DNA from: Bacteroidales bacterium
Lineage (GTDB): Bacteria > Bacteroidota > Bacteroidia > Bacteroidales > Bacteroidaceae
Assembly: GCA_015060905.1 (NCBI GenBank)
Contig: SUXQ01000014.1
Span: forward strand, 1 to 64,000
Reading direction: 5' to 3'
DNA: 64,000 nucleotides
Made by a program: the position numbers and the translations under genes. Of this stretch, positions 1-64,000 are shown one piece after another (position 1 is the stretch's first letter; each line of letters begins with the position of its first letter). The notes beneath the pieces are model-generated. The model did not search any database, was not told the DNA's origin, and saw only the letters and a list, made by a program, of their open reading frames with translations.

Positions 1-128
1 CCGGAATCGACGACATTACCCCTGAGCAGCCTTTCATGCGTTACATTTACAACATTAATGGTCAGCGTGTGAATGAATTGCAAAAGGGTATCAATATTAT
101 TGATGGCAAAAAGATACTGAACAAGTAA
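1..128 (+). CDS. C-terminal end of a secreted protein with a type IX sorting-like tail (partial)
   Basis: The open frame runs in from the left edge, reading from base 3, and stops at 126-128. About 41 residues remain. They contain a GIDDI start, a YNINGQRV segment and a KGINIIDGKK segment followed by a Lys-rich end. That pattern is typical of the short beta-sandwich tails found at the C-terminus of Bacteroidales extracellular proteins, the type A sorting domain of the type IX secretion system. The body of the protein and its function lie outside the window. Confidence 0.7.
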   Translation, partial: GIDDITPEQPFMRYIYNINGQRVNELQKGINIIDGKKILNK

Positions 129-141
129 TCTCAAGCAGATT

Positions 142-193
142 TTTTCAAAAGACTAGGGTGGGCTATTCGTGGTTCACCCTTCTTTTTTGAAAA
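142..193 (+). terminator. Hairpin terminator after the partial secreted-protein gene
   Basis: AGGGTG (155-160) pairs with CACCCT (175-180). The stem can be extended by TTTTCAAAA-like sequence on the left and its complement on the right, and the right arm contains a run of T residues. It lies 14 bases after the stop codon and separates this gene from the next promoter. Confidence 0.55.
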
Positions 194-263
194 TAGGTAA
201 ATAACATAAATTCTTTAATTATATTTACGGCAATAAACTATTGTTTTTATATATGATTTTGCT

Positions 264-271
264 TACCTTTG
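264..271 (+). promoter_or_regulatory. Bacteroidales -7 promoter element (TACCTTTG)
   Basis: TACCTTTG fits the TAnnTTTG consensus of the primary sigma factor in this phylum, with a TTG 20 bases upstream (241-243). It lies 43 bases before the septum-formation gene. The element sits in the left arm of a near-perfect 28-bp palindrome (262-289). Confidence 0.65.
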
Positions 272-314
272 TCGTACGACGAAGGTAAGTTTGTTTTTTC
301 TATAACTTTAAATT

Positions 315-614
315 ATGAACGATAGTATAGCTCAGTTGGCTGTTTGGATTTCTAAGCATAAGTACCTTTTTGTTACTATTGCTTTTCTTGTTATTATTGT
401 CTTTCTCGACGAGAATAATATGATGAAACATATACAGAATAAACGCGAGATTGCCACACTTGAGTCCGAAAAGGCTGAATTGCAGAGAGAGTTTGACGAA
501 CTGTCACGTAAACTCGAAGAGCTTGACGCCGACCCTATACTTATAGAAAAGATTGCTCGCGAACGTTACGGAATGCATAAGCCCGGGGAAGAGATTTTTA
601 TTTTTGACGATTAA
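315..614 (+). CDS. ftsB: Septum formation initiator family protein (FtsB/DivIC)
   Basis: A 99-residue bitopic membrane protein. A hydrophobic segment at about residues 18-32 is followed by a heptad-rich coiled coil (about 35-70) and a short C-terminal region with the ARERYGMHKPGEE pattern typical of FtsB/DivIC. The family bridges FtsL and FtsQ/DivIB in the divisome and has no enzymatic activity. Length and domain order match the family. It has its own promoter and a leader of about 37 bases, and is the first gene of a closely packed string (next gene 13 bases on), so the four genes that follow may be co-transcribed. Confidence 0.88.
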   Translation: MNDSIAQLAVWISKHKYLFVTIAFLVIIVFLDENNMMKHIQNKREIATLESEKAELQREFDELSRKLEELDADPILIEKIARERYGMHKPGEEIFIFDD

Positions 615-627
615 TCTGTTACAGAAA

Positions 628-957
628 ATGAAGATACGTGAAATACTTGCAATGTTAGGTGCTACATTGTTGCTCGCAGGCGCAGTGCTGAAAATGTCGT
701 ATGGTGATGTTGCCTCGTATATCTATACGCTGGGCGCAACATTATTTGCGGCGATGCAGTATCTGGGCAGGGAGCGCGGTGGGAACTTTGCGGTGCGTCG
801 TCTTGTTACAATGCAGACAATAGGCTCCTTTGCACTTGTGACTGCCGGGGTGCTTATGTTTACGCACCACAGAAACGAATGGATGGTTGCAATGACAATA
901 GGCGCGTTGCTCGAACTTTATACCGTATTTCGAATCCCCTCGGAAATGGGAAAGTAG
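628..957 (+). CDS. Small four-helix membrane protein, function unknown
   Basis: 109 residues with four hydrophobic segments at about 6-21, 29-47, 62-80 and 85-103, joined by short basic loops. I chose the ATG at 628: an upstream start at 553 would run through the end of the ftsB-like gene, and only the part after 628 looks like a protein. No motif is recognised. It lies 13 bases after the divisome gene and 6 bases before the AAA ATPase gene, so it is probably translated from the same message. Similar small membrane proteins are common in Bacteroidales, but I cannot assign a role. Confidence 0.75.
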   Translation: MKIREILAMLGATLLLAGAVLKMSYGDVASYIYTLGATLFAAMQYLGRERGGNFAVRRLVTMQTIGSFALVTAGVLMFTHHRNEWMVAMTIGALLELYTVFRIPSEMGK

Positions 958-963
958 CTATTA

Positions 964-1812
964 ATGTTTCCTAAAAACATGGAATTTATGGAAAAGCAGG
1001 CTCTGTATATTAAAAGCATCGAGATTGAATCTCTTTGGAACAACCGCAAACATATTTTGTGGAATTTGCGTCCCGACGTGAATATTCTCAGTGGTAGCAA
1101 CGGATTGGGAAAGAGCACTATAATTAACCGCTCGGCAACCCATCTTGATATATTGCGCACGCACCGCCTTTCGGCTTCACCCGAGGATGGTGTACGTTTC
1201 GTTTTTTATCCCGAGGATGCGAATATCATAAATTTCGATGTTATACGCAGTATCGACCGTCCGGTGCTCAACAGCGACCTTCTCGAGAAAATGTCCGATG
1301 CTAATGTTCGCACCGAACTTGATTGGCAGCTTTATCAGTTGCAGCGCCGCTACCTTAACTATCAGGTAAATATAGGCAACCGCATCATCCGCATGCTTAC
1401 TTCCGGCACCCCCGAGGAGCAGATGAAGGCCGGGGAACTTTCCAAGCCCAAGACTCTCTTTCTGGACATGATAGACGAACTTTTCCGCGAGACGGGAAAG
1501 ACGATAGTCCGCGACAGTAACGAAATTTTCTTCATGCAGTATGGCGAGAAAATTACCCCATATATGCTATCCTCGGGCGAGAAGCAGATGCTGGTGATAC
1601 TGCTTACGGCACTTGTGCAGGATGGTCGTCCCGGGGCATTGTTCATGGACGAGCCGGAAATTTCCCTGCATATAGAGTGGCAGCAACGTCTCATCACCCT
1701 CATACGCACATTGAATCCCAATGCTCAGATAATTTTATGTACACACTCCCCCGCAATAATAATGGACGGATGGGTAGATGCTGTAACAGAAATTGCCGAT
1801 ATTACGCAGTAA
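964..1812 (+). CDS. AAA-family ATPase (ABC/OLD-like), partner of the DUF4435 protein
   Basis: 282 residues. A Walker A motif GSNGLGKST is at about 44-52, an SSGEKQ signature at about 203, a Walker B with FMDEPE near 229, and a switch His in CTHSP near 260. This is the compact ABC-type ATPase head seen in OLD, RecF and AAA_15/AAA_21 proteins. No long coiled coil is present, so it is shorter than most OLD or AriA ATPases. The start could also be ATG 979 or 988; 964 leaves 6 bases to the upstream gene. The next gene encodes a DUF4435/TOPRIM-like protein, the same pairing found in PARIS defence (AriA-AriB) and split OLD systems. A defence role is inference. Confidence 0.82.
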   Translation: MFPKNMEFMEKQALYIKSIEIESLWNNRKHILWNLRPDVNILSGSNGLGKSTIINRSATHLDILRTHRLSASPEDGVRFVFYPEDANIINFDVIRSIDRPVLNSDLLEKMSDANVRTELDWQLYQLQRRYLNYQVNIGNRIIRMLTSGTPEEQMKAGELSKPKTLFLDMIDELFRETGKTIVRDSNEIFFMQYGEKITPYMLSSGEKQMLVILLTALVQDGRPGALFMDEPEISLHIEWQQRLITLIRTLNPNAQIILCTHSPAIIMDGWVDAVTEIADITQ

Positions 1813-1866
1813 GATACAATCCCATTGCACCCACCCCCTTAAAAAAGGAGGCAATCGCTATTTGCT

Positions 1867-2871
1867 ATGAAACATAAACCTCTGACGAAATATCTGAACT
1901 CCGACTTTGTGGCGGCAGCAAATGCTCTACGCCCCAAGAAGGCGCGTCACCGCATAGTGGCGTATGTCGAGAGCTACGAGGATATTTCCTTTTGGCGGGC
2001 GCTGTTCGATGAGTTTGAAAATGAAAAAGTTCATTTCGAGGTAATGTTACCCGCGCGCACCAGCCTGTCAAAAGGCAAAAAACAGGCTATGATGAATATG
2101 CTCGGCTCGGCATTCGGCAGCAATATGATAGCTTGTGTGGACAGCGATTATGATTATCTTTTGCAAGGAGCAACCGACACTTCGCGTCGCATGATAGAGA
2201 GCCCCTACATACTGCATACATACGCCTATGCAATAGAAAATTACCAATGTTACGCCGAGAGTCTGCATCAAGTTTGTGTACACAGCACTCTTAATGACAC
2301 GAAGCTTCTGGATATTGCAGAATTCATGAAAATGTATTCCCGTATATGTTTCCCGCTCTTTCTGTGGAGTATAATGCTCTATCGTGCGCACGACCTTTCT
2401 ACAATGCCACTTCTGAAATTCAGCGAGATTGTACGCCTTACATCTTTCAATCTTGGGCACCCCGAGCAATCGCTCCGCCAACTGAATCAGCGTGTGAAGC
2501 ACAATCTTTCAATACTCTCGCGCCGTCGCCCCGACCTTCGCGGAAAATTAGACTCTCTAAAAGCCGAGCTTCTTAAATTGGGTGTTACCGAGGATACTAC
2601 CTATCTTTATATACAGGGGCATCATTTGGTGAATGGCGTTATTATGCGCATCCTTAACCCTTTGTGCCGCAGCCTGCGCCATGCACGCGAAGAGGAGATT
2701 CAGCGTCTGGCCTATCATCGTGTGCAGTATACAAATGAACTTTCGGCCTATCGCAACAGTCAGTGTGACGTAGCATTAGCCTTGCGGCGTAATACGAATT
2801 ACAAGGATTGTCCGCTGTACGAGAAACTGCGTGCCGACGTTCGTCGTCTGCTCGAGAATATCAAAAAATAG
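1867..2871 (+). CDS. DUF4435 domain protein (TOPRIM-like, AriB-like)
   Basis: 334 residues. The N-terminal part has the arrangement of a TOPRIM nuclease: a hydrophobic strand ending in YVES-YED (E35, E38, D39) and, about 55 residues later, CVDSDYD (D92, D94, D96). These would be the metal-binding acidic residues. The remainder is helical and Arg-rich. DUF4435 proteins usually sit beside an AAA ATPase, as here (54-base gap), and in PARIS the DUF4435 partner is the toxic effector released by the ATPase. An AAGGAGG stretch (1845-1851) lies 15 bases before the ATG, unusual in this phylum, though the spacing is too long for an efficient ribosome site. Family assignment is good; the biological role is not shown. 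Confidence 0.8.
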   Translation: MKHKPLTKYLNSDFVAAANALRPKKARHRIVAYVESYEDISFWRALFDEFENEKVHFEVMLPARTSLSKGKKQAMMNMLGSAFGSNMIACVDSDYDYLLQGATDTSRRMIESPYILHTYAYAIENYQCYAESLHQVCVHSTLNDTKLLDIAEFMKMYSRICFPLFLWSIMLYRAHDLSTMPLLKFSEIVRLTSFNLGHPEQSLRQLNQRVKHNLSILSRRRPDLRGKLDSLKAELLKLGVTEDTTYLYIQGHHLVNGVIMRILNPLCRSLRHAREEEIQRLAYHRVQYTNELSAYRNSQCDVALALRRNTNYKDCPLYEKLRADVRRLLENIKK

Positions 2872-2890
2872 CTATTTGTAAATTGAACTT

Positions 2891-4108
2891 ATGAAAAGGA
2901 TACTTTCATTTTTTGCTACTCTTTTTGTGCTTACGGCCTTTGCCCAACCGATGAAGAGTATTATGGAATATGGTGTTTCGCCGTCGAACAGTCCCGAAGA
3001 GAATCGCGTCAATTTGCAACGGGCAATAAACGAAGCGTCCCGGTCGGGTGCTGCGCTGTACGTCGAGCCTGTCGCCGGCGGCTACCCTGTGGCTGCGGGA
3101 ATAATTCTCAAGCAGAATGTATCTTTGATAGGGGCGCATGGCCCTGTCGGCAGGGGCACAAAAGACCCCGAGCGTCAGGCTCCGGTAGGCTCACTATTTG
3201 TAATTACCGATAGCTCTGCGCCGTTTATAACCGTAGAGTCGGCCACTCAACTGCGTGGCATACAATTTTATTACCCCGAGCAGAGCCACAATGACCCGGC
3301 GAAGATTATTGCCTATCCGCCCACCATACAGGTCAGCCGGACGAAAAAAGTAGAGGGGGTGACACTCTCCTCGCTCACATTCTTCGGTGAGTATATGGCT
3401 ATGGATTTTAATGCCAGCCGCAGTAACCCCTGCGAGCAGATTCTTTTCGAGCATTGCTACGGCTATCCGCTCGGCGGAGAGTTTATCCGCATAGACTATT
3501 GTTACGATATTCCCCGCATACTACATTGCCACGTGAATCCTGCCAATATGCGTCAGTTTGGACGTTCATTCTCGCGCAGCGTGGTCGATGCTGTGGTTGC
3601 AAGGCCCACTTTTTCATATGCCATCGACCACACAGATAATGCTCAAATGATTGATGTGTTTACTTTTGGCGTTCATGGGGGAGTGTTTCTTGGAGAATAT
3701 AGTTACGGACAACTGACAAATTTTAATCTCGATTGTGTCAGTGTGGGTATTCACAAGAAAGGAGCTTCGACTTTTAATCGTAATTGGCAGATTGCGCAAG
3801 GCTCTATAATTGCCAATGTTAAAGGTTGCGCCGATGCTATTCATCCTATCATCATCGAGGGACAAGGGCACACTGCTATTAGCAACGTCGAGGCTTTCTC
3901 GGGCCCTAACGGCGCATTGACGACCGATGGTTACTCCGATGATTTTCTGCTTGTGCGTGGCGACAAACTGCTGACTGTCAGTCTTTTCGGCTGTCGTATG
4001 CGTAACTATCGGGCAGAAAGTCCCGTTACGATAGAGAATCCTAAGGCTCGCATCGAGGCGGTTGCGTGTGTCGATAAAAATGAGGAGTTTTTCTCTCTGA
4101 AAAAATAA
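2891..4108 (+). CDS. Secreted right-handed beta-helix protein (pectate-lyase-like fold)
   Basis: 405 residues with a signal peptide (hydrophobic 4-17, cleavage likely after FAQP-type sequence near 19-20). The first 70 residues resemble the start of pectate-lyase-3/rhamnogalacturonase-type helices: Asn-rich NLQRAINEA, then an ALYVEP strand and a VSLIGAHG turn. Repeated short strands follow, as expected for a parallel beta-helix. I see no confident catalytic triad, so the substrate is unknown; it could be a glycan lyase, hydrolase or a non-catalytic helix. It starts 19 bases after the DUF4435 gene and may be the last gene of that transcript, although its role looks unrelated. Confidence 0.7.
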   Translation: MKRILSFFATLFVLTAFAQPMKSIMEYGVSPSNSPEENRVNLQRAINEASRSGAALYVEPVAGGYPVAAGIILKQNVSLIGAHGPVGRGTKDPERQAPVGSLFVITDSSAPFITVESATQLRGIQFYYPEQSHNDPAKIIAYPPTIQVSRTKKVEGVTLSSLTFFGEYMAMDFNASRSNPCEQILFEHCYGYPLGGEFIRIDYCYDIPRILHCHVNPANMRQFGRSFSRSVVDAVVARPTFSYAIDHTDNAQMIDVFTFGVHGGVFLGEYSYGQLTNFNLDCVSVGIHKKGASTFNRNWQIAQGSIIANVKGCADAIHPIIIEGQGHTAISNVEAFSGPNGALTTDGYSDDFLLVRGDKLLTVSLFGCRMRNYRAESPVTIENPKARIEAVACVDKNEEFFSLKK

Positions 4109-4156
4109 TATATTTGCGGTTGTCCATAAATGCAACCAACTAATCTTATTTTTATA

Positions 4157-4164
4157 TATTTTTG
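4157..4164 (+). promoter_or_regulatory. Promoter -7 element (TATTTTTG) for the BACON/FISUMP lipoprotein
   Basis: TATTTTTG matches TAnnTTTG and lies 36 bases before ATG 4201. A second candidate, TATATTTG, is at 4109-4116, immediately after the preceding stop. The position of the element rules out an in-frame TTG at 4162 as the start of the following gene. Confidence 0.5.
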
Positions 4165-4200
4165 CCTAAAATAGATGTAACAGTAACAAAATTTAGAATA

Positions 4201-6618
4201 ATGAAACAATTAAGAATCTTTTCGGCACTCTTTATGTGCCTTTTCGCGCTTAGCTTTGCTGCGTGTAGTAAAGACGATAGTGGCTCAGACTATATAACCG
4301 TAACTCCAGAAGAACTATATTTCGAATCAGATGTTGCTAGTGACACTCTTGATGTAGAAAGTAGTGGAGAATGGTCTGTTGCAAATGTACCCACCTGGAT
4401 TCAAGTAATGCCGTTGCTTGGAAATAATGGTGACAAACTAGTAGTTACAGTTTCTAAAAACAGTACAATCGATGAGCGTACAGCCGTATTGTCAATTACA
4501 TGTGGTGATGCCAATGTCACAGTAAATGTGATACAATATGGCAACATAGATACCGATTATGTAGAACTAGGATTTGATACTCCCGGGGTTTCTTATATAT
4601 ACTCAGAGTCAACAGGTAATCTATCAGTTACTTATAGTGGTGTATCTGTTCCAGCAGTAAAGACCGGTTCTGCCATTGTACTTCCTGCGCAATATGATTA
4701 TGACATACGAGTGGTGGAAAATTGTACCTCCAAAGGAAATAGTATAGAGATGACCACAAGAGAGGGTAATATGTGTAATCTTTTTAAAAATGTAAAGTTT
4801 ACGCTTTCTACCAACCCTAATGCAACGCGTAACGTTGTTGGCGAACGTGTCTTTTCTCCTTTTTCATGCGGTTATCATGATGAACAAGGAGTTTATCATG
4901 AACTTTACAAAAAAGATACTCGTGCCGATTACACAGTAAACTATGACCTATGGCGTTTTACCTCTGATTTTAGCGGAGCAAATATATGTCAGGGAGCAGG
5001 CGGCTCGCTTCGTTGGGATAAATGTATTTTTGATGCAGGTCTGCAAGGTGCATTCTCTTTTGATTTTGGTATAGGCAATCTAAAAGAGTTTAGTTATAAT
5101 ATTACAGGAAATGTAGATTTAGATATGCTGTTGCGCTATAGTTATAGTGCCTCGTATAGTGATAGTGGCGATGAAATAATACAGAAAAATGTAATAAAGC
5201 CAATAGTGCTAAAATTTAGGGTAGGAGTTGTAGTAATACCCGTTATAATAGAAACCGATTTGTGTAAGTCGCACTCTTTCGAAGCAAATGGCAAACTCGA
5301 TGTGACAACCGGTGTAAAAAGTAGCAATAAATTAAGCGTAGGTCTTGCTTGGAGGCAAGGTAGTGGTTTTACAGTAAACGAACCGGTTTCTTCTTCTGAA
5401 TTTTCGGTTTATTCTCCAACATTAGAGGCAGAAGCTTCAATGGTATCAAAAGTGTCATATTATCCTCGTGTCGAGGTAAAACTTTTTAAATTCTCCGGCC
5501 CTTGGTTGGAGCCTCGTCCTTATCTAGAGGATGAACTTAATGTCGGTATGCGAGTTTCCTCTGATGGTAAAAAATATGCAGGGTGGAGAGCAGATTTGAA
5601 TGGAGGAATTGATATGCGCTTTGGTATCGATTTAGGATTTGGAAAGTGGGAACGAGAGGTTTGGTCTTCCGAAGTAAAGAATCTAGTAGAAAAGGACTTT
5701 TTCGAGGCACCTAAGCGAATAACAAAAATATCTCCAGATAATGGAAAAGAACTAAACAAAGGCGAGAGTGTAACAGCCGAGTTCCTTGTAGAGTCCTATT
5801 GCTCGTTGACAAATAAGTACTATCCTTGCCCGTTGGCACTTGTTTCGTTTGATGCACAGTGTGGCAAGTTGAGCGACGAGCAACTTGTTACAGATTCAGT
5901 AGGAAAGGTAAAAATCAAGTGGACTCCCGACCCCGATGAAAAAGAAGAGTTTTCAGTAGCGACAAGGTCGCAGAATTTTATGGAGTGTACCCTTACCGCC
6001 TCTATTATCGATAATGTGGGTGCTGTAATAAATAGTGCAGAATTAATAGCAAAAATAGAAAAAGGCCTTTGTCCCGACGATAACCACCCTCATATGATTG
6101 ACCTTGGCTTGCCCAGTGGTTTGAAATGGGCATGCTGCAACGTAGGTGCAAACAGCCCCGAGGAGTATGGCGACTACTTTGCATGGGGCGAAACAGAGCC
6201 TAAAAGTACATATACAGAAGAGAATTGTAAAACCGTTCCAAAATACAATGGAAATATTTATATACCTGCCGCTGCATTTGAAGATGCAGCAACAGCCAAT
6301 TGGGGCGGCAGTTGGCGAATGCCTACAGAAACTGAAATGAAAGAATTGAGGAATAACTGCGAAGTATGGTGGATAGAGGACGATGGCATAGTGGGAGTGG
6401 CGTTAACAAGTAGGTTAAATGGTAATGGTATCTTCATTCCCGCTGCGGGCTATCACTCCTATTCGTCGCACCACTGTGGTGACGAAGGTTGCTGCTTTTG
6501 GAGTTCTACGCCTTACGACGAAGATAGTTATTATGCGTACAGCTTATACCTAGGCATTGTCGGCGGCGGTACGGATGCCCGCTACTGCGGGCTTAGTGTG
6601 CGGCCGGTCTCAAAGTAA
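4201..6618 (+). CDS. Large lipoprotein with N-terminal BACON domain and C-terminal FISUMP/C-type-lectin-like domain
   Basis: 805 residues from ATG 4201. A lipoprotein signal ends in FAACSKDD; the acidic residues after the Cys fit the lipoprotein export signal that sends such proteins to the cell surface in Bacteroidota. A BACON domain follows (about 30-115: ITVTPEELYF, WSVANVPTWIQV, RTAVLSI). The middle 500 residues are beta-rich and unrecognised. The last 170 residues are a FISUMP domain (Fibrobacter succinogenes major paralogous domain): DLGLPSGLKWA, YGDYFAWGET, GGSWRMPTETE, FIPAAGY, FWSST and a final GLSVRPV. Domains of this fold are common diversity-generating-retroelement targets, but no reverse transcriptase is in this window. 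The last 60 bases are about two-thirds G+C, well above the gene average. Confidence 0.85.
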   Translation: MKQLRIFSALFMCLFALSFAACSKDDSGSDYITVTPEELYFESDVASDTLDVESSGEWSVANVPTWIQVMPLLGNNGDKLVVTVSKNSTIDERTAVLSITCGDANVTVNVIQYGNIDTDYVELGFDTPGVSYIYSESTGNLSVTYSGVSVPAVKTGSAIVLPAQYDYDIRVVENCTSKGNSIEMTTREGNMCNLFKNVKFTLSTNPNATRNVVGERVFSPFSCGYHDEQGVYHELYKKDTRADYTVNYDLWRFTSDFSGANICQGAGGSLRWDKCIFDAGLQGAFSFDFGIGNLKEFSYNITGNVDLDMLLRYSYSASYSDSGDEIIQKNVIKPIVLKFRVGVVVIPVIIETDLCKSHSFEANGKLDVTTGVKSSNKLSVGLAWRQGSGFTVNEPVSSSEFSVYSPTLEAEASMVSKVSYYPRVEVKLFKFSGPWLEPRPYLEDELNVGMRVSSDGKKYAGWRADLNGGIDMRFGIDLGFGKWEREVWSSEVKNLVEKDFFEAPKRITKISPDNGKELNKGESVTAEFLVESYCSLTNKYYPCPLALVSFDAQCGKLSDEQLVTDSVGKVKIKWTPDPDEKEEFSVATRSQNFMECTLTASIIDNVGAVINSAELIAKIEKGLCPDDNHPHMIDLGLPSGLKWACCNVGANSPEEYGDYFAWGETEPKSTYTEENCKTVPKYNGNIYIPAAAFEDAATANWGGSWRMPTETEMKELRNNCEVWWIEDDGIVGVALTSRLNGNGIFIPAAGYHSYSSHHCGDEGCCFWSSTPYDEDSYYAYSLYLGIVGGGTDARYCGLSVRPVSK

Positions 6619-6656
6619 TTTACAAAGCGCAGCGCGTTCAATTTATTTAATTTATT

Positions 6657-6690
6657 GCATCGGGGCATAAAGAAGCCCCGATGCTTTTTA
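6657..6690 (+). terminator. Rho-independent terminator after the BACON/FISUMP gene
   Basis: GCATCGGGGC (6657-6666) and GCCCCGATGC (6675-6684) form a perfect 10-bp stem with an 8-base loop, followed by TTTTT. It lies 38 bases after the stop codon. Confidence 0.85.
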
Positions 6691-6815
6691 TGTTATAATC
6701 TTTTATTATGTTTATTGAGGAAAAAGTTGCCTTAATTTGGTGCTTACTTTTATATTCAACAGCAGTTTTTACCCTTAATCTTTTGTTGCTAATTTATAGG
6801 TAGTCGTTTCTGTCT

Positions 6816-7355
6816 CACCCTTTTGGCGCCCAAAAGGGTGCAAAAGGCACAGCGCAGACAAAATGCAGTCACTTGCTCCTCTGCTCACGAATTTTCGCTG
6901 GGCGAAAATATTGCCTTCGGCGAACTTCGGCTGCGCTCGCTTATGATTGCAAGCAAGCTTGCATTCTACTCGCTGGCACGAACTTTGCCTCGTTCGTCGT
7001 TCGCTTGCCGGCAACTTTCCCTTGATAGTCGCGGGATGCGCAAGTTTGGCCACGCTTACAGCGCGTCAGAAAACTTGCACCTCTTTTCCACGCCTATCTG
7101 CGGCCGTTGCCTGTGATTTTGACAACGCTGTATTTTTTTGAAGTAACCGTTGGCAACCATTGAGTGGAGCATTGCTTGGTTGGTGCGCATTAAGCTTTTA
7201 GGCAAACGGCGTCAATGATTTTTGGAAAAGCGTGAAAGTTTGTGCAAGCGAGTGAGTGGAAGTTTGCTTACACTTACAACGAGCGTAGCCGAAGTTCGCC
7301 GAAGGCAATGCTCTTTCCGTGTGCCGGGGCTTTGGTACTTTGGCCGCCAAAGTAC
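6816..7355. repeat. Non-coding inverted-repeat element with hairpins at both ends
   Basis: This fills most of the only gene-free stretch longer than 300 bases (6691-7460). Its left end is a perfect hairpin, CACCCTTTTGG / CCAAAAGGGTG (6816-6840, 3-base loop). Its right end is a similar one, GTACTTTGG / CCAAAGTAC (7335-7355, 3-base loop). Inside, 6910-6938 is the reverse complement of 7281-7309 with 28 of 29 bases matching. A further pair of arms near 6967-6985 and 7225-7245 matches over about 15 of 17 bases. Open frames across it look random and overlap on both strands. It resembles a small non-autonomous or decayed repeat element rather than a gene. No transposase and no clear target-site duplication were seen. 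Confidence 0.6.
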
Positions 7356-7460
7356 ATAATAGAAAATACAACCATTAAAATTTCAACCACAAGCAAAGGG
7401 TAAAATAGACCGTAAATATAAAGATTGAAAATCCTCAATAAACATAATTGAGAAATTCCT

Positions 7461-8447
7461 TTATTTTATCACCCATGCACTATTATGCGCCTTTGTAGCT
7501 TGGGGATTATAGTTAAGCGACTCTTTGCTTGGAATTAATACCTTGTAACTCTTTCGGGCAGTGTTTTTTGCGCTCGTCGAGCGTATCCACGGGTTGGCGT
7601 CGCGCAGCTGCATAAAGTTAAGACCGTTGTTTTTGGCAATGTCAGTAAAATTAATAACGGCGTCATCCACTTCAATGGTGTCTGCCATTGTCATAGGGGG
7701 GTAAAGGTCGCTGCTCCTCAGCAGGAATCCATAGCGTGCAGGGTCCGAGAATATCAGTTTCGCAGTGAGTATTCTGAATATGTACCGCGACGTTTCGGGT
7801 AGCAGGCAGGTGTTTATGGCTTTTGTCTCCTTTTGCGATGTCAGACGTTTATTAATGCCCGCTTCGCCTGCATTGTGGCTTGCGGCAACAGTAAGCCAGT
7901 CGCCAAAGGTTTTATATGAATTTTTAAGGTAGCGGCATGCTGCGCGTGTCGATTTTTCTATGTTGTATCGTTCGTCGATGGAATTATTTACCTCAAGGCC
8001 ATACTGCTTGCCTGTTGCGGGCATAAACTGCCACAGGCCGGCTGCGCCTACTGCCGAGCGGGCATAAATGTCACCGTTGCTCTCTATAATCATCAGATAT
8101 TTAAAGTCGTCGGGCAACCCCTGCTTTTTTAATATAGGCTCAATCACCGGGAACAGGCGATTGGCGCGTTTAAGCATCAACTGTGTGTTTATGTGCGAGT
8201 AAGTGAATGTAAGAATCTCCCTGTCCATGCGCTCTCTAATGTCGCATCGTGTAAGGTCGATATTTTCCCCGGCAAATTCGATACTCGCGGGAACTTGTGG
8301 CGATGTTACATTGTAAGGAACTTGTGAACGTGGGGAATTTTGCTCGTCATTTGCCTGATGGCTTTGCAGAAAATGTGTACCTATGAAAAATATTGCGGCT
8401 GTTAATGTGCAGCTTATAAATGTATTCAGTATGTCTTTTTTTCTCAT
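7461..8447 (-). CDS. Lytic transglycosylase with SLT domain (MltD/Slt-like)
   Basis: 328 residues from the ATG at 8447. One N-terminal hydrophobic segment (about 8-24) serves as signal or anchor. The SLT catalytic domain spans about 115-245: the catalytic Glu lies in LMIIESNGD, followed by AVGAAGLWQFMPATG, NIEKSTRAACRYL and AASHNAGEAG. Such enzymes cleave murein glycan strands with 1,6-anhydromuramic acid formation. The C-terminus (about 270-320) looks like a degenerate LysM-type region with a YKVLIPS end. A start at 8666 is possible but would run through the promoter at 8478-8485, so it was rejected. The gene stands alone and is divergent from rlmL. Confidence 0.85.
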   Translation of the reverse strand: MRKKDILNTFISCTLTAAIFFIGTHFLQSHQANDEQNSPRSQVPYNVTSPQVPASIEFAGENIDLTRCDIRERMDREILTFTYSHINTQLMLKRANRLFPVIEPILKKQGLPDDFKYLMIIESNGDIYARSAVGAAGLWQFMPATGKQYGLEVNNSIDERYNIEKSTRAACRYLKNSYKTFGDWLTVAASHNAGEAGINKRLTSQKETKAINTCLLPETSRYIFRILTAKLIFSDPARYGFLLRSSDLYPPMTMADTIEVDDAVINFTDIAKNNGLNFMQLRDANPWIRSTSAKNTARKSYKVLIPSKESLNYNPQATKAHNSAWVIK

Positions 8448-8477
8448 TGTTATTAGAATCCTTCTTTTTTTGTAATA

Positions 8478-8485
8478 CAAAAGTA
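8478..8485 (-). promoter_or_regulatory. Promoter -7 element (TACTTTTG) for the lytic transglycosylase
   Basis: On the minus strand the sequence reads TACTTTTG, matching TAnnTTTG, 30 bases before the ATG at 8447. It supports the shorter start for this gene. Confidence 0.65.
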
Positions 8486-8641
8486 GCCTATTTTGCTGCA
8501 AATAACAAGCACTTTTGTTGATTTTCATTGCTTTTTTTTGTTCCTTTGCAAAATAATTGACAGAGAAGAGTTCTGCATGCAACGATGTTTGCAACCACCG
8601 ATGCTTGATGCGTCGAACAGTAATATTATTTATTGGGTAAT

Positions 8642-10210
8642 ATGGAGGAATTTGAATTGATTGCAAAGACCTTTCAAGGTCTCGAAGAGGTGCTCGCCAA
8701 AGAATTGGTAGGGCTTGGTGCCAATAATGTGCAGATAGGCCGTCGTATGGTCTCTTTCACAGGAAACAAAGAAATGATGTATAGAGCCAATTTCTGTCTG
8801 CGTACGGCGGTGCGTATTCTCAAGCCCATCGTTCGTTTCAAGGCATCAAATGCCGATGAGGTTTACGAGAAGGTGAAGGCCATGAATTGGGACGAGTATA
8901 TGGATTGGGGCACAACTTTTTCGGTAGACTCTGTTGTTTACAGCGATGTGTTCCGTCACTCCAAATTTGTAGCCTATCGTGTGAAAGATGCTATTGCCGA
9001 TTATTTTAACGAAAAATATGACAAGCGTCCTTCGGTAAGAATAAATAACCCCGACCTTATGTTCCACATACACATTGCTCAAGAGGAGTGCACATTGGCC
9101 TTCGATAGCTCGGGTGAGTCGTTGCATCGTCGCGGATACAGGGTCGAGACAGGCGCAGCGCCCATTAACGAGGTTCTTGCCGCAGGCTTGATAATGCTCA
9201 CAGGGTGGAGCGGCGAGTGTGACTTTATAGACCCAATGTGTGGCTCGGGAACATTGCTCATAGAAGCGGCTCTTATCGCTCGAAACGTTGCTCCCGGCAT
9301 TTTCCGTAAAGAGTTTGCGTTTGAAAAGTGGCGCGACTTTGACAGCGAACTTTTCAGCAGCATATACGAAGATGACTCGAAAGAGAAAGAATTTTATCAC
9401 AAAATATATGGTTACGACGTTGATGGTCGCATGGTAGGTTGTGCCCGCCGCAACGTAAAGTCGGCAATGATGACAGACTGCATAGAGATTGAGTGTCGCG
9501 ATATTAAGGATTTTCAAGAGCCTGAAGGCAGAGCCATGATGGTTGTCAATCCCCCTTACGGCGAGCGTCTCGTGTCTGACAATCTTCTTGCAACATACAA
9601 AATATTGGGCGAGCGTCTGAAACATGCATTCTCGGGCAACGAAGCTTGGATTATAAGCAGCAGTTACGATTGCTTCGACCAGATAGGTCTTAAGGCTTCG
9701 GCGCGTATCCCCTTGTATAATGGTGACCTTGACTGCGAATTCCGCAAGTTTGAACTTTTTCAAGGAAAGTACAGCGGATTCCGCGACGAGGGTAACGCCC
9801 TGCAGAAAGACTTTGCTCCGCTGAAAAGAAAGTCACGCCTTACAGGCCTTGATGGCGAGCCTAAAGGTGCCCGCCGCGAACGTGAGGCAGGCGAGCGCAG
9901 CGCGGACATGACCCCCGAGGATATTGCAGCAATGAAACGTCGCCGTGTGCTCGAGTCCTACTTAAAATCGCGCAACGATAGAAAGCCCCGCCCCTCGCGC
10001 CCGAAGGATATTAACCGCGAGGAACGCAGCGAGGCACCGCGCAGCAACGATAAGCCCCGTCGCGACGCAAAGCCTTCGTTCGGCAGCCGCGACAGAAAAT
10101 CATCTTACGGAGGAGCAAAAAGCAGCAGAGACTTTAAAGGTGGTCGCTCATCATCGTCCCGCCGCGACGGAACCGGAAAAAATAACAGAAACGATAAAAG
10201 AAAAAAATAA
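8642..10210 (+). CDS. rlmL: THUMP-domain 23S rRNA (guanine-N2) methyltransferase, RlmL-like
   Basis: 522 residues from ATG 8642 (a TTG three codons earlier is less likely). An N-terminal THUMP domain (about 45-155) binds RNA. The methyltransferase domain follows with DFIDPMCGSGTLLIEAA (SAM-binding motif I, about 195-211) and VVNPPYGERL (motif IV, about 300), the signature of N2-guanine methylation. The family modifies G2445 of 23S rRNA. Residues after about 395 form a basic, Ser/Arg/Lys-rich disordered tail with many RR and SRR repeats, probably for extra RNA contact. The RlmK half found in the E. coli fusion is absent. purD follows after 6 bases, so the two are likely co-transcribed. Confidence 0.85.
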   Translation: MEEFELIAKTFQGLEEVLAKELVGLGANNVQIGRRMVSFTGNKEMMYRANFCLRTAVRILKPIVRFKASNADEVYEKVKAMNWDEYMDWGTTFSVDSVVYSDVFRHSKFVAYRVKDAIADYFNEKYDKRPSVRINNPDLMFHIHIAQEECTLAFDSSGESLHRRGYRVETGAAPINEVLAAGLIMLTGWSGECDFIDPMCGSGTLLIEAALIARNVAPGIFRKEFAFEKWRDFDSELFSSIYEDDSKEKEFYHKIYGYDVDGRMVGCARRNVKSAMMTDCIEIECRDIKDFQEPEGRAMMVVNPPYGERLVSDNLLATYKILGERLKHAFSGNEAWIISSSYDCFDQIGLKASARIPLYNGDLDCEFRKFELFQGKYSGFRDEGNALQKDFAPLKRKSRLTGLDGEPKGARREREAGERSADMTPEDIAAMKRRRVLESYLKSRNDRKPRPSRPKDINREERSEAPRSNDKPRRDAKPSFGSRDRKSSYGGAKSSRDFKGGRSSSSRRDGTGKNNRNDKRKK

Positions 10211-10216
10211 CAGACT

Positions 10217-11485
10217 ATGAATATATTGCTTTTAGGTAGCGGTGGACGCGAACATGCACTTGCATGGAAAATAGCTCAAAGCCCCAAAGTAGAGAAATTG
10301 TATATTGCCCCGGGTAACGCAGGAACCTCGCAAGTGGGCGAGAATGTGGCAATCTCAGTATGTGATTTTGAGAAAATTGCCGAATTTGTCCTTGCTAACA
10401 ACGTGTCGATGGTGGTGGTTGGTCCCGAGGACCCGTTGGTAAAAGGTATTTACGACTATTTTAACGGTGACGAGCGTCTGCGCGAAATTGCAGTCGTCGG
10501 CCCCGGCCGCGACGCTGCACAGCTCGAGGGTAGCAAAAGTTTCGCAAAAGAATTTATGCAGCGCCACTCAATCCCCACTGCTGCTTACCGCTCGTTCGAC
10601 GGCACACAGCTTGAAGAGGCATACAGCTTCCTCGAAACACTAAAGGCCCCGTATGTGCTCAAGGCTGACGGCCTTTGCGCCGGAAAAGGCGTACTTATCG
10701 TTCCCACACTCGACGAGGCAAAAGCCCAACTGAAAGAGATGTTCTCGGGAATGTTCGGTAACGCTTCGGCAACGGTAGTAATTGAGGAGTTTCTCGACGG
10801 AATAGAGTGTTCGGTGTTTGTGCTTACCGATGGCAAGGATTATGTGATTCTTCCCGAAGCAAAAGATTACAAACGCATAGGCGAGGGTAACACCGGCCTT
10901 AACACCGGGGGAATGGGCTCAATATCTCCCGTCCCCTTTGCCGATGCTGCGTGGATGCGCAAGGTCGAGGATAGAATCATCCGTCCCACAGTAGAGGGAC
11001 TTGTAAAAGATAATCTTCTTTACAAAGGCTTTATCTTCTTCGGCCTTATAAACGTCGAGGGTGAGCCTATGGTTATAGAATACAACGTAAGAATGGGCGA
11101 CCCCGAGACTGAGTCGGTGATGTTGCGTTTGAAGAGTGACATTGTAGAGCTTTTCGAAAAGGTGGCAGCAGGCACTCTTTCCGGAACAACAGTCGAGTTT
11201 GACGAGCGTACAGCAGTGTGTGTGATGCTCGTGTCGGGCGGTTACCCCGAGGCTTACGACAAGGGCTTTGAAATGACCGGCCTTGAAAATGTTACGGGCA
11301 GCGTGCTTTTCCACGCGGGAACAGCCGAGAAAGATGGCAAGGTTGTAACAGCCGGCGGTCGTGTGATGGCTGTAAGCTCATATGGTAAGAATCGTGACGA
11401 GGCTCTTGCTGCTTCTTTCGAGTCTGCCGGAAAAATAAATTTTGAAAAGAAATATTTCCGTAGCGACATTGGCTTCGACTTATAG
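10217..11485 (+). CDS. purD: Phosphoribosylamine-glycine ligase
   Basis: 422 residues, the usual PurD length. It joins glycine to 5-phosphoribosylamine using ATP in the second step of purine synthesis. The N-terminal [12 protein letters not shown] motif and the [12 protein letters not shown] segment mark the substrate-binding domain. The ATP-grasp region has [14 protein letters not shown] and [23 protein letters not shown] and [10 protein letters not shown] complete the active site. It starts 6 bases after rlmL, and the next membrane-protein gene overlaps its 3' end by about 44 bases. Confidence 0.97.
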
Positions 11486-12458
11486 AACATCCGCTCAAAA
11501 ACGTATTGCAGACGGCAGATACACTGCCGCTGCATTGTTTATCTGCTCCCTGATATTTTGGGGAGCAGGTGCTTTATTTGACACAACTGTCGAGGCAAAA
11601 TATTTACCAACGTGGGTGTTGCAGTTATTTGCCGATTGTAATGTTTATTTGTATCGTTTCGTTTCGTTGCTGTTTTCTTTGCTTACTGCTTTTCTGATGG
11701 CTTCTTACGTCATTCTCGAACGGCGAGTATCGTGGCAGTTGAGTATGTTGATGTTTGTGACGGCGGCAGCGTTTAATGTGCTGCCCGATGCGTCGGCATT
11801 TTTTACAATGTTGTTGCCGGTGGTGGTTATGGGCTTGCTTTTTCGTTGCGATGCTTCGGGTAATATTGTTCACGAGCTTTACGCGCTTTTTGCGATAACT
11901 GCATCTTTTGCTTTGTTCTTTCCGCAAATTACAATATTGCTGCCTTTGTTGTTGCTCTATCCGGCTATGGGTGGCAAACTGTCGCCGAAGGCTTTCTTTG
12001 CTTCTCTTTTGGGTGTTGCGACGCCTTTGTGGGTGGCGGTGGCGTTAATATATCTTTTTCCGTCGCTATATTCGTTTGCCGATTATTTAAAGGTGTTTTT
12101 CGCTACTTTGTGGCAACAACCTCGCGTGGTTCTGTCACCTGCGATGCTGTTGATGTTTGTTGCCGAATTTGTGGTTGCACTTCCTGCGATGGTTCATTTT
12201 TTTGTAACCGCTTCGATTGGTCGCACGTATTTGCGTCGGCGTATGATTTTTTGTATAGTGTCGAACGTTGTGCTGTGGCTCGCAGGGTGGTTGTTGCCCG
12301 AGTTTCTTGTGCTCTTTTTTATTTGGCGATTGCCGGTATATTCGTTGTTGTCGGCTTATGTTTTTTCGGCGTTGCCACCGAAATTTTCAAATGCATATAT
12401 AATATTGTCGCTCTTGTTGTGGACAACATCAATAGTTATTGGAATATGGATTGGTTAG
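11442..12458 (+). CDS. Multi-pass membrane protein, function unknown
   Basis: About 338 residues with roughly eight to nine hydrophobic segments spread along the whole length and few charged residues between them. No ATG lies near the start. TTG at 11442, inside the end of purD, gives the longest product; another TTG at 11469 is equally possible. The N-terminus ([16 protein letters not shown]) is basic and cytosolic. I recognise no transporter motif. The gene overlaps purD upstream and the YqaA-like gene downstream by 13 bases, so translation is probably coupled. Proteins like this commonly follow purD in Bacteroidales, but a role is not known to me. Confidence 0.7.
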
Positions 12459-12910
12459 TGGAATTTTTAAGCGGTTACGGATATTTGGGCATGGGCATCG
12501 GGGCGTTTATTGCCGGCTCGGTGCTGCCTATGGCCAGCGAGGTGTTGCTTGTGATTTTTTTGGGGATGGGATTAAGTCCTGTACTTTTGCTTATTTGGGC
12601 TACTGTTGGAAACACTATCGGGGGGTTCACTTGTTATTATATGGCTCGTCTTGCCAAACGCGAGTGGGTAGAGAGATTTTTTCATGTTTCGCCCCGACAG
12701 ATAGCGCGTGCCGACAGAGTAGTGCAGAAAGTAGGTGTTTGGGCGGCTTTTCTCTCTTTTGTCCCTCTGCTTGGTACAGCAATATTGTTGCTGTTGGGCT
12801 TTATGAGGGTCAGCCCTTTGAAAATTTCCGTTACAATGACTGCGGGAAAATTATTGCGTTACCTTATAGTTGTACTATCATATACAGGCGTTGTCGAGCT
12901 GTTTTTTTAG
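12446..12910 (+). CDS. YqaA family membrane protein (DedA/SNARE-associated superfamily)
   Basis: 154 residues from ATG 12446, which overlaps the upstream gene. The protein opens with an amphipathic SGYGYLGMGIGAFIAGSVLPMASE stretch and has ATVGNTIGGFTCYYMARLAK in the centre, followed by a charged helix and two C-terminal hydrophobic segments. This is the organisation of YqaA, a short member of the DedA/VTT superfamily. Some DedA members are implicated in lipid-carrier recycling; the role of YqaA is open. The zinc-binding lipoprotein gene follows 18 bases later. Confidence 0.8.
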   Translation: MDWLVEFLSGYGYLGMGIGAFIAGSVLPMASEVLLVIFLGMGLSPVLLLIWATVGNTIGGFTCYYMARLAKREWVERFFHVSPRQIARADRVVQKVGVWAAFLSFVPLLGTAILLLLGFMRVSPLKISVTMTAGKLLRYLIVVLSYTGVVELFF

Positions 12911-12928
12911 GTAAAATAACAAATTTTT

Positions 12929-13747
12929 ATGCAGAAGATTCTTTTATATATTATTTTAGTTGTAACGCTTTTTGTAGGCTGTGTTTCGGGTAATGATGTT
13001 TCTCGTCCCACTCTTGCTGTTACAATAGAGCCTTATCGTTATATTGTCGAGGCTGTTGCCGGTGAAAAGTGGGAGGTTGTCAGCGTTGTTCCTAAGGGAA
13101 ATAGTCCCGAGACGTTCGACCCTACGCCCGGGCAGATGATGAAGCTGGGAAAATGCGAAGCTTATTTTTTGGTTGGAGGATTGGGCTTCGAGGAGTCGTG
13201 GGTTGAGAAAATAAAAGAGGTGTATCCGGCGTTGCCGTTTGTGGATACTTCTTCGGGTATTTTGCGTGTGGACGACGATCCTCATTTATGGACGTCACCC
13301 GATAATATGGTTGTTATTGCCCGGAATGTATGTGCAGCCTTGTGTCGTATGGATACTTGCGATGCAACAGGGTATAAGGCTCGCTTGCAAGCGATAGAAA
13401 AGATGATAGCCGCTACCGATACTTCCATCCGTCGCAAACTTGCCGATGCTTCGTCTCGCAGCTTTCTTGTGTTTCACCCTTCACTGACGTATTTTGCCCG
13501 TCTTTACGGCATTAATCAGATTGTCCTCGAAGAGCATGGAAAAGAACCGTCGGCGGCACATGTTAAACATGTTATAGACGAGGCGCGCAGTAGAGGCGTA
13601 CGCAATGTGCTTGTGCAAGCGGAATTTGATAAAAATCATGCTGCTGTCGTTGCTCGCGAACTTAATGCTACGTTGCAGACAATAAATCCTTTAAGTTACG
13701 ACTGGCACGGCGAAATGTTGCATATTGCCGACTGTTTGAATAAATGA
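12929..13747 (+). CDS. znuA: Zinc/manganese ABC transporter substrate-binding lipoprotein (ZnuA-like)
   Basis: 272 residues. A lipoprotein signal ends at LFVGC. The body shows the cluster 9 fold: VTIEPYRYIVEAVAG, VVPKGNSPETFDPTPGQM, YFLVGGLGFEESW, DDPHLWTSPDN with one ligand His, and FHPSLTYFARLYG followed by EEHGKEPSA with two more. The position that carries the first ligand His in E. coli ZnuA (H in the PHxxEP loop) is replaced here by Glu-Thr-Phe-Asp, a change I associate with Bacteroidota homologues. The stop overlaps the ATPase start by 4 bases. No permease gene follows, so the complete importer needs a third gene from elsewhere. Confidence 0.85.
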   Translation: MQKILLYIILVVTLFVGCVSGNDVSRPTLAVTIEPYRYIVEAVAGEKWEVVSVVPKGNSPETFDPTPGQMMKLGKCEAYFLVGGLGFEESWVEKIKEVYPALPFVDTSSGILRVDDDPHLWTSPDNMVVIARNVCAALCRMDTCDATGYKARLQAIEKMIAATDTSIRRKLADASSRSFLVFHPSLTYFARLYGINQIVLEEHGKEPSAAHVKHVIDEARSRGVRNVLVQAEFDKNHAAVVARELNATLQTINPLSYDWHGEMLHIADCLNK

Positions 13748-14412
13748 TGAACAATAAATTGGTTGAAATATCAGGGGTACATTTTTCTTATAACTCTTCC
13801 CCGCTGCTGACGGATATAAACCTTTGTATCCGCGAGGGGGATTTTGTGGGCGTCGTTGGTGCCAATGGCAGCGGTAAGACTACGCTTGTGAAACTATTAC
13901 TCGGTCATCTTGTTCCGCAAAAAGGCACTGTACGCTATTATAGTAACGGCGAGTCTGTTGCGGCTCCGTCGATAGGCTATCTGCCGCAATATTCGGCAGT
14001 GGATAAGCGCTTCCCTCTCTCTGTCCGCGAGGTTGTGGAGACGGGGCTTCTGACGCGGCGTAAAATGTGGGGGCCGATTATCTCTTCGGACGACCGTCGC
14101 CGCGTAGATGCTACTTTGGAACAGATGGGTCTTTCGAGGCTCTCGTCTGTGCCCATCGGTAACCTCAGCGGTGGCGAATTGCAAAAAACAATTCTTGCTC
14201 GTGCCATTGTTTCTTCTCCCCGTCTGTTGCTATTGGACGAGCCTGACACTTATCTTGATTCTTGTTCGCAAGAGCGTCTTTATGAACTTCTGAAGGAGAT
14301 AAATAAAAATTGTGCCATACTGCTTGTCAGTCACGATGTTTCGACTGTTTCGGAAAAATGTAATTTTGTTGTTTCTGTTAATCGCACTTTGAGGGTGCAG
14401 GGCAAAAAATAG
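13744..14412 (+). CDS. znuC: Metal ABC transporter ATP-binding protein (ZnuC-like)
   Basis: 222 residues. Walker A GANGSGKTT is at about 39-47, Q-loop YLPQYS near 80, signature LSGGELQK near 139, Walker B LLLLDEPDT near 160, and the switch His in LLVSHDVS near 197. It powers the uptake of the metal delivered by the binding protein encoded just upstream, with which it shares an ATGA overlap. The expected third component, a ZnuB-type permease with about eight helices, is absent: the next gene is an unrelated AspT-type transporter with its own promoter. A permease elsewhere in the genome is assumed. Confidence 0.85.
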   Translation: MMNNKLVEISGVHFSYNSSPLLTDINLCIREGDFVGVVGANGSGKTTLVKLLLGHLVPQKGTVRYYSNGESVAAPSIGYLPQYSAVDKRFPLSVREVVETGLLTRRKMWGPIISSDDRRRVDATLEQMGLSRLSSVPIGNLSGGELQKTILARAIVSSPRLLLLDEPDTYLDSCSQERLYELLKEINKNCAILLVSHDVSTVSEKCNFVVSVNRTLRVQGKK

Positions 14413-14498
14413 GAAAAGCGCATTTATCCCTTTCTTTTTCGATGGCAGCTATCGAAAATATCTGTTAAAACTCCCATCTTTATAGTAATAAGGTTGTC

Positions 14499-14506
14499 TA
14501 CCTTTG
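14499..14506 (+). promoter_or_regulatory. Promoter -7 element (TACCTTTG) for the AspT/YidE transporter
   Basis: TACCTTTG lies 46 bases before ATG 14552. Transcription would begin near 14513, so an in-frame start at 14504 is excluded and this gene is separate from the upstream operon. Confidence 0.65.
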
Positions 14507-14551
14507 CAAAAATTTTGCAGAAACGGTGGTTTTTGCTCTAAAAAATTTTTT

Positions 14552-16243
14552 ATGGTAGAATTTTTCACTAATATGTTTGCGGGTAATCCCGCACAATGGG
14601 GCGGTGGCGTTGCTCACTCGGTGTTAATACTCTCGTTAGTGATAGCCTTTGGGGTAATGTTGGGCAAAATAAAAATTGCCGGTGTCTCCTTTGGTGTTAC
14701 GTGGATACTTTTTGTGGGAATTTTATTCGGGCATTTGGGCTTCAATATAAACGAGCATCTTATGCACTTTGTAAAGGAGTTTGGCCTCATTCTCTTTGTA
14801 TATTCTGTGGGATTGCAGGTGGGTCCCGGATTTTTCTCGGCTTTTCGCAAGGGCGGTCTTTCACTTAATGTGATTGCAATGATTGTGGTGTTTGTTGGAG
14901 TGTTACTGACTGTTGCTCTGCATTTTATAACAGGATTGCCAATAACAACGATGGTGGGTGTGCTTTCGGGTGCTGTGACAAATACTCCCGGCCTTGGTGC
15001 TGCCCAGCAGGCAGTGGGTGATATTACGGGTGGAACAGCTCCCGAAATTGCAATGGCCTATGCAGTTGCTTATCCGCTTGGAGTGATTGGCTGTATATTG
15101 TCGTTGTTGCTTATGCGTTACATTTTTCGTGTAGATGTTGCTGCCGAGGAGAATGATGCAAAATGTATAAGTGGTGGCAATGGTGAACAGGCTGTGCGCC
15201 CATTCTCGATTCTCATATGCAACGCAGCCGTCAATGGTAAATGCCTTTCCGAAATTGAGCCTTTGTTGCATAGTCGTTTCGTGGTGTCACGCATCAGCGA
15301 GGGTGGTGTGCCCGAGAATATACGCCCCGCAGCGGCCGACACTGTGCTGCATGTTGGCGACAAGGTTCTTGTAATAACAACCCCTGCTGCCGCAGAGAGT
15401 ATAATAATGTTTCTTGGCGAATTGTGCGAAATGAATTGGGAAGGAACAGATACGCGTCTCGTTTCGCGTCGGGTGCTCATCACAAAGCCCGAACTTAACG
15501 GAAAGATGCTCTCCTCGCTGAAAATTCGTAACAATTTCGGCGTAAATATCACTCGTGTGAATCGTTCGGGAGTAGACCTTGTGGCGAATCCTCACTTGCG
15601 TCTGCAGATGGGCGACCGTGTGACTATCGTGGGTAGCGAACTGTCGATTGCACACGCCGAAAAGGTTCTTGGAAACTCTCTTAAGCGTCTGGACCATCCT
15701 AATCTTATACCCATCTTCATCGGTATAGCATTGGGCTGTTTGCTGGGTAGCGTGCCGTTTGTATTCCCCGGAATTCCCCAACCGGTGAAATTGGGTCTTG
15801 CGGGTGGCCCTCTTATTGTGGCTATTCTTGTCAGTCGCTTCGGTCCTAACTACAAGCTGGTAACATATACTACCATGAGTGCCAATCTGATGATACGCGA
15901 AATAGGAATATCGCTGTTCCTTGCTTGTGTGGGATTGGGTGCCGGCAGTGGCTTTGTTGATACTATTGTTAATGATGGTGGGTATGTGTGGATAGGTTAC
16001 GGTGTTCTTATTACCGTCGTTCCTTTGCTTATTGCCGGCTTTGTGGCTCGCAGACTGTTTAAACTGAACTATTATACGCTTATAGGTGTACTATCGGGCT
16101 CAATGACTAATCCTCCTGCGCTTGCTTATTCGAATGAGCAGACGGGTAGCGACGCGCCTTCTGTGGGTTATGCAACTGTCTATCCTCTGACAATGTTTCT
16201 GCGTGTGCTTACGGCGCAGTTATTGATTATATTTTTTGTATAG
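14552..16243 (+). CDS. AspT/YidE-type transporter with two TrkA-C domains
   Basis: 563 residues from ATG 14552. Two sets of about five transmembrane helices (about 15-195 and 385-563) flank two cytosolic TrkA-C/RCK-C domains (about 210-290 and 300-375). The halves share the internal duplication of the AspT-YidE-YbjL family: VGPGFFSAF and [19 protein letters not shown] in the first, [19 protein letters not shown] in the second. Known AspT exchanges aspartate for alanine; most YidE-type members have no proven substrate, so only the family is claimed. A hairpin terminator follows at 16273-16318. Confidence 0.85.
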
Positions 16244-16272
16244 GATATACTTTCGTAACTGAGTAATTTGAC

Positions 16273-16318
16273 CTTCCCCATCGACTTTAACGGTTTTAAG
16301 TTGGTGGGGAAGTTTTTA
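16273..16318 (+). terminator. Terminator after the AspT/YidE transporter
   Basis: CTTCCCCA (16273-16280) pairs with TGGGGAAG (16305-16312). Part of the inner stem continues with G-T pairs, and TTTTTACT follows. It lies 29 bases after the stop codon. Confidence 0.7.
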
Positions 16319-16465
16319 CTCGTCTGTTTTGTAAAGAGGAAAAAGTTGTGTATGAATCACCCCAATAAAATTCTAAAATTAATAAGGGGAATATTCAGAA
16401 TTAGTGTAGACAATAATAATGAAAAAGTTTCGTTTTTCAATAAAATTGTAACTACTCCTAAATAT

Positions 16466-17476
16466 ATGGGAAAAGATAAAAGAAAAATTTTAATGGCCTT
16501 AATGCTGTTTGTAGCGTTGCTGTTTGCTGCATGTGACGTTTTAGAGACAAGAAGACCTTATCTTGAAACTGTTGTCGAGAATTATTGGAACGATTGGACT
16601 GCGAGTGGCAATGATAGTTTAAATTGTTGCATAGATTTTGCCGAGGTTGAAGGTTTCAATTGGGATACGATGCTCTATCTCTCGGGAGGATACTATTTAT
16701 CAAATTATGTAAAAGATAATGGTGATATTAAGAAATATGCAGATTTGTATGCGGGAAATTCCGGTGATGAACAAGTGCTTTTTTTACTTGGCGACAGTGT
16801 TGTTCATAAAATGATTTTTACGCCGGAATTTGATTTTGACATGGAGGTTATTCCTCGGGGTATAAGCTTTTGTACAAAGAAATTATATTTTAAGCCGGGG
16901 CGTGATAATGCAAAATTTCATCTGCTAAAAAGCGGACTTAAGTATAAACTTTATCACATGGATGATACTTTCGAAGAGGAAACCTCTGTGAAGAAGGAGA
17001 ATCTTTCGCCCTATGTGGGCGCATGGGAGTGGGTATCCGATGATACGCTCCCTCGCAAGGTCGATGTAGTTATTGGCGAGCGTAACGACTCTTTGTATAT
17101 TGCTTTTTCGTGGAATTTCATGGATAAGGGCGAAAGTAATTACTATACTATTGATAGACAGGGCTTGCCATTGGCTTATGTGCGTATGCCGCGTCCGCAA
17201 GGGAAAGAGGTTACAATCGGAAAAATATTTAATATATTTTTAAGTGAAAATTTACCTTATGTAAAGAACTTCGAGAATATGCAACTTACTTTGCATGGAA
17301 ATGATACTCTTGCATGGAACATCGAGCGAAATACTTTGTGGTCGGGTTCTCTTAAGCTTATTCGTCGCAATAATTTTAATTATAAATTCTCGCCTCATGT
17401 ACTTTACATTCACGATGATATAGCTTCTTTGCAGCGTCTTGTTCGTGGCATCGAAAGTCTGGATTTTACATATTGA
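16466..17476 (+). CDS. Lipoprotein of unknown function
   Basis: 336 residues from ATG 16466. Five basic residues and a hydrophobic stretch end in LLFAACDVLE, a lipobox with Cys near residue 22. The mature part is beta-rich with many Tyr, Trp and Asp residues and no motif I recognise; the patterns YVGAWEWVSDD and LTLHGNDTLAW suggest a lipocalin-like or beta-sandwich fold, which is only an impression. An in-frame TTG start at 16268 falls next to the upstream terminator and would add a non-signal-like leader, so it was not used. The gene ends directly in a bidirectional terminator shared with nadK. Confidence 0.7.
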   Translation: MGKDKRKILMALMLFVALLFAACDVLETRRPYLETVVENYWNDWTASGNDSLNCCIDFAEVEGFNWDTMLYLSGGYYLSNYVKDNGDIKKYADLYAGNSGDEQVLFLLGDSVVHKMIFTPEFDFDMEVIPRGISFCTKKLYFKPGRDNAKFHLLKSGLKYKLYHMDDTFEEETSVKKENLSPYVGAWEWVSDDTLPRKVDVVIGERNDSLYIAFSWNFMDKGESNYYTIDRQGLPLAYVRMPRPQGKEVTIGKIFNIFLSENLPYVKNFENMQLTLHGNDTLAWNIERNTLWSGSLKLIRRNNFNYKFSPHVLYIHDDIASLQRLVRGIESLDFTY

Positions 17477-17515
17477 AAAATACCCTGCTTGCCAATTTGC
17501 AAGCAGGGTATTTTT
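17476..17515. terminator. Bidirectional terminator between the lipoprotein gene and nadK
   Basis: A perfect 17-bp stem: AAAAATACCCTGCTTGC (17476-17492) with GCAAGCAGGGTATTTTT (17499-17515), loop of 6 bases. A runs on one side and T runs on the other allow it to act for both converging genes. Confidence 0.9.
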
Positions 17516-17519
17516 AGAT

Positions 17520-18389
17520 TTAATTTCTTAGGTCTGCGCCCCACATCATCTTGTCGTGCAGGGTCTTGAAAAATGTCTGCCCCTTTATTTTAATTATTTT
17601 TATAGTGTGTGGTGCTTTACGCAGCGTCAGAGTGGTATTTTCGTCGCACTCCTCGTTGCGCCCGTCGATGGCTATAAGATAGTTGTGGCTGCGGCTTACA
17701 ACCTTCAGTTTAACCTCTGTGCGGTCGTTTACCACCACCGGACGGGCATTAAGGCTATGCGATGCGATGGGGGTAAGAACAAAAACGTTTGCGTCGGGGG
17801 CAATTATCGGGCCTCCCGCACTCAGCGAGTATCCCGTAGAGCCCGATGGGGCTGCTATTATTAGTCCGTCGGCCTGATAGGTGATGCACTCTTCGCCGTT
17901 GAGCGATGCTTCGATGCTTATCATCGATGAGTTGTCGTGTTTCATCACCGCAACTTCGTTAAGTGCGTATGGGTTATTCTGAAGCTCCTTGTCGGCGCTT
18001 ACCTCAATTACTCCGCGCTCCTCTATGCGGTACTCCCCTCGATGCAGGCACTCGAAAAGCTCCGACACCTTATTTGCCGAGAATGAGGTCAGAAAGCCTA
18101 ATCGCCCGGCGTTTATTCCCAGCAAAGGGATGTTTTTATTGCCTACGCGGTTGGCTGTGCGCAGAAAAGTACCATCACCGCCGAAACTTATGGCTATGTC
18201 TGCTTCGAAATTATCCCCGTCGATAATATCTTCGGGTTGCATGAACAATTTGCCCTCTTCGAGCAGATACTCGTAAAAAGGGCGGTCGATGATGAAACTG
18301 TCTTTCCACTCACTGATGGCGGCAAATAATTTCTCAATGTTCTCCGATTTTTTCGACTGGTGCTTATTTCCGAATATTGCAAATTTCAT
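17520..18389 (-). CDS. nadK: NAD kinase
   Basis: 289 residues. It phosphorylates NAD to NADP with ATP in the cytosol. The GGDGT motif is present in ISFGGDGTFLRTA (about residues 68-80), followed by GINAGRLGFLTSF, NEVAVMKHDNSSM and the DGLIIAAPSGSTGYSLSAGGP loop that closes the active site. Length and motif order match bacterial NadK. The gene is monocistronic: it converges with the lipoprotein gene at a shared terminator and is divergent from pdxJ, with a promoter at 18499-18506. Confidence 0.95.
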   Translation of the reverse strand: MKFAIFGNKHQSKKSENIEKLFAAISEWKDSFIIDRPFYEYLLEEGKLFMQPEDIIDGDNFEADIAISFGGDGTFLRTANRVGNKNIPLLGINAGRLGFLTSFSANKVSELFECLHRGEYRIEERGVIEVSADKELQNNPYALNEVAVMKHDNSSMISIEASLNGEECITYQADGLIIAAPSGSTGYSLSAGGPIIAPDANVFVLTPIASHSLNARPVVVNDRTEVKLKVVSRSHNYLIAIDGRNEECDENTTLTLRKAPHTIKIIKIKGQTFFKTLHDKMMWGADLRN

Positions 18390-18498
18390 ACATTCTCTCC
18401 TTTAGTTGTCACCTTGCAGGCTCTTTTCGCCATGCGTAACAGCAGCCCTTTTTAGCAAAATTAAACAATCGTGCCCGCTGTTCGGGGCAATTACGATG

Positions 18499-18506
18499 CA
18501 AAATTA
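18499..18506 (-). promoter_or_regulatory. Promoter -7 element (TAATTTTG) for nadK
   Basis: On the minus strand the sequence reads TAATTTTGCATCG, 110 bases before the nadK ATG. The same 13 bases occur at the two divergent promoters near 30112 and 30223. The long leader makes this candidate less certain than the others. Confidence 0.45.
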
Positions 18507-18541
18507 AGATAAATTATTGTCTTATTTTGCTTATTTTGTCG

Positions 18542-18549
18542 TACTTTTG
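18542..18549 (+). promoter_or_regulatory. Promoter -7 element (TACTTTTG) for the pdxJ operon
   Basis: TACTTTTG lies 66 bases before the pdxJ ATG, with T-rich sequence containing TTG about 22 bases upstream. Confidence 0.6.
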
Positions 18550-18615
18550 CGAAAAATACGAAATTGGAGATACTTTTACCGTATTTGACGGTTAATTTGA
18601 GTAAAAAATAACAAG

Positions 18616-19332
18616 ATGACGAAATTAAGTGTAAACATAAACAAGGTTGCCACCATCAGAAACGCGCGTGGCGGCAACACCCCCGACCTTTTACAAGTAG
18701 CGCGCGATTGTGAACTTTACGGAGCCGATGGCATTACCGTGCATCCCCGTCCCGACGAGCGTCACGTACGTCGTGCCGATGTTCCTGCGTTGCGCGCCGT
18801 TGTTCGCAGTGAATTAAACATCGAGGGTTACCCCTCTAAAGAATTTCTCGACCTTGTGCTTAAGGCGAAGCCCAATCAGGTGACACTTGTACCCGACAAG
18901 CCCGACCAACTGACCTCTAATCACGGCTGGGACACAGTGGCCGAGCAAGAATTTTTGAAAGACGTTCTTGACGACCTGCGTGGGGCAGGCATACGCAGTT
19001 CCATTTTTATAAATGCTGACAGTTGCATGGCCGAGTATGCTGCAAAAGCCGGTGCCGACAGAGTGGAACTTTATACAGGACCTTATGCCGAGGCTTACGC
19101 TCGCAACCGCGAGGCTGCCATCGAACCTTTTCTTGAGACTGCACGCAGGGTACGTCAGTTGGGCATAGGCCTGAACGCCGGACACGACCTCAGCCTTGTG
19201 AATCTACGCTACTTTGTAGAAACAATTCCCTGGGTAGATGAAGTTTCAATAGGCCACGCCCTTATCTGCGACGCACTTTACTTGGGGCTCGAAAAAACTA
19301 TTGCCGCATACAAAGATTGTTTAAAAAAATAA
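18616..19332 (+). CDS. pdxJ: Pyridoxine 5'-phosphate synthase
   Basis: 238 residues, the normal PdxJ length. It condenses 1-deoxyxylulose 5-phosphate with 3-amino-1-hydroxyacetone phosphate to make pyridoxine phosphate. The TIM-barrel motifs are clear: LSVNINKVATIRNARGG at the start, ITVHPRPDERHVR, NIEGYPSKEF, LVPDKPDQLTS, RVELYTGPYA, GLNAGHDLSL and VSIGHALICDALY at the phosphate site. It is followed after 20 bases by exbB, so a vitamin gene leads a TonB-energising operon. Confidence 0.96.
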   Translation: MTKLSVNINKVATIRNARGGNTPDLLQVARDCELYGADGITVHPRPDERHVRRADVPALRAVVRSELNIEGYPSKEFLDLVLKAKPNQVTLVPDKPDQLTSNHGWDTVAEQEFLKDVLDDLRGAGIRSSIFINADSCMAEYAAKAGADRVELYTGPYAEAYARNREAAIEPFLETARRVRQLGIGLNAGHDLSLVNLRYFVETIPWVDEVSIGHALICDALYLGLEKTIAAYKDCLKK

Positions 19333-19352
19333 TAAAATAAAATACAACAACT

Positions 19353-20063
19353 ATGGTTTTAATGACACTTCTTGCACAGGCTGCAAGTGTAGCACAGGAT
19401 TCTTTAATTTCTCTTACCGAGGTTGCTGCCGAGGATAGTATGAATGTTTGGGAACTTGCCGTAAAAGGCGGGTGGATAATGATTGTGTTGGCAATCCTTT
19501 CAATAATAGGCGTTTACATATTCTTTGAGCGTTTTTCGACACTGCGCAAGGCTATGCAGCGCAACCCTCTGTTCATGGAGCGCATACACGACAATATAAA
19601 AGACAACGACCTAAAGTCGGCAGCCAACTATTGCCGCAGTGAAAATACACCCCTCTCGCGCATAATCGAGCGTGGCGTAAAGAGTTTCAATTTCTCGGCA
19701 TCTTCTATTCGCGAGACAATAGACAATAGTGCGAATCTCGAAATTTCCGAGCTTGAAAAAGGCCTTCCCATCCTCTCGACAATCGCAGCAGTTGCTCCCA
19801 TGATAGGTTTCTTGGGAACTGTTACAGGAATGGTGCGCGCCTTCTGGGAAATGGCAAATGCCGGAAATAATATTGACGTGTCACTTCTTTCGGGTGGTAT
19901 TTACGAGGCAATGGTTACAACTGTCGGCGGTCTTATCGTGGGTATTATTGCCATTTTTGCCTACAACTACCTTGTGACAATGGTCGACAAGGTGCAGAAT
20001 GACATGGAGAGCGAGATTATCTCTTTCATGGAAATTGTACGCGAGAAAAAGGAGAATCTTTAA
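19353..20063 (+). CDS. exbB: MotA/TolQ/ExbB proton channel family protein
   Basis: 236 residues with three transmembrane helices (about 36-54, 140-163 and 188-210). The conserved core LPILSTIAAVAPMIGFLGTVTGMVRAF and the later GIYEAMVTTVGGLIVGI are the pore-lining segments of ExbB/TolQ. With ExbD it forms the inner-membrane proton channel that drives a TonB-type protein. The gene is followed by exbD after 22 bases and a tonB/tolA-like gene, a standard three-gene unit. Confidence 0.92.
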   Translation: MVLMTLLAQAASVAQDSLISLTEVAAEDSMNVWELAVKGGWIMIVLAILSIIGVYIFFERFSTLRKAMQRNPLFMERIHDNIKDNDLKSAANYCRSENTPLSRIIERGVKSFNFSASSIRETIDNSANLEISELEKGLPILSTIAAVAPMIGFLGTVTGMVRAFWEMANAGNNIDVSLLSGGIYEAMVTTVGGLIVGIIAIFAYNYLVTMVDKVQNDMESEIISFMEIVREKKENL

Positions 20064-20085
20064 GCTAACAAAATAGAGCAGAGCT

Positions 20086-20505
20086 ATGCTTAAAAGAAAG
20101 ACAAAAACAATAGAGACATTCTCGATGTCCTCAATGACAGATATTATATTCCTGTTGTTGATATTCTTTATGATAACATCGACGATGGTTACCCCCAATG
20201 CCATAAAGGTGCTGTTGCCGCAAGGCAGCCAGCAGACCTCGGCAAAGCCTTTGGCGCGAGTAATAATAGATAAGGAACTTAACTACTACTCGGCGTTCGG
20301 CAACGAGGATGAAATGCCCATAGACCCCGAGGAAATTGCAAATTTCCTTAAGGAGTGCGCTACCGAGGAGCCAGAAATGTATGTGGCTCTGTATGCCGAT
20401 GAAAGTGTTCCCTACCGCGAAATAGTAAAAGTGCTTAATATAGCCAACGAAAATAACTTCAAAATGGTGCTTGCGACACGTCGCCCCGACAAAAAGAGAA
20501 GATGA
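20086..20505 (+). CDS. exbD: Biopolymer transport protein ExbD/TolR
   Basis: 139 residues. A short basic N-terminus leads into one membrane helix carrying the essential Asp in SSMTDIIFLLLIFFM (about residue 18). The periplasmic domain has VLLPQGSQQ and a C-terminal VALYADESVPYREIVKVLNIAN segment, all typical of ExbD/TolR. It is the stator partner of the ExbB protein. Its stop overlaps the start of the following energy-transducer gene by 4 bases. Confidence 0.93.
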   Translation: MLKRKTKTIETFSMSSMTDIIFLLLIFFMITSTMVTPNAIKVLLPQGSQQTSAKPLARVIIDKELNYYSAFGNEDEMPIDPEEIANFLKECATEEPEMYVALYADESVPYREIVKVLNIANENNFKMVLATRRPDKKRR

Positions 20506-21323
20506 AACAGCTCAACAAAGAACAGATGCATGGAGTAGTGGGTACTATAATAGTACACATTATATTCTTGCTTATACTTCTTTTGGTGGTAATAGAGAAA
20601 CCCGCCCCCCAAGAGGAGCAGGGCGTCCCTGTGGTATTGGGCAATATTCAACGTTCTAAGGGCGATGCCTACACATACACCGAGGTGAAGGTCGCGCCGC
20701 AACCGGCCCCGAAGCCTGTGCAGCCCAAGCCTGTGAAAAGCAAAGCCGATCCTCTTATCACCCAGACTGCCGAAAAGACTGTGGCTCTGAACAGTGGTGA
20801 GAAGAAAAAGCAAGAGGCCAAAACAACCGAAAAGACACCCGAACAGCTCGAGGCCGAGCGCAAAGCTCGTGAAGAGGAACGCAAACGTCAAGAGGCCGAA
20901 AAGATGGCCCGCGAGGCAAATGCCAAAATTGCAGGGGCTTTCGGCAAGGGTACGACAATGACCGATAAAGGCGTCAGCGAAGATGGCAAGGGCAACGAAG
21001 GCTCGGTCGAGGGTAACGAAAATACAGGTGTTACAAAAGGTGCCGGCGGTTACGGAACATTCGACCTTGCTGGACGTACATTGGGTAAGGGTGGCCTTCC
21101 CCGTCCCGAATATAACGTTCAGGATGAAGGTCGTGTAGTGGTAAATATCACCGTGAATCCCAACGGAACAGTTATTAGCGCATCTATCAATCAACGTACA
21201 AATACCATCAATAAGTCCCTGCGTGACGCAGCTCTCAGGGCTGCCCGCAAGGCTGTGTTTAACAGTGTTTCTACTGTTGATAATCAGATGGGTACAATTA
21301 CATACTATTTTAAACTTAAATAA
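20502..21323 (+). CDS. TonB/TolA-like energy transducer
   Basis: 273 residues. One N-terminal membrane helix (about 10-28) is followed by a Pro/Lys-rich stretch (APQPAPKPVQPKPVK, about 65-80), a charged Glu/Lys/Arg coiled coil (about 95-135), a Gly-rich linker, and a C-terminal TonB-like domain (about 195-273) with VVVNITVNPNGTVISASI and AALRAARKAVF. The long coiled coil recalls TolA, and the C-terminal motif recalls TonB. It would transmit proton-motive force from ExbB-ExbD to outer-membrane receptors. ATG overlaps the exbD stop. Confidence 0.85.
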   Translation: MKQLNKEQMHGVVGTIIVHIIFLLILLLVVIEKPAPQEEQGVPVVLGNIQRSKGDAYTYTEVKVAPQPAPKPVQPKPVKSKADPLITQTAEKTVALNSGEKKKQEAKTTEKTPEQLEAERKAREEERKRQEAEKMAREANAKIAGAFGKGTTMTDKGVSEDGKGNEGSVEGNENTGVTKGAGGYGTFDLAGRTLGKGGLPRPEYNVQDEGRVVVNITVNPNGTVISASINQRTNTINKSLRDAALRAARKAVFNSVSTVDNQMGTITYYFKLK

Positions 21324-21336
21324 AATTTTTACAGCT

Positions 21337-21891
21337 ATGAGCAAAATTTATCTGTTTCTTGCCGATGGCTTTGAGCCTGTCGAGGCACTTGCTCCGGTGG
21401 ATGTGATGCGTCGCGCCGGCATAAACGTGGTAACAGTTTCCATTATGGGACGTGCAACCGTAGAGGCTGCTCATGGCGTAAAAGTTGTTGCCGACGCTCT
21501 CTTCGAGGAGTGTAGCTTCTCGGACGCCGATGCGCTTGTGCTGCCCGGCGGCTCGGTGGGTACCGATAATCTGTCGGCATGCGCACCCCTGCGTGCAAGC
21601 ATTGCATCGGCAAATGCCGAGGGCAAGATAATTGCAGCCATCTGCGCCGCTCCAATGGTCTTTGGCCGAATGGGGCTTCTTGTCGGACGTCGTGCCACCT
21701 GCTACCCCGGTTATGAGGGCGAGCTTGCCGGTGCAAAATACACTGCGGCAGCGGTTGAACAAGATGACAATATAATAACAGCGTGTGGGCCTGCAGCCTC
21801 CTTCGAGTTTGGTTTTTCCATTGTCGAGAATATCTGCGGTGGCGAGGCAGTAGCACTCATTCGCGAACAAATGCGTTTCAACGACCTATGA
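21337..21891 (+). CDS. DJ-1/PfpI family protein (YajL-like)
   Basis: 184 residues from ATG 21337. The fold is marked by LFLADGFEPVEALAPVDVMRRAG (conserved Glu at 13), ALVLPGGSVGTDNL, and the nucleophile elbow IIAAICAAPMVFG with Cys at 103. A His equivalent to that of PfpI follows the elbow region less clearly. YajL/DJ-1 proteins protect against oxidative and carbonyl damage; the precise activity is debated. It starts 13 bases after the tonB-like gene and overlaps ispD by 4 bases, so it belongs to the same transcript. Confidence 0.87.
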   Translation: MSKIYLFLADGFEPVEALAPVDVMRRAGINVVTVSIMGRATVEAAHGVKVVADALFEECSFSDADALVLPGGSVGTDNLSACAPLRASIASANAEGKIIAAICAAPMVFGRMGLLVGRRATCYPGYEGELAGAKYTAAAVEQDDNIITACGPAASFEFGFSIVENICGGEAVALIREQMRFNDL

Positions 21892-22586
21892 AAAGGTATA
21901 TTATAATAGTTGCGGGCGGCAAGGGCGTCCGCATGGGTGGTGATGTTCCCAAACAGTTCAGACTACTGAACGGCAAGCCTTTGGTGATGACCACAATAGA
22001 AAATCTTAGCGCAATGGATGTTACCATGCGTATAATACTTGTGCTGCCCAACGACCAGCTTAAATATTGGGATGAGCTTTGTGCACAGTATGAATTTAGC
22101 GTGCCTGTGAAAGTCGTTGCCGGTGGAACTACACGTTTCCACTCGGTGCAGAATGGCCTTGCGGCAATAGATGATGCAGACGAGGCTCTTGTGGGTATTC
22201 ACGATGGTGTACGCCCTTTCCTTGCAATGAAGGTGTTTGACGAACTTTTCCGCGAGGCGGCTATCAACGGTGCTGTTGTTCCTGTGGTTCCCGTTAATGA
22301 CAGCATGCGTCGTTTCATTGGCGGGCAGGGTGCCACCGAGCCTGTTCTTCGCGACAGGTACCGCCTTGTGCAGACTCCGCAGGTTTTTAAACTTTCAATA
22401 TTGCGCAAAGCCTACGAGCAGCGATACGTCGAGGAGTTTACCGACGATGCCTCTGTGGTCGAGAAGATGGGCGAATTTGTGCATGTTGTCGATGGTAATC
22501 GCGAGAATATAAAGATAACCACTCCATTTGATTTTGTATTAGCCAAGGCTATTGTTGAATGCTTGACCCAACAGCCCGAGACATAA
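21888..22586 (+). CDS. ispD: 2-C-methyl-D-erythritol 4-phosphate cytidylyltransferase
   Basis: 232 residues from ATG 21888. The nucleotidyltransferase signature VAGGKGVRMGGDVPKQF is at about 7-23, GGTTRFHSVQNGL near 80, and HDGVRPFL near 104, followed by VPVNDSMRR and RYRLVQTPQVFK. IspD makes CDP-methylerythritol in the non-mevalonate isoprenoid pathway. Both ends overlap neighbours: 4 bases with the DJ-1 gene and 28 bases with recG, so translation is probably coupled. Confidence 0.95.
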   Translation: MKRYIIIVAGGKGVRMGGDVPKQFRLLNGKPLVMTTIENLSAMDVTMRIILVLPNDQLKYWDELCAQYEFSVPVKVVAGGTTRFHSVQNGLAAIDDADEALVGIHDGVRPFLAMKVFDELFREAAINGAVVPVVPVNDSMRRFIGGQGATEPVLRDRYRLVQTPQVFKLSILRKAYEQRYVEEFTDDASVVEKMGEFVHVVDGNRENIKITTPFDFVLAKAIVECLTQQPET

Positions 22587-24658
22587 AATATCTTCCCGGA
22601 GTGGGCGAGCAACGTGCCGCCCTGCTGAACAGAGAATTAAATATTTATTCTCTGCACGACCTTTTATACTATTTCCCTTATAAATATGTAGACCGCAGCC
22701 GCATTTTCAATGTAAGTGAAATTGACGGTCGAATGCCTCATATACAATTGTGTGGCGAGATTCGCAGTTTCGAAGAGGTGGGCGAGGGTGCCTCGCGTCG
22801 CCTTGTGGCGCATTTTACCGATGGCACAGGCTTTGTGGACCTTGTGTGGTTCCGGGGAATAAAATTTATAAAAGGAAAGTATAAGTTAGGCGTGCGCTAT
22901 GTGGTATTTGGCAAGCCTACGATATTCAACGGACGGGCAAATATTGCTCATCCTGACATTGACCCTGCCGATACTTTGCAGCTTAGCGAAATGGGGTTGC
23001 AACCTTATTATAATACAACCGATCGCATGAAGCGCAGCGGTCTTAATTCGCAAGCAATGGCCAAGCTTGTTTCCAATCTTCTTGCAATGTTGCCCGATGC
23101 AATGCCCGAGACTCTCAGCGACGGAATATTGCAGCGATACAAACTGATGCCTTTGGTCAGGGCATTGAAAATCATTCACTTCCCAAGCAATATTAATGAG
23201 CTTCGTCACGCGGAATACCGCTTGAAATTCGAGGAACTTTTTTATATACAGTTGGGTATACTAAACTACTCGAAAGACCGCAAACGTAAGTATGCGGGTT
23301 ATAATTTTTCGAAGGTCGGTGACATTTTCAACCGCTTTTACAGCGAAAAACTGCCTTTTGAACTTACCGGTGCACAGAAACGCGTGGTGCGCGAGATTCG
23401 TCACGACGTTAATCGCAGCACTCAAATGAACCGCCTTGTTCAGGGTGACGTTGGCAGCGGAAAAACTCTTGTGGCTCTGCTCGCCATGCTTCTGGCTAAG
23501 GATAATGGCTATCAGGCTTGCATGATGGCGCCTACCGAGATTCTTGCCGAACAACATTTCTCTACATTGCGACGTATGCTTGCAGGGTTGCCTGTTAGGG
23601 TGGAGCTTTTGACCGGAAGTACCAAGCAGAAAGAGCGCGTCCCGTTGCTTGCGGCTCTTCTTTCGGGTGAGATTGATATTCTCGTAAGCACTCATGCGGT
23701 ACTCGAAGATAATGTGAATTTTACACGTCTGGGGCTTGTGGTTATTGACGAGCAGCATCGTTTCGGGGTTGTGCAGCGTGCTAAAATGTGGACAAAAAGC
23801 CACATTCCTGCGCATGTGCTAGTGATGACTGCTACTCCCATTCCCCGTACCCTTGCAATGACGCTTTATGGCGACCTTGACGTCTCTGTTATTGACGAAC
23901 TACCTCCCGGTCGCAAGCCTATTACCACCCGACACATTTTCAGAAACAATATAGGTGAGGTGTACTCTTTTATCGAGAAACAACTGCGCGAGGGGCGTCA
24001 GGCGTATGTTGTCTATCCGCTTATAACCGAGAGCGAGAAGATTGACCTTAAGAATCTCGAAGAGGGCTACACTCATCTTTGTAACATCTTTTGCGACTAT
24101 AAGATAGGCAAACTGCACGGCAAAATGAAACCTAAGGAAAAAGATGCAGAAATGCAGCGTTTCGCCTCGGGAGAAACTCAGATTCTGGTCTCCACAACTG
24201 TTATAGAGGTTGGCGTCGATGTTCCAAATTCCACTATAATGGTAATTGAAAATGCCGAACGTTTCGGACTTTCGCAGTTGCATCAGTTGCGTGGCAGGGT
24301 GGGGCGTGGTGCCAATCAATCATATTGTATTTTGGTTACCGATTATAAACTCTCGGATGACACACGCAAGCGTATGGAAATAATGACAGGCACTAACGAT
24401 GGTTTTGAAATTGCCGAGGCCGACCTTAAACTTCGCGGTCCGGGTGACATTGAGGGCACTCAGCAAAGTGGCATCGCCTTTGACCTAAAAATTGCCAATA
24501 TCACTAAAGACGAACAGCTGCTGCATTTTGTGCGTGACATTGCCCGTGAGATTGTCGAAAATGACCCCGATTGCAACCGCGACGAGAATCGTGTGCTGTG
24601 GCGCAGACTCGACGAAATTAAACGTCGCAACAATCGTAATTGGGGCGCAATTTCGTGA
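22559..24658 (+). CDS. recG: ATP-dependent DNA helicase RecG
   Basis: 699 residues, full length. The N-terminal wedge/OB region (about 60-150) binds branched DNA. The helicase core has GDVGSGKTLVALLA (Walker A, near 297), MAPTEILAEQH, VVIDEQHRFGVVQR (the DEQH box used by RecG), VMTATPIPRTLAMT and RFGLSQLHQLRGRVGRG. RecG remodels stalled forks and Holliday junctions. The ATG at 22559 lies inside the end of ispD. No terminator is obvious in the 247 bases before ndk; that space holds the ndk promoter. Confidence 0.96.
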   Translation: MLDPTARDIKYLPGVGEQRAALLNRELNIYSLHDLLYYFPYKYVDRSRIFNVSEIDGRMPHIQLCGEIRSFEEVGEGASRRLVAHFTDGTGFVDLVWFRGIKFIKGKYKLGVRYVVFGKPTIFNGRANIAHPDIDPADTLQLSEMGLQPYYNTTDRMKRSGLNSQAMAKLVSNLLAMLPDAMPETLSDGILQRYKLMPLVRALKIIHFPSNINELRHAEYRLKFEELFYIQLGILNYSKDRKRKYAGYNFSKVGDIFNRFYSEKLPFELTGAQKRVVREIRHDVNRSTQMNRLVQGDVGSGKTLVALLAMLLAKDNGYQACMMAPTEILAEQHFSTLRRMLAGLPVRVELLTGSTKQKERVPLLAALLSGEIDILVSTHAVLEDNVNFTRLGLVVIDEQHRFGVVQRAKMWTKSHIPAHVLVMTATPIPRTLAMTLYGDLDVSVIDELPPGRKPITTRHIFRNNIGEVYSFIEKQLREGRQAYVVYPLITESEKIDLKNLEEGYTHLCNIFCDYKIGKLHGKMKPKEKDAEMQRFASGETQILVSTTVIEVGVDVPNSTIMVIENAERFGLSQLHQLRGRVGRGANQSYCILVTDYKLSDDTRKRMEIMTGTNDGFEIAEADLKLRGPGDIEGTQQSGIAFDLKIANITKDEQLLHFVRDIAREIVENDPDCNRDENRVLWRRLDEIKRRNNRNWGAIS

Positions 24659-24788
24659 CGCTGCTCCACTGTGGTAATTAAATGGTTATCTAAACTGCTG
24701 TTGGTTAAAAAAATATAAAAAGGGTAATATCCTACACAATAAATAAAAAAGCGTCCGTTTTTTATGTGTATGTAACGAATATTTTTAC

Positions 24789-24796
24789 TACCTTTG
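24789..24796 (+). promoter_or_regulatory. Promoter -7 element (TACCTTTG) for ndk
   Basis: TACCTTTG lies 109 bases before the ndk ATG, giving a leader of about 100 bases. The leader contains only short hairpins. Confidence 0.65.
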
Positions 24797-24905
24797 CAAG
24801 GTAATATTGTGTTTTTGCACAAATGCACAGCTTTTGTAAACAAAGTTGTCGCAGTTTTTGATAAAAAGAATCGTTTGAACTTTTAACAACCACAAAATCT
24901 GTAAG

Positions 24906-25376
24906 ATGGAAAAAAGCCTTATCCTTATAAAACCCAATGCCGTTCAGCGTGGACTTATAGGTGAGATTATCGCTCGTTTCGAGCGTAAAGCTCTGCATGT
25001 GACAGGGTTGAAAATGATACAGCTTGATGATGCGTTGCTCAATGAACATTATGCTCATCTTCGCGAACGTTCGTTTTTTACCATCCTTAAAGAGTCTATG
25101 ATGGTTGCACCTGTTGTTGCAATGTGCGTCGAAGGCTTGGACGCAGTGGAGACTGTTCGCATGATGGTAGGTGCCACAAATTCTCGCAAAGCCCTTCCCG
25201 GTACTATTCGTGGCGACTTTTCCATGAGTGGCGAGCAGAATGTTATACACGCTTCCGACTCTGTCGAGAATGCGCTTATCGAGGTTAAACGTTTCTTTAA
25301 TGAGGGTGAACTTTTTGAGTATCAATCGGCTGTAACCTCTTTCGAGTATGGAGGAGAAGAAAAAGCCAGAATGTAA
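24906..25376 (+). CDS. ndk: Nucleoside diphosphate kinase
   Basis: 156 residues. It balances nucleoside triphosphate pools through a phospho-His intermediate. The start SLILIKPNAVQRGLIGEII and AMCVEGLDAVETVRMMVGATN are family motifs. The catalytic His lies in NVIHASDSVENALIE (near 118). The C-terminal stretch FEYQSAVTSFEYGGEEKARM is slightly longer than in E. coli Ndk, which is common in Bacteroidales. The gene has its own promoter; the peptidase gene begins 14 bases after its stop. Confidence 0.95.
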   Translation: MEKSLILIKPNAVQRGLIGEIIARFERKALHVTGLKMIQLDDALLNEHYAHLRERSFFTILKESMMVAPVVAMCVEGLDAVETVRMMVGATNSRKALPGTIRGDFSMSGEQNVIHASDSVENALIEVKRFFNEGELFEYQSAVTSFEYGGEEKARM

Positions 25377-25390
25377 ATTTTTTAGAACCA

Positions 25391-26275
25391 TTGGAAAAGT
25401 TAAGTAAAATAAAAGCACTGTTATTTTTAGCAATAATGTCGGTCGTTACGATAAATGTAGCGGCTCAGGACTTATTGGTCGAGCAAGCACCACTCGACAA
25501 GCAGATGAGTCTTGTAGATTCAATCTCTCTGCGTCGTATGTTGCTCAACGAAGCACACCTTTTCCCTTCGCAGGAACTTTATCCCGAGTGGAGCAATGCA
25601 AAATTGCATTATGACACACAGCGTCCCGATTCTTTCCGCATAGACCTTACAAGCTTTGTGATGCCCACGACAAATACAAAAATCACAGATATATTCGGCT
25701 ACCGTCCCCGTCGCCGTCGCGTGCACAATGGCATTGATATTAAGGTGCAGATAGGTGACACTATACGTTCGGCTTTCGACGGCAAGGTGCGCGTCGTAAA
25801 AAATCAGGGACGTCGCAAAGGCTATGGAAAATATGTGGTTATCCGCCACGAGAATGGTCTTGAAACAGTGTACGGTCACCTCTCAAAGTGGTTGGTAACA
25901 GAGGGCCAATATGTTAAGGCCGGCGAGCCTATCGGCCTTGGCGGAAATACGGGTCGTTCAACAGGTTCGCATCTTCACTTCGAGACACTGTTTATGGGTA
26001 AGGCATTAGACCCCGCGCTTATGTTCGACTTTGTCAATCAGGATGTTACGAGCGACTATTATGTTTATCGCAAGCCTGTACGAAAAACCATAGACAAAAA
26101 AACGGGTGCGGTAAAGACCGAATCGGCCGAGTCAATGTATCATAAGGTACGCAGTGGCGACACGCTTTCTAAAATATCCAAACGTTACGGCGTATCGCTC
26201 TCTAAATTATACAAACTCAACGGAATGAATTCTCGTTCAAAGTTACGTATAGGTCAGAGTATCAAATATAATTAA
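25391..26275 (+). CDS. M23 family metallopeptidase with C-terminal LysM domain
   Basis: 294 residues. I chose a TTG start at 25391 because it gives a good signal peptide (basic, then hydrophobic to about residue 24 ending AAQ); the first ATG would cut the signal in half. The M23 domain covers about 100-215: RRRRVHNGIDI supplies the first His and Asp of the zinc site and GSHLHFE the HxH, with YGHLSKW between them. A LysM repeat (about 250-293: YHKVRSGDTLSKISKRYG) binds peptidoglycan. The protein is likely a periplasmic or surface murein endopeptidase. It follows ndk by 14 bases and ends at a strong terminator. Confidence 0.88.
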   Translation: MEKLSKIKALLFLAIMSVVTINVAAQDLLVEQAPLDKQMSLVDSISLRRMLLNEAHLFPSQELYPEWSNAKLHYDTQRPDSFRIDLTSFVMPTTNTKITDIFGYRPRRRRVHNGIDIKVQIGDTIRSAFDGKVRVVKNQGRRKGYGKYVVIRHENGLETVYGHLSKWLVTEGQYVKAGEPIGLGGNTGRSTGSHLHFETLFMGKALDPALMFDFVNQDVTSDYYVYRKPVRKTIDKKTGAVKTESAESMYHKVRSGDTLSKISKRYGVSLSKLYKLNGMNSRSKLRIGQSIKYN

Positions 26276-26287
26276 TACTTTAAGTGA

Positions 26288-26334
26288 AAAATATTGCAGC
26301 ACAAGTCTTATAAGGCTTGTGCTGCAATATTTTT
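26288..26334 (+). terminator. Terminator after the M23/LysM peptidase gene
   Basis: A perfect 18-bp stem, AAAATATTGCAGCACAAG (26288-26305) with its complement at 26316-26333, ends in a T run. Confidence 0.9.
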
Positions 26335-26389
26335 ATATGCTTATTCCTTAAAAAACAGAGAAATATATAAATATCTTATTAAAAAAGTC

Positions 26390-26397
26390 TAAATTTG
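26390..26397 (+). promoter_or_regulatory. Promoter -7 element (TAAATTTG) for the glutaminase-family gene
   Basis: TAAATTTG fits TAnnTTTG and stands 53 bases before the ATG at 26450, downstream of the preceding terminator. Confidence 0.55.
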
Positions 26398-26449
26398 TCT
26401 TTTGGATGATTAAGCATACAATCGTTGATATTTTAATAATATACAAATT

Positions 26450-28963
26450 ATGAAGAAATTTTCATTCTTAACACTTCTTTTAGCATGCTTTCTGATGGCG
26501 TGCAACAATCAGGGTGACGCCTTTATTGCCGACAGTGTCAATGAGCTTCGCGCACCGGCCTATCCATTGGTGACAATCGACCCGTTTACAAGCGCATGGT
26601 CGTTCAGTGACAAACTAAACGAGTCGCCCGTCCGCCATTGGACGGGAAAATCCCACCCTATGGTAGGCGCACTGAAAGTCGATGGAAAAGTTTACCGTTT
26701 CATGGGCGTCGAGGATGCTCCGCTCGACTTTATCGTCCCCTCGGCACTTACGCAACGTTGGCCGGCACGTTACACCGAAGAGGCTCCCAAAGGCGACTGG
26801 ACAGCGTGCGATTATAATGATACAGCATGGAAAGAGGGCAAAGCAGCCTTCGGCACACGCGACCAATCGGCAATCTCAACAGAGTGGACGAGTAAGGATA
26901 TTTGGGTAAGGCGCGAAATAGAACTCTCGGCTGATGACCTTCAGAAAGAGCTTGGCCTTGAATATTCCCACGATGATGTATTTGAACTTTACATAAACGG
27001 CAGTCAGATAGTTTCGACGGGCTTTGTGTGGCGCAACAATGTTCGCGTACCCTTTACCGACGAAATAAAATCCCTGCTGAAGCCCGGCAAAAATATCATA
27101 GCTGCACACTGTCACAACACCTACGGCGGCGCATTAGTGGATTTTGGAATTTACAAGAAAGGCGAGGATGTTGCCTTTGCCGAGGCTGCTGTGCAAAAAT
27201 CCGTGAATCTGCAACCTACCCGCACCCTTTACACATTCGAGTGTGGCCCCGTACAGCTTGAACTTGTCTTTACATCGCCGTTGTTGATGGACGACCTTGA
27301 CCTTCTCTCCACCCCTGTAAACTATGTGTCGTATCGCGTCACTCCCACCGACGGAAAATCTCACGACGTGCAAATTTATATGGACGCGACTCCCGAATGG
27401 GCGGTTAATACCCCCGCGCAGCGTGTTTCTTGTGCCGTCTCGCGCGAGGATGTTCCCATGCTCTATGCAACCGCGGGAACAGTGGAGCAGCCGGTGCTTC
27501 ACCGCCGAGGCGATGATGTTCGCATCGATTGGGGCTACTTTTTCCTCGCTTCGCCCAAGAAAGAGAATGTAGCCATAGGCGCGGGAGCATACACCCCCAT
27601 GAAAAAGAATTTTATAGCCGAAGGAACAGCAAGCGTCGCAGGCCCGCAGCTTGACGGAGTCAATCATAATGGCTCGGTGCTTGCATTCTCCGAAAATTTA
27701 GGCACCGTCACCGACGAAAAGAGCGGATATATGCTCGTGGCATACGACGACCTTTACTCCATACGCTATTTTGACGAAAATCGCATGGCCTATTGGAAAC
27801 ACGATGGTCGCGTAACAATGCTCGATGCATTGCAAAAGGCCGCAGCCGACTACGAAAAAATAATGACACGTTGCCGCAAATTCGATGCACGCATGATGGC
27901 CGACGCAACAGCCGCAGGCGGTAAAAAATATGCCGAACTTTGCGCCCTTGCCTATCGTCAGGCAATAGCCGCCCACAAACTTATAACCGACAAAGAAGGC
28001 AACCTTATATTCCTCTCCAAAGAGAATTTCAGCAACGGCTCCATAGGAACAGTGGACGTAACCTATCCCTCGGCCCCCCTGTTCCTCCTCTACAATCCCG
28101 AGCTTGCAAAAGGTCTTCTCAACCACATTTTCTATTACAGCGAGAGTGGACGTTGGACAAAGCCCTTTGCAGCTCACGACATTGGCACATACCCCATCGG
28201 CTGCGGACAGACATACGGCGGGGACATGCCCGTAGAAGAGTCGGGCAATATGCTTATCCTCTCCACGGCCATCGCCGTGCGCGAGGGTAACGCCGAGTAT
28301 GCCAAAAAACATTGGGAAACACTCTCTACGTGGGCAAACTATCTGCTTGAGAAGGGCCTCGACCCCGAAAATCAACTATGTACCGACGATTTTGCAGGAC
28401 ATTTTGCCCACAATGCCAATCTATCGATAAAAGCCATTCTGGGCATCGCAGGATACGGAAAAATGGCAGGAATGTTGGGCGACGCTGCCACCGAGAAAAA
28501 ATACACCGACGCAGCAAAGACAATGGCCGCCGAGTGGCAACGTATGGCCGTCGACGGCGACCACTATAAACTCACATTCGATAAGTCCGGCACATGGAGC
28601 CAAAAGTACAATCTTGTGTGGGACAGACTGTTGGGCCTGAACATCTTCGACCCCTCTATTGCAACCACCGAGGTTGCCTATTATAAGACCAAACAACAGA
28701 AGTACGGCCTTCCCCTCGACAGCCGCAAGACCTACACAAAGTCCGATTGGATATTGTGGACCGCCTGCCTGACAGGAAACTCCGATGACTTTAACGCCCT
28801 CTTCGAGCCTGTATACAATTATGCCAACGAGACAGAAAGCCGTATGCCAATATCCGATTGGCACGAAACAACAAGCGGAAATTGGGTGGGCTTCAGGGCA
28901 CGCTCGGTAGTCGGTGGTTATTTTATCAAAATGCTTGAGAAAGAACTACTCGGCAAAAAATAG
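26450..28963 (+). CDS. Glutaminase family lipoprotein (DUF4965/DUF5127/DUF1793)
   Basis: 837 residues. A lipoprotein signal ends in FLMACNNQ. The N-terminal part starts with PAYPLVTIDPFTSAWSFSDKL and HWTGKSHPMVGALKVDGK, the hallmark of the fungal glutaminase A-like family. It contains a jelly-roll insert (about 110-210, with WTACDYNDTAWKEG and WVRREIEL). The C-terminal 350 residues form an alpha/alpha barrel typical of glycosidase-like folds: AHDIGTYPIGCGQTYGGDMPVEESGNM, TDDFAGHFAHNANLSIKAI, KYNLVWDRLLGL and MPISDWHETTSG. Fungal relatives hydrolyse glutamine; the Bacteroidales members may act on other amides or glycans, so the substrate is open. The gene is monocistronic. Confidence 0.85.
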   Translation: MKKFSFLTLLLACFLMACNNQGDAFIADSVNELRAPAYPLVTIDPFTSAWSFSDKLNESPVRHWTGKSHPMVGALKVDGKVYRFMGVEDAPLDFIVPSALTQRWPARYTEEAPKGDWTACDYNDTAWKEGKAAFGTRDQSAISTEWTSKDIWVRREIELSADDLQKELGLEYSHDDVFELYINGSQIVSTGFVWRNNVRVPFTDEIKSLLKPGKNIIAAHCHNTYGGALVDFGIYKKGEDVAFAEAAVQKSVNLQPTRTLYTFECGPVQLELVFTSPLLMDDLDLLSTPVNYVSYRVTPTDGKSHDVQIYMDATPEWAVNTPAQRVSCAVSREDVPMLYATAGTVEQPVLHRRGDDVRIDWGYFFLASPKKENVAIGAGAYTPMKKNFIAEGTASVAGPQLDGVNHNGSVLAFSENLGTVTDEKSGYMLVAYDDLYSIRYFDENRMAYWKHDGRVTMLDALQKAAADYEKIMTRCRKFDARMMADATAAGGKKYAELCALAYRQAIAAHKLITDKEGNLIFLSKENFSNGSIGTVDVTYPSAPLFLLYNPELAKGLLNHIFYYSESGRWTKPFAAHDIGTYPIGCGQTYGGDMPVEESGNMLILSTAIAVREGNAEYAKKHWETLSTWANYLLEKGLDPENQLCTDDFAGHFAHNANLSIKAILGIAGYGKMAGMLGDAATEKKYTDAAKTMAAEWQRMAVDGDHYKLTFDKSGTWSQKYNLVWDRLLGLNIFDPSIATTEVAYYKTKQQKYGLPLDSRKTYTKSDWILWTACLTGNSDDFNALFEPVYNYANETESRMPISDWHETTSGNWVGFRARSVVGGYFIKMLEKELLGKK

Positions 28964-28984
28964 ATTCAAAATTCTGTAGTATTG

Positions 28985-29025
28985 ATAATTGTGGCACAGA
29001 CGTTTAATTTGTGTCACAATTATTA
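28985..29025. terminator. Hairpin between convergent glutaminase-family and LuxR-type genes
   Basis: ATAATTGTGGCACA (28985-28998) pairs with TGTGTCACAATTAT (29010-29023) with one mismatch. A/T-rich flanks allow termination in both directions. Confidence 0.65.
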
Positions 29026-29126
29026 TATTATCCTATCCCCTGATAAAAAGCTATCAAGAATAACAGCTCGATTTTAGTCTTGTTCTCCAATTTAGAAGAA
29101 TATGCCTTAAGATAGAAGAGTTTATA

Positions 29127-30080
29127 TTATTTCTGTATATCCTCAATATTTACCAATTTGTTGGCAATAGCATAAATAATCAGTCCCGCAGTAGTATGAA
29201 TCTGCAATTTATTGGAAATATTGCGTCTGTGGGTAGTTACGGTGTGCACCGAAAGAAACAGATAATCGGCAATCTCTTTATTATTCATGCCCTTAGTGAC
29301 ACAAACTATTATATCCTTCTCGCGGTCGCTTAGAATCTCCAGACGCTCCTTCTCGATAATCTCATTATCAGAATCATCCGCATATAATATCTGCTCACTC
29401 TTTTTCAGATGCTGCTCAATGAGCTTAACTGCCGGAACAAACAATTTATCCTCAATCATGCAGTGCGAGGTTAGGTCCTGCTCGCATAGAATAATCTCCA
29501 GAAGAACAGCATTTAGCAGATAATTATTCTTCTCGGGATAATAACGAATAATAATATCCTTCAGCTCCTTTAGCTTATCGCTTATAGACGTGTGCTTCCC
29601 CGCAAAAGCCGAAATAGAGAAGTTTCTATTCAAAAAACCTTGTGACAATTGCTCCACATACGAAAAAACCACCTCATTCTCATACTCCATATGTTTCCTT
29701 ACCTCGGTAACATATTCATCGTAAAACCTCACAATGAGCATTGCAATATCATTAGTCCCCGAGCAATCGATAGCCTCTATAAGTTTGCGGCGTATATTGG
29801 GCAAATTAAAATCCAGATAATATTCGTGTGCTTTTTTCAAATAACCAATAATAGAGGGCAGTGATACAGCTTCGTAATTATACTCTCTGTTCGACACAAA
29901 GTTTACCACCTCCAAGAAAGTATTTTCGTTTACATTATGGGTGCGACACACATCCCTTACCGATTTATCTCCAAAGCCTAACGAAATACCGAAACGTCCC
30001 ATCACCAAAATCAGTGCACTATTGTCCTTTACAAGTTCGCGCATCTTATCGGTAGGCTTAAAGCTCATAGAATTATTCAT
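29127..30080 (-). CDS. Hemerythrin-domain LuxR family regulator
   Basis: 317 residues. Residues 9-62 resemble the ScdA/RIC N-terminal domain (DKSVRDVCRTHNVNENTFLE). A hemerythrin-like helical bundle follows (about 75-225) with spaced metal ligands: H85, H130-x3-E134, H163 and H206-x3-E210, enough for a di-iron centre. The C-terminus (about 248-310) is a LuxR helix-turn-helix: LSDREKDIIVCVTKGMNNKEIADYLFLSVHTVTTHRR. It is therefore a one-component regulator that could sense oxygen, nitric oxide, redox state or iron. It is divergent from the porin-imelysin-DHOR-CcsBA genes, the likely targets. The sensing function is inferred. Confidence 0.85.
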   Translation of the reverse strand: MNNSMSFKPTDKMRELVKDNSALILVMGRFGISLGFGDKSVRDVCRTHNVNENTFLEVVNFVSNREYNYEAVSLPSIIGYLKKAHEYYLDFNLPNIRRKLIEAIDCSGTNDIAMLIVRFYDEYVTEVRKHMEYENEVVFSYVEQLSQGFLNRNFSISAFAGKHTSISDKLKELKDIIIRYYPEKNNYLLNAVLLEIILCEQDLTSHCMIEDKLFVPAVKLIEQHLKKSEQILYADDSDNEIIEKERLEILSDREKDIIVCVTKGMNNKEIADYLFLSVHTVTTHRRNISNKLQIHTTAGLIIYAIANKLVNIEDIQK

Positions 30081-30111
30081 TTTTACTTTTGATAATAATT
30101 GTTTGCCGATG

Positions 30112-30119
30112 CAAAATTA
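30112..30119 (-). promoter_or_regulatory. Promoter -7 element (TAATTTTG) for the hemerythrin-LuxR gene
   Basis: On the minus strand TAATTTTGCATCGG begins 39 bases before the ATG. The same 14 bases occur in the opposite orientation at the porin promoter (30223-30236). Confidence 0.65.
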
Positions 30120-30222
30120 CTTACCTATTTATAAAAGGACAATACCAAAAAATAGTGAAAAAGTGTGTCGTCGTGTTACAAAATACCGAAATAGGAGTAT
30201 TGTGCGCTTTCTCATTCCCCGG

Positions 30223-30230
30223 TAATTTTG
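30223..30230 (+). promoter_or_regulatory. Promoter -7 element (TAATTTTG) for the porin operon
   Basis: TAATTTTGCATCGG (30223-30236) would start transcription near 30237. That leaves only 5 bases before ATG 30242, so ATG 30281 is preferred for the porin. Confidence 0.65.
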
Positions 30231-30280
30231 CATCGGAAAAAATGAAGCAAATAATCAAAATTTTTAATGTAAATAAAAAA

Positions 30281-31600
30281 ATGAAACAATTTATATGTTT
30301 TTTGATACTGCTGCTCGGTACAAATATTGCACTTTGGGCACAGCAGAAAGATGGCAAAGTTGGCACAACCGTTCAAAATAATAAAAAGTCCGAATCCGAG
30401 TCGCGTCTCAGTATCGGGGGATACGGCGAGGCTGTTTACACACGCAACCTCTTTAGTGATAAATATCTTCGATACACCGATGCAAAAACCTATAAAAACG
30501 ATGAGAGCCACGGTCGTTTCGACCTTCCACACGTTGTATTATGGCTCGGCTACGATTTTGGTGGCGGTTGGACACTCGGTACCGAGATTGAGTTTGAGCA
30601 CGGAGGCACTGAAAGTGCGGTAGAGATTGAAGAGGAAGAGGCCGGCGAATATGAGTCGGAGATTGAACGCGGCGGAGAGGTTGCTCTTGAACAATTTTGG
30701 ATTAACAAAGAGTGGATGAACGGAAAAATTAATCTCAAAATGGGACATATAATAGTTCCCGTAGGAGCAACAAATATGTATCACATGCCTACGGAGTTTT
30801 TCACAAATTATCGTCCCGAAGGCGAGAGTACTATTATGCCTTGTACGTGGCACGAGACGGGTGTCAGCCTATGGGGAAAGGTTAATAAATGGCGTTACGA
30901 ACTGATGTTTCTGCCGGGTCTCGACTCTGATAGGTTCGGTAATCAAACGTGGGTGGCAAACGGTGCCGGCAGTCCTTATGAATTTAAAATAGCAAACTCT
31001 TATGCCGGTGCCTTCCGTATAGACAATTTTTCAATAAAAAATCTACGTTTGTCGCTCAGTGGTTATTTGGGAAATTCGTTTAAAAACACATTGAGCGTTA
31101 CGCAAAATGAAAAATTTAAGGATGTAAAAGGTACGGTTGCGATAGGGGCATTTGACTTCTGCTACGATACTCGCAATTTTATAGTACGTGGTAACTTCGA
31201 TTATGGTCATCTTAGTGATTCAGAGCTGATTACAAAATATAATATGTCCATGCGCAACGACTCCCCGTCGCCTAAGCAAGCAGTGGCGTCCGACGCAATT
31301 GCTGCCGGCATAGAGGCCGGATACAATATTTTCGGGTTGCTCAATGACGAAAAGTTACAGCATCAAAAATTATATCTGTTCGGCCGTTACGAATATTACG
31401 ACTCGATGCATAAGACCGAAGGTACGGTGCAAGATGCAGCATGGTGCGGTCGCCAACGTATTGCTACAGGCTTGAATTATCGTCCGATAAAGGATATTGT
31501 GCTCAAGGGAGAGTATAGCATAGGGCTCCTCGATAAAGCTTATAACAACGAACATTCAATATCAATAGGCGTCGCCTATTCGGGGCTTTTTAAAAGGTAA
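30281..31600 (+). CDS. Porin-like outer-membrane beta-barrel protein
   Basis: 439 residues from ATG 30281. The signal peptide is clear (hydrophobic 4-16, ending in ALWAQQ). The mature protein opens with RLSIGGYGEAVYTRN and contains many alternating aromatic strands, short turns and an acidic insertion (about 105-130, rich in Glu). The segment GKINLKMGHIIVPVGATNMYHMPTEF resembles phosphate-selective porin (OprP/OprO-like) folds. The next genes encode imelysin, di-heme oxidoreductase and a cytochrome c assembly protein, so the barrel may admit iron or heme-related substrates; that is inference. The gap to imelysin is 73 bases. Confidence 0.8.
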   Translation: MKQFICFLILLLGTNIALWAQQKDGKVGTTVQNNKKSESESRLSIGGYGEAVYTRNLFSDKYLRYTDAKTYKNDESHGRFDLPHVVLWLGYDFGGGWTLGTEIEFEHGGTESAVEIEEEEAGEYESEIERGGEVALEQFWINKEWMNGKINLKMGHIIVPVGATNMYHMPTEFFTNYRPEGESTIMPCTWHETGVSLWGKVNKWRYELMFLPGLDSDRFGNQTWVANGAGSPYEFKIANSYAGAFRIDNFSIKNLRLSLSGYLGNSFKNTLSVTQNEKFKDVKGTVAIGAFDFCYDTRNFIVRGNFDYGHLSDSELITKYNMSMRNDSPSPKQAVASDAIAAGIEAGYNIFGLLNDEKLQHQKLYLFGRYEYYDSMHKTEGTVQDAAWCGRQRIATGLNYRPIKDIVLKGEYSIGLLDKAYNNEHSISIGVAYSGLFKR

Positions 31601-31673
31601 ATACAATGCCTGCTTACAACTTTTTCCCGGCCTCTCTGTAGACCTAATTTAAAAACTTATAAAATTAATAAAA

Positions 31674-32846
31674 ATGAAAAAGAAGTTCAGAATCCTATCG
31701 TACATTACTTTCTGTACGATGTTTATGTTTGCCGTATCGGCTTGTAGCGACGATGATAATAATAGTATCACAGACGACATTGACTACAAAGAATCTATGC
31801 TCGAAGCTGCAATGCTCCCGTACATTGATAATACCGTAGTTCCAACATACAAAAGCATGGCCGATAATGCAATATTGATGGCCGATGCTTGCAATGCTAT
31901 TGCCGACGCATTTGCAAACGGAACACTTACAGATACAAAATTAGTAGAGAGCGCAGGTGCACATTGGAACAATTGCCGTGACTATTGGGAGAAGAGCGAG
32001 GCTTTTCTGTATGGAGCGGCAGCCGATTATAATATTGACCCACACATAGACTCTTGGCCTTTGGATAAGAATGCAATGGAGCAGTTACTCAATAATATTC
32101 GTGCGGGACAGGCGTGGGACGTATCCAATTTGGGTTACGGTCTTTTGGGCTTCCACTCGGTCGAGTATATGCTTTTTGAATTGAGCGCAGATGGCAATAC
32201 TTCGTTGCCTCATAATATAAATTACACCGAAGAGGAACTTCTCTATCTGTGTGCTGTGGCCGAGGATTTGCGCGACCAATGTATCTTGCTGGAGGCAGCA
32301 TGGGCAGGCATGGAAAATATTACCGACGAAAAAGCAGCTTTCCTCGGGGCTGCCGAACTTGAGCCATCGTTCAATTATGGTTGGAGCATGAAAAATGCCG
32401 GAAAGGGTGGTAGCCGTTATAAGAATTTTCAAGAAGCTGCCGAAGATTTAATCCAAGGTTGTATAGATATTGCCGACGAGGTTGGTAATACAAAAATAGG
32501 TCGTCCTGCCAATGGCTCGTCAGAGGACGATAAGAACTATATTGAGTCTCCTTATAGTTTGAACTCCATCAACGACTTTATTGGTAATATTATAAGTATT
32601 CGCAACGCCTATGAGGGTAGCAACAGCGGCGATGCCTCTATCAGCGACTATATAAAAAGCTTAAATCCGGAATTGGACTCTGAGGTTAAGAACCAGATAG
32701 AGAGCTGTATGGCTGCCATTGAGAAAATTCCCGAGCCTTTTGCAAAATCTGCATTAAGCCAAGAGGCTGATGATGCCGTGAAAATTGTTGGCACAGATTT
32801 AGTGAATGTCCTCGAAAATGTAATGTCCGAATTATCAAAATATTAA
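31674..32846 (+). CDS. Imelysin family lipoprotein (iron-associated, M75-like)
   Basis: 390 residues. The lipoprotein signal ends in VSACSDDDNN, with acidic residues after the Cys that fit surface export. The mature protein is helical. It carries GFHSVE (159-164), matching the GxHxxE motif that gives imelysin proteins their proposed metal site, and a later NYIESPYSLNSINDFIGNI segment of the second bundle half. Imelysins such as EfeO and IrpA are linked to iron uptake. The neighbours (porin, di-heme oxidoreductase, heme attachment factor, hemerythrin regulator) support an iron-related role. Confidence 0.87.
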   Translation: MKKKFRILSYITFCTMFMFAVSACSDDDNNSITDDIDYKESMLEAAMLPYIDNTVVPTYKSMADNAILMADACNAIADAFANGTLTDTKLVESAGAHWNNCRDYWEKSEAFLYGAAADYNIDPHIDSWPLDKNAMEQLLNNIRAGQAWDVSNLGYGLLGFHSVEYMLFELSADGNTSLPHNINYTEEELLYLCAVAEDLRDQCILLEAAWAGMENITDEKAAFLGAAELEPSFNYGWSMKNAGKGGSRYKNFQEAAEDLIQGCIDIADEVGNTKIGRPANGSSEDDKNYIESPYSLNSINDFIGNIISIRNAYEGSNSGDASISDYIKSLNPELDSEVKNQIESCMAAIEKIPEPFAKSALSQEADDAVKIVGTDLVNVLENVMSELSKY

Positions 32847-32912
32847 TTACAATAAGCCGATCAAGCGAGGGTGGAACGTAAGTTCCGCCTGAACTTGTAT
32901 AAAAAAAGTATT

Positions 32913-34550
32913 ATGAAAAAGATTCATTTGTCAGCACTTTTATTGCTTTGTGGCGCATTTGTAGCTTGTAGCGACGATGATGCTGCCACAATTACGCAAG
33001 AGCCGCCCACAGAGCTTCCCGAATGGTACTATACGGGTGGTCGGTTGGGAACCACACATCTTGCTACATTCAATGCGCTGGAGCAACCTACAGCCTCTAT
33101 TGAGAATGCCGGAATGTATCAGTCGTTCAAGAACGGAGAGGCGTTGTTCGAAAAACCTTTTATGAGTAACAACAATGGTGTGCGTCACGGCCTTGGTCCG
33201 GTATATATTCGTACCTCTTGTATCCATTGTCATCCGGGCTATGGTCACGGCAAGCGCATCAAAGAAGGGGCGTTCGAGACTGACGAAATTGGCAACGGAA
33301 ATTTGTTGGTGGTGTACAATAAAGACACCGAAGCTTACGTCACATGGTTGGCAGGTATGCCTCAGGGACACGCTGTTGCACCGTTTAAGGCTCCCATTGA
33401 CGAAAGTAAAATAATGGTTCAATGGTTGGATTATACCGACGAGTGGGGCAACAAGTTTCCCGACGGAGAGACCTATTCTCTACAGTATCCCGAGGTTACC
33501 ATGCCCAACGAAGCTGTCTATGTATATAATCAGGGTTATAAGGAATTGGGTAACTATGGTGTAAAATTGGAATCTACCATTGGAATTTATGGAACGGGTC
33601 TTTTGGATGCTATTCCTGACGAGGATATTGTTGCCGAGTGGGCTAAGCAAGAGAGGGATGGTTATATGCCTAATGGTCTTAATACCGCTTACTTCGAGAA
33701 TGGTCAATGGAAAAATTACTACGCAAATACGGCTCAGGGTGGCGATGGAACAAAATATATTCGCCGTTACACTTATGCAATGAGCCGAGGTCCGTTGCAG
33801 GATGGTGCCGGTGCCAATGCCTTTTGGAATATAACAAATGTAACGCGTAGCGACCGCCGTTTCCACTATCTTGATGCCGCGGGCACTTATGCTCTCTACT
33901 CGTCGAACGACCCTGAGGTGCAGGCGGGTTTCGAGGATTACATTGCAGGTGTAGACCCCGACAAGGAACATCTCGAATTTTGGGAGGGCACATTATCGCA
34001 ACGTATTTATGCCTATCTTACCTCGAAGAATCTTCCCATAGAGGTTACCGACGAAGAGTACACCGACCTTATGGTGTGGCATCGTGGATTGGCTGTTACT
34101 GCGGCTCGTAATATTGATGATGAGGATGTGTTGAGGGGACGCGAATTGTTCGAGGAAATAGGTTGTGCTTATTGTCATCGTCCCTCGTGGACTACGGGTA
34201 ATGACGAGGTGCGCGACCCGGCTCGTTTCTTCAAGGGTAATGAGCTGCCTCGCTATCCGAATCAGAAAATTTGGCCTTACACGGATATGGTGCAGCATAA
34301 GCTTCATATGGAGAATGATATTCGTACAGGTTGGTGTCGTACAACGCCTCTTTGGGGTCGAGGGTTGCACCAAAAGGTTACAGGCTCTGCTACAGCCGAC
34401 CGTTTGCACGATTGTCGTGCGCGTACAACTATGGAGGCTATTATGTGGCACGGTAACGCCAAGAGTGACGCTCGGAAAAGTGTAGAGAATTTTCGCTCTT
34501 TGACGAAGGAAGAGCGCGATGCGATAGTGAAATTTATTGATGCTATTTAA
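32913..34550 (+). CDS. Di-heme oxidoreductase family lipoprotein (DHOR/DUF1111)
   Basis: 545 residues from ATG 32913; a start at 32871 would add a charged, non-signal leader. The lipoprotein signal ends in FVACSDDD. Two c-type heme sites are visible: CIHCH (103-107) and CAYCH (418-422). Between them lie KNGEALFEKPF, RYTYAMSRGPLQDGAGANAFWNITNVTR and, later, RTTPLWGRGLHQ and FLHDCRA-like helices characteristic of this family. The reaction is unproven; some members were called thiol oxidoreductases. It needs heme ligation, for which the next gene supplies CcsBA. A small hairpin (GGTGGAAC / GTTCCGCC) lies in the 66 bases upstream. Confidence 0.88.
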   Translation: MKKIHLSALLLLCGAFVACSDDDAATITQEPPTELPEWYYTGGRLGTTHLATFNALEQPTASIENAGMYQSFKNGEALFEKPFMSNNNGVRHGLGPVYIRTSCIHCHPGYGHGKRIKEGAFETDEIGNGNLLVVYNKDTEAYVTWLAGMPQGHAVAPFKAPIDESKIMVQWLDYTDEWGNKFPDGETYSLQYPEVTMPNEAVYVYNQGYKELGNYGVKLESTIGIYGTGLLDAIPDEDIVAEWAKQERDGYMPNGLNTAYFENGQWKNYYANTAQGGDGTKYIRRYTYAMSRGPLQDGAGANAFWNITNVTRSDRRFHYLDAAGTYALYSSNDPEVQAGFEDYIAGVDPDKEHLEFWEGTLSQRIYAYLTSKNLPIEVTDEEYTDLMVWHRGLAVTAARNIDDEDVLRGRELFEEIGCAYCHRPSWTTGNDEVRDPARFFKGNELPRYPNQKIWPYTDMVQHKLHMENDIRTGWCRTTPLWGRGLHQKVTGSATADRLHDCRARTTMEAIMWHGNAKSDARKSVENFRSLTKEERDAIVKFIDAI

Positions 34551-34559
34551 ATTATCATT

Positions 34560-34605
34560 GCCCGTCACAGGCTTTTAAATAATAAGGTTTGTGGCGGGCT
34601 CTTTT
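34560..34605 (+). terminator. Possible intra-operon terminator or attenuator before ccsBA
   Basis: GCCCGTCACAGGC on the left pairs with GTTTGTGGCGGGC (34587-34599) using some G-T pairs, followed by TCTTTTATT. It sits between the DHOR stop and the next ATG at 34611 and may reduce read-through. Confidence 0.55.
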
Positions 34606-34610
34606 ATTAT

Positions 34611-36821
34611 ATGAAAAATAGAGTATTAAGGGACCTTGCATTTGGATTATTTGCGTTTATTACTTTTATTTTGATGATTGCCACCATTGTGGAAAAAATA
34701 AAAGGGAGCAATTTTGTTCAAGAATATATCTATGGCTCGCCGTGGATGGTTGTTCTTTGGGGTATTGCGGCGCATTTTGCACTGTTTTTCATTATTAAGC
34801 AAAAGTTATACAAACGATTGGCGACATTTGGAATTCATGTATCGTTTCTCATCATTATGGCAGGTGCTTTTATAACTTATAAATACGGTGCTCAGGGGCG
34901 TGTGCATCTGCGCGCAGATGATGCTCCTATAAACAAATTTCTTCTTGCTGATGATGGCGAGGAATATTTCCCCTTTTCGTTGAAACTCAAAAATTTCGAC
35001 CTGCAATATTATAATGGCACGTTTGCGCCCATGGACTATGTGAGTCATATTGTTATTTTCGACAATGATACTACGTACGAAGGGGCTGTCTCCATGAATA
35101 ATATATTCAAATATCGTGGTTACCGTTTCTATCAATCGGGTTACGACAAAGATGGCAAGGGCGCCACTCTTTCTGTCGCGCACGATCCCTATGGTATTGC
35201 AATCACCTATACAGGGTATTTCTGTCTGTTTATTTCGATGTTGGCTTTTTTCTTGCAGCGAGTCTCTATTTTCAAAAAGTTGTTGCGCCACTCGGCTGTA
35301 CAAAAGGGTGTACTTTGTATTGTGGCAACAGCGTCGGCTCTATTCGCATCTGCTACGCCTCGGACTCTGCCGCAGAGTGTGGCCGAAAGATTTTGTGACT
35401 TGCGCATATATTACAACGAGCGCGTCTGCCCGCTGCAAACATTGGCAATAGATTTTACTACAAAAGTATATGGAAAGGCATCCTACAATGGCCTTTCGGC
35501 CGAACAGGTGCTGACAGGCTGGTTCTTTTTTTATGATGATTGGAAAAACGAGCCTATAATAAAAATCAAAGGCGAGCAGATGCGTCGTATATTGGGGATG
35601 GAAGGCTCGTGTGCAAGGCTCACGGATTTTATCGACCATAATGGATATAAACTCGAAACGACATTATCATCTGTCAATGCTGCCTTGCGTCGTGACGCCG
35701 AGAGTGCCAATGAAAAATTCAATCTAATCAGTATGTTGTGTACGGGCAGTCTGTTAAAAATTTACCCATTGGCAGATGTTGAACATGGCGATATTAGATG
35801 GTACTCATTTTCGGATAAATTGCCACACAACGTCCCATATGAACAGTGGCTTTTCATAAGCAACAGCATGAACCTTGTTGCCGAGCAGATTGCAAAAAAA
35901 GATTGGGCTCGGGTCGGCCGGTTGCTCGACAAAATAGATAAATATCAACAGCGTGAGGCTGCCGGCTTTGTTCTCGGCGAGGCTCTTTTCAAAGCCGAAA
36001 AAATATATAATGCAACAAATTACAACCGTCTTTTGGCAATATTGTGTGTGACAATAGGCCTGATGTGTTCTCTGTTTAATAGTAGAAAAAACAGGCACCG
36101 CAGGGTGTTTCAAAAAGTTCTGCAAACAGGATTGTTTTTCGTGGGTGTGTATATTGTGACGCGCATCGTGTTACGAGGAGTCATAGGTGGCTATCTGCCA
36201 CTATCCAATGGATTCGAGACAATGCAATTTATGGCCTTGTGCTGCATTATTCTAACATTATTATCCGGTAAATATTTTAGCTTGTCTCTGCCTTTCGGAT
36301 ATTTGCTCTGCGGCCTGACAATGTTGGTGGCTGTTATGGGAGAATCGACGCCCAAAATAACACATCTTATGCCGGTGCTGCAATCGCCTTTGTTAAGCAT
36401 ACACGTTGTTGTAATAATGTTGGCTTATACTTTTTTTGCTTTTATGATGCTTAATGGACTGAAGGCGTTGATAATGTACTTGAAAAACAGCAAAAAGTAT
36501 AATGATGAGATAGAGAATCTTACGGTTGCTAACCGCATAATGTTATATCCTGCACTCTTCTTGCTTACAATCGGCATTTTTGTGGGTGCTGTCTGGGCAA
36601 ATGTTTCATGGGGCCGTTATTGGGGGTGGGACCCAAAAGAGGTGTGGGCGTTAGTTACTATGTTGGTCTATTCGGCAGCTTTACACTCCCAATCGCTTCG
36701 GTGGCTGAAAAGTCCGCTCGTATTTAATAGCTACTGTGTGGTGGCTTTTGTTACGGTCATAATAACATATTTTGGCGTAAATTTAATTCTTGGCGGCATG
36801 CACGGATATGCTAAAGTGTAA
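34611..36821 (+). CDS. Cytochrome c biogenesis protein, ResB-CcsA fusion (system II)
   Basis: 736 residues. The N-terminal part (1-320) is ResB/Ccs1-like: helices at about 10-27, 42-60 and 67-86, a large periplasmic region, and one more helix near 197-217. The C-terminal part (about 465-736) is CcsA with many helices and the tryptophan-rich heme motif WGRYWGWDPKEVWALV. System II synthetases export heme and join it to CxxCH sites. Placed just after a gene with two such sites, it is probably its dedicated maturation factor. His residues flanking the WWD loop (VVIMLAYTFF neighbourhood and LHSQSLR) fit the external heme ligands. Confidence 0.88.
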   Translation: MKNRVLRDLAFGLFAFITFILMIATIVEKIKGSNFVQEYIYGSPWMVVLWGIAAHFALFFIIKQKLYKRLATFGIHVSFLIIMAGAFITYKYGAQGRVHLRADDAPINKFLLADDGEEYFPFSLKLKNFDLQYYNGTFAPMDYVSHIVIFDNDTTYEGAVSMNNIFKYRGYRFYQSGYDKDGKGATLSVAHDPYGIAITYTGYFCLFISMLAFFLQRVSIFKKLLRHSAVQKGVLCIVATASALFASATPRTLPQSVAERFCDLRIYYNERVCPLQTLAIDFTTKVYGKASYNGLSAEQVLTGWFFFYDDWKNEPIIKIKGEQMRRILGMEGSCARLTDFIDHNGYKLETTLSSVNAALRRDAESANEKFNLISMLCTGSLLKIYPLADVEHGDIRWYSFSDKLPHNVPYEQWLFISNSMNLVAEQIAKKDWARVGRLLDKIDKYQQREAAGFVLGEALFKAEKIYNATNYNRLLAILCVTIGLMCSLFNSRKNRHRRVFQKVLQTGLFFVGVYIVTRIVLRGVIGGYLPLSNGFETMQFMALCCIILTLLSGKYFSLSLPFGYLLCGLTMLVAVMGESTPKITHLMPVLQSPLLSIHVVVIMLAYTFFAFMMLNGLKALIMYLKNSKKYNDEIENLTVANRIMLYPALFLLTIGIFVGAVWANVSWGRYWGWDPKEVWALVTMLVYSAALHSQSLRWLKSPLVFNSYCVVAFVTVIITYFGVNLILGGMHGYAKV

Positions 36822-36941
36822 AAATCTTTTCCATTAATAGTGGCTTTCTGAAAAAAGACGTTCCCTTTGCGTGTCTATATTTAAGGAGGATGGCTTTTCA
36901 TAAAAAAAAGAGTATTTTGTTCTTTCAATAAAATTTATTTG

Positions 36942-36949
36942 TACTTTTG
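36942..36949 (+). promoter_or_regulatory. Promoter -7 element (TACTTTTG) of DAHP synthase copy 1
   Basis: TACTTTTG lies 41 bases before ATG 36990, with TTTG at 36916-36919 upstream. The whole region from 36901 is repeated in front of copy 2. Confidence 0.65.
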
Positions 36950-36989
36950 CGCCGACTAAAGAGTAAAACAAAAAAAATACGAAAGACGT

Positions 36990-38006
36990 ATGATAGCTGT
37001 ATTAAAAAATGGAGTAACAAAGGCGCAACGAGAAAAACTTATTCAATGGATCGAAGCGCAAAATGTGAGAGTTCATGTATCCGAAGGTGAATTTCAGACA
37101 GTCCTCGGACTCATCGGTGATACGAGTCGAATAGACGTAGGTCTTCTCGCGAGTCTTGAGTTTATAGAAAAGATCAGTCGCGTAAGCGAGCCTTTTAAAA
37201 GCGCGAGCCGCCGTTTCCATCCTGACGATACAATCGTCGAAGTAGGCGAGGGCGAAAATAAGGTCAAGATAGGTGGTGGCAATTTCTGTATTATTGCCGG
37301 TCCTTGCTCCGTAGAATCCGAGGAGCAGATAATTGAAGTGGCAAAGGCCGTAAAAGCTGCCGGTGCCAAAATGCTTCGTGGCGGAGCCTTTAAGCCCCGT
37401 ACCTCTCCCTATGACTTTCAAGGACTCCGCGGCGAGGGACTCAACCTCTTGCTGAAGGCACGCAAAGAGACAGGCCTCCCCATTGTTACCGAAATAATGA
37501 ATGCAGCCCATTTGGATATGTTCGCCGACGTTGATATAATTCAGGTTGGTGCCCGCAATATGCAAAATTTCGAGCTTCTCAAAGAGCTTGGTCGCTCGAA
37601 GAAGCCCATCCTTCTTAAGCGCGGTCTTGCCGCCACCCTCAAAGAGTTTTTGATGAGTGCCGAGTATATTCTTGCCGAGGGTAACGAAAATGTGATGTTG
37701 TGCGAGCGTGGCATCCGCAGTTTCGACACCTACACTCGCAACGTGCTCGACCTTGCCTCTATTCCCATGCTTCACGAACTATCTCACCTTCCGGTAGTTG
37801 TAGACCCCAGCCATGCGACAGGCGTTGCCCGCCTTGTAAAGCCTATGGCTTGCGCCGCCACCGTTTCGGGTGCCGATGCTCTTATCATCGAGGTACACAA
37901 TAATCCCCCCTGCGCTTTGTGCGACGGTGCCCAATCTTTGACCCCCGCTCAGTTTACCGAGGTTGCCGCCGATGTTAAGGCTATGCGTGAGTTTATTACA
38001 AAGTAG
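36990..38006 (+). CDS. aroF: 3-deoxy-7-phosphoheptulonate (DAHP) synthase, copy 1
   Basis: 338 residues of the type I-beta group: an N-terminal ferredoxin-like regulatory domain (about 1-65) and a TIM barrel with IAGPCSVESEEQI, RGGAFKPRTSPYDFQGL, VGARNMQNFELLKE, KPILLKRGLAAT and VVVDPSHATG. It condenses phosphoenolpyruvate and erythrose 4-phosphate, the first step of the shikimate pathway. This copy has its own promoter and is followed by a tyrA relic and a terminator, so it is transcribed alone. It differs from copy 2 at 12 residues: 15, 19, 29, 31, 38, 39, 50, 58, 61, 62, 101 and 152. Ten of these are in the regulatory domain. Confidence 0.95.
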   Translation: MIAVLKNGVTKAQREKLIQWIEAQNVRVHVSEGEFQTVLGLIGDTSRIDVGLLASLEFIEKISRVSEPFKSASRRFHPDDTIVEVGEGENKVKIGGGNFCIIAGPCSVESEEQIIEVAKAVKAAGAKMLRGGAFKPRTSPYDFQGLRGEGLNLLLKARKETGLPIVTEIMNAAHLDMFADVDIIQVGARNMQNFELLKELGRSKKPILLKRGLAATLKEFLMSAEYILAEGNENVMLCERGIRSFDTYTRNVLDLASIPMLHELSHLPVVVDPSHATGVARLVKPMACAATVSGADALIIEVHNNPPCALCDGAQSLTPAQFTEVAADVKAMREFITK

Positions 38007-38010
38007 AGCT

Positions 38011-38043
38011 ATGAAAATAGGAGTGGTAGGCTCTATAGTATAA
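38011..38043 (+). pseudogene. Truncated tyrA relic behind DAHP synthase copy 1
   Basis: ATG at 38011 and the next 19 bases are identical to the start of tyrA at 39294. The frame then leaves the homology after 38032 and stops at 38041-38043 (MKIGVVGSIV). It marks the right edge of the duplicated block. Confidence 0.9.
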
Positions 38044-38088
38044 TCAATCAATGGATGTTTAAAAAGGCTCGGTAAGCATTGGGCACAA

Positions 38089-38137
38089 GAATAACGGCAG
38101 GCTTCAACTTAATAAAGCCTGCCGTTATTCTATTTTG
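38089..38137 (+). terminator. Terminator between the two DAHP synthase copies
   Basis: GAATAACGGCAGGCTT (38089-38104) and AAGCCTGCCGTTATTC (38115-38130) form a perfect 16-bp stem, followed by TATTTTG. Confidence 0.85.
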
Positions 38138-38222
38138 TGTAAATGAATATTATTGACAAAGAATTTTGTATATATAGGCCTTAAAAAAAAGAATATTTTG
38201 TATTCTCAATAAAATTTATTTG

Positions 38223-38230
38223 TACATTTG
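38223..38230 (+). promoter_or_regulatory. Promoter -7 element (TACATTTG) of the aromatic operon
   Basis: TACATTTG lies 42 bases before ATG 38273. It corresponds to TACTTTTG in copy 1, with TTTG at 38197-38200 at the same spacing (22 bases). Confidence 0.65.
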
Positions 38231-38272
38231 CCATCGACTAAAGAGTAAACAAAATAAAAATACGAAAGACGT

Positions 38273-39289
38273 ATGATAGCTGTATTAAAAAATGGAGTAA
38301 CAAAGGCGCAACGAGATAAATTAATTGAATGGATCGAAGCGCAAAATGTGAGAGTTCAAGTTACCGAAGGTGAGTTCCAGACAATTGTCGGACTCATCGG
38401 TGATACAAGTAGAATAGACATAGGCCTTCTCGCGAGTCTCGAAATAATCGAAAGGGTCAGTCGCGTAAGCGAGCCTTTTAAAAGCGCGAGCCGCCGTTTC
38501 CATCCTGACGATACAATCGTCGAAGTAGGTGAGGGCGAAAATAAGGTCAAGATAGGTGGCGGCAATTTCTGTATGATTGCCGGTCCCTGCTCCGTAGAAT
38601 CCGAGGAGCAGATAATTGAAGTGGCAAAGGCCGTAAAAGCTGCCGGTGCCAAGATGCTTCGTGGCGGAGCCTTTAAGCCCCGCACCTCTCCCTATGACTT
38701 TCAAGGACTCCGCGGCGAGGGCCTCGACCTTTTGCTCAAAGCCCGTAAAGAGACAGGACTTCCCATCGTTACCGAAATAATGAATGCAGCCCATTTGGAT
38801 ATGTTCGCCGACGTTGATATAATTCAGGTTGGTGCCCGCAATATGCAAAATTTCGAGCTTCTCAAAGAGCTTGGTCGCTCGAAGAAGCCCATCCTTCTTA
38901 AGCGCGGTCTTGCCGCCACCCTCAAAGAGTTTTTGATGAGTGCCGAGTATATTCTTGCCGAGGGTAACGAAAATGTGATGTTGTGCGAGCGTGGCATCCG
39001 CAGTTTCGACACCTACACTCGCAACGTGCTCGACCTTGCCTCTATTCCCATGCTTCACGAACTATCTCACCTTCCGGTAGTTGTAGACCCCAGCCATGCG
39101 ACAGGCGTTGCCCGCCTTGTAAAGCCTATGGCTTGCGCCGCCACCGTTTCGGGTGCCGATGCTCTTATCATCGAGGTACACAATAATCCCCCCTGCGCTT
39201 TGTGCGACGGTGCCCAATCTTTGACCCCCGCTCAGTTTACCGAGGTTGCCGCCGATGTTAAGGCTATGCGTGAGTTTATTACAAAGTAG
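38273..39289 (+). CDS. aroF: 3-deoxy-7-phosphoheptulonate (DAHP) synthase, copy 2
   Basis: 338 residues with the same domain order as copy 1: regulatory domain (1-65) and catalytic TIM barrel. All catalytic motifs are kept, including GPCSVES, KPRTSPYDF and DPSHATG, so both copies should be active. The last 174 codons are identical in DNA to copy 1. This copy leads the operon: tyrA begins 4 bases after its stop, followed by aroB, aroA, pheA and aroQ. Since the substitutions cluster in the N-terminal regulatory domain, the two isozymes may respond to different end products; this is inference. Confidence 0.95.
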   Translation: MIAVLKNGVTKAQRDKLIEWIEAQNVRVQVTEGEFQTIVGLIGDTSRIDIGLLASLEIIERVSRVSEPFKSASRRFHPDDTIVEVGEGENKVKIGGGNFCMIAGPCSVESEEQIIEVAKAVKAAGAKMLRGGAFKPRTSPYDFQGLRGEGLDLLLKARKETGLPIVTEIMNAAHLDMFADVDIIQVGARNMQNFELLKELGRSKKPILLKRGLAATLKEFLMSAEYILAEGNENVMLCERGIRSFDTYTRNVLDLASIPMLHELSHLPVVVDPSHATGVARLVKPMACAATVSGADALIIEVHNNPPCALCDGAQSLTPAQFTEVAADVKAMREFITK

Positions 39290-39293
39290 GGCT

Positions 39294-40124
39294 ATGAAAA
39301 TAGGAGTGGTAGGCTTAGGCCTTATGGGCGGCTCGGCAGCTATGGCCTATAAGGCTGCCGGACACATTGTGTACGGCTTAGATACAGATTCTACAATTTT
39401 GGGATACGCCAAGCTCAGTGGTGTTATTGACGACGTGCTTTATCCCGAACGTTACCCCGATTGTGACCTTATAATTCTTGCGGCAACGCCTAAGGCTATG
39501 GTTGGCTATCTTGCCGAAAATGCGTCCAAGATTCCTTCATCGGTTCTTGTGATGGATTTTTGCGGCGTGAAAAAGGATATTTGTCGCGCCGGCTTTGAGG
39601 CTGCTGCGCGTTACGGCTTTACATACGTCGGCGGGCATCCTATGGCAGGCTTGCAATATTCGGGCTTTAAGCATGCACGTGCGTCGCTTTTCAAGGGTGC
39701 GTCTATGATAATAGTCCCGCCGGTGTACGATGACATGGCGTTGCTCGAGAGGGTGAAAGAATCGCTTGTCCCCCTTGATTTTAAACAGTTGGTTGTGACG
39801 ACAGCCGATAATCACGATGCGATGATTGCTTATACTTCGCAGTTGTGTCACGTGGTTTCCAGCGCTTTTGTGAAGAGTCCTACGGCGCAGAAACATCATG
39901 GTTACAGTGCCGGCAGTTTCCGCGACCTTACAAGAGTGGCTCGTCTGAACGAGAGTATGTGGACCGAGCTTTTCCTTGACAATAAAGAGCCGTTGCTTGA
40001 CGAACTTGATCGAATAATTAACTCTTTGCAGCAGTATCGCGATGCAATAGACAGGGACGATGCGCAAGCATTGTGTAATCTGCTTCGTGAGGGACGTATT
40101 GCAAAAGAACAATCCGAAGGATGA
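39294..40124 (+). CDS. tyrA: Prephenate dehydrogenase
   Basis: 276 residues from ATG 39294. The NAD-binding GVVGLGLMGGS motif is at 4-14. The catalytic region has DFCGVKKDI, VGGHPMAGLQYSGF and the His-bearing TADNHDAMIAYTSQLCHVVS. The GxGxxG fold followed by an all-helical dimer domain is typical. It oxidises prephenate to hydroxyphenylpyruvate for tyrosine. No chorismate mutase or ACT domain is fused; chorismate mutase is in the pheA product of the same operon. The stop overlaps the aroB start by 4 bases. Confidence 0.93.
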   Translation: MKIGVVGLGLMGGSAAMAYKAAGHIVYGLDTDSTILGYAKLSGVIDDVLYPERYPDCDLIILAATPKAMVGYLAENASKIPSSVLVMDFCGVKKDICRAGFEAAARYGFTYVGGHPMAGLQYSGFKHARASLFKGASMIIVPPVYDDMALLERVKESLVPLDFKQLVVTTADNHDAMIAYTSQLCHVVSSAFVKSPTAQKHHGYSAGSFRDLTRVARLNESMWTELFLDNKEPLLDELDRIINSLQQYRDAIDRDDAQALCNLLREGRIAKEQSEG

Positions 40125-41179
40125 CAGAATTATCTTCTTATAAAAAAATACACGTGGATGCTTCGCGCAGCTACGATATTATAATAGGTGACGGAGTGCT
40201 TGCTCATTTGGGCGGGTATGTCCGCAGTCTGTTGGGCGAGTGTCGCCTTGCACTGCTCACAGACAGTAACGTCGATGCTCTTCATGGCGATAAGATAGTT
40301 TCGCTGCTGACGGCGGCCGGTTACGATGTTTGCAAATATGTGATTCCTGCCGGTGAAGAGTCAAAATGTGCCGAGAATATGCTTGCTTTTCTCGACTTTA
40401 TGGCTCGCAACAGACTTACCCGCAGCGATGCACTCATTGCTTTTGGCGGTGGGGTGGTGGGCGACCTTGGCGGTCTTTCCGCTTCGCTCTATTTGCGCGG
40501 AATTGCCTATATACAGGTGCCGACAACTTTGCTCGCGGCGGTGGATAGCTCTGTCGGCGGAAAGACAGCGATAGATATTCCCGCAGGAAAAAATCTTGTG
40601 GGTGCATTCTATCAGCCGCATCTTGTCTGCTGCGATACGACGCTCATGGATACACTGCCGACGGATATTTACCGTGACGGTTGTGCCGAGGTTATAAAAT
40701 ATGGCGCGATACTCGACGCTGCTCTTTACGAAAAGTTGCAGACGCCGCCTTTTGACAGAATAGATGTTGTTGCGCGTTGCGTAGAGATTAAGCGTGACGT
40801 GGTGCAAGAGGATGAGTTTGACAATGGCAAGCGTGGGCTGCTTAATTTCGGGCACACGTTCGGTCACGCAATAGAGAAGTTAAGCAATTTTACCGTTTCT
40901 CACGGAGCGGCGGTGGCAAAAGGCATGATGATTGCCGCTGAATTTGCCCCTCTCTGTGGCCTTGCAGACGTCGGGAAAGAGCTTGAGGCTCTGCTCGAAC
41001 GCTATAATTTTAATCTCGAGTGCCCATACACTGCCGAGCAACTTTACGACGTGATTCTTTCCGACAAAAAGCGTCGCGGAGGCAATCTTACATTAGTTCT
41101 TCCGCGTGCAATAGGGAACTGCGAACTTGTTACAATGCCTGTCGAAGAGGTACTTGTGAAACTGAAACAGATATTGTAG
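40121..41179 (+). CDS. aroB: 3-dehydroquinate synthase
   Basis: 352 residues. AroB turns DAHP into 3-dehydroquinate using NAD and a divalent metal. Motifs: PAGEESKCAENM, ALIAFGGGVVGDLGGLSASLYLRGI, VPTTLLAAVDSSVGGKTAIDIPAGKNLVGAFYQP split by short loops, GCAEVIKYG, NFGHTFGHAIEKL (metal-ligand His) and SHGAAVAKGM. Length is standard. It overlaps tyrA by 4 bases and is followed by aroA 4 bases after its stop. Confidence 0.96.
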   Translation: MTELSSYKKIHVDASRSYDIIIGDGVLAHLGGYVRSLLGECRLALLTDSNVDALHGDKIVSLLTAAGYDVCKYVIPAGEESKCAENMLAFLDFMARNRLTRSDALIAFGGGVVGDLGGLSASLYLRGIAYIQVPTTLLAAVDSSVGGKTAIDIPAGKNLVGAFYQPHLVCCDTTLMDTLPTDIYRDGCAEVIKYGAILDAALYEKLQTPPFDRIDVVARCVEIKRDVVQEDEFDNGKRGLLNFGHTFGHAIEKLSNFTVSHGAAVAKGMMIAAEFAPLCGLADVGKELEALLERYNFNLECPYTAEQLYDVILSDKKRRGGNLTLVLPRAIGNCELVTMPVEEVLVKLKQIL

Positions 41180-41183
41180 TCAT

Positions 41184-42455
41184 ATGGATAAAAAAGTTTC
41201 CGGAATATTGACAGGGTCAGTAACTCCTCCCCCATCAAAATCTCAGGCGCACAGACTGCTTATATGTGCGGCTCTTGGTGCGTCGCGCTCAACGGTTGCG
41301 TGCGACTCCCTCAACGACGACCTGCGTGCTACGATGGACTCTTTGAATGCTCTCGGCGCGTCAATAGTGTATGCCGATGGCGCGTTTGATGTTACCCCCG
41401 TCGCGTGTCGCAAGGGTGGTACGCTACCCTGTGGCGAGAGTGGCTCGACGTTGCGCTTCCTGCTGCCGATAGCATCGGCGTTGGGCGCCGATGCTACGCT
41501 TACGGGAAAGGGCAAGCTGCCGCAGCGTCCCATGCAGCCTTTGTGCGAGGCTCTTACGGCGCATGGCGTTGAAATTATAGAGCATTGTAGCGATGCTCAT
41601 CTTCCACTCACTTGCAAGGGGCAGCTTACGGGTGGCGATTATTCGCTTGCCGGCGATATTTCGTCACAATATTTCACAGGACTGCTTTTTGCTCTTCCTT
41701 TACTATCGTCGCCCAGCAATATTAATATCATAGGCGAACTTACAAGTGCGTCGTATGTGGGAATGACGCTCGACGCGCTGCGTCTTTCGGGTGTTGCGGT
41801 CGAGCAGCGTCAGGGTGGCTTTTATATTCCCGCTCCGCAGAAATATAATGTTCCCGCGAACCTGCGCGTCGAGGGCGATTGGTCGGCGGCAGCCTTTTGG
41901 TTGGTGGCGGGCGTTATTGGACGTAACCCTGTAACAGTGTGCGGAATGAACACCGACTCTCTGCAGGGCGACCGTCACATTGTAGAGCATCTTCGTCGCA
42001 TGGGCGCGGATATTCGCTTCGTGGGCGACGAAATTATAGCTTATCCCTCGCAACTGCATGGTGCCGAGCTTGATTGTGTCGATACTCCCGACCTTGTCCC
42101 CATCCTCTCGGTGGCGGCAGCGGCTGCGCAGGGAACGACGCTGTTTACTCACGTTGGGCGTCTGCGCTACAAAGAGAGTGACCGTCTGGCTGCCATGCAG
42201 ACACTGTTGCAAGCCTTCGGTGTTTCATCGGAAATTGGCGAGGATACATTTGCAGTTACGGGTGGCGAGGCTGTGGCTACAGAGCCTGTGAACAGTTTCG
42301 GCGACCACCGCATAGCAATGTCTGCGGCTGTGCTCTCCACAATCGCTCGTGGCGAAACTATTATAAAAGGAGCCGAGTGTGTCGCAAAATCCTATCCGCT
42401 TTTCTTTGAAGATTTTGTCTCTCTCGGTGGAAAAGCAGACAATATAACAAATTGA
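41184..42455 (+). CDS. aroA: 3-phosphoshikimate 1-carboxyvinyltransferase (EPSP synthase)
   Basis: 423 residues. It transfers the enolpyruvyl group of PEP to shikimate 3-phosphate. The N-terminal Lys motif appears as PPSKSQAHRLLICAAL (about 11-26), with GESGSTLRFLLPIA near 85, KLPQRPMQPLCEAL near 110, SQYFTGLLFALP near 155, and RYKESDRLAAM and FGDHRIAMSAAVL in the second half. The domain I/II halves are complete. It sits between aroB (4 bases) and pheA (32 bases) in the operon. Confidence 0.95.
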   Translation: MDKKVSGILTGSVTPPPSKSQAHRLLICAALGASRSTVACDSLNDDLRATMDSLNALGASIVYADGAFDVTPVACRKGGTLPCGESGSTLRFLLPIASALGADATLTGKGKLPQRPMQPLCEALTAHGVEIIEHCSDAHLPLTCKGQLTGGDYSLAGDISSQYFTGLLFALPLLSSPSNINIIGELTSASYVGMTLDALRLSGVAVEQRQGGFYIPAPQKYNVPANLRVEGDWSAAAFWLVAGVIGRNPVTVCGMNTDSLQGDRHIVEHLRRMGADIRFVGDEIIAYPSQLHGAELDCVDTPDLVPILSVAAAAAQGTTLFTHVGRLRYKESDRLAAMQTLLQAFGVSSEIGEDTFAVTGGEAVATEPVNSFGDHRIAMSAAVLSTIARGETIIKGAECVAKSYPLFFEDFVSLGGKADNITN

Positions 42456-42487
42456 CACTCCTTAACAGGAATTTAAATATAAATACT

Positions 42488-43630
42488 ATGAACTTAGATG
42501 AATTACGCAATAAGATAGATGGCATTGACAATGAAATTTGTCGCCTTTTTGCCGAAAGAATGCAGGTAGTGACAGATATTGCTCTTTATAAGAAAGAGAA
42601 TAATATGGTCGTTTACCACCCGTCGCGTGCCCGCGCAGTGTTGCAGAATATCTCCAAACAGTTGGGTCCCGAATTCGAGGGTTACGGCCGTTCACTCTAT
42701 CGCACTATTTTCGACCTAAGCGAGTCCTATCAGACAAAAATGCTCTCACAGGACGAAGATTATTTCAAGCAGATAATGGAAATGACCTCCAAGCCTCCCA
42801 TGCCCTTTCCCAAGCGTGCATCGGTGGCTTGTGCCGGATGCGAGGGCGCGTATGCACACATTGCGGCCGAACGTTTGTTCGACCTTCCCGAAGTTGTGTT
42901 TGTGAATGGATTCGAGAGTGTTTTTCGCGCAGTCGATACGGGTCTTTGCGAGTATGGAGTGTTGCCTATAGAAAATTCTCTTGCCGGCTCGGTAAATGCC
43001 ATCTACGACCTTTTGGGCGAGCACAATTTAAGCATCGTTCGCAGTGTGCGTCTAAAGGTGGACCACTCTCTGCTTGTTCAGCCCGGTGCGAAACTCGAAG
43101 ATATTCGCGAGATTTATTCTCATCAGCAGGCAATAAGCCAATGTTCCGATTTTCTTTCGACACTGAAGAATGTGCGCATAATCCCCGTGGAAAATACCGC
43201 CGAGGCTGCACGCATGGTTGCGCAGTCGGGCGACAAGACAAAAGCCTCACTTTCGTCGCGTCTCTGTGCCGAACTTTATCAGTTGCAGATACTGAAGAAT
43301 GCTGTGCAGAATCGCGATAATAACTACACACGTTTCATCTGCATCGCTAAAAAACCGCAAATATACTCCGGAGCCAACCGCACAAGCATCATGATGGTTA
43401 TTCCCAACCGCCCCGGGACGCTTTTCCGCATCCTTTCGCGTTTCAATGCAACGGGTGTGAATCTTGTGAAGCTCGAGAGCCGTCAGATTCCCGAACGCGA
43501 GTTTGAGTACCGTTTCTACTTTGACATTGAGGCCTCTGTGTTCAGCCCGGAATTTTTGTCTGTCATGTGCGAACTTAACAACTGCGGCGAGCAGTTTAAA
43601 TACTTCGGAACCTACGCTGAAATTATTTAA
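42488..43630 (+). CDS. pheA: Bifunctional chorismate mutase/prephenate dehydratase (P-protein)
   Basis: 380 residues from ATG 42488. The chorismate mutase domain (1-90) has LDELRNKIDGIDNEICRLFAERM and YHPSRARAVL. The dehydratase domain (about 112-285) has GCEGAYAHIAAERLF, YGVLPIENSLAGSVNAIYDLL, YSHQQAISQC and the RFICIAKK end of the catalytic unit. The ACT domain (about 297-375) has IMMVIPNRPGTLFRILSRFNATGVNLVKLESR, the phenylalanine-sensing region. It makes phenylpyruvate from chorismate, so feedback by phenylalanine is expected. An upstream start at 42452 is less likely. Confidence 0.94.
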   Translation: MNLDELRNKIDGIDNEICRLFAERMQVVTDIALYKKENNMVVYHPSRARAVLQNISKQLGPEFEGYGRSLYRTIFDLSESYQTKMLSQDEDYFKQIMEMTSKPPMPFPKRASVACAGCEGAYAHIAAERLFDLPEVVFVNGFESVFRAVDTGLCEYGVLPIENSLAGSVNAIYDLLGEHNLSIVRSVRLKVDHSLLVQPGAKLEDIREIYSHQQAISQCSDFLSTLKNVRIIPVENTAEAARMVAQSGDKTKASLSSRLCAELYQLQILKNAVQNRDNNYTRFICIAKKPQIYSGANRTSIMMVIPNRPGTLFRILSRFNATGVNLVKLESRQIPEREFEYRFYFDIEASVFSPEFLSVMCELNNCGEQFKYFGTYAEII

Positions 43631-43636
43631 AAGACT

Positions 43637-44080
43637 ATGAAAGTACTTGTAATTAACGGTCCCAATCTTAATATGCTGGGCCTGCGCGAGCCTGCGCTTT
43701 ACGGTTCGCAGAACTTTGCTGCCTTGCAAGAGTTTATACGCGAGAGTGCCCGCCTGTTGGACGTCGAGGTTGAACTTTTTCAGTCCAACCACGAGGGTGC
43801 CATTGTCGATGCCATTCAAGGGGCTTATGGTCGCATGGACGCGATACTTATAAACCCTGCGGCCTACACTCACACAAGCGTTGCGATACTCGACGCTCTT
43901 AAGGCAGTGGCTCTTCCGACGGTAGAGGTGCATCTTACCGATATTTCCACCCGCGAGGCATTCAGACAATTCTCTTATGTCTCTCTTTATGCCCAACATA
44001 CAATTTGCGGGCAGGGCTTCGAGGGGTACAGGCAGGGCTTGCGCTATTTGAAAGAAAATTATGATACACAAAATAACTAG
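43637..44080 (+). CDS. aroQ: Type II 3-dehydroquinate dehydratase
   Basis: 147 residues, the standard small dodecameric form. Motifs: INGPNLNMLGLREPALYG (with the catalytic Tyr), FQSNHEGAIVDAI, INPAAYTHTSVAILDAL and VEVHLTDISTREAFR, then HTICGQGFEGY with a catalytic His. It forms 3-dehydroshikimate. It is the last gene of the aromatic operon, 6 bases after pheA. The final five codons and the stop form the left part of a 54-base perfect palindrome. Confidence 0.95.
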   Translation: MKVLVINGPNLNMLGLREPALYGSQNFAALQEFIRESARLLDVEVELFQSNHEGAIVDAIQGAYGRMDAILINPAAYTHTSVAILDALKAVALPTVEVHLTDISTREAFRQFSYVSLYAQHTICGQGFEGYRQGLRYLKENYDTQNN

Positions 44081-44116
44081 AGGTTGCTGCAGCAACCTCT
44101 AGTTATTTTGTGTATC
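44063..44116. terminator. 54-bp perfect palindrome at the end of aroQ
   Basis: 27 bases (44063-44089) are followed directly by their exact reverse complement (44090-44116) with no spacer. The centre is GCTGCAGC. The left arm includes the last codons and stop of aroQ. The right arm ends in TATTTTGTGTATC. It can act as a terminator in either direction and is unusually long. Confidence 0.8.
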
Positions 44117-44139
44117 TTCGCAACGTTAAAATTTATAAA

Positions 44140-45096
44140 ATGAAATTTTTCTCTTTTCTAAAAGATTGGTCACTGCCGATAGCTATGCTCGGTGGCGTTG
44201 CGGCATATTTTATCTATGTTAATATTCCCTTTCTCGACGATACACATGCTGCCGCAAATGAAATTATAAGCTATATACAGCCCGGACTTATTTTTGCAAT
44301 GCTCTTTGTGACATTCTGTAAGATAAGTTTCAGCGACCTGCGCCTCGAACGGTGGCACTTTATTCTGCTTGCTTTTCAGCTTGTGAGCTTTATACTCTTT
44401 TCGTTGGTGGCGGCATTTGTCCCCATGAACGACTCGTTGCGTGTGCTTGTCGAGTCTTTTATGCTGTGCCTTATATGCCCTACGGCGACCGCCGCGGCTG
44501 TTATTACCGCCCGTCTGGGTGGAAGTGCCGCCTCGCTGCTCACATACACAATAACAATGAATTTTGCGGTAGCATTGGTTGCTCCGCTCTTTCTGACGCT
44601 TGCCCACCCTGTCGAGGGCGTGGATTTTCTTGCGTCGTTCCTGCTCATTTTGGGCAAAGTGTTCCCGTTGCTTCTTTGTCCGTTGGTAGCAGCCTCGTTG
44701 GTGCGTCGTTTGCTTCCCTCGGTACAACAGTTTATAGTTAAAAAATGTCGCAACCTGCCATTTTATCTTTGGCTCGTAGCCCTCTCTTTGGCAATTGCGC
44801 TTACAACAAAATCCATTGTACACACAACTTTGTCCATCTTTGTGCAAATGGGCATTGCCGCAGTGTCGCTTATTTGTTGCGTTGTGCAATTTGCCTTTGG
44901 GCGTTACATAGGCCGTCGTTACGGCGATGCAATCGCCGGCGGGCAATCATTGGGACAGAAAAATACAGTCTTTGCCATTTGGCTCGCCTACACATTTCTG
45001 ACGCCCGTAACCTCCATTGCCGGAGGCTTTTACAGCCTTTGGCATAATTCGGTAAATACGTGGCAGCTTTATCGTAAGAATCATCCGAAAAAATAA
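44140..45096 (+). CDS. Bile acid:sodium symporter (BASS) family transporter
   Basis: 318 residues from ATG 44140 with nine to ten hydrophobic segments. The family is suggested by CLICPTATAAAVITARLGG and NFAVALVAPLF in the first half, and by AGGQSLGQKNTVFAIWLAYTFLTP, a crossover-like stretch, in the second. BASS proteins move organic anions with sodium; a bile acid, keto acid or pantoate-type substrate cannot be told apart from sequence. An upstream GTG at 44110 lies inside the palindrome and was not used. TATCTTCG at 44112-44119 may be a weak promoter. Confidence 0.75.
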   Translation: MKFFSFLKDWSLPIAMLGGVAAYFIYVNIPFLDDTHAAANEIISYIQPGLIFAMLFVTFCKISFSDLRLERWHFILLAFQLVSFILFSLVAAFVPMNDSLRVLVESFMLCLICPTATAAAVITARLGGSAASLLTYTITMNFAVALVAPLFLTLAHPVEGVDFLASFLLILGKVFPLLLCPLVAASLVRRLLPSVQQFIVKKCRNLPFYLWLVALSLAIALTTKSIVHTTLSIFVQMGIAAVSLICCVVQFAFGRYIGRRYGDAIAGGQSLGQKNTVFAIWLAYTFLTPVTSIAGGFYSLWHNSVNTWQLYRKNHPKK

Positions 45097-45154
45097 GATA
45101 ATATAACTTATGTAATCTTTTTCGCGCTAATTAAAGAAAAATTTCTTTAATTGT

Positions 45155-45185
45155 TTTGCAGATTAATTAAAAAGTTTTATCTTTG
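45155..45185 (+). promoter_or_regulatory. pckA promoter (TTTG, 19-base spacer, TATCTTTG)
   Basis: TTTG at 45155-45158 and TATCTTTG at 45178-45185 are separated by exactly 19 bases, an ideal Bacteroidota promoter. The start of transcription is expected near 45192. Confidence 0.75.
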
Positions 45186-45191
45186 CACTTG

Positions 45192-45290
45192 GAGAACTTT
45201 GGCAAGCCTGAATTTTCTCGCAACAGTTGCCATATATTTCAACAAAAACAGTATGTGCGCTGTTGAAAAATAAAGGGCTAAGTTCTTGGT
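45192..45290 (+). other. Candidate structured leader of pckA mRNA
   Basis: AGAACTT (45193-45199) can pair with AAGTTCT (45280-45286), closing two internal stems: TGGCAA (45200-45205) with TTGCCA (45227-45232), and TTTCAACA (45237-45244) with TGTTGAAA (45261-45268). The predicted transcript begins right at the closing helix, which would give a three-way junction. No known riboswitch is recognised. Confidence 0.4.
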
Positions 45291-45336
45291 TTTTCATGAA
45301 ATAATTATTGTAATATAAATTTTAATCTTTTAATTT

Positions 45337-46941
45337 ATGGCACAGATTGATCTTACCAAGTATGGTATTACCGGTACTACGGAGATTGTTTACAACCCTT
45401 CGTATGAGCAGCTTTTTGCTGAAGAGACAAAACCGGGTCTCGAGGGTTTTGAAAAAGGTCAGGAGACTGAGCTTGGTGCAGTAAACGTGATGACAGGTGT
45501 TTACACCGGCCGTTCACCCAAAGACAAATTCATTGTATACGATGAGACTTCAAAAGACACTGTATGGTGGACTTCTGAAGAGTATAAGAACGATAATAAA
45601 CCCCTCTCGACAGAGTCATGGAACGTGCTCAAAGAGATTGCTCAGAAAGAACTTTCAGGCAAAAGACTCTTTGTCGTAGACGCATTCTGCGGCGCTAACC
45701 CCAGCACACGTCTTAAAGTACGTTTCATCATGGAGGTTGCATGGCAGGCACACTTCGTAACAAACATGTTCATCCGCCCCACAGCCGAGGAACTTGCATC
45801 GTTCGGCGAGCCCGACTTTGTAATCTACAACGCTTCTAAAGCTACTGTTCCCAATTATCAGGAGCTTGGCCTCAACTCAGAGACAGCAGTTGTATTCAAC
45901 CTCACATCAAAAGAGCAGATTATCATCAACACATGGTACGGTGGTGAAATGAAGAAAGGTATGTTCTCTATGATGAACTACTACCTTCCCTTGCAGGGTA
46001 TCGCTTCTATGCACTGCTCGGCTAACACAAACGAGAAGGGCGAGACTGCAGTATTCTTCGGCCTCAGCGGTACAGGTAAGACTACTTTGAGTACAGACCC
46101 CAAACGTATGCTTATCGGTGACGACGAGCATGGTTGGGACGACGAGTGCGTCTTTAACTTCGAGGGCGGTTGCTATGCAAAGGTTATCAACCTCGACAAA
46201 GAGAGCGAGCCCGACATCTACAACGCTATCCGTCGCGATGCACTTCTCGAGAACGTAACAGTAGACGAGAATGGCAAGATAGATTTTGCAGACAAGAGCG
46301 TTACAGAGAACACTCGCGTATCTTACCCCATCAACCACATTGAGAATATCGTTAAGCCCGTATCCAAGGCTCCCGCTGCTAAGAAGGTAATCTTCTTGTC
46401 GGCTGACGCATTCGGTGTACTTCCTCCCGTATCTGTTCTTACACCCGAGCAGACACAGTACTACTTCCTCTCCGGCTTTACAGCTAAGTTGGCAGGTACA
46501 GAGCGCGGTATCACAGAGCCCACTCCCACATTCTCGGCTTGCTTCGGTGCAGCATTCCTCAGCCTCCACCCCACAAAATACGGTGAGGAGTTGGTTAAGA
46601 AGATGGAGATGAACGGTGCTAAGGCTTACCTTGTTAACACAGGTTGGAACGGTACAGGCAAGCGTATCTCTATCAAGGATACACGTGGTATTATCGACGC
46701 TATCCTCGATGGTTCTATCGATAATGCTCCTACAAAGACAATTCCTTACTTCGACTTTGTAGTTCCCACAGAACTTCCCGGCGTTGATTCGGGCATCCTC
46801 GACCCCCGCGACACTTACGAGTGCTCTTGCAAATGGGAAGAGAAGGCAAAAGACCTCGCAGGACGTTTCATCAAGAACTTTACAAAGTACACAGGCAACG
46901 ATGCTGGTAAGGCTTTGGTAGAGGCCGGTCCCAAACTCTAA
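45337..46941 (+). CDS. pckA: Phosphoenolpyruvate carboxykinase (ATP)
   Basis: 534 residues. The kinase-1a P-loop [15 protein letters not shown] is near 248, the metal site [10 protein letters not shown] near 265, and [13 protein letters not shown] near 330. [16 protein letters not shown] and FNALT-equivalent substrate loops complete the site. It interconverts oxaloacetate and PEP; in succinate-producing Bacteroidota it often runs toward oxaloacetate, fixing CO2 and making ATP. Codon use is highly biased and even, in keeping with strong expression. It has a consensus promoter, a leader of about 145 bases and a strong terminator. Confidence 0.97.
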
Positions 46942-46967
46942 TTGAATCTGTATATTCAATATAACTG

Positions 46968-47002
46968 AATGTGCTGCTCGTACGAGCAGCACATTTTTTT
47001 AC
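46968..47002 (+). terminator. Terminator after pckA
   Basis: A perfect palindrome, AATGTGCTGCTCGT (46968-46981) with its complement (46982-46995), is followed by TTTTT. Confidence 0.9.
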
Positions 47003-47054
47003 ATATTATGGTGGCTGAGAAAAATATAACCATAGTTAATATGATATTTTTATA

Positions 47055-47062
47055 TAACTTTG
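47055..47062 (+). promoter_or_regulatory. Promoter -7 element (TAACTTTG)
   Basis: TAACTTTG lies 31 bases before ATG 47093, downstream of the pckA terminator. Confidence 0.65.
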
Positions 47063-47092
47063 AACAATTTCTGAAATTGTAGCACCACACAC

Positions 47093-48259
47093 ATGGATAA
47101 AGAAACATTAAAGTTCATTGCCGAGCATCGCAACGACGACGTACGCACACTCGCTCTACAAGCGGCGCGCTACCCAAACATAGACATGCGCGAGGTTGTC
47201 ACGCAGGTAGAGGGGTGGCAGCATGCTTGTATAAAGTTACCCGAGTGGGCAGCTGTAGAAGGAATCCTGTATCCGCCGCGCATTTCTATGGAGCAATGCT
47301 CCTCGTCGGCGACGGCCTTGTACAAAGCCTCGCTGATGCAGGGCGATACTTTTGCCGACCTTACAGGGGGCTTCGGCATTGATTGCAGCTACATTTCAAG
47401 GAATTTTACCAAAGCTTTTTATGTGGAACGCAACGAGAATCTTTGCACCGTTGCTGCGCACAATTTTGCACTGTTGGGCTTGCACAATATTGAAGTTATT
47501 AATGGCGACAGTGAGCAACAGTTGCCGACTCTGCCCTTGTGCGACTGGATTTTTCTGGACCCTGCGCGTCGCGACGGAGCCGGGAAAAAGGTGGTTGCCC
47601 TTGCCGACTGCGAGCCGGACGTAGCGGTCTTGCGCACGCAGTTACTGCAAAAGGCGCGCCGAGTGATGGTAAAATGTTCGCCGATGCTCGACGTTACCGC
47701 TGCTTGCCGACAGCTTGGCTGTGTAGCCGATGTTCATGTGGTGGCAGTAAACAACGAATGTAAAGAACTGCTGTTCATCCTTTCCTCCGAAATTCCAGAC
47801 AAGCCTCGCGTACATTGTGTGAATATTCTTGGTGACTCGTCGCAGACATTTTCTTTCCCGATGGGTGATACTCACGAGACAATTTTTGCAAGCGAGGTCG
47901 GCAATTATCTTTACGAGCCTAATGCCGCGATACAAAAGGCCGGTTGCCCCTCGTCGCTTGCTGCGAACTACGGAGTGCATAAACTCCACCGCAACAGCAA
48001 TCTTTATACCTCGCAAATGGCGGTCGAAAATTTCCCGGGGCGTACTTTTTGTGTGACGGGGGTCGGCGGTTTTTCAAAAAACGAGCTTAAGAAATTACTC
48101 GGCGACCTTGAAAAGGCCAACCTTACGGTGCGTAATTTCCCCGAGACGGTGCAACAACTGCGCAAACGCCTTAAACTCTCCGAGGGTGGTGACGTCTATC
48201 TTTTTGCCACCACTCTTGCCGATGGTCGCAAGGTACTTGTAAGGTGCGAGAAGGGGTAG
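47093..48259 (+). CDS. Class I SAM-dependent methyltransferase with THUMP-like C-terminus
   Basis: 388 residues. The SAM site is ADLTGGFGIDCSYISRNF (about 88-105), with VERNE as the acidic end of strand 2, NGDSEQQLP, and the motif IV sequence IFLDPARRDGAGKKV (about 155-169). The C-terminal 100 residues (FCVTGVGGFSKNELKKLL, NLTVRNFPETVQQLRKRLKLSEGGDVYLFAT) match the THUMP-like end of a Bacteroidota family related to trimethylguanosine/RNA methyltransferases. The substrate is probably RNA but unproven. A relic of the 3' end of this gene reappears at 57811-57853. Confidence 0.82.
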   Translation: MDKETLKFIAEHRNDDVRTLALQAARYPNIDMREVVTQVEGWQHACIKLPEWAAVEGILYPPRISMEQCSSSATALYKASLMQGDTFADLTGGFGIDCSYISRNFTKAFYVERNENLCTVAAHNFALLGLHNIEVINGDSEQQLPTLPLCDWIFLDPARRDGAGKKVVALADCEPDVAVLRTQLLQKARRVMVKCSPMLDVTAACRQLGCVADVHVVAVNNECKELLFILSSEIPDKPRVHCVNILGDSSQTFSFPMGDTHETIFASEVGNYLYEPNAAIQKAGCPSSLAANYGVHKLHRNSNLYTSQMAVENFPGRTFCVTGVGGFSKNELKKLLGDLEKANLTVRNFPETVQQLRKRLKLSEGGDVYLFATTLADGRKVLVRCEKG

Positions 48260-48356
48260 AAATTATTCACTTTCATTTTTCTTCCATTGTGTAACTGCAT
48301 TAAAATTTTCTATAAAATAGCATTGTTTTTTTAAAAAAGGAGTATATTTGCAAAAA
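48240..48356 (+). repeat. Flanking direct repeat, left copy
   Basis: This 117-base stretch contains the last codons of the methyltransferase gene, a spacer and the promoter TATATTTG. It is clearly related to 57834-57950: 21 of the first 22 bases match, and the last 34 bases match apart from one extra T. The middle is diverged. Confidence 0.85.
48343..48350 (+). promoter_or_regulatory. Promoter -7 element (TATATTTG) for the BACON lipoprotein
   Basis: TATATTTG stands 44 bases before ATG 48394, preceded by an AAAAAAGGAG stretch that is also present at the right repeat. Confidence 0.6.
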
Positions 48357-48393
48357 ATAAAATTATAAAAAATAATAAAATAAAAAAACAAGT

Positions 48394-49500
48394 ATGAAAA
48401 AATTAAATTTCTTTTATTTGCTGACCTTACTTTTGGTCTTTGCTTCATGTAGCAGCAGTGATGATGATAAATCTGAAACACAGCTCAGCGTTAGTGTGAA
48501 TGATTTAGTATTGGAAGCGGAAAAAGGTAGTTATAGCCCTGTGCCTTTGGTTATAACATCAAGTGATGATTGGTCGATTGTTTCACATGTCGATTGGTTG
48601 GATTTTTCATCAAAAAGCGGAAGCGCAGGAACAGTGACAGTTTCGGTTAGAGCAAAATCTGCAAATGATTCTTCTGTAGAAAGAATCGGCGAATTTGATG
48701 TTGTTGCCGGTGATAAAGTTAAAACAATTGAAGTCAGACAATTCCCGGGCTTGGCAGATGGTTGCGAGGTTCGTCCTACCAATCTTGTTGTTTTGACAGA
48801 TGGAGTAGCTTTCGATTTTAATTTCGGCAAGAAAGTATCATATTACTATTATGGATACATTGATGCAGTAATGGCAGGTAGTATGACAGATGACGAGATT
48901 GCGCAGTATGCACAGGATGAGTTCTATAGATATACACCCGAAGAGGGGGATTTAGGCTATCTTTACGGTCTTGATCCTAATACTGAATATTATTTGGTTA
49001 CATTCGGTTACGACAGCAAGGGTAATAGAGGTGATATGTCTAGGACTTTGGTAAAAACAAAGCCTGTAATTACAAATAGACCTCGCGTTAATATATCTAA
49101 TGTAACTTGCGATGATTACCAGTGGGGCTGGGAGACATCAATGTCAGCTTATACAAGCAAGTATTATATGGCTGTATATAGTGGAATATATGCTGATGAA
49201 TATTCAAAATTTCCCTCTGTTTGGATGGCATGGTATATGAAAAATGAAATAAACAGCGGTGAGCATGAAGCTATTTTACAATCCGATTCATGGTATTTGT
49301 CTCGTGAGTCCAGTGAATATAGCATATATATATGTACATGGGCAGTTGGTGAAAATAACGAGTTTGCTCATCAATTGGATATTTTCTATAACTCACTGTT
49401 AACATATTCGCCTGCTGTAAATAATGAACCCAAAGTTGGAGTCATTTCTAAAGAGAGCGTACGTGAATACATGACAGGTCTTGTATTTATAGAGAAATAA
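48394..49500 (+). CDS. BACON-domain lipoprotein with a C-terminal module shared with a fimbrillin-like protein
   Basis: 368 residues. The lipoprotein signal ends in FASCSSSDDDK, with an acidic run after the Cys that fits surface export. A BACON-like domain spans about 30-118 (LSVSVNDLVLEAEKG, WSIVSHVDWLDFSS, TIEVRQFPG). The rest, from about 131 to the end, is an unrecognised module: VVLTDGVAFDFNF, VSYYYYGYI, FGYDSKGNRG, TLVKTKP, NRPRVNISNVT, AWYMKNEI and WAVGENNEFAHQLD. About half of its residues are the same as in residues 293-541 of the protein encoded at 53571. The gene follows the left flanking repeat. Confidence 0.82.
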   Translation: MKKLNFFYLLTLLLVFASCSSSDDDKSETQLSVSVNDLVLEAEKGSYSPVPLVITSSDDWSIVSHVDWLDFSSKSGSAGTVTVSVRAKSANDSSVERIGEFDVVAGDKVKTIEVRQFPGLADGCEVRPTNLVVLTDGVAFDFNFGKKVSYYYYGYIDAVMAGSMTDDEIAQYAQDEFYRYTPEEGDLGYLYGLDPNTEYYLVTFGYDSKGNRGDMSRTLVKTKPVITNRPRVNISNVTCDDYQWGWETSMSAYTSKYYMAVYSGIYADEYSKFPSVWMAWYMKNEINSGEHEAILQSDSWYLSRESSEYSIYICTWAVGENNEFAHQLDIFYNSLLTYSPAVNNEPKVGVISKESVREYMTGLVFIEK

Positions 49501-49546
49501 TATCGAATTTATATATATATAACACTGTAATTTTATGTAATGTAAC

Positions 49547-51901
49547 ATGAGAATTATCATAACATTATGTCTCTTATTTTCAATAAGCGGTTTTGTGCTC
49601 TCTGCTCCGGCGTATAAAGGAAAAATAAGGGTAAAAACTGATGATGGTAGTGTGTGTATATATATAAAAGGAGATGAAAATTGCAAATTTGCTGTAACCG
49701 AGGATGGTTATACCTTGTTGCAATGTGACGATGGTTGGTATTTTGCCGATAAAGACAATGATGGGAACATTTGTGCATCCCCATACAAACTGTTGCAGCA
49801 GCGTAATGAGGAAACTAATAATTTTCTTAGTCGCATAGGAAAAGGTGTACAGCCGATAGTGCAAAAAATATCAAAAGTAAAAATTAATAACACTGTTTCT
49901 CACGACAATGCTGTCGTGAGAAACAGTGTTATTGGTACACGCAGGGTCCTTGTTGTGCTTATGCAATTTTCTGATAAGAAACTTGTGAAAAATGTAACCG
50001 ATTTTAATGCGTTGTTTAATGAAGAGGGTTACAGTGTGGATGGTGCAACCGGGAGTGTGTACGATTTTTATAAGGCGGCTTCTTATGGGCAATTGACCCT
50101 TGTTGCCGATATTTACGGTCCGTATACCTCGAAGAATCCTATGGCGTACTATGGTGGTAATTCTGCGGTTTCGGGCTCAGATAAAAATCCAAAGGAATTG
50201 TTTGATGAAGCTTTAAGTAATCTTGCAAAAGATGTGGATTTGTCTTTGTATGACAGTAATGGAGATGGATTCATTGATAATCTGCATATAATTTATGCCG
50301 GCTATGGCGAGGAGGCAGGTGCCTCCAGCAAGGCTATATGGGCTCATGAGATGACATTCTCGCCGATAACCGTTCAAGGTGTTAAAATAGACCGATATTC
50401 ATGTTCTCCGGAATTGCGAGGCAATAGTGGAAATGGAATTTCGCGTATAGGTGTATCTTGTCATGAAATAGGACACGCCTTGGGCGCTATGGATTATTAT
50501 GATACAGACTATACAACAAATGGTCAATTTGAAGGGACCGGCGAATGGGATGTGATGGCGCAGGGTTCGTGGAACAACGATGGAATCTCTCCGGCCGACT
50601 TTAATCCGTATGTAAAGGCCTATAATTTTGGTTGGGTGGATGTGAGGATGTTACCCGAGGGTTCATCAATAGTTATTTATCCTTCTTCCGACTCTAATTA
50701 TGTTTATAGGGTTGATACGGATGTTAAAGATGAGTTCTTTCTATTAGAAAACAGGATTAAAAAAGGTATAAATAAAGCTGTTCCGGGCGAGGGGTTGCTT
50801 ATGTATCACATTGATGCAAGTATTGAAACAATAGCTCAGAAAAATATGATAAATGCAGCATTTCCTCAAGCTTGTTATCCTGTATGCGCCTCGGCATCAT
50901 ACGCAAAGCCCGATGAGTCTTCTGTTACGTATGGTAAAATAAATAGTGCCGGATGCCCTTATCCCGGAACGTCCAATAATAGTAGTTTTGGCAAACTTTC
51001 AACTCCGGGTGCGTTTTGTAATAATGGAAAATATAGCGGTATAGAGATAGGTGACATTTCTAAAGAGGATAATAAAATTATTCTTTCTTATTATAGAGAC
51101 GGTGCTATTTCTGATAAAAATGTTGTTTGGAAAGATGATTTTGAGGATATTGACTTTTCTTCATCCTGGACTGTGGAAGGTAGTGGCTCTTGGAGTGTAA
51201 AGAGATTTTTAGGTGGAATAACTTCGAACGAATATCCTAAAATATTAAGCGGGAATAGCTATATGATGTTTTCCCGTTCACAAGATGATAATACAATCGT
51301 TAATCGTATAAATGGAAATTTGGTGTCAAATGGTATAATTTTACCGAATGCTAACCAATGCAATCTTGATTTTTCTTTTTGTAAATATTCGTCAAATGAA
51401 AATGCGGCCGATACATTGACTGTGCGTGTACTCGGAAAGGTTAAAAATGATATATTCGGGAAAGAAAATGAAGATAAGTGGGTAGAAGCTTTTTTCTGTA
51501 AATATGATGCTGCTTTTGAATGGCAAACTGTCTCGATGAAATTGGGCCGTATGTATTCAGAAATACGTATTGTATTGATGGGAAGCATTCAAGTAGGTTC
51601 TTCGCTCTTTATCGATGCTATGAGCATTACCGAAAATAATCCAATTACCGGTATTCTTGAAAATAATATAAAAATATCGGAGAATGATGTTGAAGTGAAT
51701 ATCAGCAATGAGAATTTCGTTTCTATAAATAATCCGTTGAATAGAGACGTAAATGTCGCTATTTACAAAATGAATGGAGAACTTTTACATTCGTCTGTTT
51801 TAAACAGTTTTTCTGCGCAGGAATTCTCTTTGTCTGCGGGTCTGTATATAGTAAAAGCCGGCAATAGGACACAAAAAATAAGAATAGGGTCGGCAAAATA
51901 G
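49547..51901 (+). CDS. Secreted M6 family metalloprotease with type IX sorting tail
   Basis: 784 residues. The signal peptide ends near FVLSAPA. A propeptide (about 20-115) contains FAVTEDGYTLLQCDDGWYFAD. The catalytic domain (about 125-520) has CHEIGHALGAMDYYD with the zinc motif HEIGH at 306-310 and DVMAQGSWNNDGISPADFNPY further on. A beta-sandwich region (about 525-690) comes before the tail (about 705-784: VNVAIYKMNGELLHSSVL, LSAGLYIVKAGN), which is a type A sorting domain. M6 enzymes include immune inhibitor A. A 22-bp perfect inverted repeat (49886-49933) lies within codons 114-129 at the propeptide-catalytic junction. Confidence 0.88.
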   Translation: MRIIITLCLLFSISGFVLSAPAYKGKIRVKTDDGSVCIYIKGDENCKFAVTEDGYTLLQCDDGWYFADKDNDGNICASPYKLLQQRNEETNNFLSRIGKGVQPIVQKISKVKINNTVSHDNAVVRNSVIGTRRVLVVLMQFSDKKLVKNVTDFNALFNEEGYSVDGATGSVYDFYKAASYGQLTLVADIYGPYTSKNPMAYYGGNSAVSGSDKNPKELFDEALSNLAKDVDLSLYDSNGDGFIDNLHIIYAGYGEEAGASSKAIWAHEMTFSPITVQGVKIDRYSCSPELRGNSGNGISRIGVSCHEIGHALGAMDYYDTDYTTNGQFEGTGEWDVMAQGSWNNDGISPADFNPYVKAYNFGWVDVRMLPEGSSIVIYPSSDSNYVYRVDTDVKDEFFLLENRIKKGINKAVPGEGLLMYHIDASIETIAQKNMINAAFPQACYPVCASASYAKPDESSVTYGKINSAGCPYPGTSNNSSFGKLSTPGAFCNNGKYSGIEIGDISKEDNKIILSYYRDGAISDKNVVWKDDFEDIDFSSSWTVEGSGSWSVKRFLGGITSNEYPKILSGNSYMMFSRSQDDNTIVNRINGNLVSNGIILPNANQCNLDFSFCKYSSNENAADTLTVRVLGKVKNDIFGKENEDKWVEAFFCKYDAAFEWQTVSMKLGRMYSEIRIVLMGSIQVGSSLFIDAMSITENNPITGILENNIKISENDVEVNISNENFVSINNPLNRDVNVAIYKMNGELLHSSVLNSFSAQEFSLSAGLYIVKAGNRTQKIRIGSAK
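49886..49933. repeat. 22-bp perfect inverted repeat inside the M6 protease gene
   Basis: AATAACACTGTTTCTCACGACA (split here by its two halves 49886-49896 and 49897-49907) is exactly complementary to 49912-49933, with a 4-base ATGC loop. It is translated in frame as a short Asn/Val/Ser-rich linker. Confidence 0.95.
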
Positions 51902-52006
51902 GTTTAGGAATAATGTAAACTCGGACAAGAATCGTCTTATTTTCTCTATTTTTATAAACTTGATTATCTGTAATTAATTTACGAATTTAAATATATTATA
52001 ATACGT

Positions 52007-53458
52007 ATGAAAAAGTTTTTATTTTTTGCACTCACTTGTGCATTGTTTATTGCGTGCGATAAACAGGACAGTGCAACTTTCAACGAGAAAAATGATTCTG
52101 CTGTGAGTTTTAAAGCTTTTATCAAGCAGACTTCACGTGCAACCGAAACTGCTTTCGAGGATGGCGATGCTATAAGTGTATTTGCCGTTGCACCTACTGC
52201 CCCCACTGTAAGTCTTGAGCCTTCAGGCAATTATGCTGATAATGTTCAGTACATATACAATGGTCGCAGCTTCGATGCGGGTTACAATGCAATCACTGTT
52301 AGTGAAAAAGAAACAGTAGGATTGGCCTATTTTGCAATCTACCCCTATCAATCTGCCGCATCGAATAAATTTACATTTAATGTAAAGAGCGATCAGAGCA
52401 AATATGCCGACTATACTGCCAGCGATCTTTGTACAGCCTACAACGAGCCTACAACCGAAAATGATGTGTTACTGGAGTTTAAACACCGTCTCAGTTGTGT
52501 TGCAGTCAAACTTTATGGCGAAAATCTTGTCAGCAAAAAAATAAGCATAAAATTAAATAATGTGTATACCTCGTGCAACGTAGATATAAATGCAAATACC
52601 TATACAGCCACAGGAACAACGGGAAGTGTGATTATGGGAGAGCAGTCGAACGACACCTATCAAGCAATCATTGCTCCCCAGACAGTCTCTTCGGGCAAGA
52701 CATTCATTTTTTTAACAATTAATGGCAAGGAAACTCCATTGGAATTGGCTGCTGACGTAGAATTTAAATCGGGAAAGAAGGTAACTTACGAAATAGAACT
52801 TGAAGATGACAAAGTAATAGGTCTCAACGGATTTATCGACCCCTGGAACACTGCCGACGACCTTCTTACGACTGTGGTTCCCGAAGAAATATTGGAAAAG
52901 ATAAATGATCACATGCCTTTGTATAATGGCATTAATCCTCCCAGTGTAGAAGGTGCCTATTTATTAGAACCGTTCGCAACAGTCTATTGTGAAGATTATC
53001 CCGTCAGTGGTTATGAACCGGGTCATGTGGTAAATTCAAAAAGAATTTTATTCTCTAATCAGGATGCGAGCAAGAATACTTTGGATTATAATTCTGTGAC
53101 AACATCCGGTTCATGGGAAGAGGGTAAAGGTGCATTTATTTCCGGTTCGGGTGATAATTTTACTGCATTCTTTAACACCGAAGGTGAGTCTTCGGATATT
53201 TATATAAAAACAGCCTTGGTAATTTCCGGTACAAAAACTTCGTCAGGCATTAAGGATTTATATTATGCCTTTGTGATGGTGGAAAAAGGTGACGACCCCG
53301 AGGAAAAATTGATGGACGAGGGTGTGTTCCGTGTATTCAAGGACGAAGATGGAATGAGCATTAACTGCGATTGGGATTGGGACTATAGCAATAATGCTAC
53401 TCGCAGCGTTGCGGAATTGGCAAAAAGCATATATAGCAACTGTGCATATTTTAAATAA
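52007..53458 (+). CDS. Fimbrillin-like (Mfa-like) lipoprotein A, unique C-terminal module
   Basis: 483 residues. The lipoprotein signal ends in FIACDKQD. The fimbrillin-like domain (about 33-285) has VSFKAFIKQ, then SRATETAFEDGDAISVFAV, NVQYIYNGRSF, YFAIYPYQS, LLEFKHRLSCVAVKL, and KSGKKVTYEIEL. This is the Mfa-like 1 pattern of Bacteroidales fimbrial subunits and minor pilins. R44-A45 sits where P. gingivalis FimA and Mfa1 are cleaved (R-A). The C-terminal 180 residues (from about 300) are not shared with the two following paralogues and are not recognised. No clear promoter was found in the 105-base gap upstream. Confidence 0.82.
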   Translation: MKKFLFFALTCALFIACDKQDSATFNEKNDSAVSFKAFIKQTSRATETAFEDGDAISVFAVAPTAPTVSLEPSGNYADNVQYIYNGRSFDAGYNAITVSEKETVGLAYFAIYPYQSAASNKFTFNVKSDQSKYADYTASDLCTAYNEPTTENDVLLEFKHRLSCVAVKLYGENLVSKKISIKLNNVYTSCNVDINANTYTATGTTGSVIMGEQSNDTYQAIIAPQTVSSGKTFIFLTINGKETPLELAADVEFKSGKKVTYEIELEDDKVIGLNGFIDPWNTADDLLTTVVPEEILEKINDHMPLYNGINPPSVEGAYLLEPFATVYCEDYPVSGYEPGHVVNSKRILFSNQDASKNTLDYNSVTTSGSWEEGKGAFISGSGDNFTAFFNTEGESSDIYIKTALVISGTKTSSGIKDLYYAFVMVEKGDDPEEKLMDEGVFRVFKDEDGMSINCDWDWDYSNNATRSVAELAKSIYSNCAYFK

Positions 53459-53491
53459 GCCACAATAGTCACTATAAATAACATTGATATT

Positions 53492-53540
53492 ATTGAATAG
53501 GTCAGAAACAACTTCGCATTTCCGGCCTATTCAATAAAAA
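53492..53540 (+). terminator. Hairpin after fimbrillin-like gene A
   Basis: ATTGAATAGGTCAGAAA (53492-53508) pairs with TTTCCGGCCTATTCAAT (53519-53535) with two mismatches. A weak A/T run follows, so termination may be partial. Confidence 0.55.
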
Positions 53541-53570
53541 TAATTCTATTTACTTATAAAATAAAAGAAC

Positions 53571-55196
53571 ATGAAGAAGAGTCTAATATTCATGCTTTTA
53601 TGTACTTTGTTAGTTGCATGTAATAATGAAGAGGGTCAAACAGTTTACGAGGTTAAAGACAGCTCTCCTGTAAGTTTCAAGGCCTTTATCAAACAAACTA
53701 CACGTGCTACAGAGACGTCTTTCGAGGATGGCGATGCTATCAGTGTATTTGCGGTAGCCCCAACTTCGTCGGGAATAAGCCTTGCGCCCTCCGGCAATTA
53801 TGCAGACAATGTTCAGTATGTATATAATGGTCGCAATTTCTATGCAGGTTACAATGCCGTAACAGTAAGTAACACAGATGCACCGGAATTGGCCTATTTT
53901 GCAATCTATCCCTATCAATCTGCCGCATCGAATAAATTTATATTTAACGTAAAGAACGACCAGCGTAAATATGCCGATTATACAGCCGGCGACCTCTGTA
54001 CTTCATACGTCGAGCCGACAACAGCCGATGAAGTATTATTGGAGTTTAATCATCGAATGAGCTGTATTGCAATAAAATTCCACGGTGACAATCTGGCAAG
54101 TAAAAGCATAGGTGTAAAATTGGACAATGTTTATACATCGTGCAATGTGGATATAAATGCCAGCACTTTTTCTGCCACAGGGGCAACGGGTAGCGTGATT
54201 CTTGGTGAACATTCGACCGACACCTATCAAGCAATCATTGTTCCTCAGGTAGTATCCTCGGAGCAGACATTTATCACCTTGACGCTTGATGGAAATGAAA
54301 TTCCATTGAATCTGGCAGCGCCCGTAGACCTAAAATCGGGCAAGAAAACCACATTCGAGCTTGAAATAAAAGATGATAAAATTATTTCACTCGATGGATA
54401 TATAAATTCATGGAATATGGGCGACGCCGAGGATTGCAAAGTTGTTCCTGTAAACATTGTATCATTGACAGATGGAGTAGCTTTCGATTTTAACTTTGAC
54501 AAAGAAGTATCGTACTACTATTATGGATACATAGCTAAAGAATCAATTGGTAGCGTGACCGATGAAGAGATTGTTGAAGTTGCGCTCGAAAATTTCACAA
54601 GATATACTCCCGAAGATGACCTTTTGGGTTATTTGGCCGGACTTGAGGCAAATTCCGAATATTATGTAATTACATTCGGTTACGACAGCAAAGGAAACAG
54701 AGGGGAAATTATTAAAACATTGGTAAAAACCAAACCCGATGTAACCAACAGACCTCGCGTTACAATATCCAATGTCACATATACTTCCACCGAGTGGAAT
54801 TGGGACACATCAATTTCGTCTGAAACTAAAAAATATTATATGGCAGGAGTGAGCGGGGAATATGCTTCTATGCTGGGTGATACACCAAATATCTTGCTTG
54901 CATGGTATATGAAAAACGAAATAGACAACGGCGAATATACTTCTATCTTAGAACCCGGCTCATGGTGGATGTCTCGTAATTCTACCGATAATGATATCTT
55001 TATATATGCATGGGCTGTCGGCAATGATAATGAATTTGCAGGACAGTTGGATACATTCTATAGCTCGCTAACCGAGAGCGCAGTTCTTACGTTAAACCCC
55101 GAAAAGAAAATGCCCGATGCAAAAGTCGTTTCTAAAGAGCATCTGCATAAATGTATGAAGAATGTTGTAAATATTTTTAAGAATCAGAATTTCTAA
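53571..55196 (+). CDS. Fimbrillin-like lipoprotein B, C-terminal module shared with the BACON lipoprotein
   Basis: 541 residues. The signal ends in LLVACNNEE. The fimbrillin-like domain (34-285) repeats that of protein A closely, including TRATETSFEDGDAISVFAV (R45-A46) and YFAIYPYQSAASNKF. From residue 293 onward the sequence changes to the module found in the BACON lipoprotein at 48394: IVSLTDGVAFDFNF, VSYYYYGYI, FGYDSKGNRG, NRPRVTISNVT, AWYMKNEI and WAVGNDNEFAGQLD. The junction near residue 290 indicates module swapping. It starts after a hairpin and is followed 31 bases later by gene C. Confidence 0.82.
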   Translation: MKKSLIFMLLCTLLVACNNEEGQTVYEVKDSSPVSFKAFIKQTTRATETSFEDGDAISVFAVAPTSSGISLAPSGNYADNVQYVYNGRNFYAGYNAVTVSNTDAPELAYFAIYPYQSAASNKFIFNVKNDQRKYADYTAGDLCTSYVEPTTADEVLLEFNHRMSCIAIKFHGDNLASKSIGVKLDNVYTSCNVDINASTFSATGATGSVILGEHSTDTYQAIIVPQVVSSEQTFITLTLDGNEIPLNLAAPVDLKSGKKTTFELEIKDDKIISLDGYINSWNMGDAEDCKVVPVNIVSLTDGVAFDFNFDKEVSYYYYGYIAKESIGSVTDEEIVEVALENFTRYTPEDDLLGYLAGLEANSEYYVITFGYDSKGNRGEIIKTLVKTKPDVTNRPRVTISNVTYTSTEWNWDTSISSETKKYYMAGVSGEYASMLGDTPNILLAWYMKNEIDNGEYTSILEPGSWWMSRNSTDNDIFIYAWAVGNDNEFAGQLDTFYSSLTESAVLTLNPEKKMPDAKVVSKEHLHKCMKNVVNIFKNQNF

Positions 55197-55227
55197 ACAA
55201 AGAAATTCATCCATAAAAGAAACGAAT

Positions 55228-57741
55228 ATGAAAAAGAATTTATTATTAATGCTCTCCCTCCTTGTTTTTATGGGATGTAGCAGTAAGGATGATAATGGAA
55301 CGGTAGATGAGCCCATTCAAACTCCCTCGTCTGTAAGTTTCAAAGCCTTTATCAAACAAATTTCACGTGCAACCGAGACAGCCTTCGAGGATGGCGATGC
55401 AATCAGCGTGTTTGCTGTAGACCCAAAATCGCCCATAATCTCTCTTGCACCTTCGGGCAACTATGCGAATAATGTCCAGTATATATACAATGGTACCAAT
55501 TTTTCAGCAGGTTCAAATGCAATCACAATCGGCGAAAAAAATACAACAGGGTTGGCTTATTATGCAATGTATCCTTATCAGAGTGATGCAAGCGATTATT
55601 ATAAATTCAATGTAAGGCTTAATCAGACAAAATATACCGACTATACAGCCAGCGACCTCTGTACAGCATACGCCGAGCCTACAACAGCCGATAATGTATT
55701 ATTAGAGTTTAATCACCGTATGAGTTGTATTGTGGTAAAATTTCATGGAGATAATCTTGCCAGCAAAAGAATAGGTGTAAAATTGAACAATATATCTGTT
55801 GCGTGCTATGCGGACATAAACGCCAATACCTATAAAGCCACAGGAGTAAAGAATAATATCACCATGGGCGAGCATTCAAGCAACATTTTTCAAGCAATCA
55901 TTGTTCCCCAAACAATATCTTCCGATCAGAAATTCCTAACTGTGACTCTTGACGGTAAAGAATATCCATTGAACTTACCTTCTAATGTCGAGTTTAAATC
56001 GGGCAAGAAGGCAACCTATGAGTTTGAAATAGAAGATGATAAAATTATTGCACTTAACGGTTATATAACTCCGTGGGATACATACGCCGACATAACCGAG
56101 GCCGAAGGTATTATCGAAGTAACATCGGGCATTGGCGACTACGATGCAGCCTACCTTACAAAATATGGTTTTTTCTGTTACGACAAAAACTTTGGCGACG
56201 GCATTAAAGTAGCAGATAAGCCATATAACTGTATCACCTATATGCCCATCGAGAGTTCCGAACTCTTGAGTCTTATCTCAACAAACACAGACAATATTCC
56301 CTCTCAGTTGATATCAGACAAAGGAATTGTATATTTCAGTTTCCCCAATGATTCTATTCTTGAACTTCTATATGATGATGGAAAGGAGATAAAAATGCTT
56401 GACAGTATTCCTTATTCCAAGAAAGAATTGATAAACGTTTCCTCGGCGTTGGGCGACCCATTCAAAGCCTCTCTCTTCAATGCCTCATCGCTACTTAAAA
56501 AGAACAAGTCGCCAAACTCAATCACCAATTGCTTTGAATTGTTCGAACTAGTAAGCAATGAACCATATGTAGAGAACAAAGAGATTATTGATGGTCTCTC
56601 CAAAGACGAATCAGGAAACTTTAAGTTTGTAGAGACAGTTGCTAAGTGGGACGACGACGAGGTAAAAGACAATGTATGTAACACACTCTCACTATGGACA
56701 GGCAAGGCTACATACAAAGTCGGTGGTTCGTCGTGTACCCTCAGTGGAACAATCTTCTGCACCTCGGATGCATACAACACTTATGGTACTTACGGAATCA
56801 TCTGCGACAGTGACCTTTCTAAATTGTCGGTAGGAAACGCCGAATACGAAGGAACAGGTTATCAATCAAAGACCGACCTAAGCTATGGTGTTGATTTTCG
56901 TGGCCTGAAGCCAAATACAACATATTATTACAAAGCATTTTACAAGTTCAATAGCAGCGATCATGGAGGCCTTGTTCCAAAGTACGGAAGCCCCACAGAC
57001 CAGATAATATACGACACTACCGTAAAATCGTTTACTACAGGCGACAACAACCTTACAGTCGATGTAGTAATGTGTATAGACGTTACAGGAAGCATGTCCG
57101 ACATTATAAATACAGTAAAGAGCAATGCCATAGCTTTTTATGACCTATTCAAAAATTCTTGTGAAGAAGAAGGTATTCAACTTACAGGACTTAATTCTCA
57201 AGTAATTGCGTATCGCGACAAGAATGTAGATGGAAGTAATTGGATAGAAAAGAGTACAACCTATTCTCTACCTGCGCAAAAAACAGAATTCAAAAGTTTT
57301 GTAAACGCATTATATGCAAATGGTGGTGGCGACTATGCCGAGAGTGGTCTTGAAGCATTGAATATGGCATTTGATAAGGCCGATTGGGGCGTTGACGACG
57401 GTTACCATCGTCAGGTTATAATTTTGTGGACAGACGCTCCATATTTGGTGGGCTCTCATTACACCGACCTTACTACTGATGCTATAAAAACCAAATGGAA
57501 TAAAATGCCTTCGGGGCGTCGTCTTATTCTGTTTGCGCCATATGACACTAGCAGTAACGGTGGCGATTGGGGCTTGTTCGATGATTGGACAAATGTAATA
57601 CACGAGTCTGACCTTGATAAAGGCTTTAATAACTTTGAATACATTCTAAAATCTATTATTGGTGAGCTTACAAGCAAAGCTCCCGCTCGCAAGCCTAGAG
57701 CCTCTGTTTACAAAAAGACTAACTTCCGTCCCAATAATTGA
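55228..57741 (+). CDS. Fimbrillin-like lipoprotein C with C-terminal von Willebrand A domain
   Basis: 837 residues. The signal ends in VFMGCSSKDD, a good surface-export pattern. The fimbrillin-like domain (about 36-290) has SRATETAFEDGDAISVFAV (R47-A48) and YYAMYPYQS. A middle part (about 300-600) includes GTGYQSKTDLSYGVDFRGLKPNTTYYYKAFYKF, which resembles a fibronectin III-like linker. The end (about 610-820) is a von Willebrand A domain: DVVMCIDVTGSMSD with the metal-site D618-x-T-G-S, YRDKNVDG, and VIILWTDAPY. P. gingivalis Mfa5, a fimbrial tip protein, has a comparable vWA region. A Lys/Arg-rich C-terminus ends the protein. A strong terminator follows. Confidence 0.84.
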   Translation: MKKNLLLMLSLLVFMGCSSKDDNGTVDEPIQTPSSVSFKAFIKQISRATETAFEDGDAISVFAVDPKSPIISLAPSGNYANNVQYIYNGTNFSAGSNAITIGEKNTTGLAYYAMYPYQSDASDYYKFNVRLNQTKYTDYTASDLCTAYAEPTTADNVLLEFNHRMSCIVVKFHGDNLASKRIGVKLNNISVACYADINANTYKATGVKNNITMGEHSSNIFQAIIVPQTISSDQKFLTVTLDGKEYPLNLPSNVEFKSGKKATYEFEIEDDKIIALNGYITPWDTYADITEAEGIIEVTSGIGDYDAAYLTKYGFFCYDKNFGDGIKVADKPYNCITYMPIESSELLSLISTNTDNIPSQLISDKGIVYFSFPNDSILELLYDDGKEIKMLDSIPYSKKELINVSSALGDPFKASLFNASSLLKKNKSPNSITNCFELFELVSNEPYVENKEIIDGLSKDESGNFKFVETVAKWDDDEVKDNVCNTLSLWTGKATYKVGGSSCTLSGTIFCTSDAYNTYGTYGIICDSDLSKLSVGNAEYEGTGYQSKTDLSYGVDFRGLKPNTTYYYKAFYKFNSSDHGGLVPKYGSPTDQIIYDTTVKSFTTGDNNLTVDVVMCIDVTGSMSDIINTVKSNAIAFYDLFKNSCEEEGIQLTGLNSQVIAYRDKNVDGSNWIEKSTTYSLPAQKTEFKSFVNALYANGGGDYAESGLEALNMAFDKADWGVDDGYHRQVIILWTDAPYLVGSHYTDLTTDAIKTKWNKMPSGRRLILFAPYDTSSNGGDWGLFDDWTNVIHESDLDKGFNNFEYILKSIIGELTSKAPARKPRASVYKKTNFRPNN

Positions 57742-57760
57742 AAATAGGCAATTATGCAAT

Positions 57761-57798
57761 AAAAAATCGTCGCACATTGATTGATGCGACGATTTTTT
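57761..57798 (+). terminator. Terminator after fimbrillin-like gene C
   Basis: AAAAAATCGTCGCA (57761-57774) pairs exactly with TGCGACGATTTTTT (57785-57798), with a 10-base loop. It lies 19 bases after the stop. Confidence 0.9.
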
Positions 57799-57810
57799 AT
57801 TACTCTTTTT

Positions 57811-57853
57811 TCCACTATTCTTGCCGGTGACCATAAGGTGCAAGAAGGGGTAG
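57811..57853 (+). pseudogene. Relic of the 3' end of the methyltransferase gene (47093-48259)
   Basis: The last codons read ...RCKKG-stop in the same frame as RCEKG-stop of the intact gene, and CTTGCCG upstream also aligns. About nine bases are missing in between. It belongs to the right flanking repeat. Confidence 0.75.
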
Positions 57854-57950
57854 AAACTTTTCACTTCATTTCCCTATCATGGCAATTGAATTTAAAAATA
57901 TCCTATAATATAATATTGTTTTTTTTAAAAAAGGAGTATATTTGCAAAAA
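57834..57950 (+). repeat. Flanking direct repeat, right copy
   Basis: Related to 48240-48356. It carries the same end-of-gene relic, an AAAAAAGGAG stretch and the TATATTTG promoter, in the same orientation, 9.6 kb away. Confidence 0.85.
57937..57944 (+). promoter_or_regulatory. Promoter -7 element (TATATTTG) for the propeller protein gene
   Basis: TATATTTG lies 65 bases before ATG 58009 and is the counterpart of 48343-48350 in the left repeat. Confidence 0.6.
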
Positions 57951-58008
57951 TAAAATTAAAATATATTAGAAGTTGTTTAATTTTTATTGAAAAATATTTT
58001 TAACACGC

Positions 58009-58992
58009 ATGAAAGGAAAAATTTTATTTATAGTATTATCTTTATTATTTGTCTTACAGAACACTTTCGCGCAAAAGGTTGATTATTCGGTAGTATCTGT
58101 ACCCGAAGAGACGGGAATTGATTTTTTGCAAGTTTCTACAGCGAACGATTATGTTTGTATGCCGATAGTTAAACGTAAAGGAGCAAATATAAATTGGGCG
58201 ACCAATCAAGTGCTGGATATTTCGCCCGACGGTATTAACCTTGCTTATTTGTCGTGGAGAAACAATACAAGTAATATTTTTATAAAAGCATTGGATAAGC
58301 AGGGAAGTTCGGTTCAGCGTACCAATCGTGCCGCAGTTATGGATTTTTCTTATTCTCCCGATGGCAAATTTATCTGTTTTTCGGAACGACGCGGAAAAAC
58401 CACTCAGATTTTCCAGACAAGTGCCGATAAAGGTTATGTTTGCCGTCAGATAACAAGCGGTAACAACGATTATTCTCCCGTATATTCTCCGGATATGTCA
58501 CAGATAGTATTTGCCCGTCAAGAGGCTAAGAGCATCGGCATTTGGAGTTATAATATTAAAAATAATTTCCTGTCAAGCTATATGTCAGGCATGAATCCCT
58601 GTTATACAAAAGAGGGAAACAATATTATTTGTGCGCGTACCAATAATGAGGGACGTAGTGAAATATGGAGAGTGAATTACGAGAAAGGAACCGAGGAGTG
58701 TATCGTTTCCGACTTAGAGCGCAGTTTCGCCTCGCCTCGTATATCTCCCAACGGAAAGTGGATATTGCTTGTTGGCAGCAGCAAGATAGTAACAGACAAA
58801 TTTACATATTCGAATACTGATATTTACGCTGTAAGAATAGATGGTACCGAGCTTACACAGCTCACTTACCATGCAGCAGATGACCTTAGCCCGGCGTGGA
58901 GCAAGGATGGCAAATATATTTATTTTGTTTCTCAGCGTGGAAGCAAAGATGCTACAGCCAACATTTGGAGAATGACTTTTAATCAATTTTAG
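58009..58992 (+). CDS. TolB-like beta-propeller protein (PD40 repeats), secreted
   Basis: 327 residues with a signal peptide (hydrophobic 5-17, cleavage near TFAQK). Five or six PD40-type blades are visible: SPDGINLAYLSW, SPDGKFICFSER, SPDMSQIVFAR, SPNGKWILLVG and SKDGKYIYFVSQR. Each carries the Ser-Pro/Lys-Asp-Gly turn of TolB and prolyl oligopeptidase propellers. No catalytic domain is attached, so a binding role at the cell envelope is likely. The gene has its own copy of the repeat-borne promoter, and the barrel gene begins 21 bases after it. Confidence 0.78.
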   Translation: MKGKILFIVLSLLFVLQNTFAQKVDYSVVSVPEETGIDFLQVSTANDYVCMPIVKRKGANINWATNQVLDISPDGINLAYLSWRNNTSNIFIKALDKQGSSVQRTNRAAVMDFSYSPDGKFICFSERRGKTTQIFQTSADKGYVCRQITSGNNDYSPVYSPDMSQIVFARQEAKSIGIWSYNIKNNFLSSYMSGMNPCYTKEGNNIICARTNNEGRSEIWRVNYEKGTEECIVSDLERSFASPRISPNGKWILLVGSSKIVTDKFTYSNTDIYAVRIDGTELTQLTYHAADDLSPAWSKDGKYIYFVSQRGSKDATANIWRMTFNQF

Positions 58993-59013
58993 TACTAATA
59001 AAATCAGTTTATT

Positions 59014-59676
59014 ATGAAAAACTTTAGAATCTTGTTTGCTGCGTGCTTGTTAGCTATGGCCACAGCTGTTAATGCTCAGTTTGCAAATTCATCTTCTACA
59101 TCTTCTTTTGGTGGCGGTGCTGCTGATACAGAGGGTTGGCAGAGTGTAAAATTCTCTTATAATCGTTATACAGCCGAAATTGATGGTCCTGATTGCGATG
59201 CGGTGTCTGCTTTTGAGCTTGGCTATTCAAAAGCAATCTCTCTTTCTCAGGAACTTCCTTTATTCCTTGAGGCTGGCGCAAGTTTCTTTTATGCAACAGG
59301 TGAATGTTATGACGAGGATTATTACAAAGGCTCTATCAGCATGGCGTCATTGATTGTGCCTTTTAATCTTGGTTACAAAGTAGCTTTGTCCGATAATATG
59401 TCATTGTTCCCCTATGTAGGTCTTTCTCTTAAGGGACACCTTTTCGGAGAGATTGAGGAGGAAAATGAATATTATGATGAAACTTATACAATTAATGTTT
59501 TTGATGATGATGACTTGGAAGATCCTTGGAACCGTTTCCAGATTGGTTGGCAGATTGGTGCTACTTTGAATATTAATAAGTATAATGTAGGTCTTAGTTA
59601 CGGAACAGATATAACAGAGCTGGGCGAGGATATGGACACAAAAACATTCAAACTCTCTCTGGGTGTAAACTTCTAA
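59014..59676 (+). CDS. Outer-membrane beta-barrel protein
   Basis: 220 residues with a signal peptide ending in AVNAQ. The mature part has a short Ser/Gly-rich start, then alternating strands (SVKFSYNRYTAEI, FELGYSKAISL, PLFLEAGASFFYA, VPFNLGYKVAL, LFPYVGLSLKGH, FQIGWQIGATLNI, NVGLSYGTDI) and a terminal FKLSLGVNF with the C-terminal aromatic residue expected for barrel assembly. The size fits an eight-strand OmpX/OmpA-type barrel. It probably shares a transcript with the propeller gene 21 bases upstream. The function is unknown. Confidence 0.8.
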   Translation: MKNFRILFAACLLAMATAVNAQFANSSSTSSFGGGAADTEGWQSVKFSYNRYTAEIDGPDCDAVSAFELGYSKAISLSQELPLFLEAGASFFYATGECYDEDYYKGSISMASLIVPFNLGYKVALSDNMSLFPYVGLSLKGHLFGEIEEENEYYDETYTINVFDDDDLEDPWNRFQIGWQIGATLNINKYNVGLSYGTDITELGEDMDTKTFKLSLGVNF

Positions 59677-59694
59677 AAAAGTAGATTATACAAT

Positions 59695-59729
59695 AAAAGC
59701 GTCGCATCCAACGGATGCGACGCTTTTTG
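59695..59729. terminator. Bidirectional terminator between the barrel gene and argD
   Basis: AAAAGCGTCGCATCC (59695-59709) and GGATGCGACGCTTTT (59713-59727) form a perfect 15-bp stem. It serves the barrel gene and, on the other strand, the end of the arg operon. Confidence 0.9.
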
Positions 59730-59745
59730 TGTGCAGTGTATTCTT

Positions 59746-60870
59746 TTATCCTAATACCTTGTGCAGACGAGCGATAAACTCCTGTGCCTGCTCCATGCTC
59801 AGGCTCAAGGGAGGCAGCAGACGAATGACGTTTGTGCCGCTGACGCCTGTAAACACATGCTCTTCGAAGAGCAGCTTTGTGCGTATCTCCTTTATAGGCT
59901 CTTCAAATTCGAGTCCTATCATCAAGCCCTTTCCGCGCACCTCTTTTATTGCGGGGAATTTCTTAAGTTCGGCCATCAGATAGTCGCCTACCTTGTTTAC
60001 ATTGTCCAGCAGATTCTCATCCTCAATTACGTCGAGCACTGCCTGTGCTGCGGCGCAAGCAAGATGGTTGCCGCCGAAGGTTGTACCCAGCTGTCCGAAT
60101 ATAGGCGTGAACTTGGGGCTTATGAGCAGTGCGCCCATAGGGAATCCGTTGGCGATGCCTTTTGCCACAGTGATAAGGTCGGGGCGGATGCCTGCCCACT
60201 GATGGGCAAAGAATTTTCCGCTGCGGCCGTATCCGCTCTGAATTTCGTCGAGCACAAGGATGGTGCCCGTTGCGGTGCACTCCTGCTGCAACTGCTGCAA
60301 AAATTCGGGCTGCGGAACGACAATGCCGCCGATGCCCTGTATACCCTCGATGATGACTGCTGCAACGTCGCCTTTTGCAAGCTCGGCGCGAACAGCTTCA
60401 ATGTCATTCAAGGGCAGATAGGTTGTGTGGTTGTTGCTGTTGATGGGGGCGATGATTTTCGCATTGTCGGTAACTTCCACTGCCAACGAAGTGCGTCCGT
60501 GAAAAGCCTTTTTGAAAGATATCACGCGGGTGCGTCCGTTGGTGAACGATGCGAGCTTAAGTGCATTTTCGTTAGCCTCGGCGCCCGAGTTTACGAAGAA
60601 TGCGCTGTAATCCTCGTAGCCCGACAAGCGTCCCAATTTTTCGGCAACGGCTGTCTGCAGCTTGTTTATCACCGAATTTGAGTAGAATCCGAGCTTCTGC
60701 ACCTGTGCAGATATACTCTGTACATAGTGTGGGTGGGCGTGTCCTATGGATATTACCGCATGGCCGCCGTAAAGGTCAAGATACTCGGTGCCTTTGTCGT
60801 CCCACACTTTGCAACCTTCGCCTTTTACTATGTTAATGTCGAAAAGGGGATATACGTTATATAAATCCAT
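59746..60870 (-). CDS. argD: Acetylornithine (or succinylornithine) aminotransferase
   Basis: 374 residues, a class III PLP aminotransferase. VNSGAEANENALKLA and the PLP-binding ILVLDEIQSGYGRSGKFFAH and LITVAKGIANGFPMGALL (Schiff-base Lys in VAKG) are present, with TFGGNHLACAAAQAVLD near the phosphate site. In arginine synthesis it converts acylglutamate semialdehyde to acylornithine. Bacteroides use succinylated intermediates later in this pathway, so the acyl group here could be succinyl. It is the last gene of the arg operon, 82 bases after argC, with a hairpin in the gap. Confidence 0.92.
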   Translation of the reverse strand: MDLYNVYPLFDINIVKGEGCKVWDDKGTEYLDLYGGHAVISIGHAHPHYVQSISAQVQKLGFYSNSVINKLQTAVAEKLGRLSGYEDYSAFFVNSGAEANENALKLASFTNGRTRVISFKKAFHGRTSLAVEVTDNAKIIAPINSNNHTTYLPLNDIEAVRAELAKGDVAAVIIEGIQGIGGIVVPQPEFLQQLQQECTATGTILVLDEIQSGYGRSGKFFAHQWAGIRPDLITVAKGIANGFPMGALLISPKFTPIFGQLGTTFGGNHLACAAAQAVLDVIEDENLLDNVNKVGDYLMAELKKFPAIKEVRGKGLMIGLEFEEPIKEIRTKLLFEEHVFTGVSGTNVIRLLPPLSLSMEQAQEFIARLHKVLG

Positions 60871-60887
60871 TTTGTCTGTTTATTTAG

Positions 60888-60923
60888 AAACTGTTTGAAT
60901 CTTGTGCAAGATTCAAACAGTTT
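60888..60923. other. Intercistronic 17-bp hairpin between argC and argD
   Basis: AAACTGTTTGAATCTTG (60888-60904) is exactly complementary to 60907-60923 with a 2-base gap. No T run follows on the minus strand, so it is more likely an RNA processing or stability structure than a full terminator. Confidence 0.6.
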
Positions 60924-60952
60924 GTTGTTGATTATTATGTAATTTCAGTTTA

Positions 60953-61921
60953 TTAGAATGCCGAGGGCTTCAGGCGCAGACCCACTGTCTCTTCGAGGCC
61001 GAACATCAAGTTCATATTGTGTACAGCCTGGCCGCTGGCACCTTTCAGCAGATTGTCGATTACCGAGGTTATAAGCAGTTTATTCCCGAACTTTTGCAGG
61101 TGTATCAGACACTTGTTGGTGTTTACAACCTGCTTCAGGTCTACGGGCTTTGTTACCACGTGTGTGAACGAATCGCGCTCGTAGTACTCTGTATATAGTT
61201 TGTAAAGTTCCTCAATCTCAACGTCGCATTTTACAACCAGCGTTGCGAAGATTCCGCGTGCAAAGTCTCCACGATAGGGGATAAAGTCTATCGAGCCGTC
61301 AAAGTCGGGCTGCAACTGCTTGATGCTCTGCATAATTTCGGGCACATGCTGGTGCTCGAAGGGTTTGTAAATGCTCATGTTGTTGTTGCGCCAACTGAAG
61401 TGTGTGGTTGTCGAAGGCTTTACTCCCGCGCCGGTGCTTCCGGTGATTGCGTTTACCGAAATATCGCCGTTGAGCAGGTGCATCTTTGCCAAAGGCAGAA
61501 GGCCAAGCTCTATACATGTTGCGAAGCATCCGGGGTTGGCAACGTAGCGACGTTTGCATGTGTCGCGACGGTTAAGCTCGGGCAGGCCGTAGATAAAGTC
61601 ATGCTCGTTGCTCTTTATGCGGAAGTCCATAGACAGGTCTATCACTTTCAGTTCCTCGGGCAACTGCTCGCGGTCGAGGAATTTCTTTGTGTCGCCGTGT
61701 GCGGTGCAGAAGAACAGCACGTCTATCTTGTCAAACGGCATTTCGTTGGTAAACGTAAGCTCTGTCTCGCCCAAAAGCCCGCAGTGAACGTCGGTTATGC
61801 GATTGCCTGCGTTGCTGCTGCTGTTTATAAATACAATCTCAACCTCGGGGTGGTTAAGCAACAGACGGATAAGTTCTCCGGCGGTGTAACCTGCTCCGCC
61901 TATTATACCTACTTTTATCAT
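60953..61921 (-). CDS. argC: N-acetyl-gamma-glutamyl-phosphate reductase
   Basis: 322 residues. The NADP-binding start is VGIIGGAGYTAGELIRLLLNHPEV. The catalytic Cys lies in NPGCFATCIELGLLPL (about 148) and the substrate region in GSTGAGVKPSTTTHFSW. It reduces acylglutamyl phosphate to the semialdehyde. Length suits the shorter ArgC group. It begins 14 bases after argG in the same transcript; argB and the transcarbamylase gene are not in this window. Confidence 0.95.
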   Translation of the reverse strand: MIKVGIIGGAGYTAGELIRLLLNHPEVEIVFINSSSNAGNRITDVHCGLLGETELTFTNEMPFDKIDVLFFCTAHGDTKKFLDREQLPEELKVIDLSMDFRIKSNEHDFIYGLPELNRRDTCKRRYVANPGCFATCIELGLLPLAKMHLLNGDISVNAITGSTGAGVKPSTTTHFSWRNNNMSIYKPFEHQHVPEIMQSIKQLQPDFDGSIDFIPYRGDFARGIFATLVVKCDVEIEELYKLYTEYYERDSFTHVVTKPVDLKQVVNTNKCLIHLQKFGNKLLITSVIDNLLKGASGQAVHNMNLMFGLEETVGLRLKPSAF

Positions 61922-61935
61922 GATGTATGTTTTTC

Positions 61936-63138
61936 TTAAATTTGTTCGTCGGGGTGATTACTGTGGTACACGCGCAAGGGTGTAGAGGTTACTTTTATAA
62001 AGCCTTTAGCATCCTCGGCTGTCCAGCCTTTCTGTATTTCGCCATATTCGCCGAACTTTGTCTTTACAAGGTCGCAGGGCGAGTCTACACCCACTGTCTC
62101 GTAACCTTTGGGGAAAAGTTCCAGAATAACCGTACCTGTAACATTGCGCTGCGATGTTTCGAGCATAGCCTCAATGTCGCGCATTACGGGCTCCAGATAT
62201 TGGCTCTCGTGCAGGAACATTCCGTACCAATTGGCAACCTGCTCTTTCCAATATTGCTGCCACTTGCTCAGTGTATATTTCTCGAGGAATTTGTGTGCGC
62301 CGATGATGAGCATGGGGCCTGCTGCCTCGAATCCCACACGACCCTTAATGCCGATGATAGTATCGCCCACGTGCATGTCGCGACCGATTCCGTAGGCTGC
62401 TCCAATCTCCTCTACCTTAAGTATGGCTTTGATGGGGTCGTCGAATGTCTCGCCGTTTACACCCTTCAGTATACCTTTGTCAAAGGTCAGCTTCAGCTGC
62501 TCGCTGCCTGTCTTTGTAATCTGCTTCAGATAAGCAGTTTCGGGCAATCCCTGTGTCGAGTCGAGAATCTCGCCACCGCATATTGATGTTCCCCAAAGAC
62601 CCACATTGTACGAGTATTTGAGCTTTGTAAAGTCTGCGTAGAATCCATGCTCGTTAAGGTAGTTAATCTCATACTCGCGTGTCAGAGTCATGTCACGAGT
62701 AAGAGTAATAATCTCTACATTGGGAGCAAGCACCAAGAATGTCATGTCGAAACGAATCTGGTCGTTGCCGGCACCTGTCGAGCCGTGTGCAATAGCCTCT
62801 GCGCCAATCTCGTTTGCGTAGCGGGCAATGGCGAGTGCCTGGAATATTCTTTCCGAAGATACAGAAATGGGGTATGTGCCGTTGCGAAGTACATTACCGT
62901 ATATCATATATTTCAAACTCTTCTCGTAGTACTCTTTTGTAACGTCGAGAGTCACATATTTCACTGCGCCCAGCTTATAGGCATTTTCCTCATTCTGTTT
63001 CAACTGCTCCTCGCTGAATCCGCCTGTGTTTGCACATGCTGCATAAACCTCATAACCTTTCTCGCGTGCGAGGTACATTACTGTGAACGATGTATCGAGT
63101 CCGCCACTGAAGGCTACAACTACTTTCTTCTTGCTCAT
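61936..63138 (-). CDS. argG: Argininosuccinate synthase
   Basis: 400 residues from the ATG at 63138. It joins citrulline and aspartate with ATP. The N-terminal PP-loop AFSGGLDTSF is at 9-18; AHGSTGAGNDQIRFD (about 115) and YSYNVGLWGTSICGGEILD follow. Longer upstream frames lack the family start, and MSKKKVVVAFSGGLD is the usual N-terminus. It lies 26 bases after the GNAT gene and is followed by argC. Regulation through the ArgR protein encoded upstream is likely. Confidence 0.95.
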   Translation of the reverse strand: MSKKKVVVAFSGGLDTSFTVMYLAREKGYEVYAACANTGGFSEEQLKQNEENAYKLGAVKYVTLDVTKEYYEKSLKYMIYGNVLRNGTYPISVSSERIFQALAIARYANEIGAEAIAHGSTGAGNDQIRFDMTFLVLAPNVEIITLTRDMTLTREYEINYLNEHGFYADFTKLKYSYNVGLWGTSICGGEILDSTQGLPETAYLKQITKTGSEQLKLTFDKGILKGVNGETFDDPIKAILKVEEIGAAYGIGRDMHVGDTIIGIKGRVGFEAAGPMLIIGAHKFLEKYTLSKWQQYWKEQVANWYGMFLHESQYLEPVMRDIEAMLETSQRNVTGTVILELFPKGYETVGVDSPCDLVKTKFGEYGEIQKGWTAEDAKGFIKVTSTPLRVYHSNHPDEQI

Positions 63139-63164
63139 ATCTTTTATTTGTTTATTTCTGTTGT

Positions 63165-63749
63165 TTAATTGTTGTTTTTCTTTTTCTCTTTTTCGGCAGG
63201 GTCGTAAAGCATTGCTGTGCATATGCAGTAGCGACGGCCTGTGCGCTCGAGAATATCGTGGTTGATGCAACCTTCGCATCCTCTCCAAAAGGCCTCGTCG
63301 TCAGTAAGTTCGGCAAAGGGTACGGGCACGTAACCAAGCTCGGTGTTTATGCGCATGACCGCTCCGCCGCTGGTAAGACCAAAGAGCTTAGCCTCGGGCC
63401 ACATTTTACGCGATAGGTTGAATGCTGTTTTTTTAATACGTTTGGCAAGTCCGCGACGGCGAAATTTGTCTACAACGATAAGTCCCGAGTTTGCAACATA
63501 CTGTTTGTTGCCCCAACTCTCAATGTAGCAGAATCCGGCAAATTCCTTTTCCTCGCCGGCAAGCGCTATCACAGCTTTTCCTTCGCGCATTTTCTGTGCA
63601 ACATATTCGTGTGTACGTTTGGCAATACCTGTGCCACGCACTTTTGCAGCCGCGCTTATTGTCTCAAGAATTTCATCAACATACTTTTCGTGCGAAGCGT
63701 CGGCAACAATTACGTCTATTTTCACTTCGCCTGTTTTGTTATCTTCCAT
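63165..63749 (-). CDS. GNAT family N-acetyltransferase, arg-cluster member
   Basis: 194 residues. The acetyl-CoA motif appears in SGLIVVDKFRRRGLAKRIKKTAF (about 90-112; RRRGLA forms the pyrophosphate loop). The C-terminal part has TSGGAVMRINTELGYVPVPF and a pair of Cys residues in GCEGCINHD. It lies between argR and argG, so a role as the acyl-glutamate synthase of the pathway (acetyl or succinyl donor) is plausible. No ArgA-type kinase-like domain is present. The N-terminal 40 residues are variable. Confidence 0.82.
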   Translation of the reverse strand: MEDNKTGEVKIDVIVADASHEKYVDEILETISAAAKVRGTGIAKRTHEYVAQKMREGKAVIALAGEEKEFAGFCYIESWGNKQYVANSGLIVVDKFRRRGLAKRIKKTAFNLSRKMWPEAKLFGLTSGGAVMRINTELGYVPVPFAELTDDEAFWRGCEGCINHDILERTGRRYCICTAMLYDPAEKEKKKNNN

Positions 63750-63780
63750 TTTTTTGTGTGTATGTATAATTATTATTTTT

Positions 63781-64000
63781 TCAAATATTGGGTATAATTG
63801 TGCGTAGCACTTTTATCAATGCGCTTTTCGATACATTTTCGGCCATCACCAGCATCACTGTGTCGTCGCCGGCGAGTGTACCTAATATTTCGGGAAAGTC
63901 GCAGTTGTCTATGTGGTAGGCAAGTGTGCTCGCATAGCTGGGGCGTGTCCTTATCACCGCAATGTTGCCCGAAAATTTTATGGAAAGGAATCCATTCTCT
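63781..64000 (-). CDS. argR: Arginine repressor ArgR, C-terminal part (cut by the window edge)
   Basis: The minus-strand frame enters at the right edge and stops at 63781-63783 (TGA), giving 72 residues. It contains FLSIKFSGNIAVIRTRPSYAS, then AYHIDNCDFPEILGTLAGDDTVMLVMAE and a final helix with LIKVLRTIIP. This is the arginine-binding hexamerisation domain of ArgR, with the GTxAGDDT motif. The DNA-binding half lies beyond the window. It is 31 bases upstream of the GNAT gene and heads the arg cluster, so it probably controls the operon it belongs to. Confidence 0.9.
   Translation of the reverse strand, partial: ENGFLSIKFSGNIAVIRTRPSYASTLAYHIDNCDFPEILGTLAGDDTVMLVMAENVSKSALIKVLRTIIPNI

Follow-up and report, generated by a model that had tools for sequence, protein, structure and literature searches.

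Three adjacent Bacteroidales lipoproteins with near copies of a fimbrillin-like base and three different heads

The type V pilins of Bacteroidales (FimA/Mfa, PF13149) are among the closest described counterparts of the locus reported here, and genes bearing von Willebrand A (VWA) domains also occur in fimbrial loci, as in the case of Mfa5 and of a locus of P. endodontalis, according to the available part of PMC11316588. A second point of comparison is provided by the BACON and DUF1735 spacers, which the accessible text of PMC11216935 describes as N-terminal, membrane-bound beta-sandwich modules following the lipoprotein signal and carrying many different, exchangeable C-termini. A third is a lipoprotein with Mfa2 and Fib_succ_major domains, presented in the available portion of PMC4159848 as the target of a diversity-generating retroelement, in which a fimbrillin-type N-terminal part precedes an unrelated display domain; this C-terminus presumably varies through targeted mutagenesis.

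Here, we describe 3 neighbouring genes, A, B and C, encoding lipoproteins that likewise join a fimbrillin-like N-terminal module (base) to unrelated C-terminal modules (heads), although in this case whole modules differ between neighbours. The bases resemble type V pilins in family, predicted fold, lipobox and the basic residue after the first strand, but the pilin-like part forms the base of 3 larger proteins, for which cleavage and polymerisation are putative. The likeness to BACON/DUF1735 spacers lies in the way they may work rather than in membership, since PF13149 is the family matched by the three N-terminal parts, which retain a basic residue at a position resembling a cleavage site. 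Among the listed matches from the open-licence literature, no title or abstract opening described this arrangement.

A shared fimbrillin-like base

The window, i.e., the whole stretch of 64,000 nucleotides of contig SUXQ01000014.1 that was analysed, contains the 3 open reading frames at the positions originally given (52007-57741), all on the + strand and each with a lipobox-like Cys17 upon inspection by eye. The features of the locus are as follows.

47093..48259, + strand: methyltransferase-like gene with PG_1098 ferredoxin-like and THUMP-like domains (Pfam); its 3' end forms the left direct repeat
48199..48380, + strand: left direct repeat, covering the 3' end of the methyltransferase gene with its stop and the promoter region (local alignment)
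48328..48351, + strand: 24-nt exact repeat with a presumably promoter-like TAnnTTTG element (pattern search of the window)
48394..49500, + strand: BACON lipoprotein (BACON, 9.6e-6, barely past the cut-off), residues 119-368 being a B-type head
49547..51901, + strand: M6 metalloprotease with a HEIGH motif and a T9SS sorting tail (TIGR03296, 1.6e-59; TIGR04183, 1.4e-5)
52007..52849, + strand: gene A, fimbrillin-like N-module with lipobox C17 and R44-A45 (PF13149, 4.1e-40)
52850..53458, + strand: gene A, head module A_C (same module in 30 loci of the genome-contig collection)
53571..54416, + strand: gene B, fimbrillin-like N-module (PF13149, 1.7e-37; sister of the A N-module, 97/95)
54417..55196, + strand: gene B, head module B_C, paralogous to the head of the BACON lipoprotein (57% to BACON_C)
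55228..56079, + strand: gene C, fimbrillin-like N-module (PF13149, 3e-38; clade with A and B, 99/94)
56080..57741, + strand: gene C, tail consisting of a linker with weak FN3-like matches and a VWA domain (VWA_4, 5.7e-8; stand-alone homologues)
57804..57971, + strand: right direct repeat, a decayed copy of the methyltransferase 3' end and promoter (local alignment)
58009..58992, + strand: TolB-like beta-propeller protein, preceded by the second copy of the promoter (PD40, 4.7e-26)
59014..59676, + strand: outer-membrane beta-barrel protein (OMP_b-brl, 8.2e-13)

Mfa_like_1 (PF13149) spans residues 43-280 of A, 44-281 of B and 46-283 of C, with scores of 138.8, 130.2 and 132.7 bits, respectively, against a curated cut-off of 27. 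The BLASTP identities of 67% over 297 residues (A/B), 59% over 309 (A/C) and 62% over 284 (B/C), with E values of at most 6.3e-117, rule out chance similarity. The common fimbrillin-like N-terminus is confirmed at 62-69% identity over residues 1 to ~282, and the possibility that the N-termini are unrelated folds did not come true at the level of sequence, Pfam family or predicted fold. The C-termini proved to be as unrelated as had been claimed, with identity in 40-residue blocks amounting to 0.45-0.82 up to residue ~280 and to 0.23-0.38 beyond it. In the best of 5 AF2 models of A (pLDDT 82.6, pTM 0.55), the predicted fold is the two-domain beta-sandwich of pilins, which would place the protein among them; Foldseek searches with the model yielded the Bacteroides pilins 4k4k (3.4e-14, TM 0.66 by target), 3ufi and 4eps as the top matches, with Mfa2, Mfa3 and Mfa4 scoring weaker.

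Within the alignment of 37 N-modules, the rows of which are not independent, Cys17 is present at the sequence level in all rows, fused forms included, and position 44 is occupied by Arg in 36 rows and by Lys in 1, in fused and plain modules alike, with A45 being conserved in only 81%. In the A model, R44 comes after the strand 34-39, in a stretch with pLDDT under 50. Given that F50 and D54 are equally conserved (0.97), and P113, Q130, H160 and Q225 even more so, R44 is possibly structural.

Phylogenetically, the N-modules of A, B and C form a single clade (support 99/94), with the genome G015 outside and A and B as sisters (97/95), suggesting that the bases were copied or homogenised within their own lineage; tandem duplication and gene conversion cannot be told apart here. 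A like pattern is seen in G024, where one of the sister bases (100/100) is fused to SusD and the other bears a second tail, and in G239 and G283 the split of 2 bases predates the split of the species, so that copying of bases is not always recent. Relatives of A (E ≤ 1e-15) were identified in 43 of the 399 family genomes, own genome included, and the C-termini found on the PF13149 base are varied (A_C, B_C, the VWA tail, SusD, and LRR with M64). Comparison of 44 genomes of the genus, one per species, revealed the N-module (E ≤ 1e-10) in 6, again counting the own genome; close A-type genes are confined to G015, and in the 5 genomes besides the own one no N-module protein carries a B or C head. 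The condition that related genomes always show the same 3 gene forms, which would have told against module swapping, therefore did not come true in this comparison of species. In the own genome, searching with A at E ≤ 0.001 recovers A, B and C and nothing else, and 3 weaker PF13149 matches are found on contigs C28 (2 matches), which holds a separate PF13149 gene cluster, and C23 (1 match).

Three different heads

Consistent with the claim of an unknown module, scanning full-length A against Pfam (E ≤ 1) left residues 282-483 unmatched. Searches of this tail against NCBIfam (E ≤ 0.1) and PDB profiles (E ≤ 1 and E ≤ 10) were likewise negative; the tail scanned alone against Pfam produced a single sub-cut-off match to Hexapep_loop (0.22). 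A jelly roll similar to the C-terminal one of PNGase F is only a lead, with 3 of 28 members matching weakly (best, 7.7e-5), no match among PDB profiles and no such entry in the best 50 of 566 Foldseek rows. The A head was found in 30 loci, behind at least 5 kinds of N-terminus with Pfam assignments; apart from the fimbrillin-like base, it follows DUF4988, BACON, Big_2 or a C10 protease, or is part of a bare lipoprotein. Full-length relatives of A are encoded in 7 other genomes from 6 genera, and this widespread occurrence of the A form rules out a recent local swap for all 3 genes. Judged by its sequences, A_C is a well-conserved head module, absent from the libraries searched and carried on many stalks.

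Residues 284-537 of B match residues 119-368 of the BACON lipoprotein at 48394 (56%, 8e-94), substantiating the sharing of this module, and the 2 heads are 70% identical in DNA. When aligned, B_C displays 57% identity to BACON_C versus at most 30% to 12 other relatives, and local matches elsewhere in the 399 genomes do not exceed 35%. BACON precedes the B head in 3 of the 7 other loci retrieved. B looks like a chimera of 2 neighbours. An FN3-like fold was left as a candidate for B_C (weak PDB match, 0.0097; model pLDDT 63.1). Full-length B had no match in the genome-contig collection, from which the window's own or near records were possibly excluded; a scan of plasmids also gave no result, and the B and C forms are unique among the sequences collected.

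As predicted, C ends in a VWA domain (VWA_4, 5.7e-8), located within a tail of ~550 residues, and C has a DVTGS motif at residue 618, which we take to be metal-site-like. Stand-alone lipoproteins from 5 genomes (G056, G177, G230, G218 and G124) are 40-49% identical to C over the matched tail and have the VWA domain and, by eye, the lipobox; unlike C, they are devoid of the fimbrillin-like base.

The original prediction of a constant platform with exchangeable modules stands in that the tails are separable and the exchange is real, but the exchange runs both ways and the N-module is not the sole constant base: with the A head joined to DUF4988, BACON, Big_2, C10 proteases or no base at all, the B head also joined to BACON and the C tail standing alone, bases are swapped as much as heads. 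Near copies of one base on 3 heads, together with heads on other or no bases in relatives, make the locus look like a place where surface proteins are assembled from interchangeable parts.

The A, B and C genes are bracketed by decayed direct repeats of the 3' end and promoter of the upstream methyltransferase gene. The spacing of the 2 repeats is 9594, and their local alignment score is 145, compared to at most 41 in 414 control windows; with up to 3 mismatches allowed, the 24-nt repeat occurs 2 times in the window, each time exactly, against 0 expected. A mobile element was considered, yet no tRNA was detected in the window (ARAGORN) and none of the 8 proteins scanned (47093 to 59676, Pfam) matched an integrase. 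Recombination at the methyltransferase 3' end is favoured but unproven.

Possible modes of display of the heads

Our main reading, to which we assign a probability of roughly 0.45 as a whole, is that A, B and C are cell-surface lipoproteins, each made of base and head, in which the fimbrillin-like base went through tandem duplication, or stayed uniform through gene conversion, and precedes 3 heads: an old partner (A_C), a copied BACON-lipoprotein head giving B, and an elsewhere-solitary VWA lipoprotein giving C. The comparison argues for this origin of the heads, with the order of events conjectural. Retention of the lipobox and of the basic residue after the first strand suggests that, following export as lipoproteins, the bases would be cleaved behind Arg44 by a protease specific for Arg and would serve as strand acceptors at a type V pilus end, which would allow a single pilus system to present all 3 heads. 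We weakly infer that the heads probably bind a protein or glycan outside the cell, close to the secreted M6 protease of the same gene run. In A, B and C, the N-module runs into the head rather than a free C-terminus. None of the 7 proteins from 48394 to 59676 matched a FimB/Mfa2-like anchor, a plain shaft fimbrillin (Pfam, NCBIfam) or SusC/SusD (Pfam), and the locus does not by itself qualify as a type V pilus locus. A gingipain-type processing enzyme was rejected, the sole C25 match in the genome being the T9SS sortase PorU, and a C11 (clostripain-family) protein of the same genome is a remaining candidate.

Likeness to fimbrial tip proteins, as originally proposed, is possible though unproven, with no anchor or shaft gene among the 7 proteins scanned, and the data are almost equally compatible with a membrane spacer. 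Indeed, there is a considerable chance, if below even, that the fimbrillin-like module merely raises the head off the outer membrane while bound to it, in the manner of BACON/DUF1735, with the same module swapping and neither cleavage nor pilus. The A heads on other stalks or bare lipoproteins, the B head on the BACON spacer here and in 3 other loci, and the lack of a pilus partner among the 7 proteins scanned are in line with such a role, as are acidic residues after the lipobox Cys in B, C and the BACON lipoprotein (less clear in A), an export-signal motif according to the available part of PMC5080379. Speaking against it is a basic residue 44 retained in 37 of 37 modules, fused and plain, although neighbouring residues are equally conserved.

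Alternatively, instead of being adhesins, the lipoproteins might pair with secreted proteases, serving as a tether, cofactor, inhibitor or substrate catcher; this is compatible with either display mechanism, and we consider it unlikely. The M6 protease lies in the same gene run. Of the 7 other loci with B-type heads retrieved with context, 5 have an M6 or C10 protease next to the head, and in G022, G026 and G032 base modules are joined to M64 homologues. Among the 30 A-head loci, 3 encode a fusion of the head to a C10 protease and 3 have an M64 protease at most 2 genes away, 2 of the latter 3 being one species. However, 23 of 30 A-head and 2 of 7 B-head loci have none of the 3 proteases, counts that include short contigs and come with no background rate, and such a protease is present in 0 of 5 complete bare C-tail loci. 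Finally, a simple run of unrelated surface lipoproteins of a common fold, with no exchange and no joint role, is very improbable: PF13149-type proteins are indeed widespread in the family, but the 59-69% identity is restricted to the N-module, the bases form one clade in the locus, and the heads occur on other bases elsewhere.

Extending the pilus-end reading, it is conceivable, if rather doubtful, that resident lipoprotein heads are receiving copies of a pilus-acceptor base in situ, which would equip a single bacterium with a combinatorial set of pilus-end heads, that new tip types would arise by grafting rather than by mutation of the head, and that A_C represents an undescribed head family spread across at least 5 kinds of base, secreted C10 proteases included.

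Collectively, the locus provides a readable example of how Bacteroidales may make new surface proteins, as the likely parents of the chimera B still adjoin it. If Arg44 is cut, pilin-type strand exchange could be the means of attaching a variety of heads, including enzymes, to the surface of the cell.

The shared base and its history

Lipoproteins A, B and C lie in a row of five genes with intergenic gaps of, in order, 46, 105, 112 and 31 bases, which we take for one putative operon.

Genes of the putative operon
48394-49500, +, BACON lipoprotein, ending in the B head
49547-51901, +, M6 protease
52007-53458, +, lipoprotein A (base and A head)
53571-55196, +, lipoprotein B (base and B head)
55228-57741, +, lipoprotein C (base and von Willebrand A tail, the C tail)

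The A-B gap contains an imperfect inverted repeat (53475-53552; 34-nt arms, 79%), perhaps a terminator or an mRNA-processing hairpin, and a perfect, spacer-free 27-nt inverted repeat lies at 44063-44116, between an aroQ-like gene and the next gene (pckA, argD and aroQ are names assigned by eye from translations).

All three lipoproteins match PF13149 (Mfa_like_1, fimbrillin-like) at residues ~43-283 (E 1.7e-37 to 4.1e-40). Over the N-terminal ~282 residues, pairwise identity is 59-67% by BLASTP and 62-69% in the tree alignment, and the similarity stops at the domain border, confirming the original prediction of a constant N-terminus joined to three different C-termini. In a maximum likelihood tree of 25 such N-modules, A, B and C of the window form a clade (support 99/94; A with B, 97/95) that excludes the two A genes of genome G015, all five grouping at 100/100. 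The N-module of A shares 69% and 63% identity with those of B and C and 45% and 53% with the G015 modules, whereas the A heads of the window and G015 are 58-64% identical. Thus, in the lineage of the window, the base was either copied or made uniform by gene conversion. A comparable picture is seen in G024, where the base that carries a SusD-like part is sister to the one that carries another tail (100/100), and in G239, where a 626-residue protein adjoining the A gene joins the base to a tail of unnamed repeats that by eye resemble GLUG and lack a Pfam match. In the tree, the A module of G239 groups with that of G283 (99/96) to the exclusion of the repeat form, placing this duplication before the split of the two species.

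The genome of the window (2.54 Mb in 31 contigs, 87.5% complete) has three more PF13149 matches, weaker than those of A, B and C. Two of them belong to one gene cluster on contig C28, in which the remaining genes match DUF5119 and DUF3575, with sub-cut-off matches to DUF4906 and a ricin-type lectin. Elsewhere, a SusD-family protein is fused to the base (L039 7928-10180), and ~1150-residue proteins combine it with M64 protease homology (L041 7581-18101, L042 4897-15236, L040 6928-10440), three in tandem in each of G022 and G032 and one alone in G026. They adjoin ~290-residue fimbrillin-like proteins, and one contains LRR_5 and Peptidase_M64 by Pfam.

Partners of the three heads

Beyond the window, seven genomes from six genera encode full-length A-type proteins, a count based only on the best-scoring candidates of each genome. 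A scan of named genomes with two peptide patterns, which sets a lower bound, recovered at least 30 A-head loci with 32 proteins, including near-duplicates (L144 to L146; L153 and L154; L132 and L136, from one species). The N-terminal partner is the fimbrillin-like module in 11 of the 32 (2 incomplete at the start), DUF4988 in 9 (8 by Pfam, L154 by a start and length matching L153), Peptidase_C10 in 3, and BACON and Big_2 in 1 each. Five are stand-alone lipoproteins (2 by Pfam scan, 3 by length); of the last two, one lacks a Pfam match and the other has a sub-cut-off N-glycanase_C match over the A head itself. The proposed module swapping is right in outline, but bases are exchanged as much as heads. 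The three C10 proteases ending in the A head (L139 398-4879, L152 4695-8600, L148 118-3936) carry LRR_5, and those of L139 and L152 also have a Spi inhibitor domain and, below cut-off, dockerin matches. The PNGase F C-terminal domain matches 3 of 28 A heads weakly (best 7.7e-5; L149 5998-6954 noted).

The B head was found in 12 of 399 family genomes (E<=1e-5) and the C tail in 10 of 399 (E<=1e-10), own genome included in both. Seven B-head loci besides the window were fetched with context, and Pfam results cover five of them (L101 by one protein), L100 and L103 aside. BACON precedes the head at L098, L099 and L104; L101 encodes four B-head proteins, the scanned one having no known base; at L102, BACON follows the head in one protein, and Pfam matches nothing in the other. 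The fimbrillin-module profile matched none of the B-head proteins at the seven loci, nor the partial proteins of the four remaining genomes. At L102 10281-11882, adjoining a second B-head gene and a C10 protease, a domain fimbrillin-like by eye, without Pfam or profile match, precedes a B-type head. The B head of the window is 57% identical to that of the BACON lipoprotein three genes upstream and 19-30% identical to 12 other relatives (an alignment that excludes one protein of L103 and the four genomes lacking context), with local identity of at most 35% to any other genome. Together with the N-module clade, this places the nearest known relatives of both halves of B inside the same 9.4 kb. 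The C tail forms a complete 595-651-residue protein without the base in five genomes and is partial in the other four. In all sequences collected, the base is joined to a B head or to a C tail in the window alone. Only B and C look like local inventions; the A form is widespread.

The protease search used a single representative per family (M6, M64 and C10). Among 30 A-head loci, C10 lies in the same protein in 3 and farther off in 1, M64 within two genes in 3, and 23 have none (raw counts; some of the contigs are as short as one to three genes). The seven B-head loci adjoin M6 (2), C10 (3) or none (2), also as raw counts, and none of the three proteases was found at the 5 complete bare C-tail loci.

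The proposed cassette site

The end of the methyltransferase gene (47093-48259, +) and the promoter region that follows recur as a decayed copy downstream of C (48199-48380 versus 57804-57971), with a local score of 145, whereas 414 control stretches from both strands of the window scored no more than 41. A 24-nt promoter-like string has two exact copies and none further in the window at up to 3 mismatches. The closest congeners by argD, G028 (97%) and G013 (96%), share the pckA-methyltransferase-argD surroundings, and tblastn found at that site none of the genes from the BACON lipoprotein to the OMP gene (59014-59676). Both instead carry a different cassette, mutually alignable at 80-82% DNA identity, with a DUF4252 gene (Pfam, G028) and a sigma factor (Pfam, G013). 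In G013, a second methyltransferase 3' end (~160 bp, 95%) lies on the far side of the sigma-factor cassette (L031 3352-3510). Repeats in the window and G013, with another cassette in the congeners, fit cassette exchange through recombination at the methyltransferase 3' end, the presumed mechanism.

A protein search of 44 genus genomes, which missed the decayed copy that DNA comparison detected in the window, yielded an extra partial methyltransferase in G013 only, two full copies in G022 and a single fragment alone in G039. Contigs C20, C52, C81 and C89 of G022 together hold two full copies each of the methyltransferase and an argD-like gene; this genome is perhaps a mixed bin.

Fold and possible role of the base

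Among five AlphaFold2 models of A (26 rows; pLDDT 65.7-82.6), the best (pTM 0.55) has its first strand at 34-39 and pLDDT below 50 at 41-44. The linker at 275-284 is of low confidence, and the C-terminal part is separate and mostly beta. Foldseek matched this model best to three pilins from Bacteroides (4k4k, 3ufi and 4eps, with E from 3.4e-14 to 7.4e-11), followed by Mfa2, Mfa3 and Mfa4 (1.4e-5 to 2.7e-3); judging from target sizes rather than aligned ranges, we take these to correspond to the N-module. Among the best 50 of 566 matches, no significant one was assignable to the A head. Across 37 N-modules, fused and plain (near-identical species included; the incomplete L133 and L151 A proteins excluded), C17 is invariant, R44 is present in 36 and replaced by Lys in the other, and A45 reaches 81%. 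Since F50 and D54 are conserved equally with R44, and P113, Q130, H160 and Q225 are invariant, R44 may be retained for structure.

In type V pilins, the first strand is removed after such an arginine, opening the groove to the next subunit. By analogy, the N-module would act as a strand acceptor after cleavage behind Arg, a role we narrowly prefer to that of a spacer. Type V pilins are exported as lipoproteins and matured by gingipains, according to PMC11316588. The alternative, a membrane-bound spacer unrelated to any pilus, is a serious contender whose chances we put somewhat below even: the A head also rides on BACON, DUF4988 and Big_2, and PMC11216935 proposes a spacer role for DUF1735 and BACON. 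Our preferred explanation as a whole, a base copied or homogenised in front of three heads and displaying them as a strand acceptor at the end of a type V pilus, stands at a probability of about 0.45, lowered by the conservation pattern. Rather less likely than not, and slightly lowered by the same pattern, is the reading in which a pilus-acceptor base copied in place onto resident heads would give this bacterium combinatorial heads at the pilus end.
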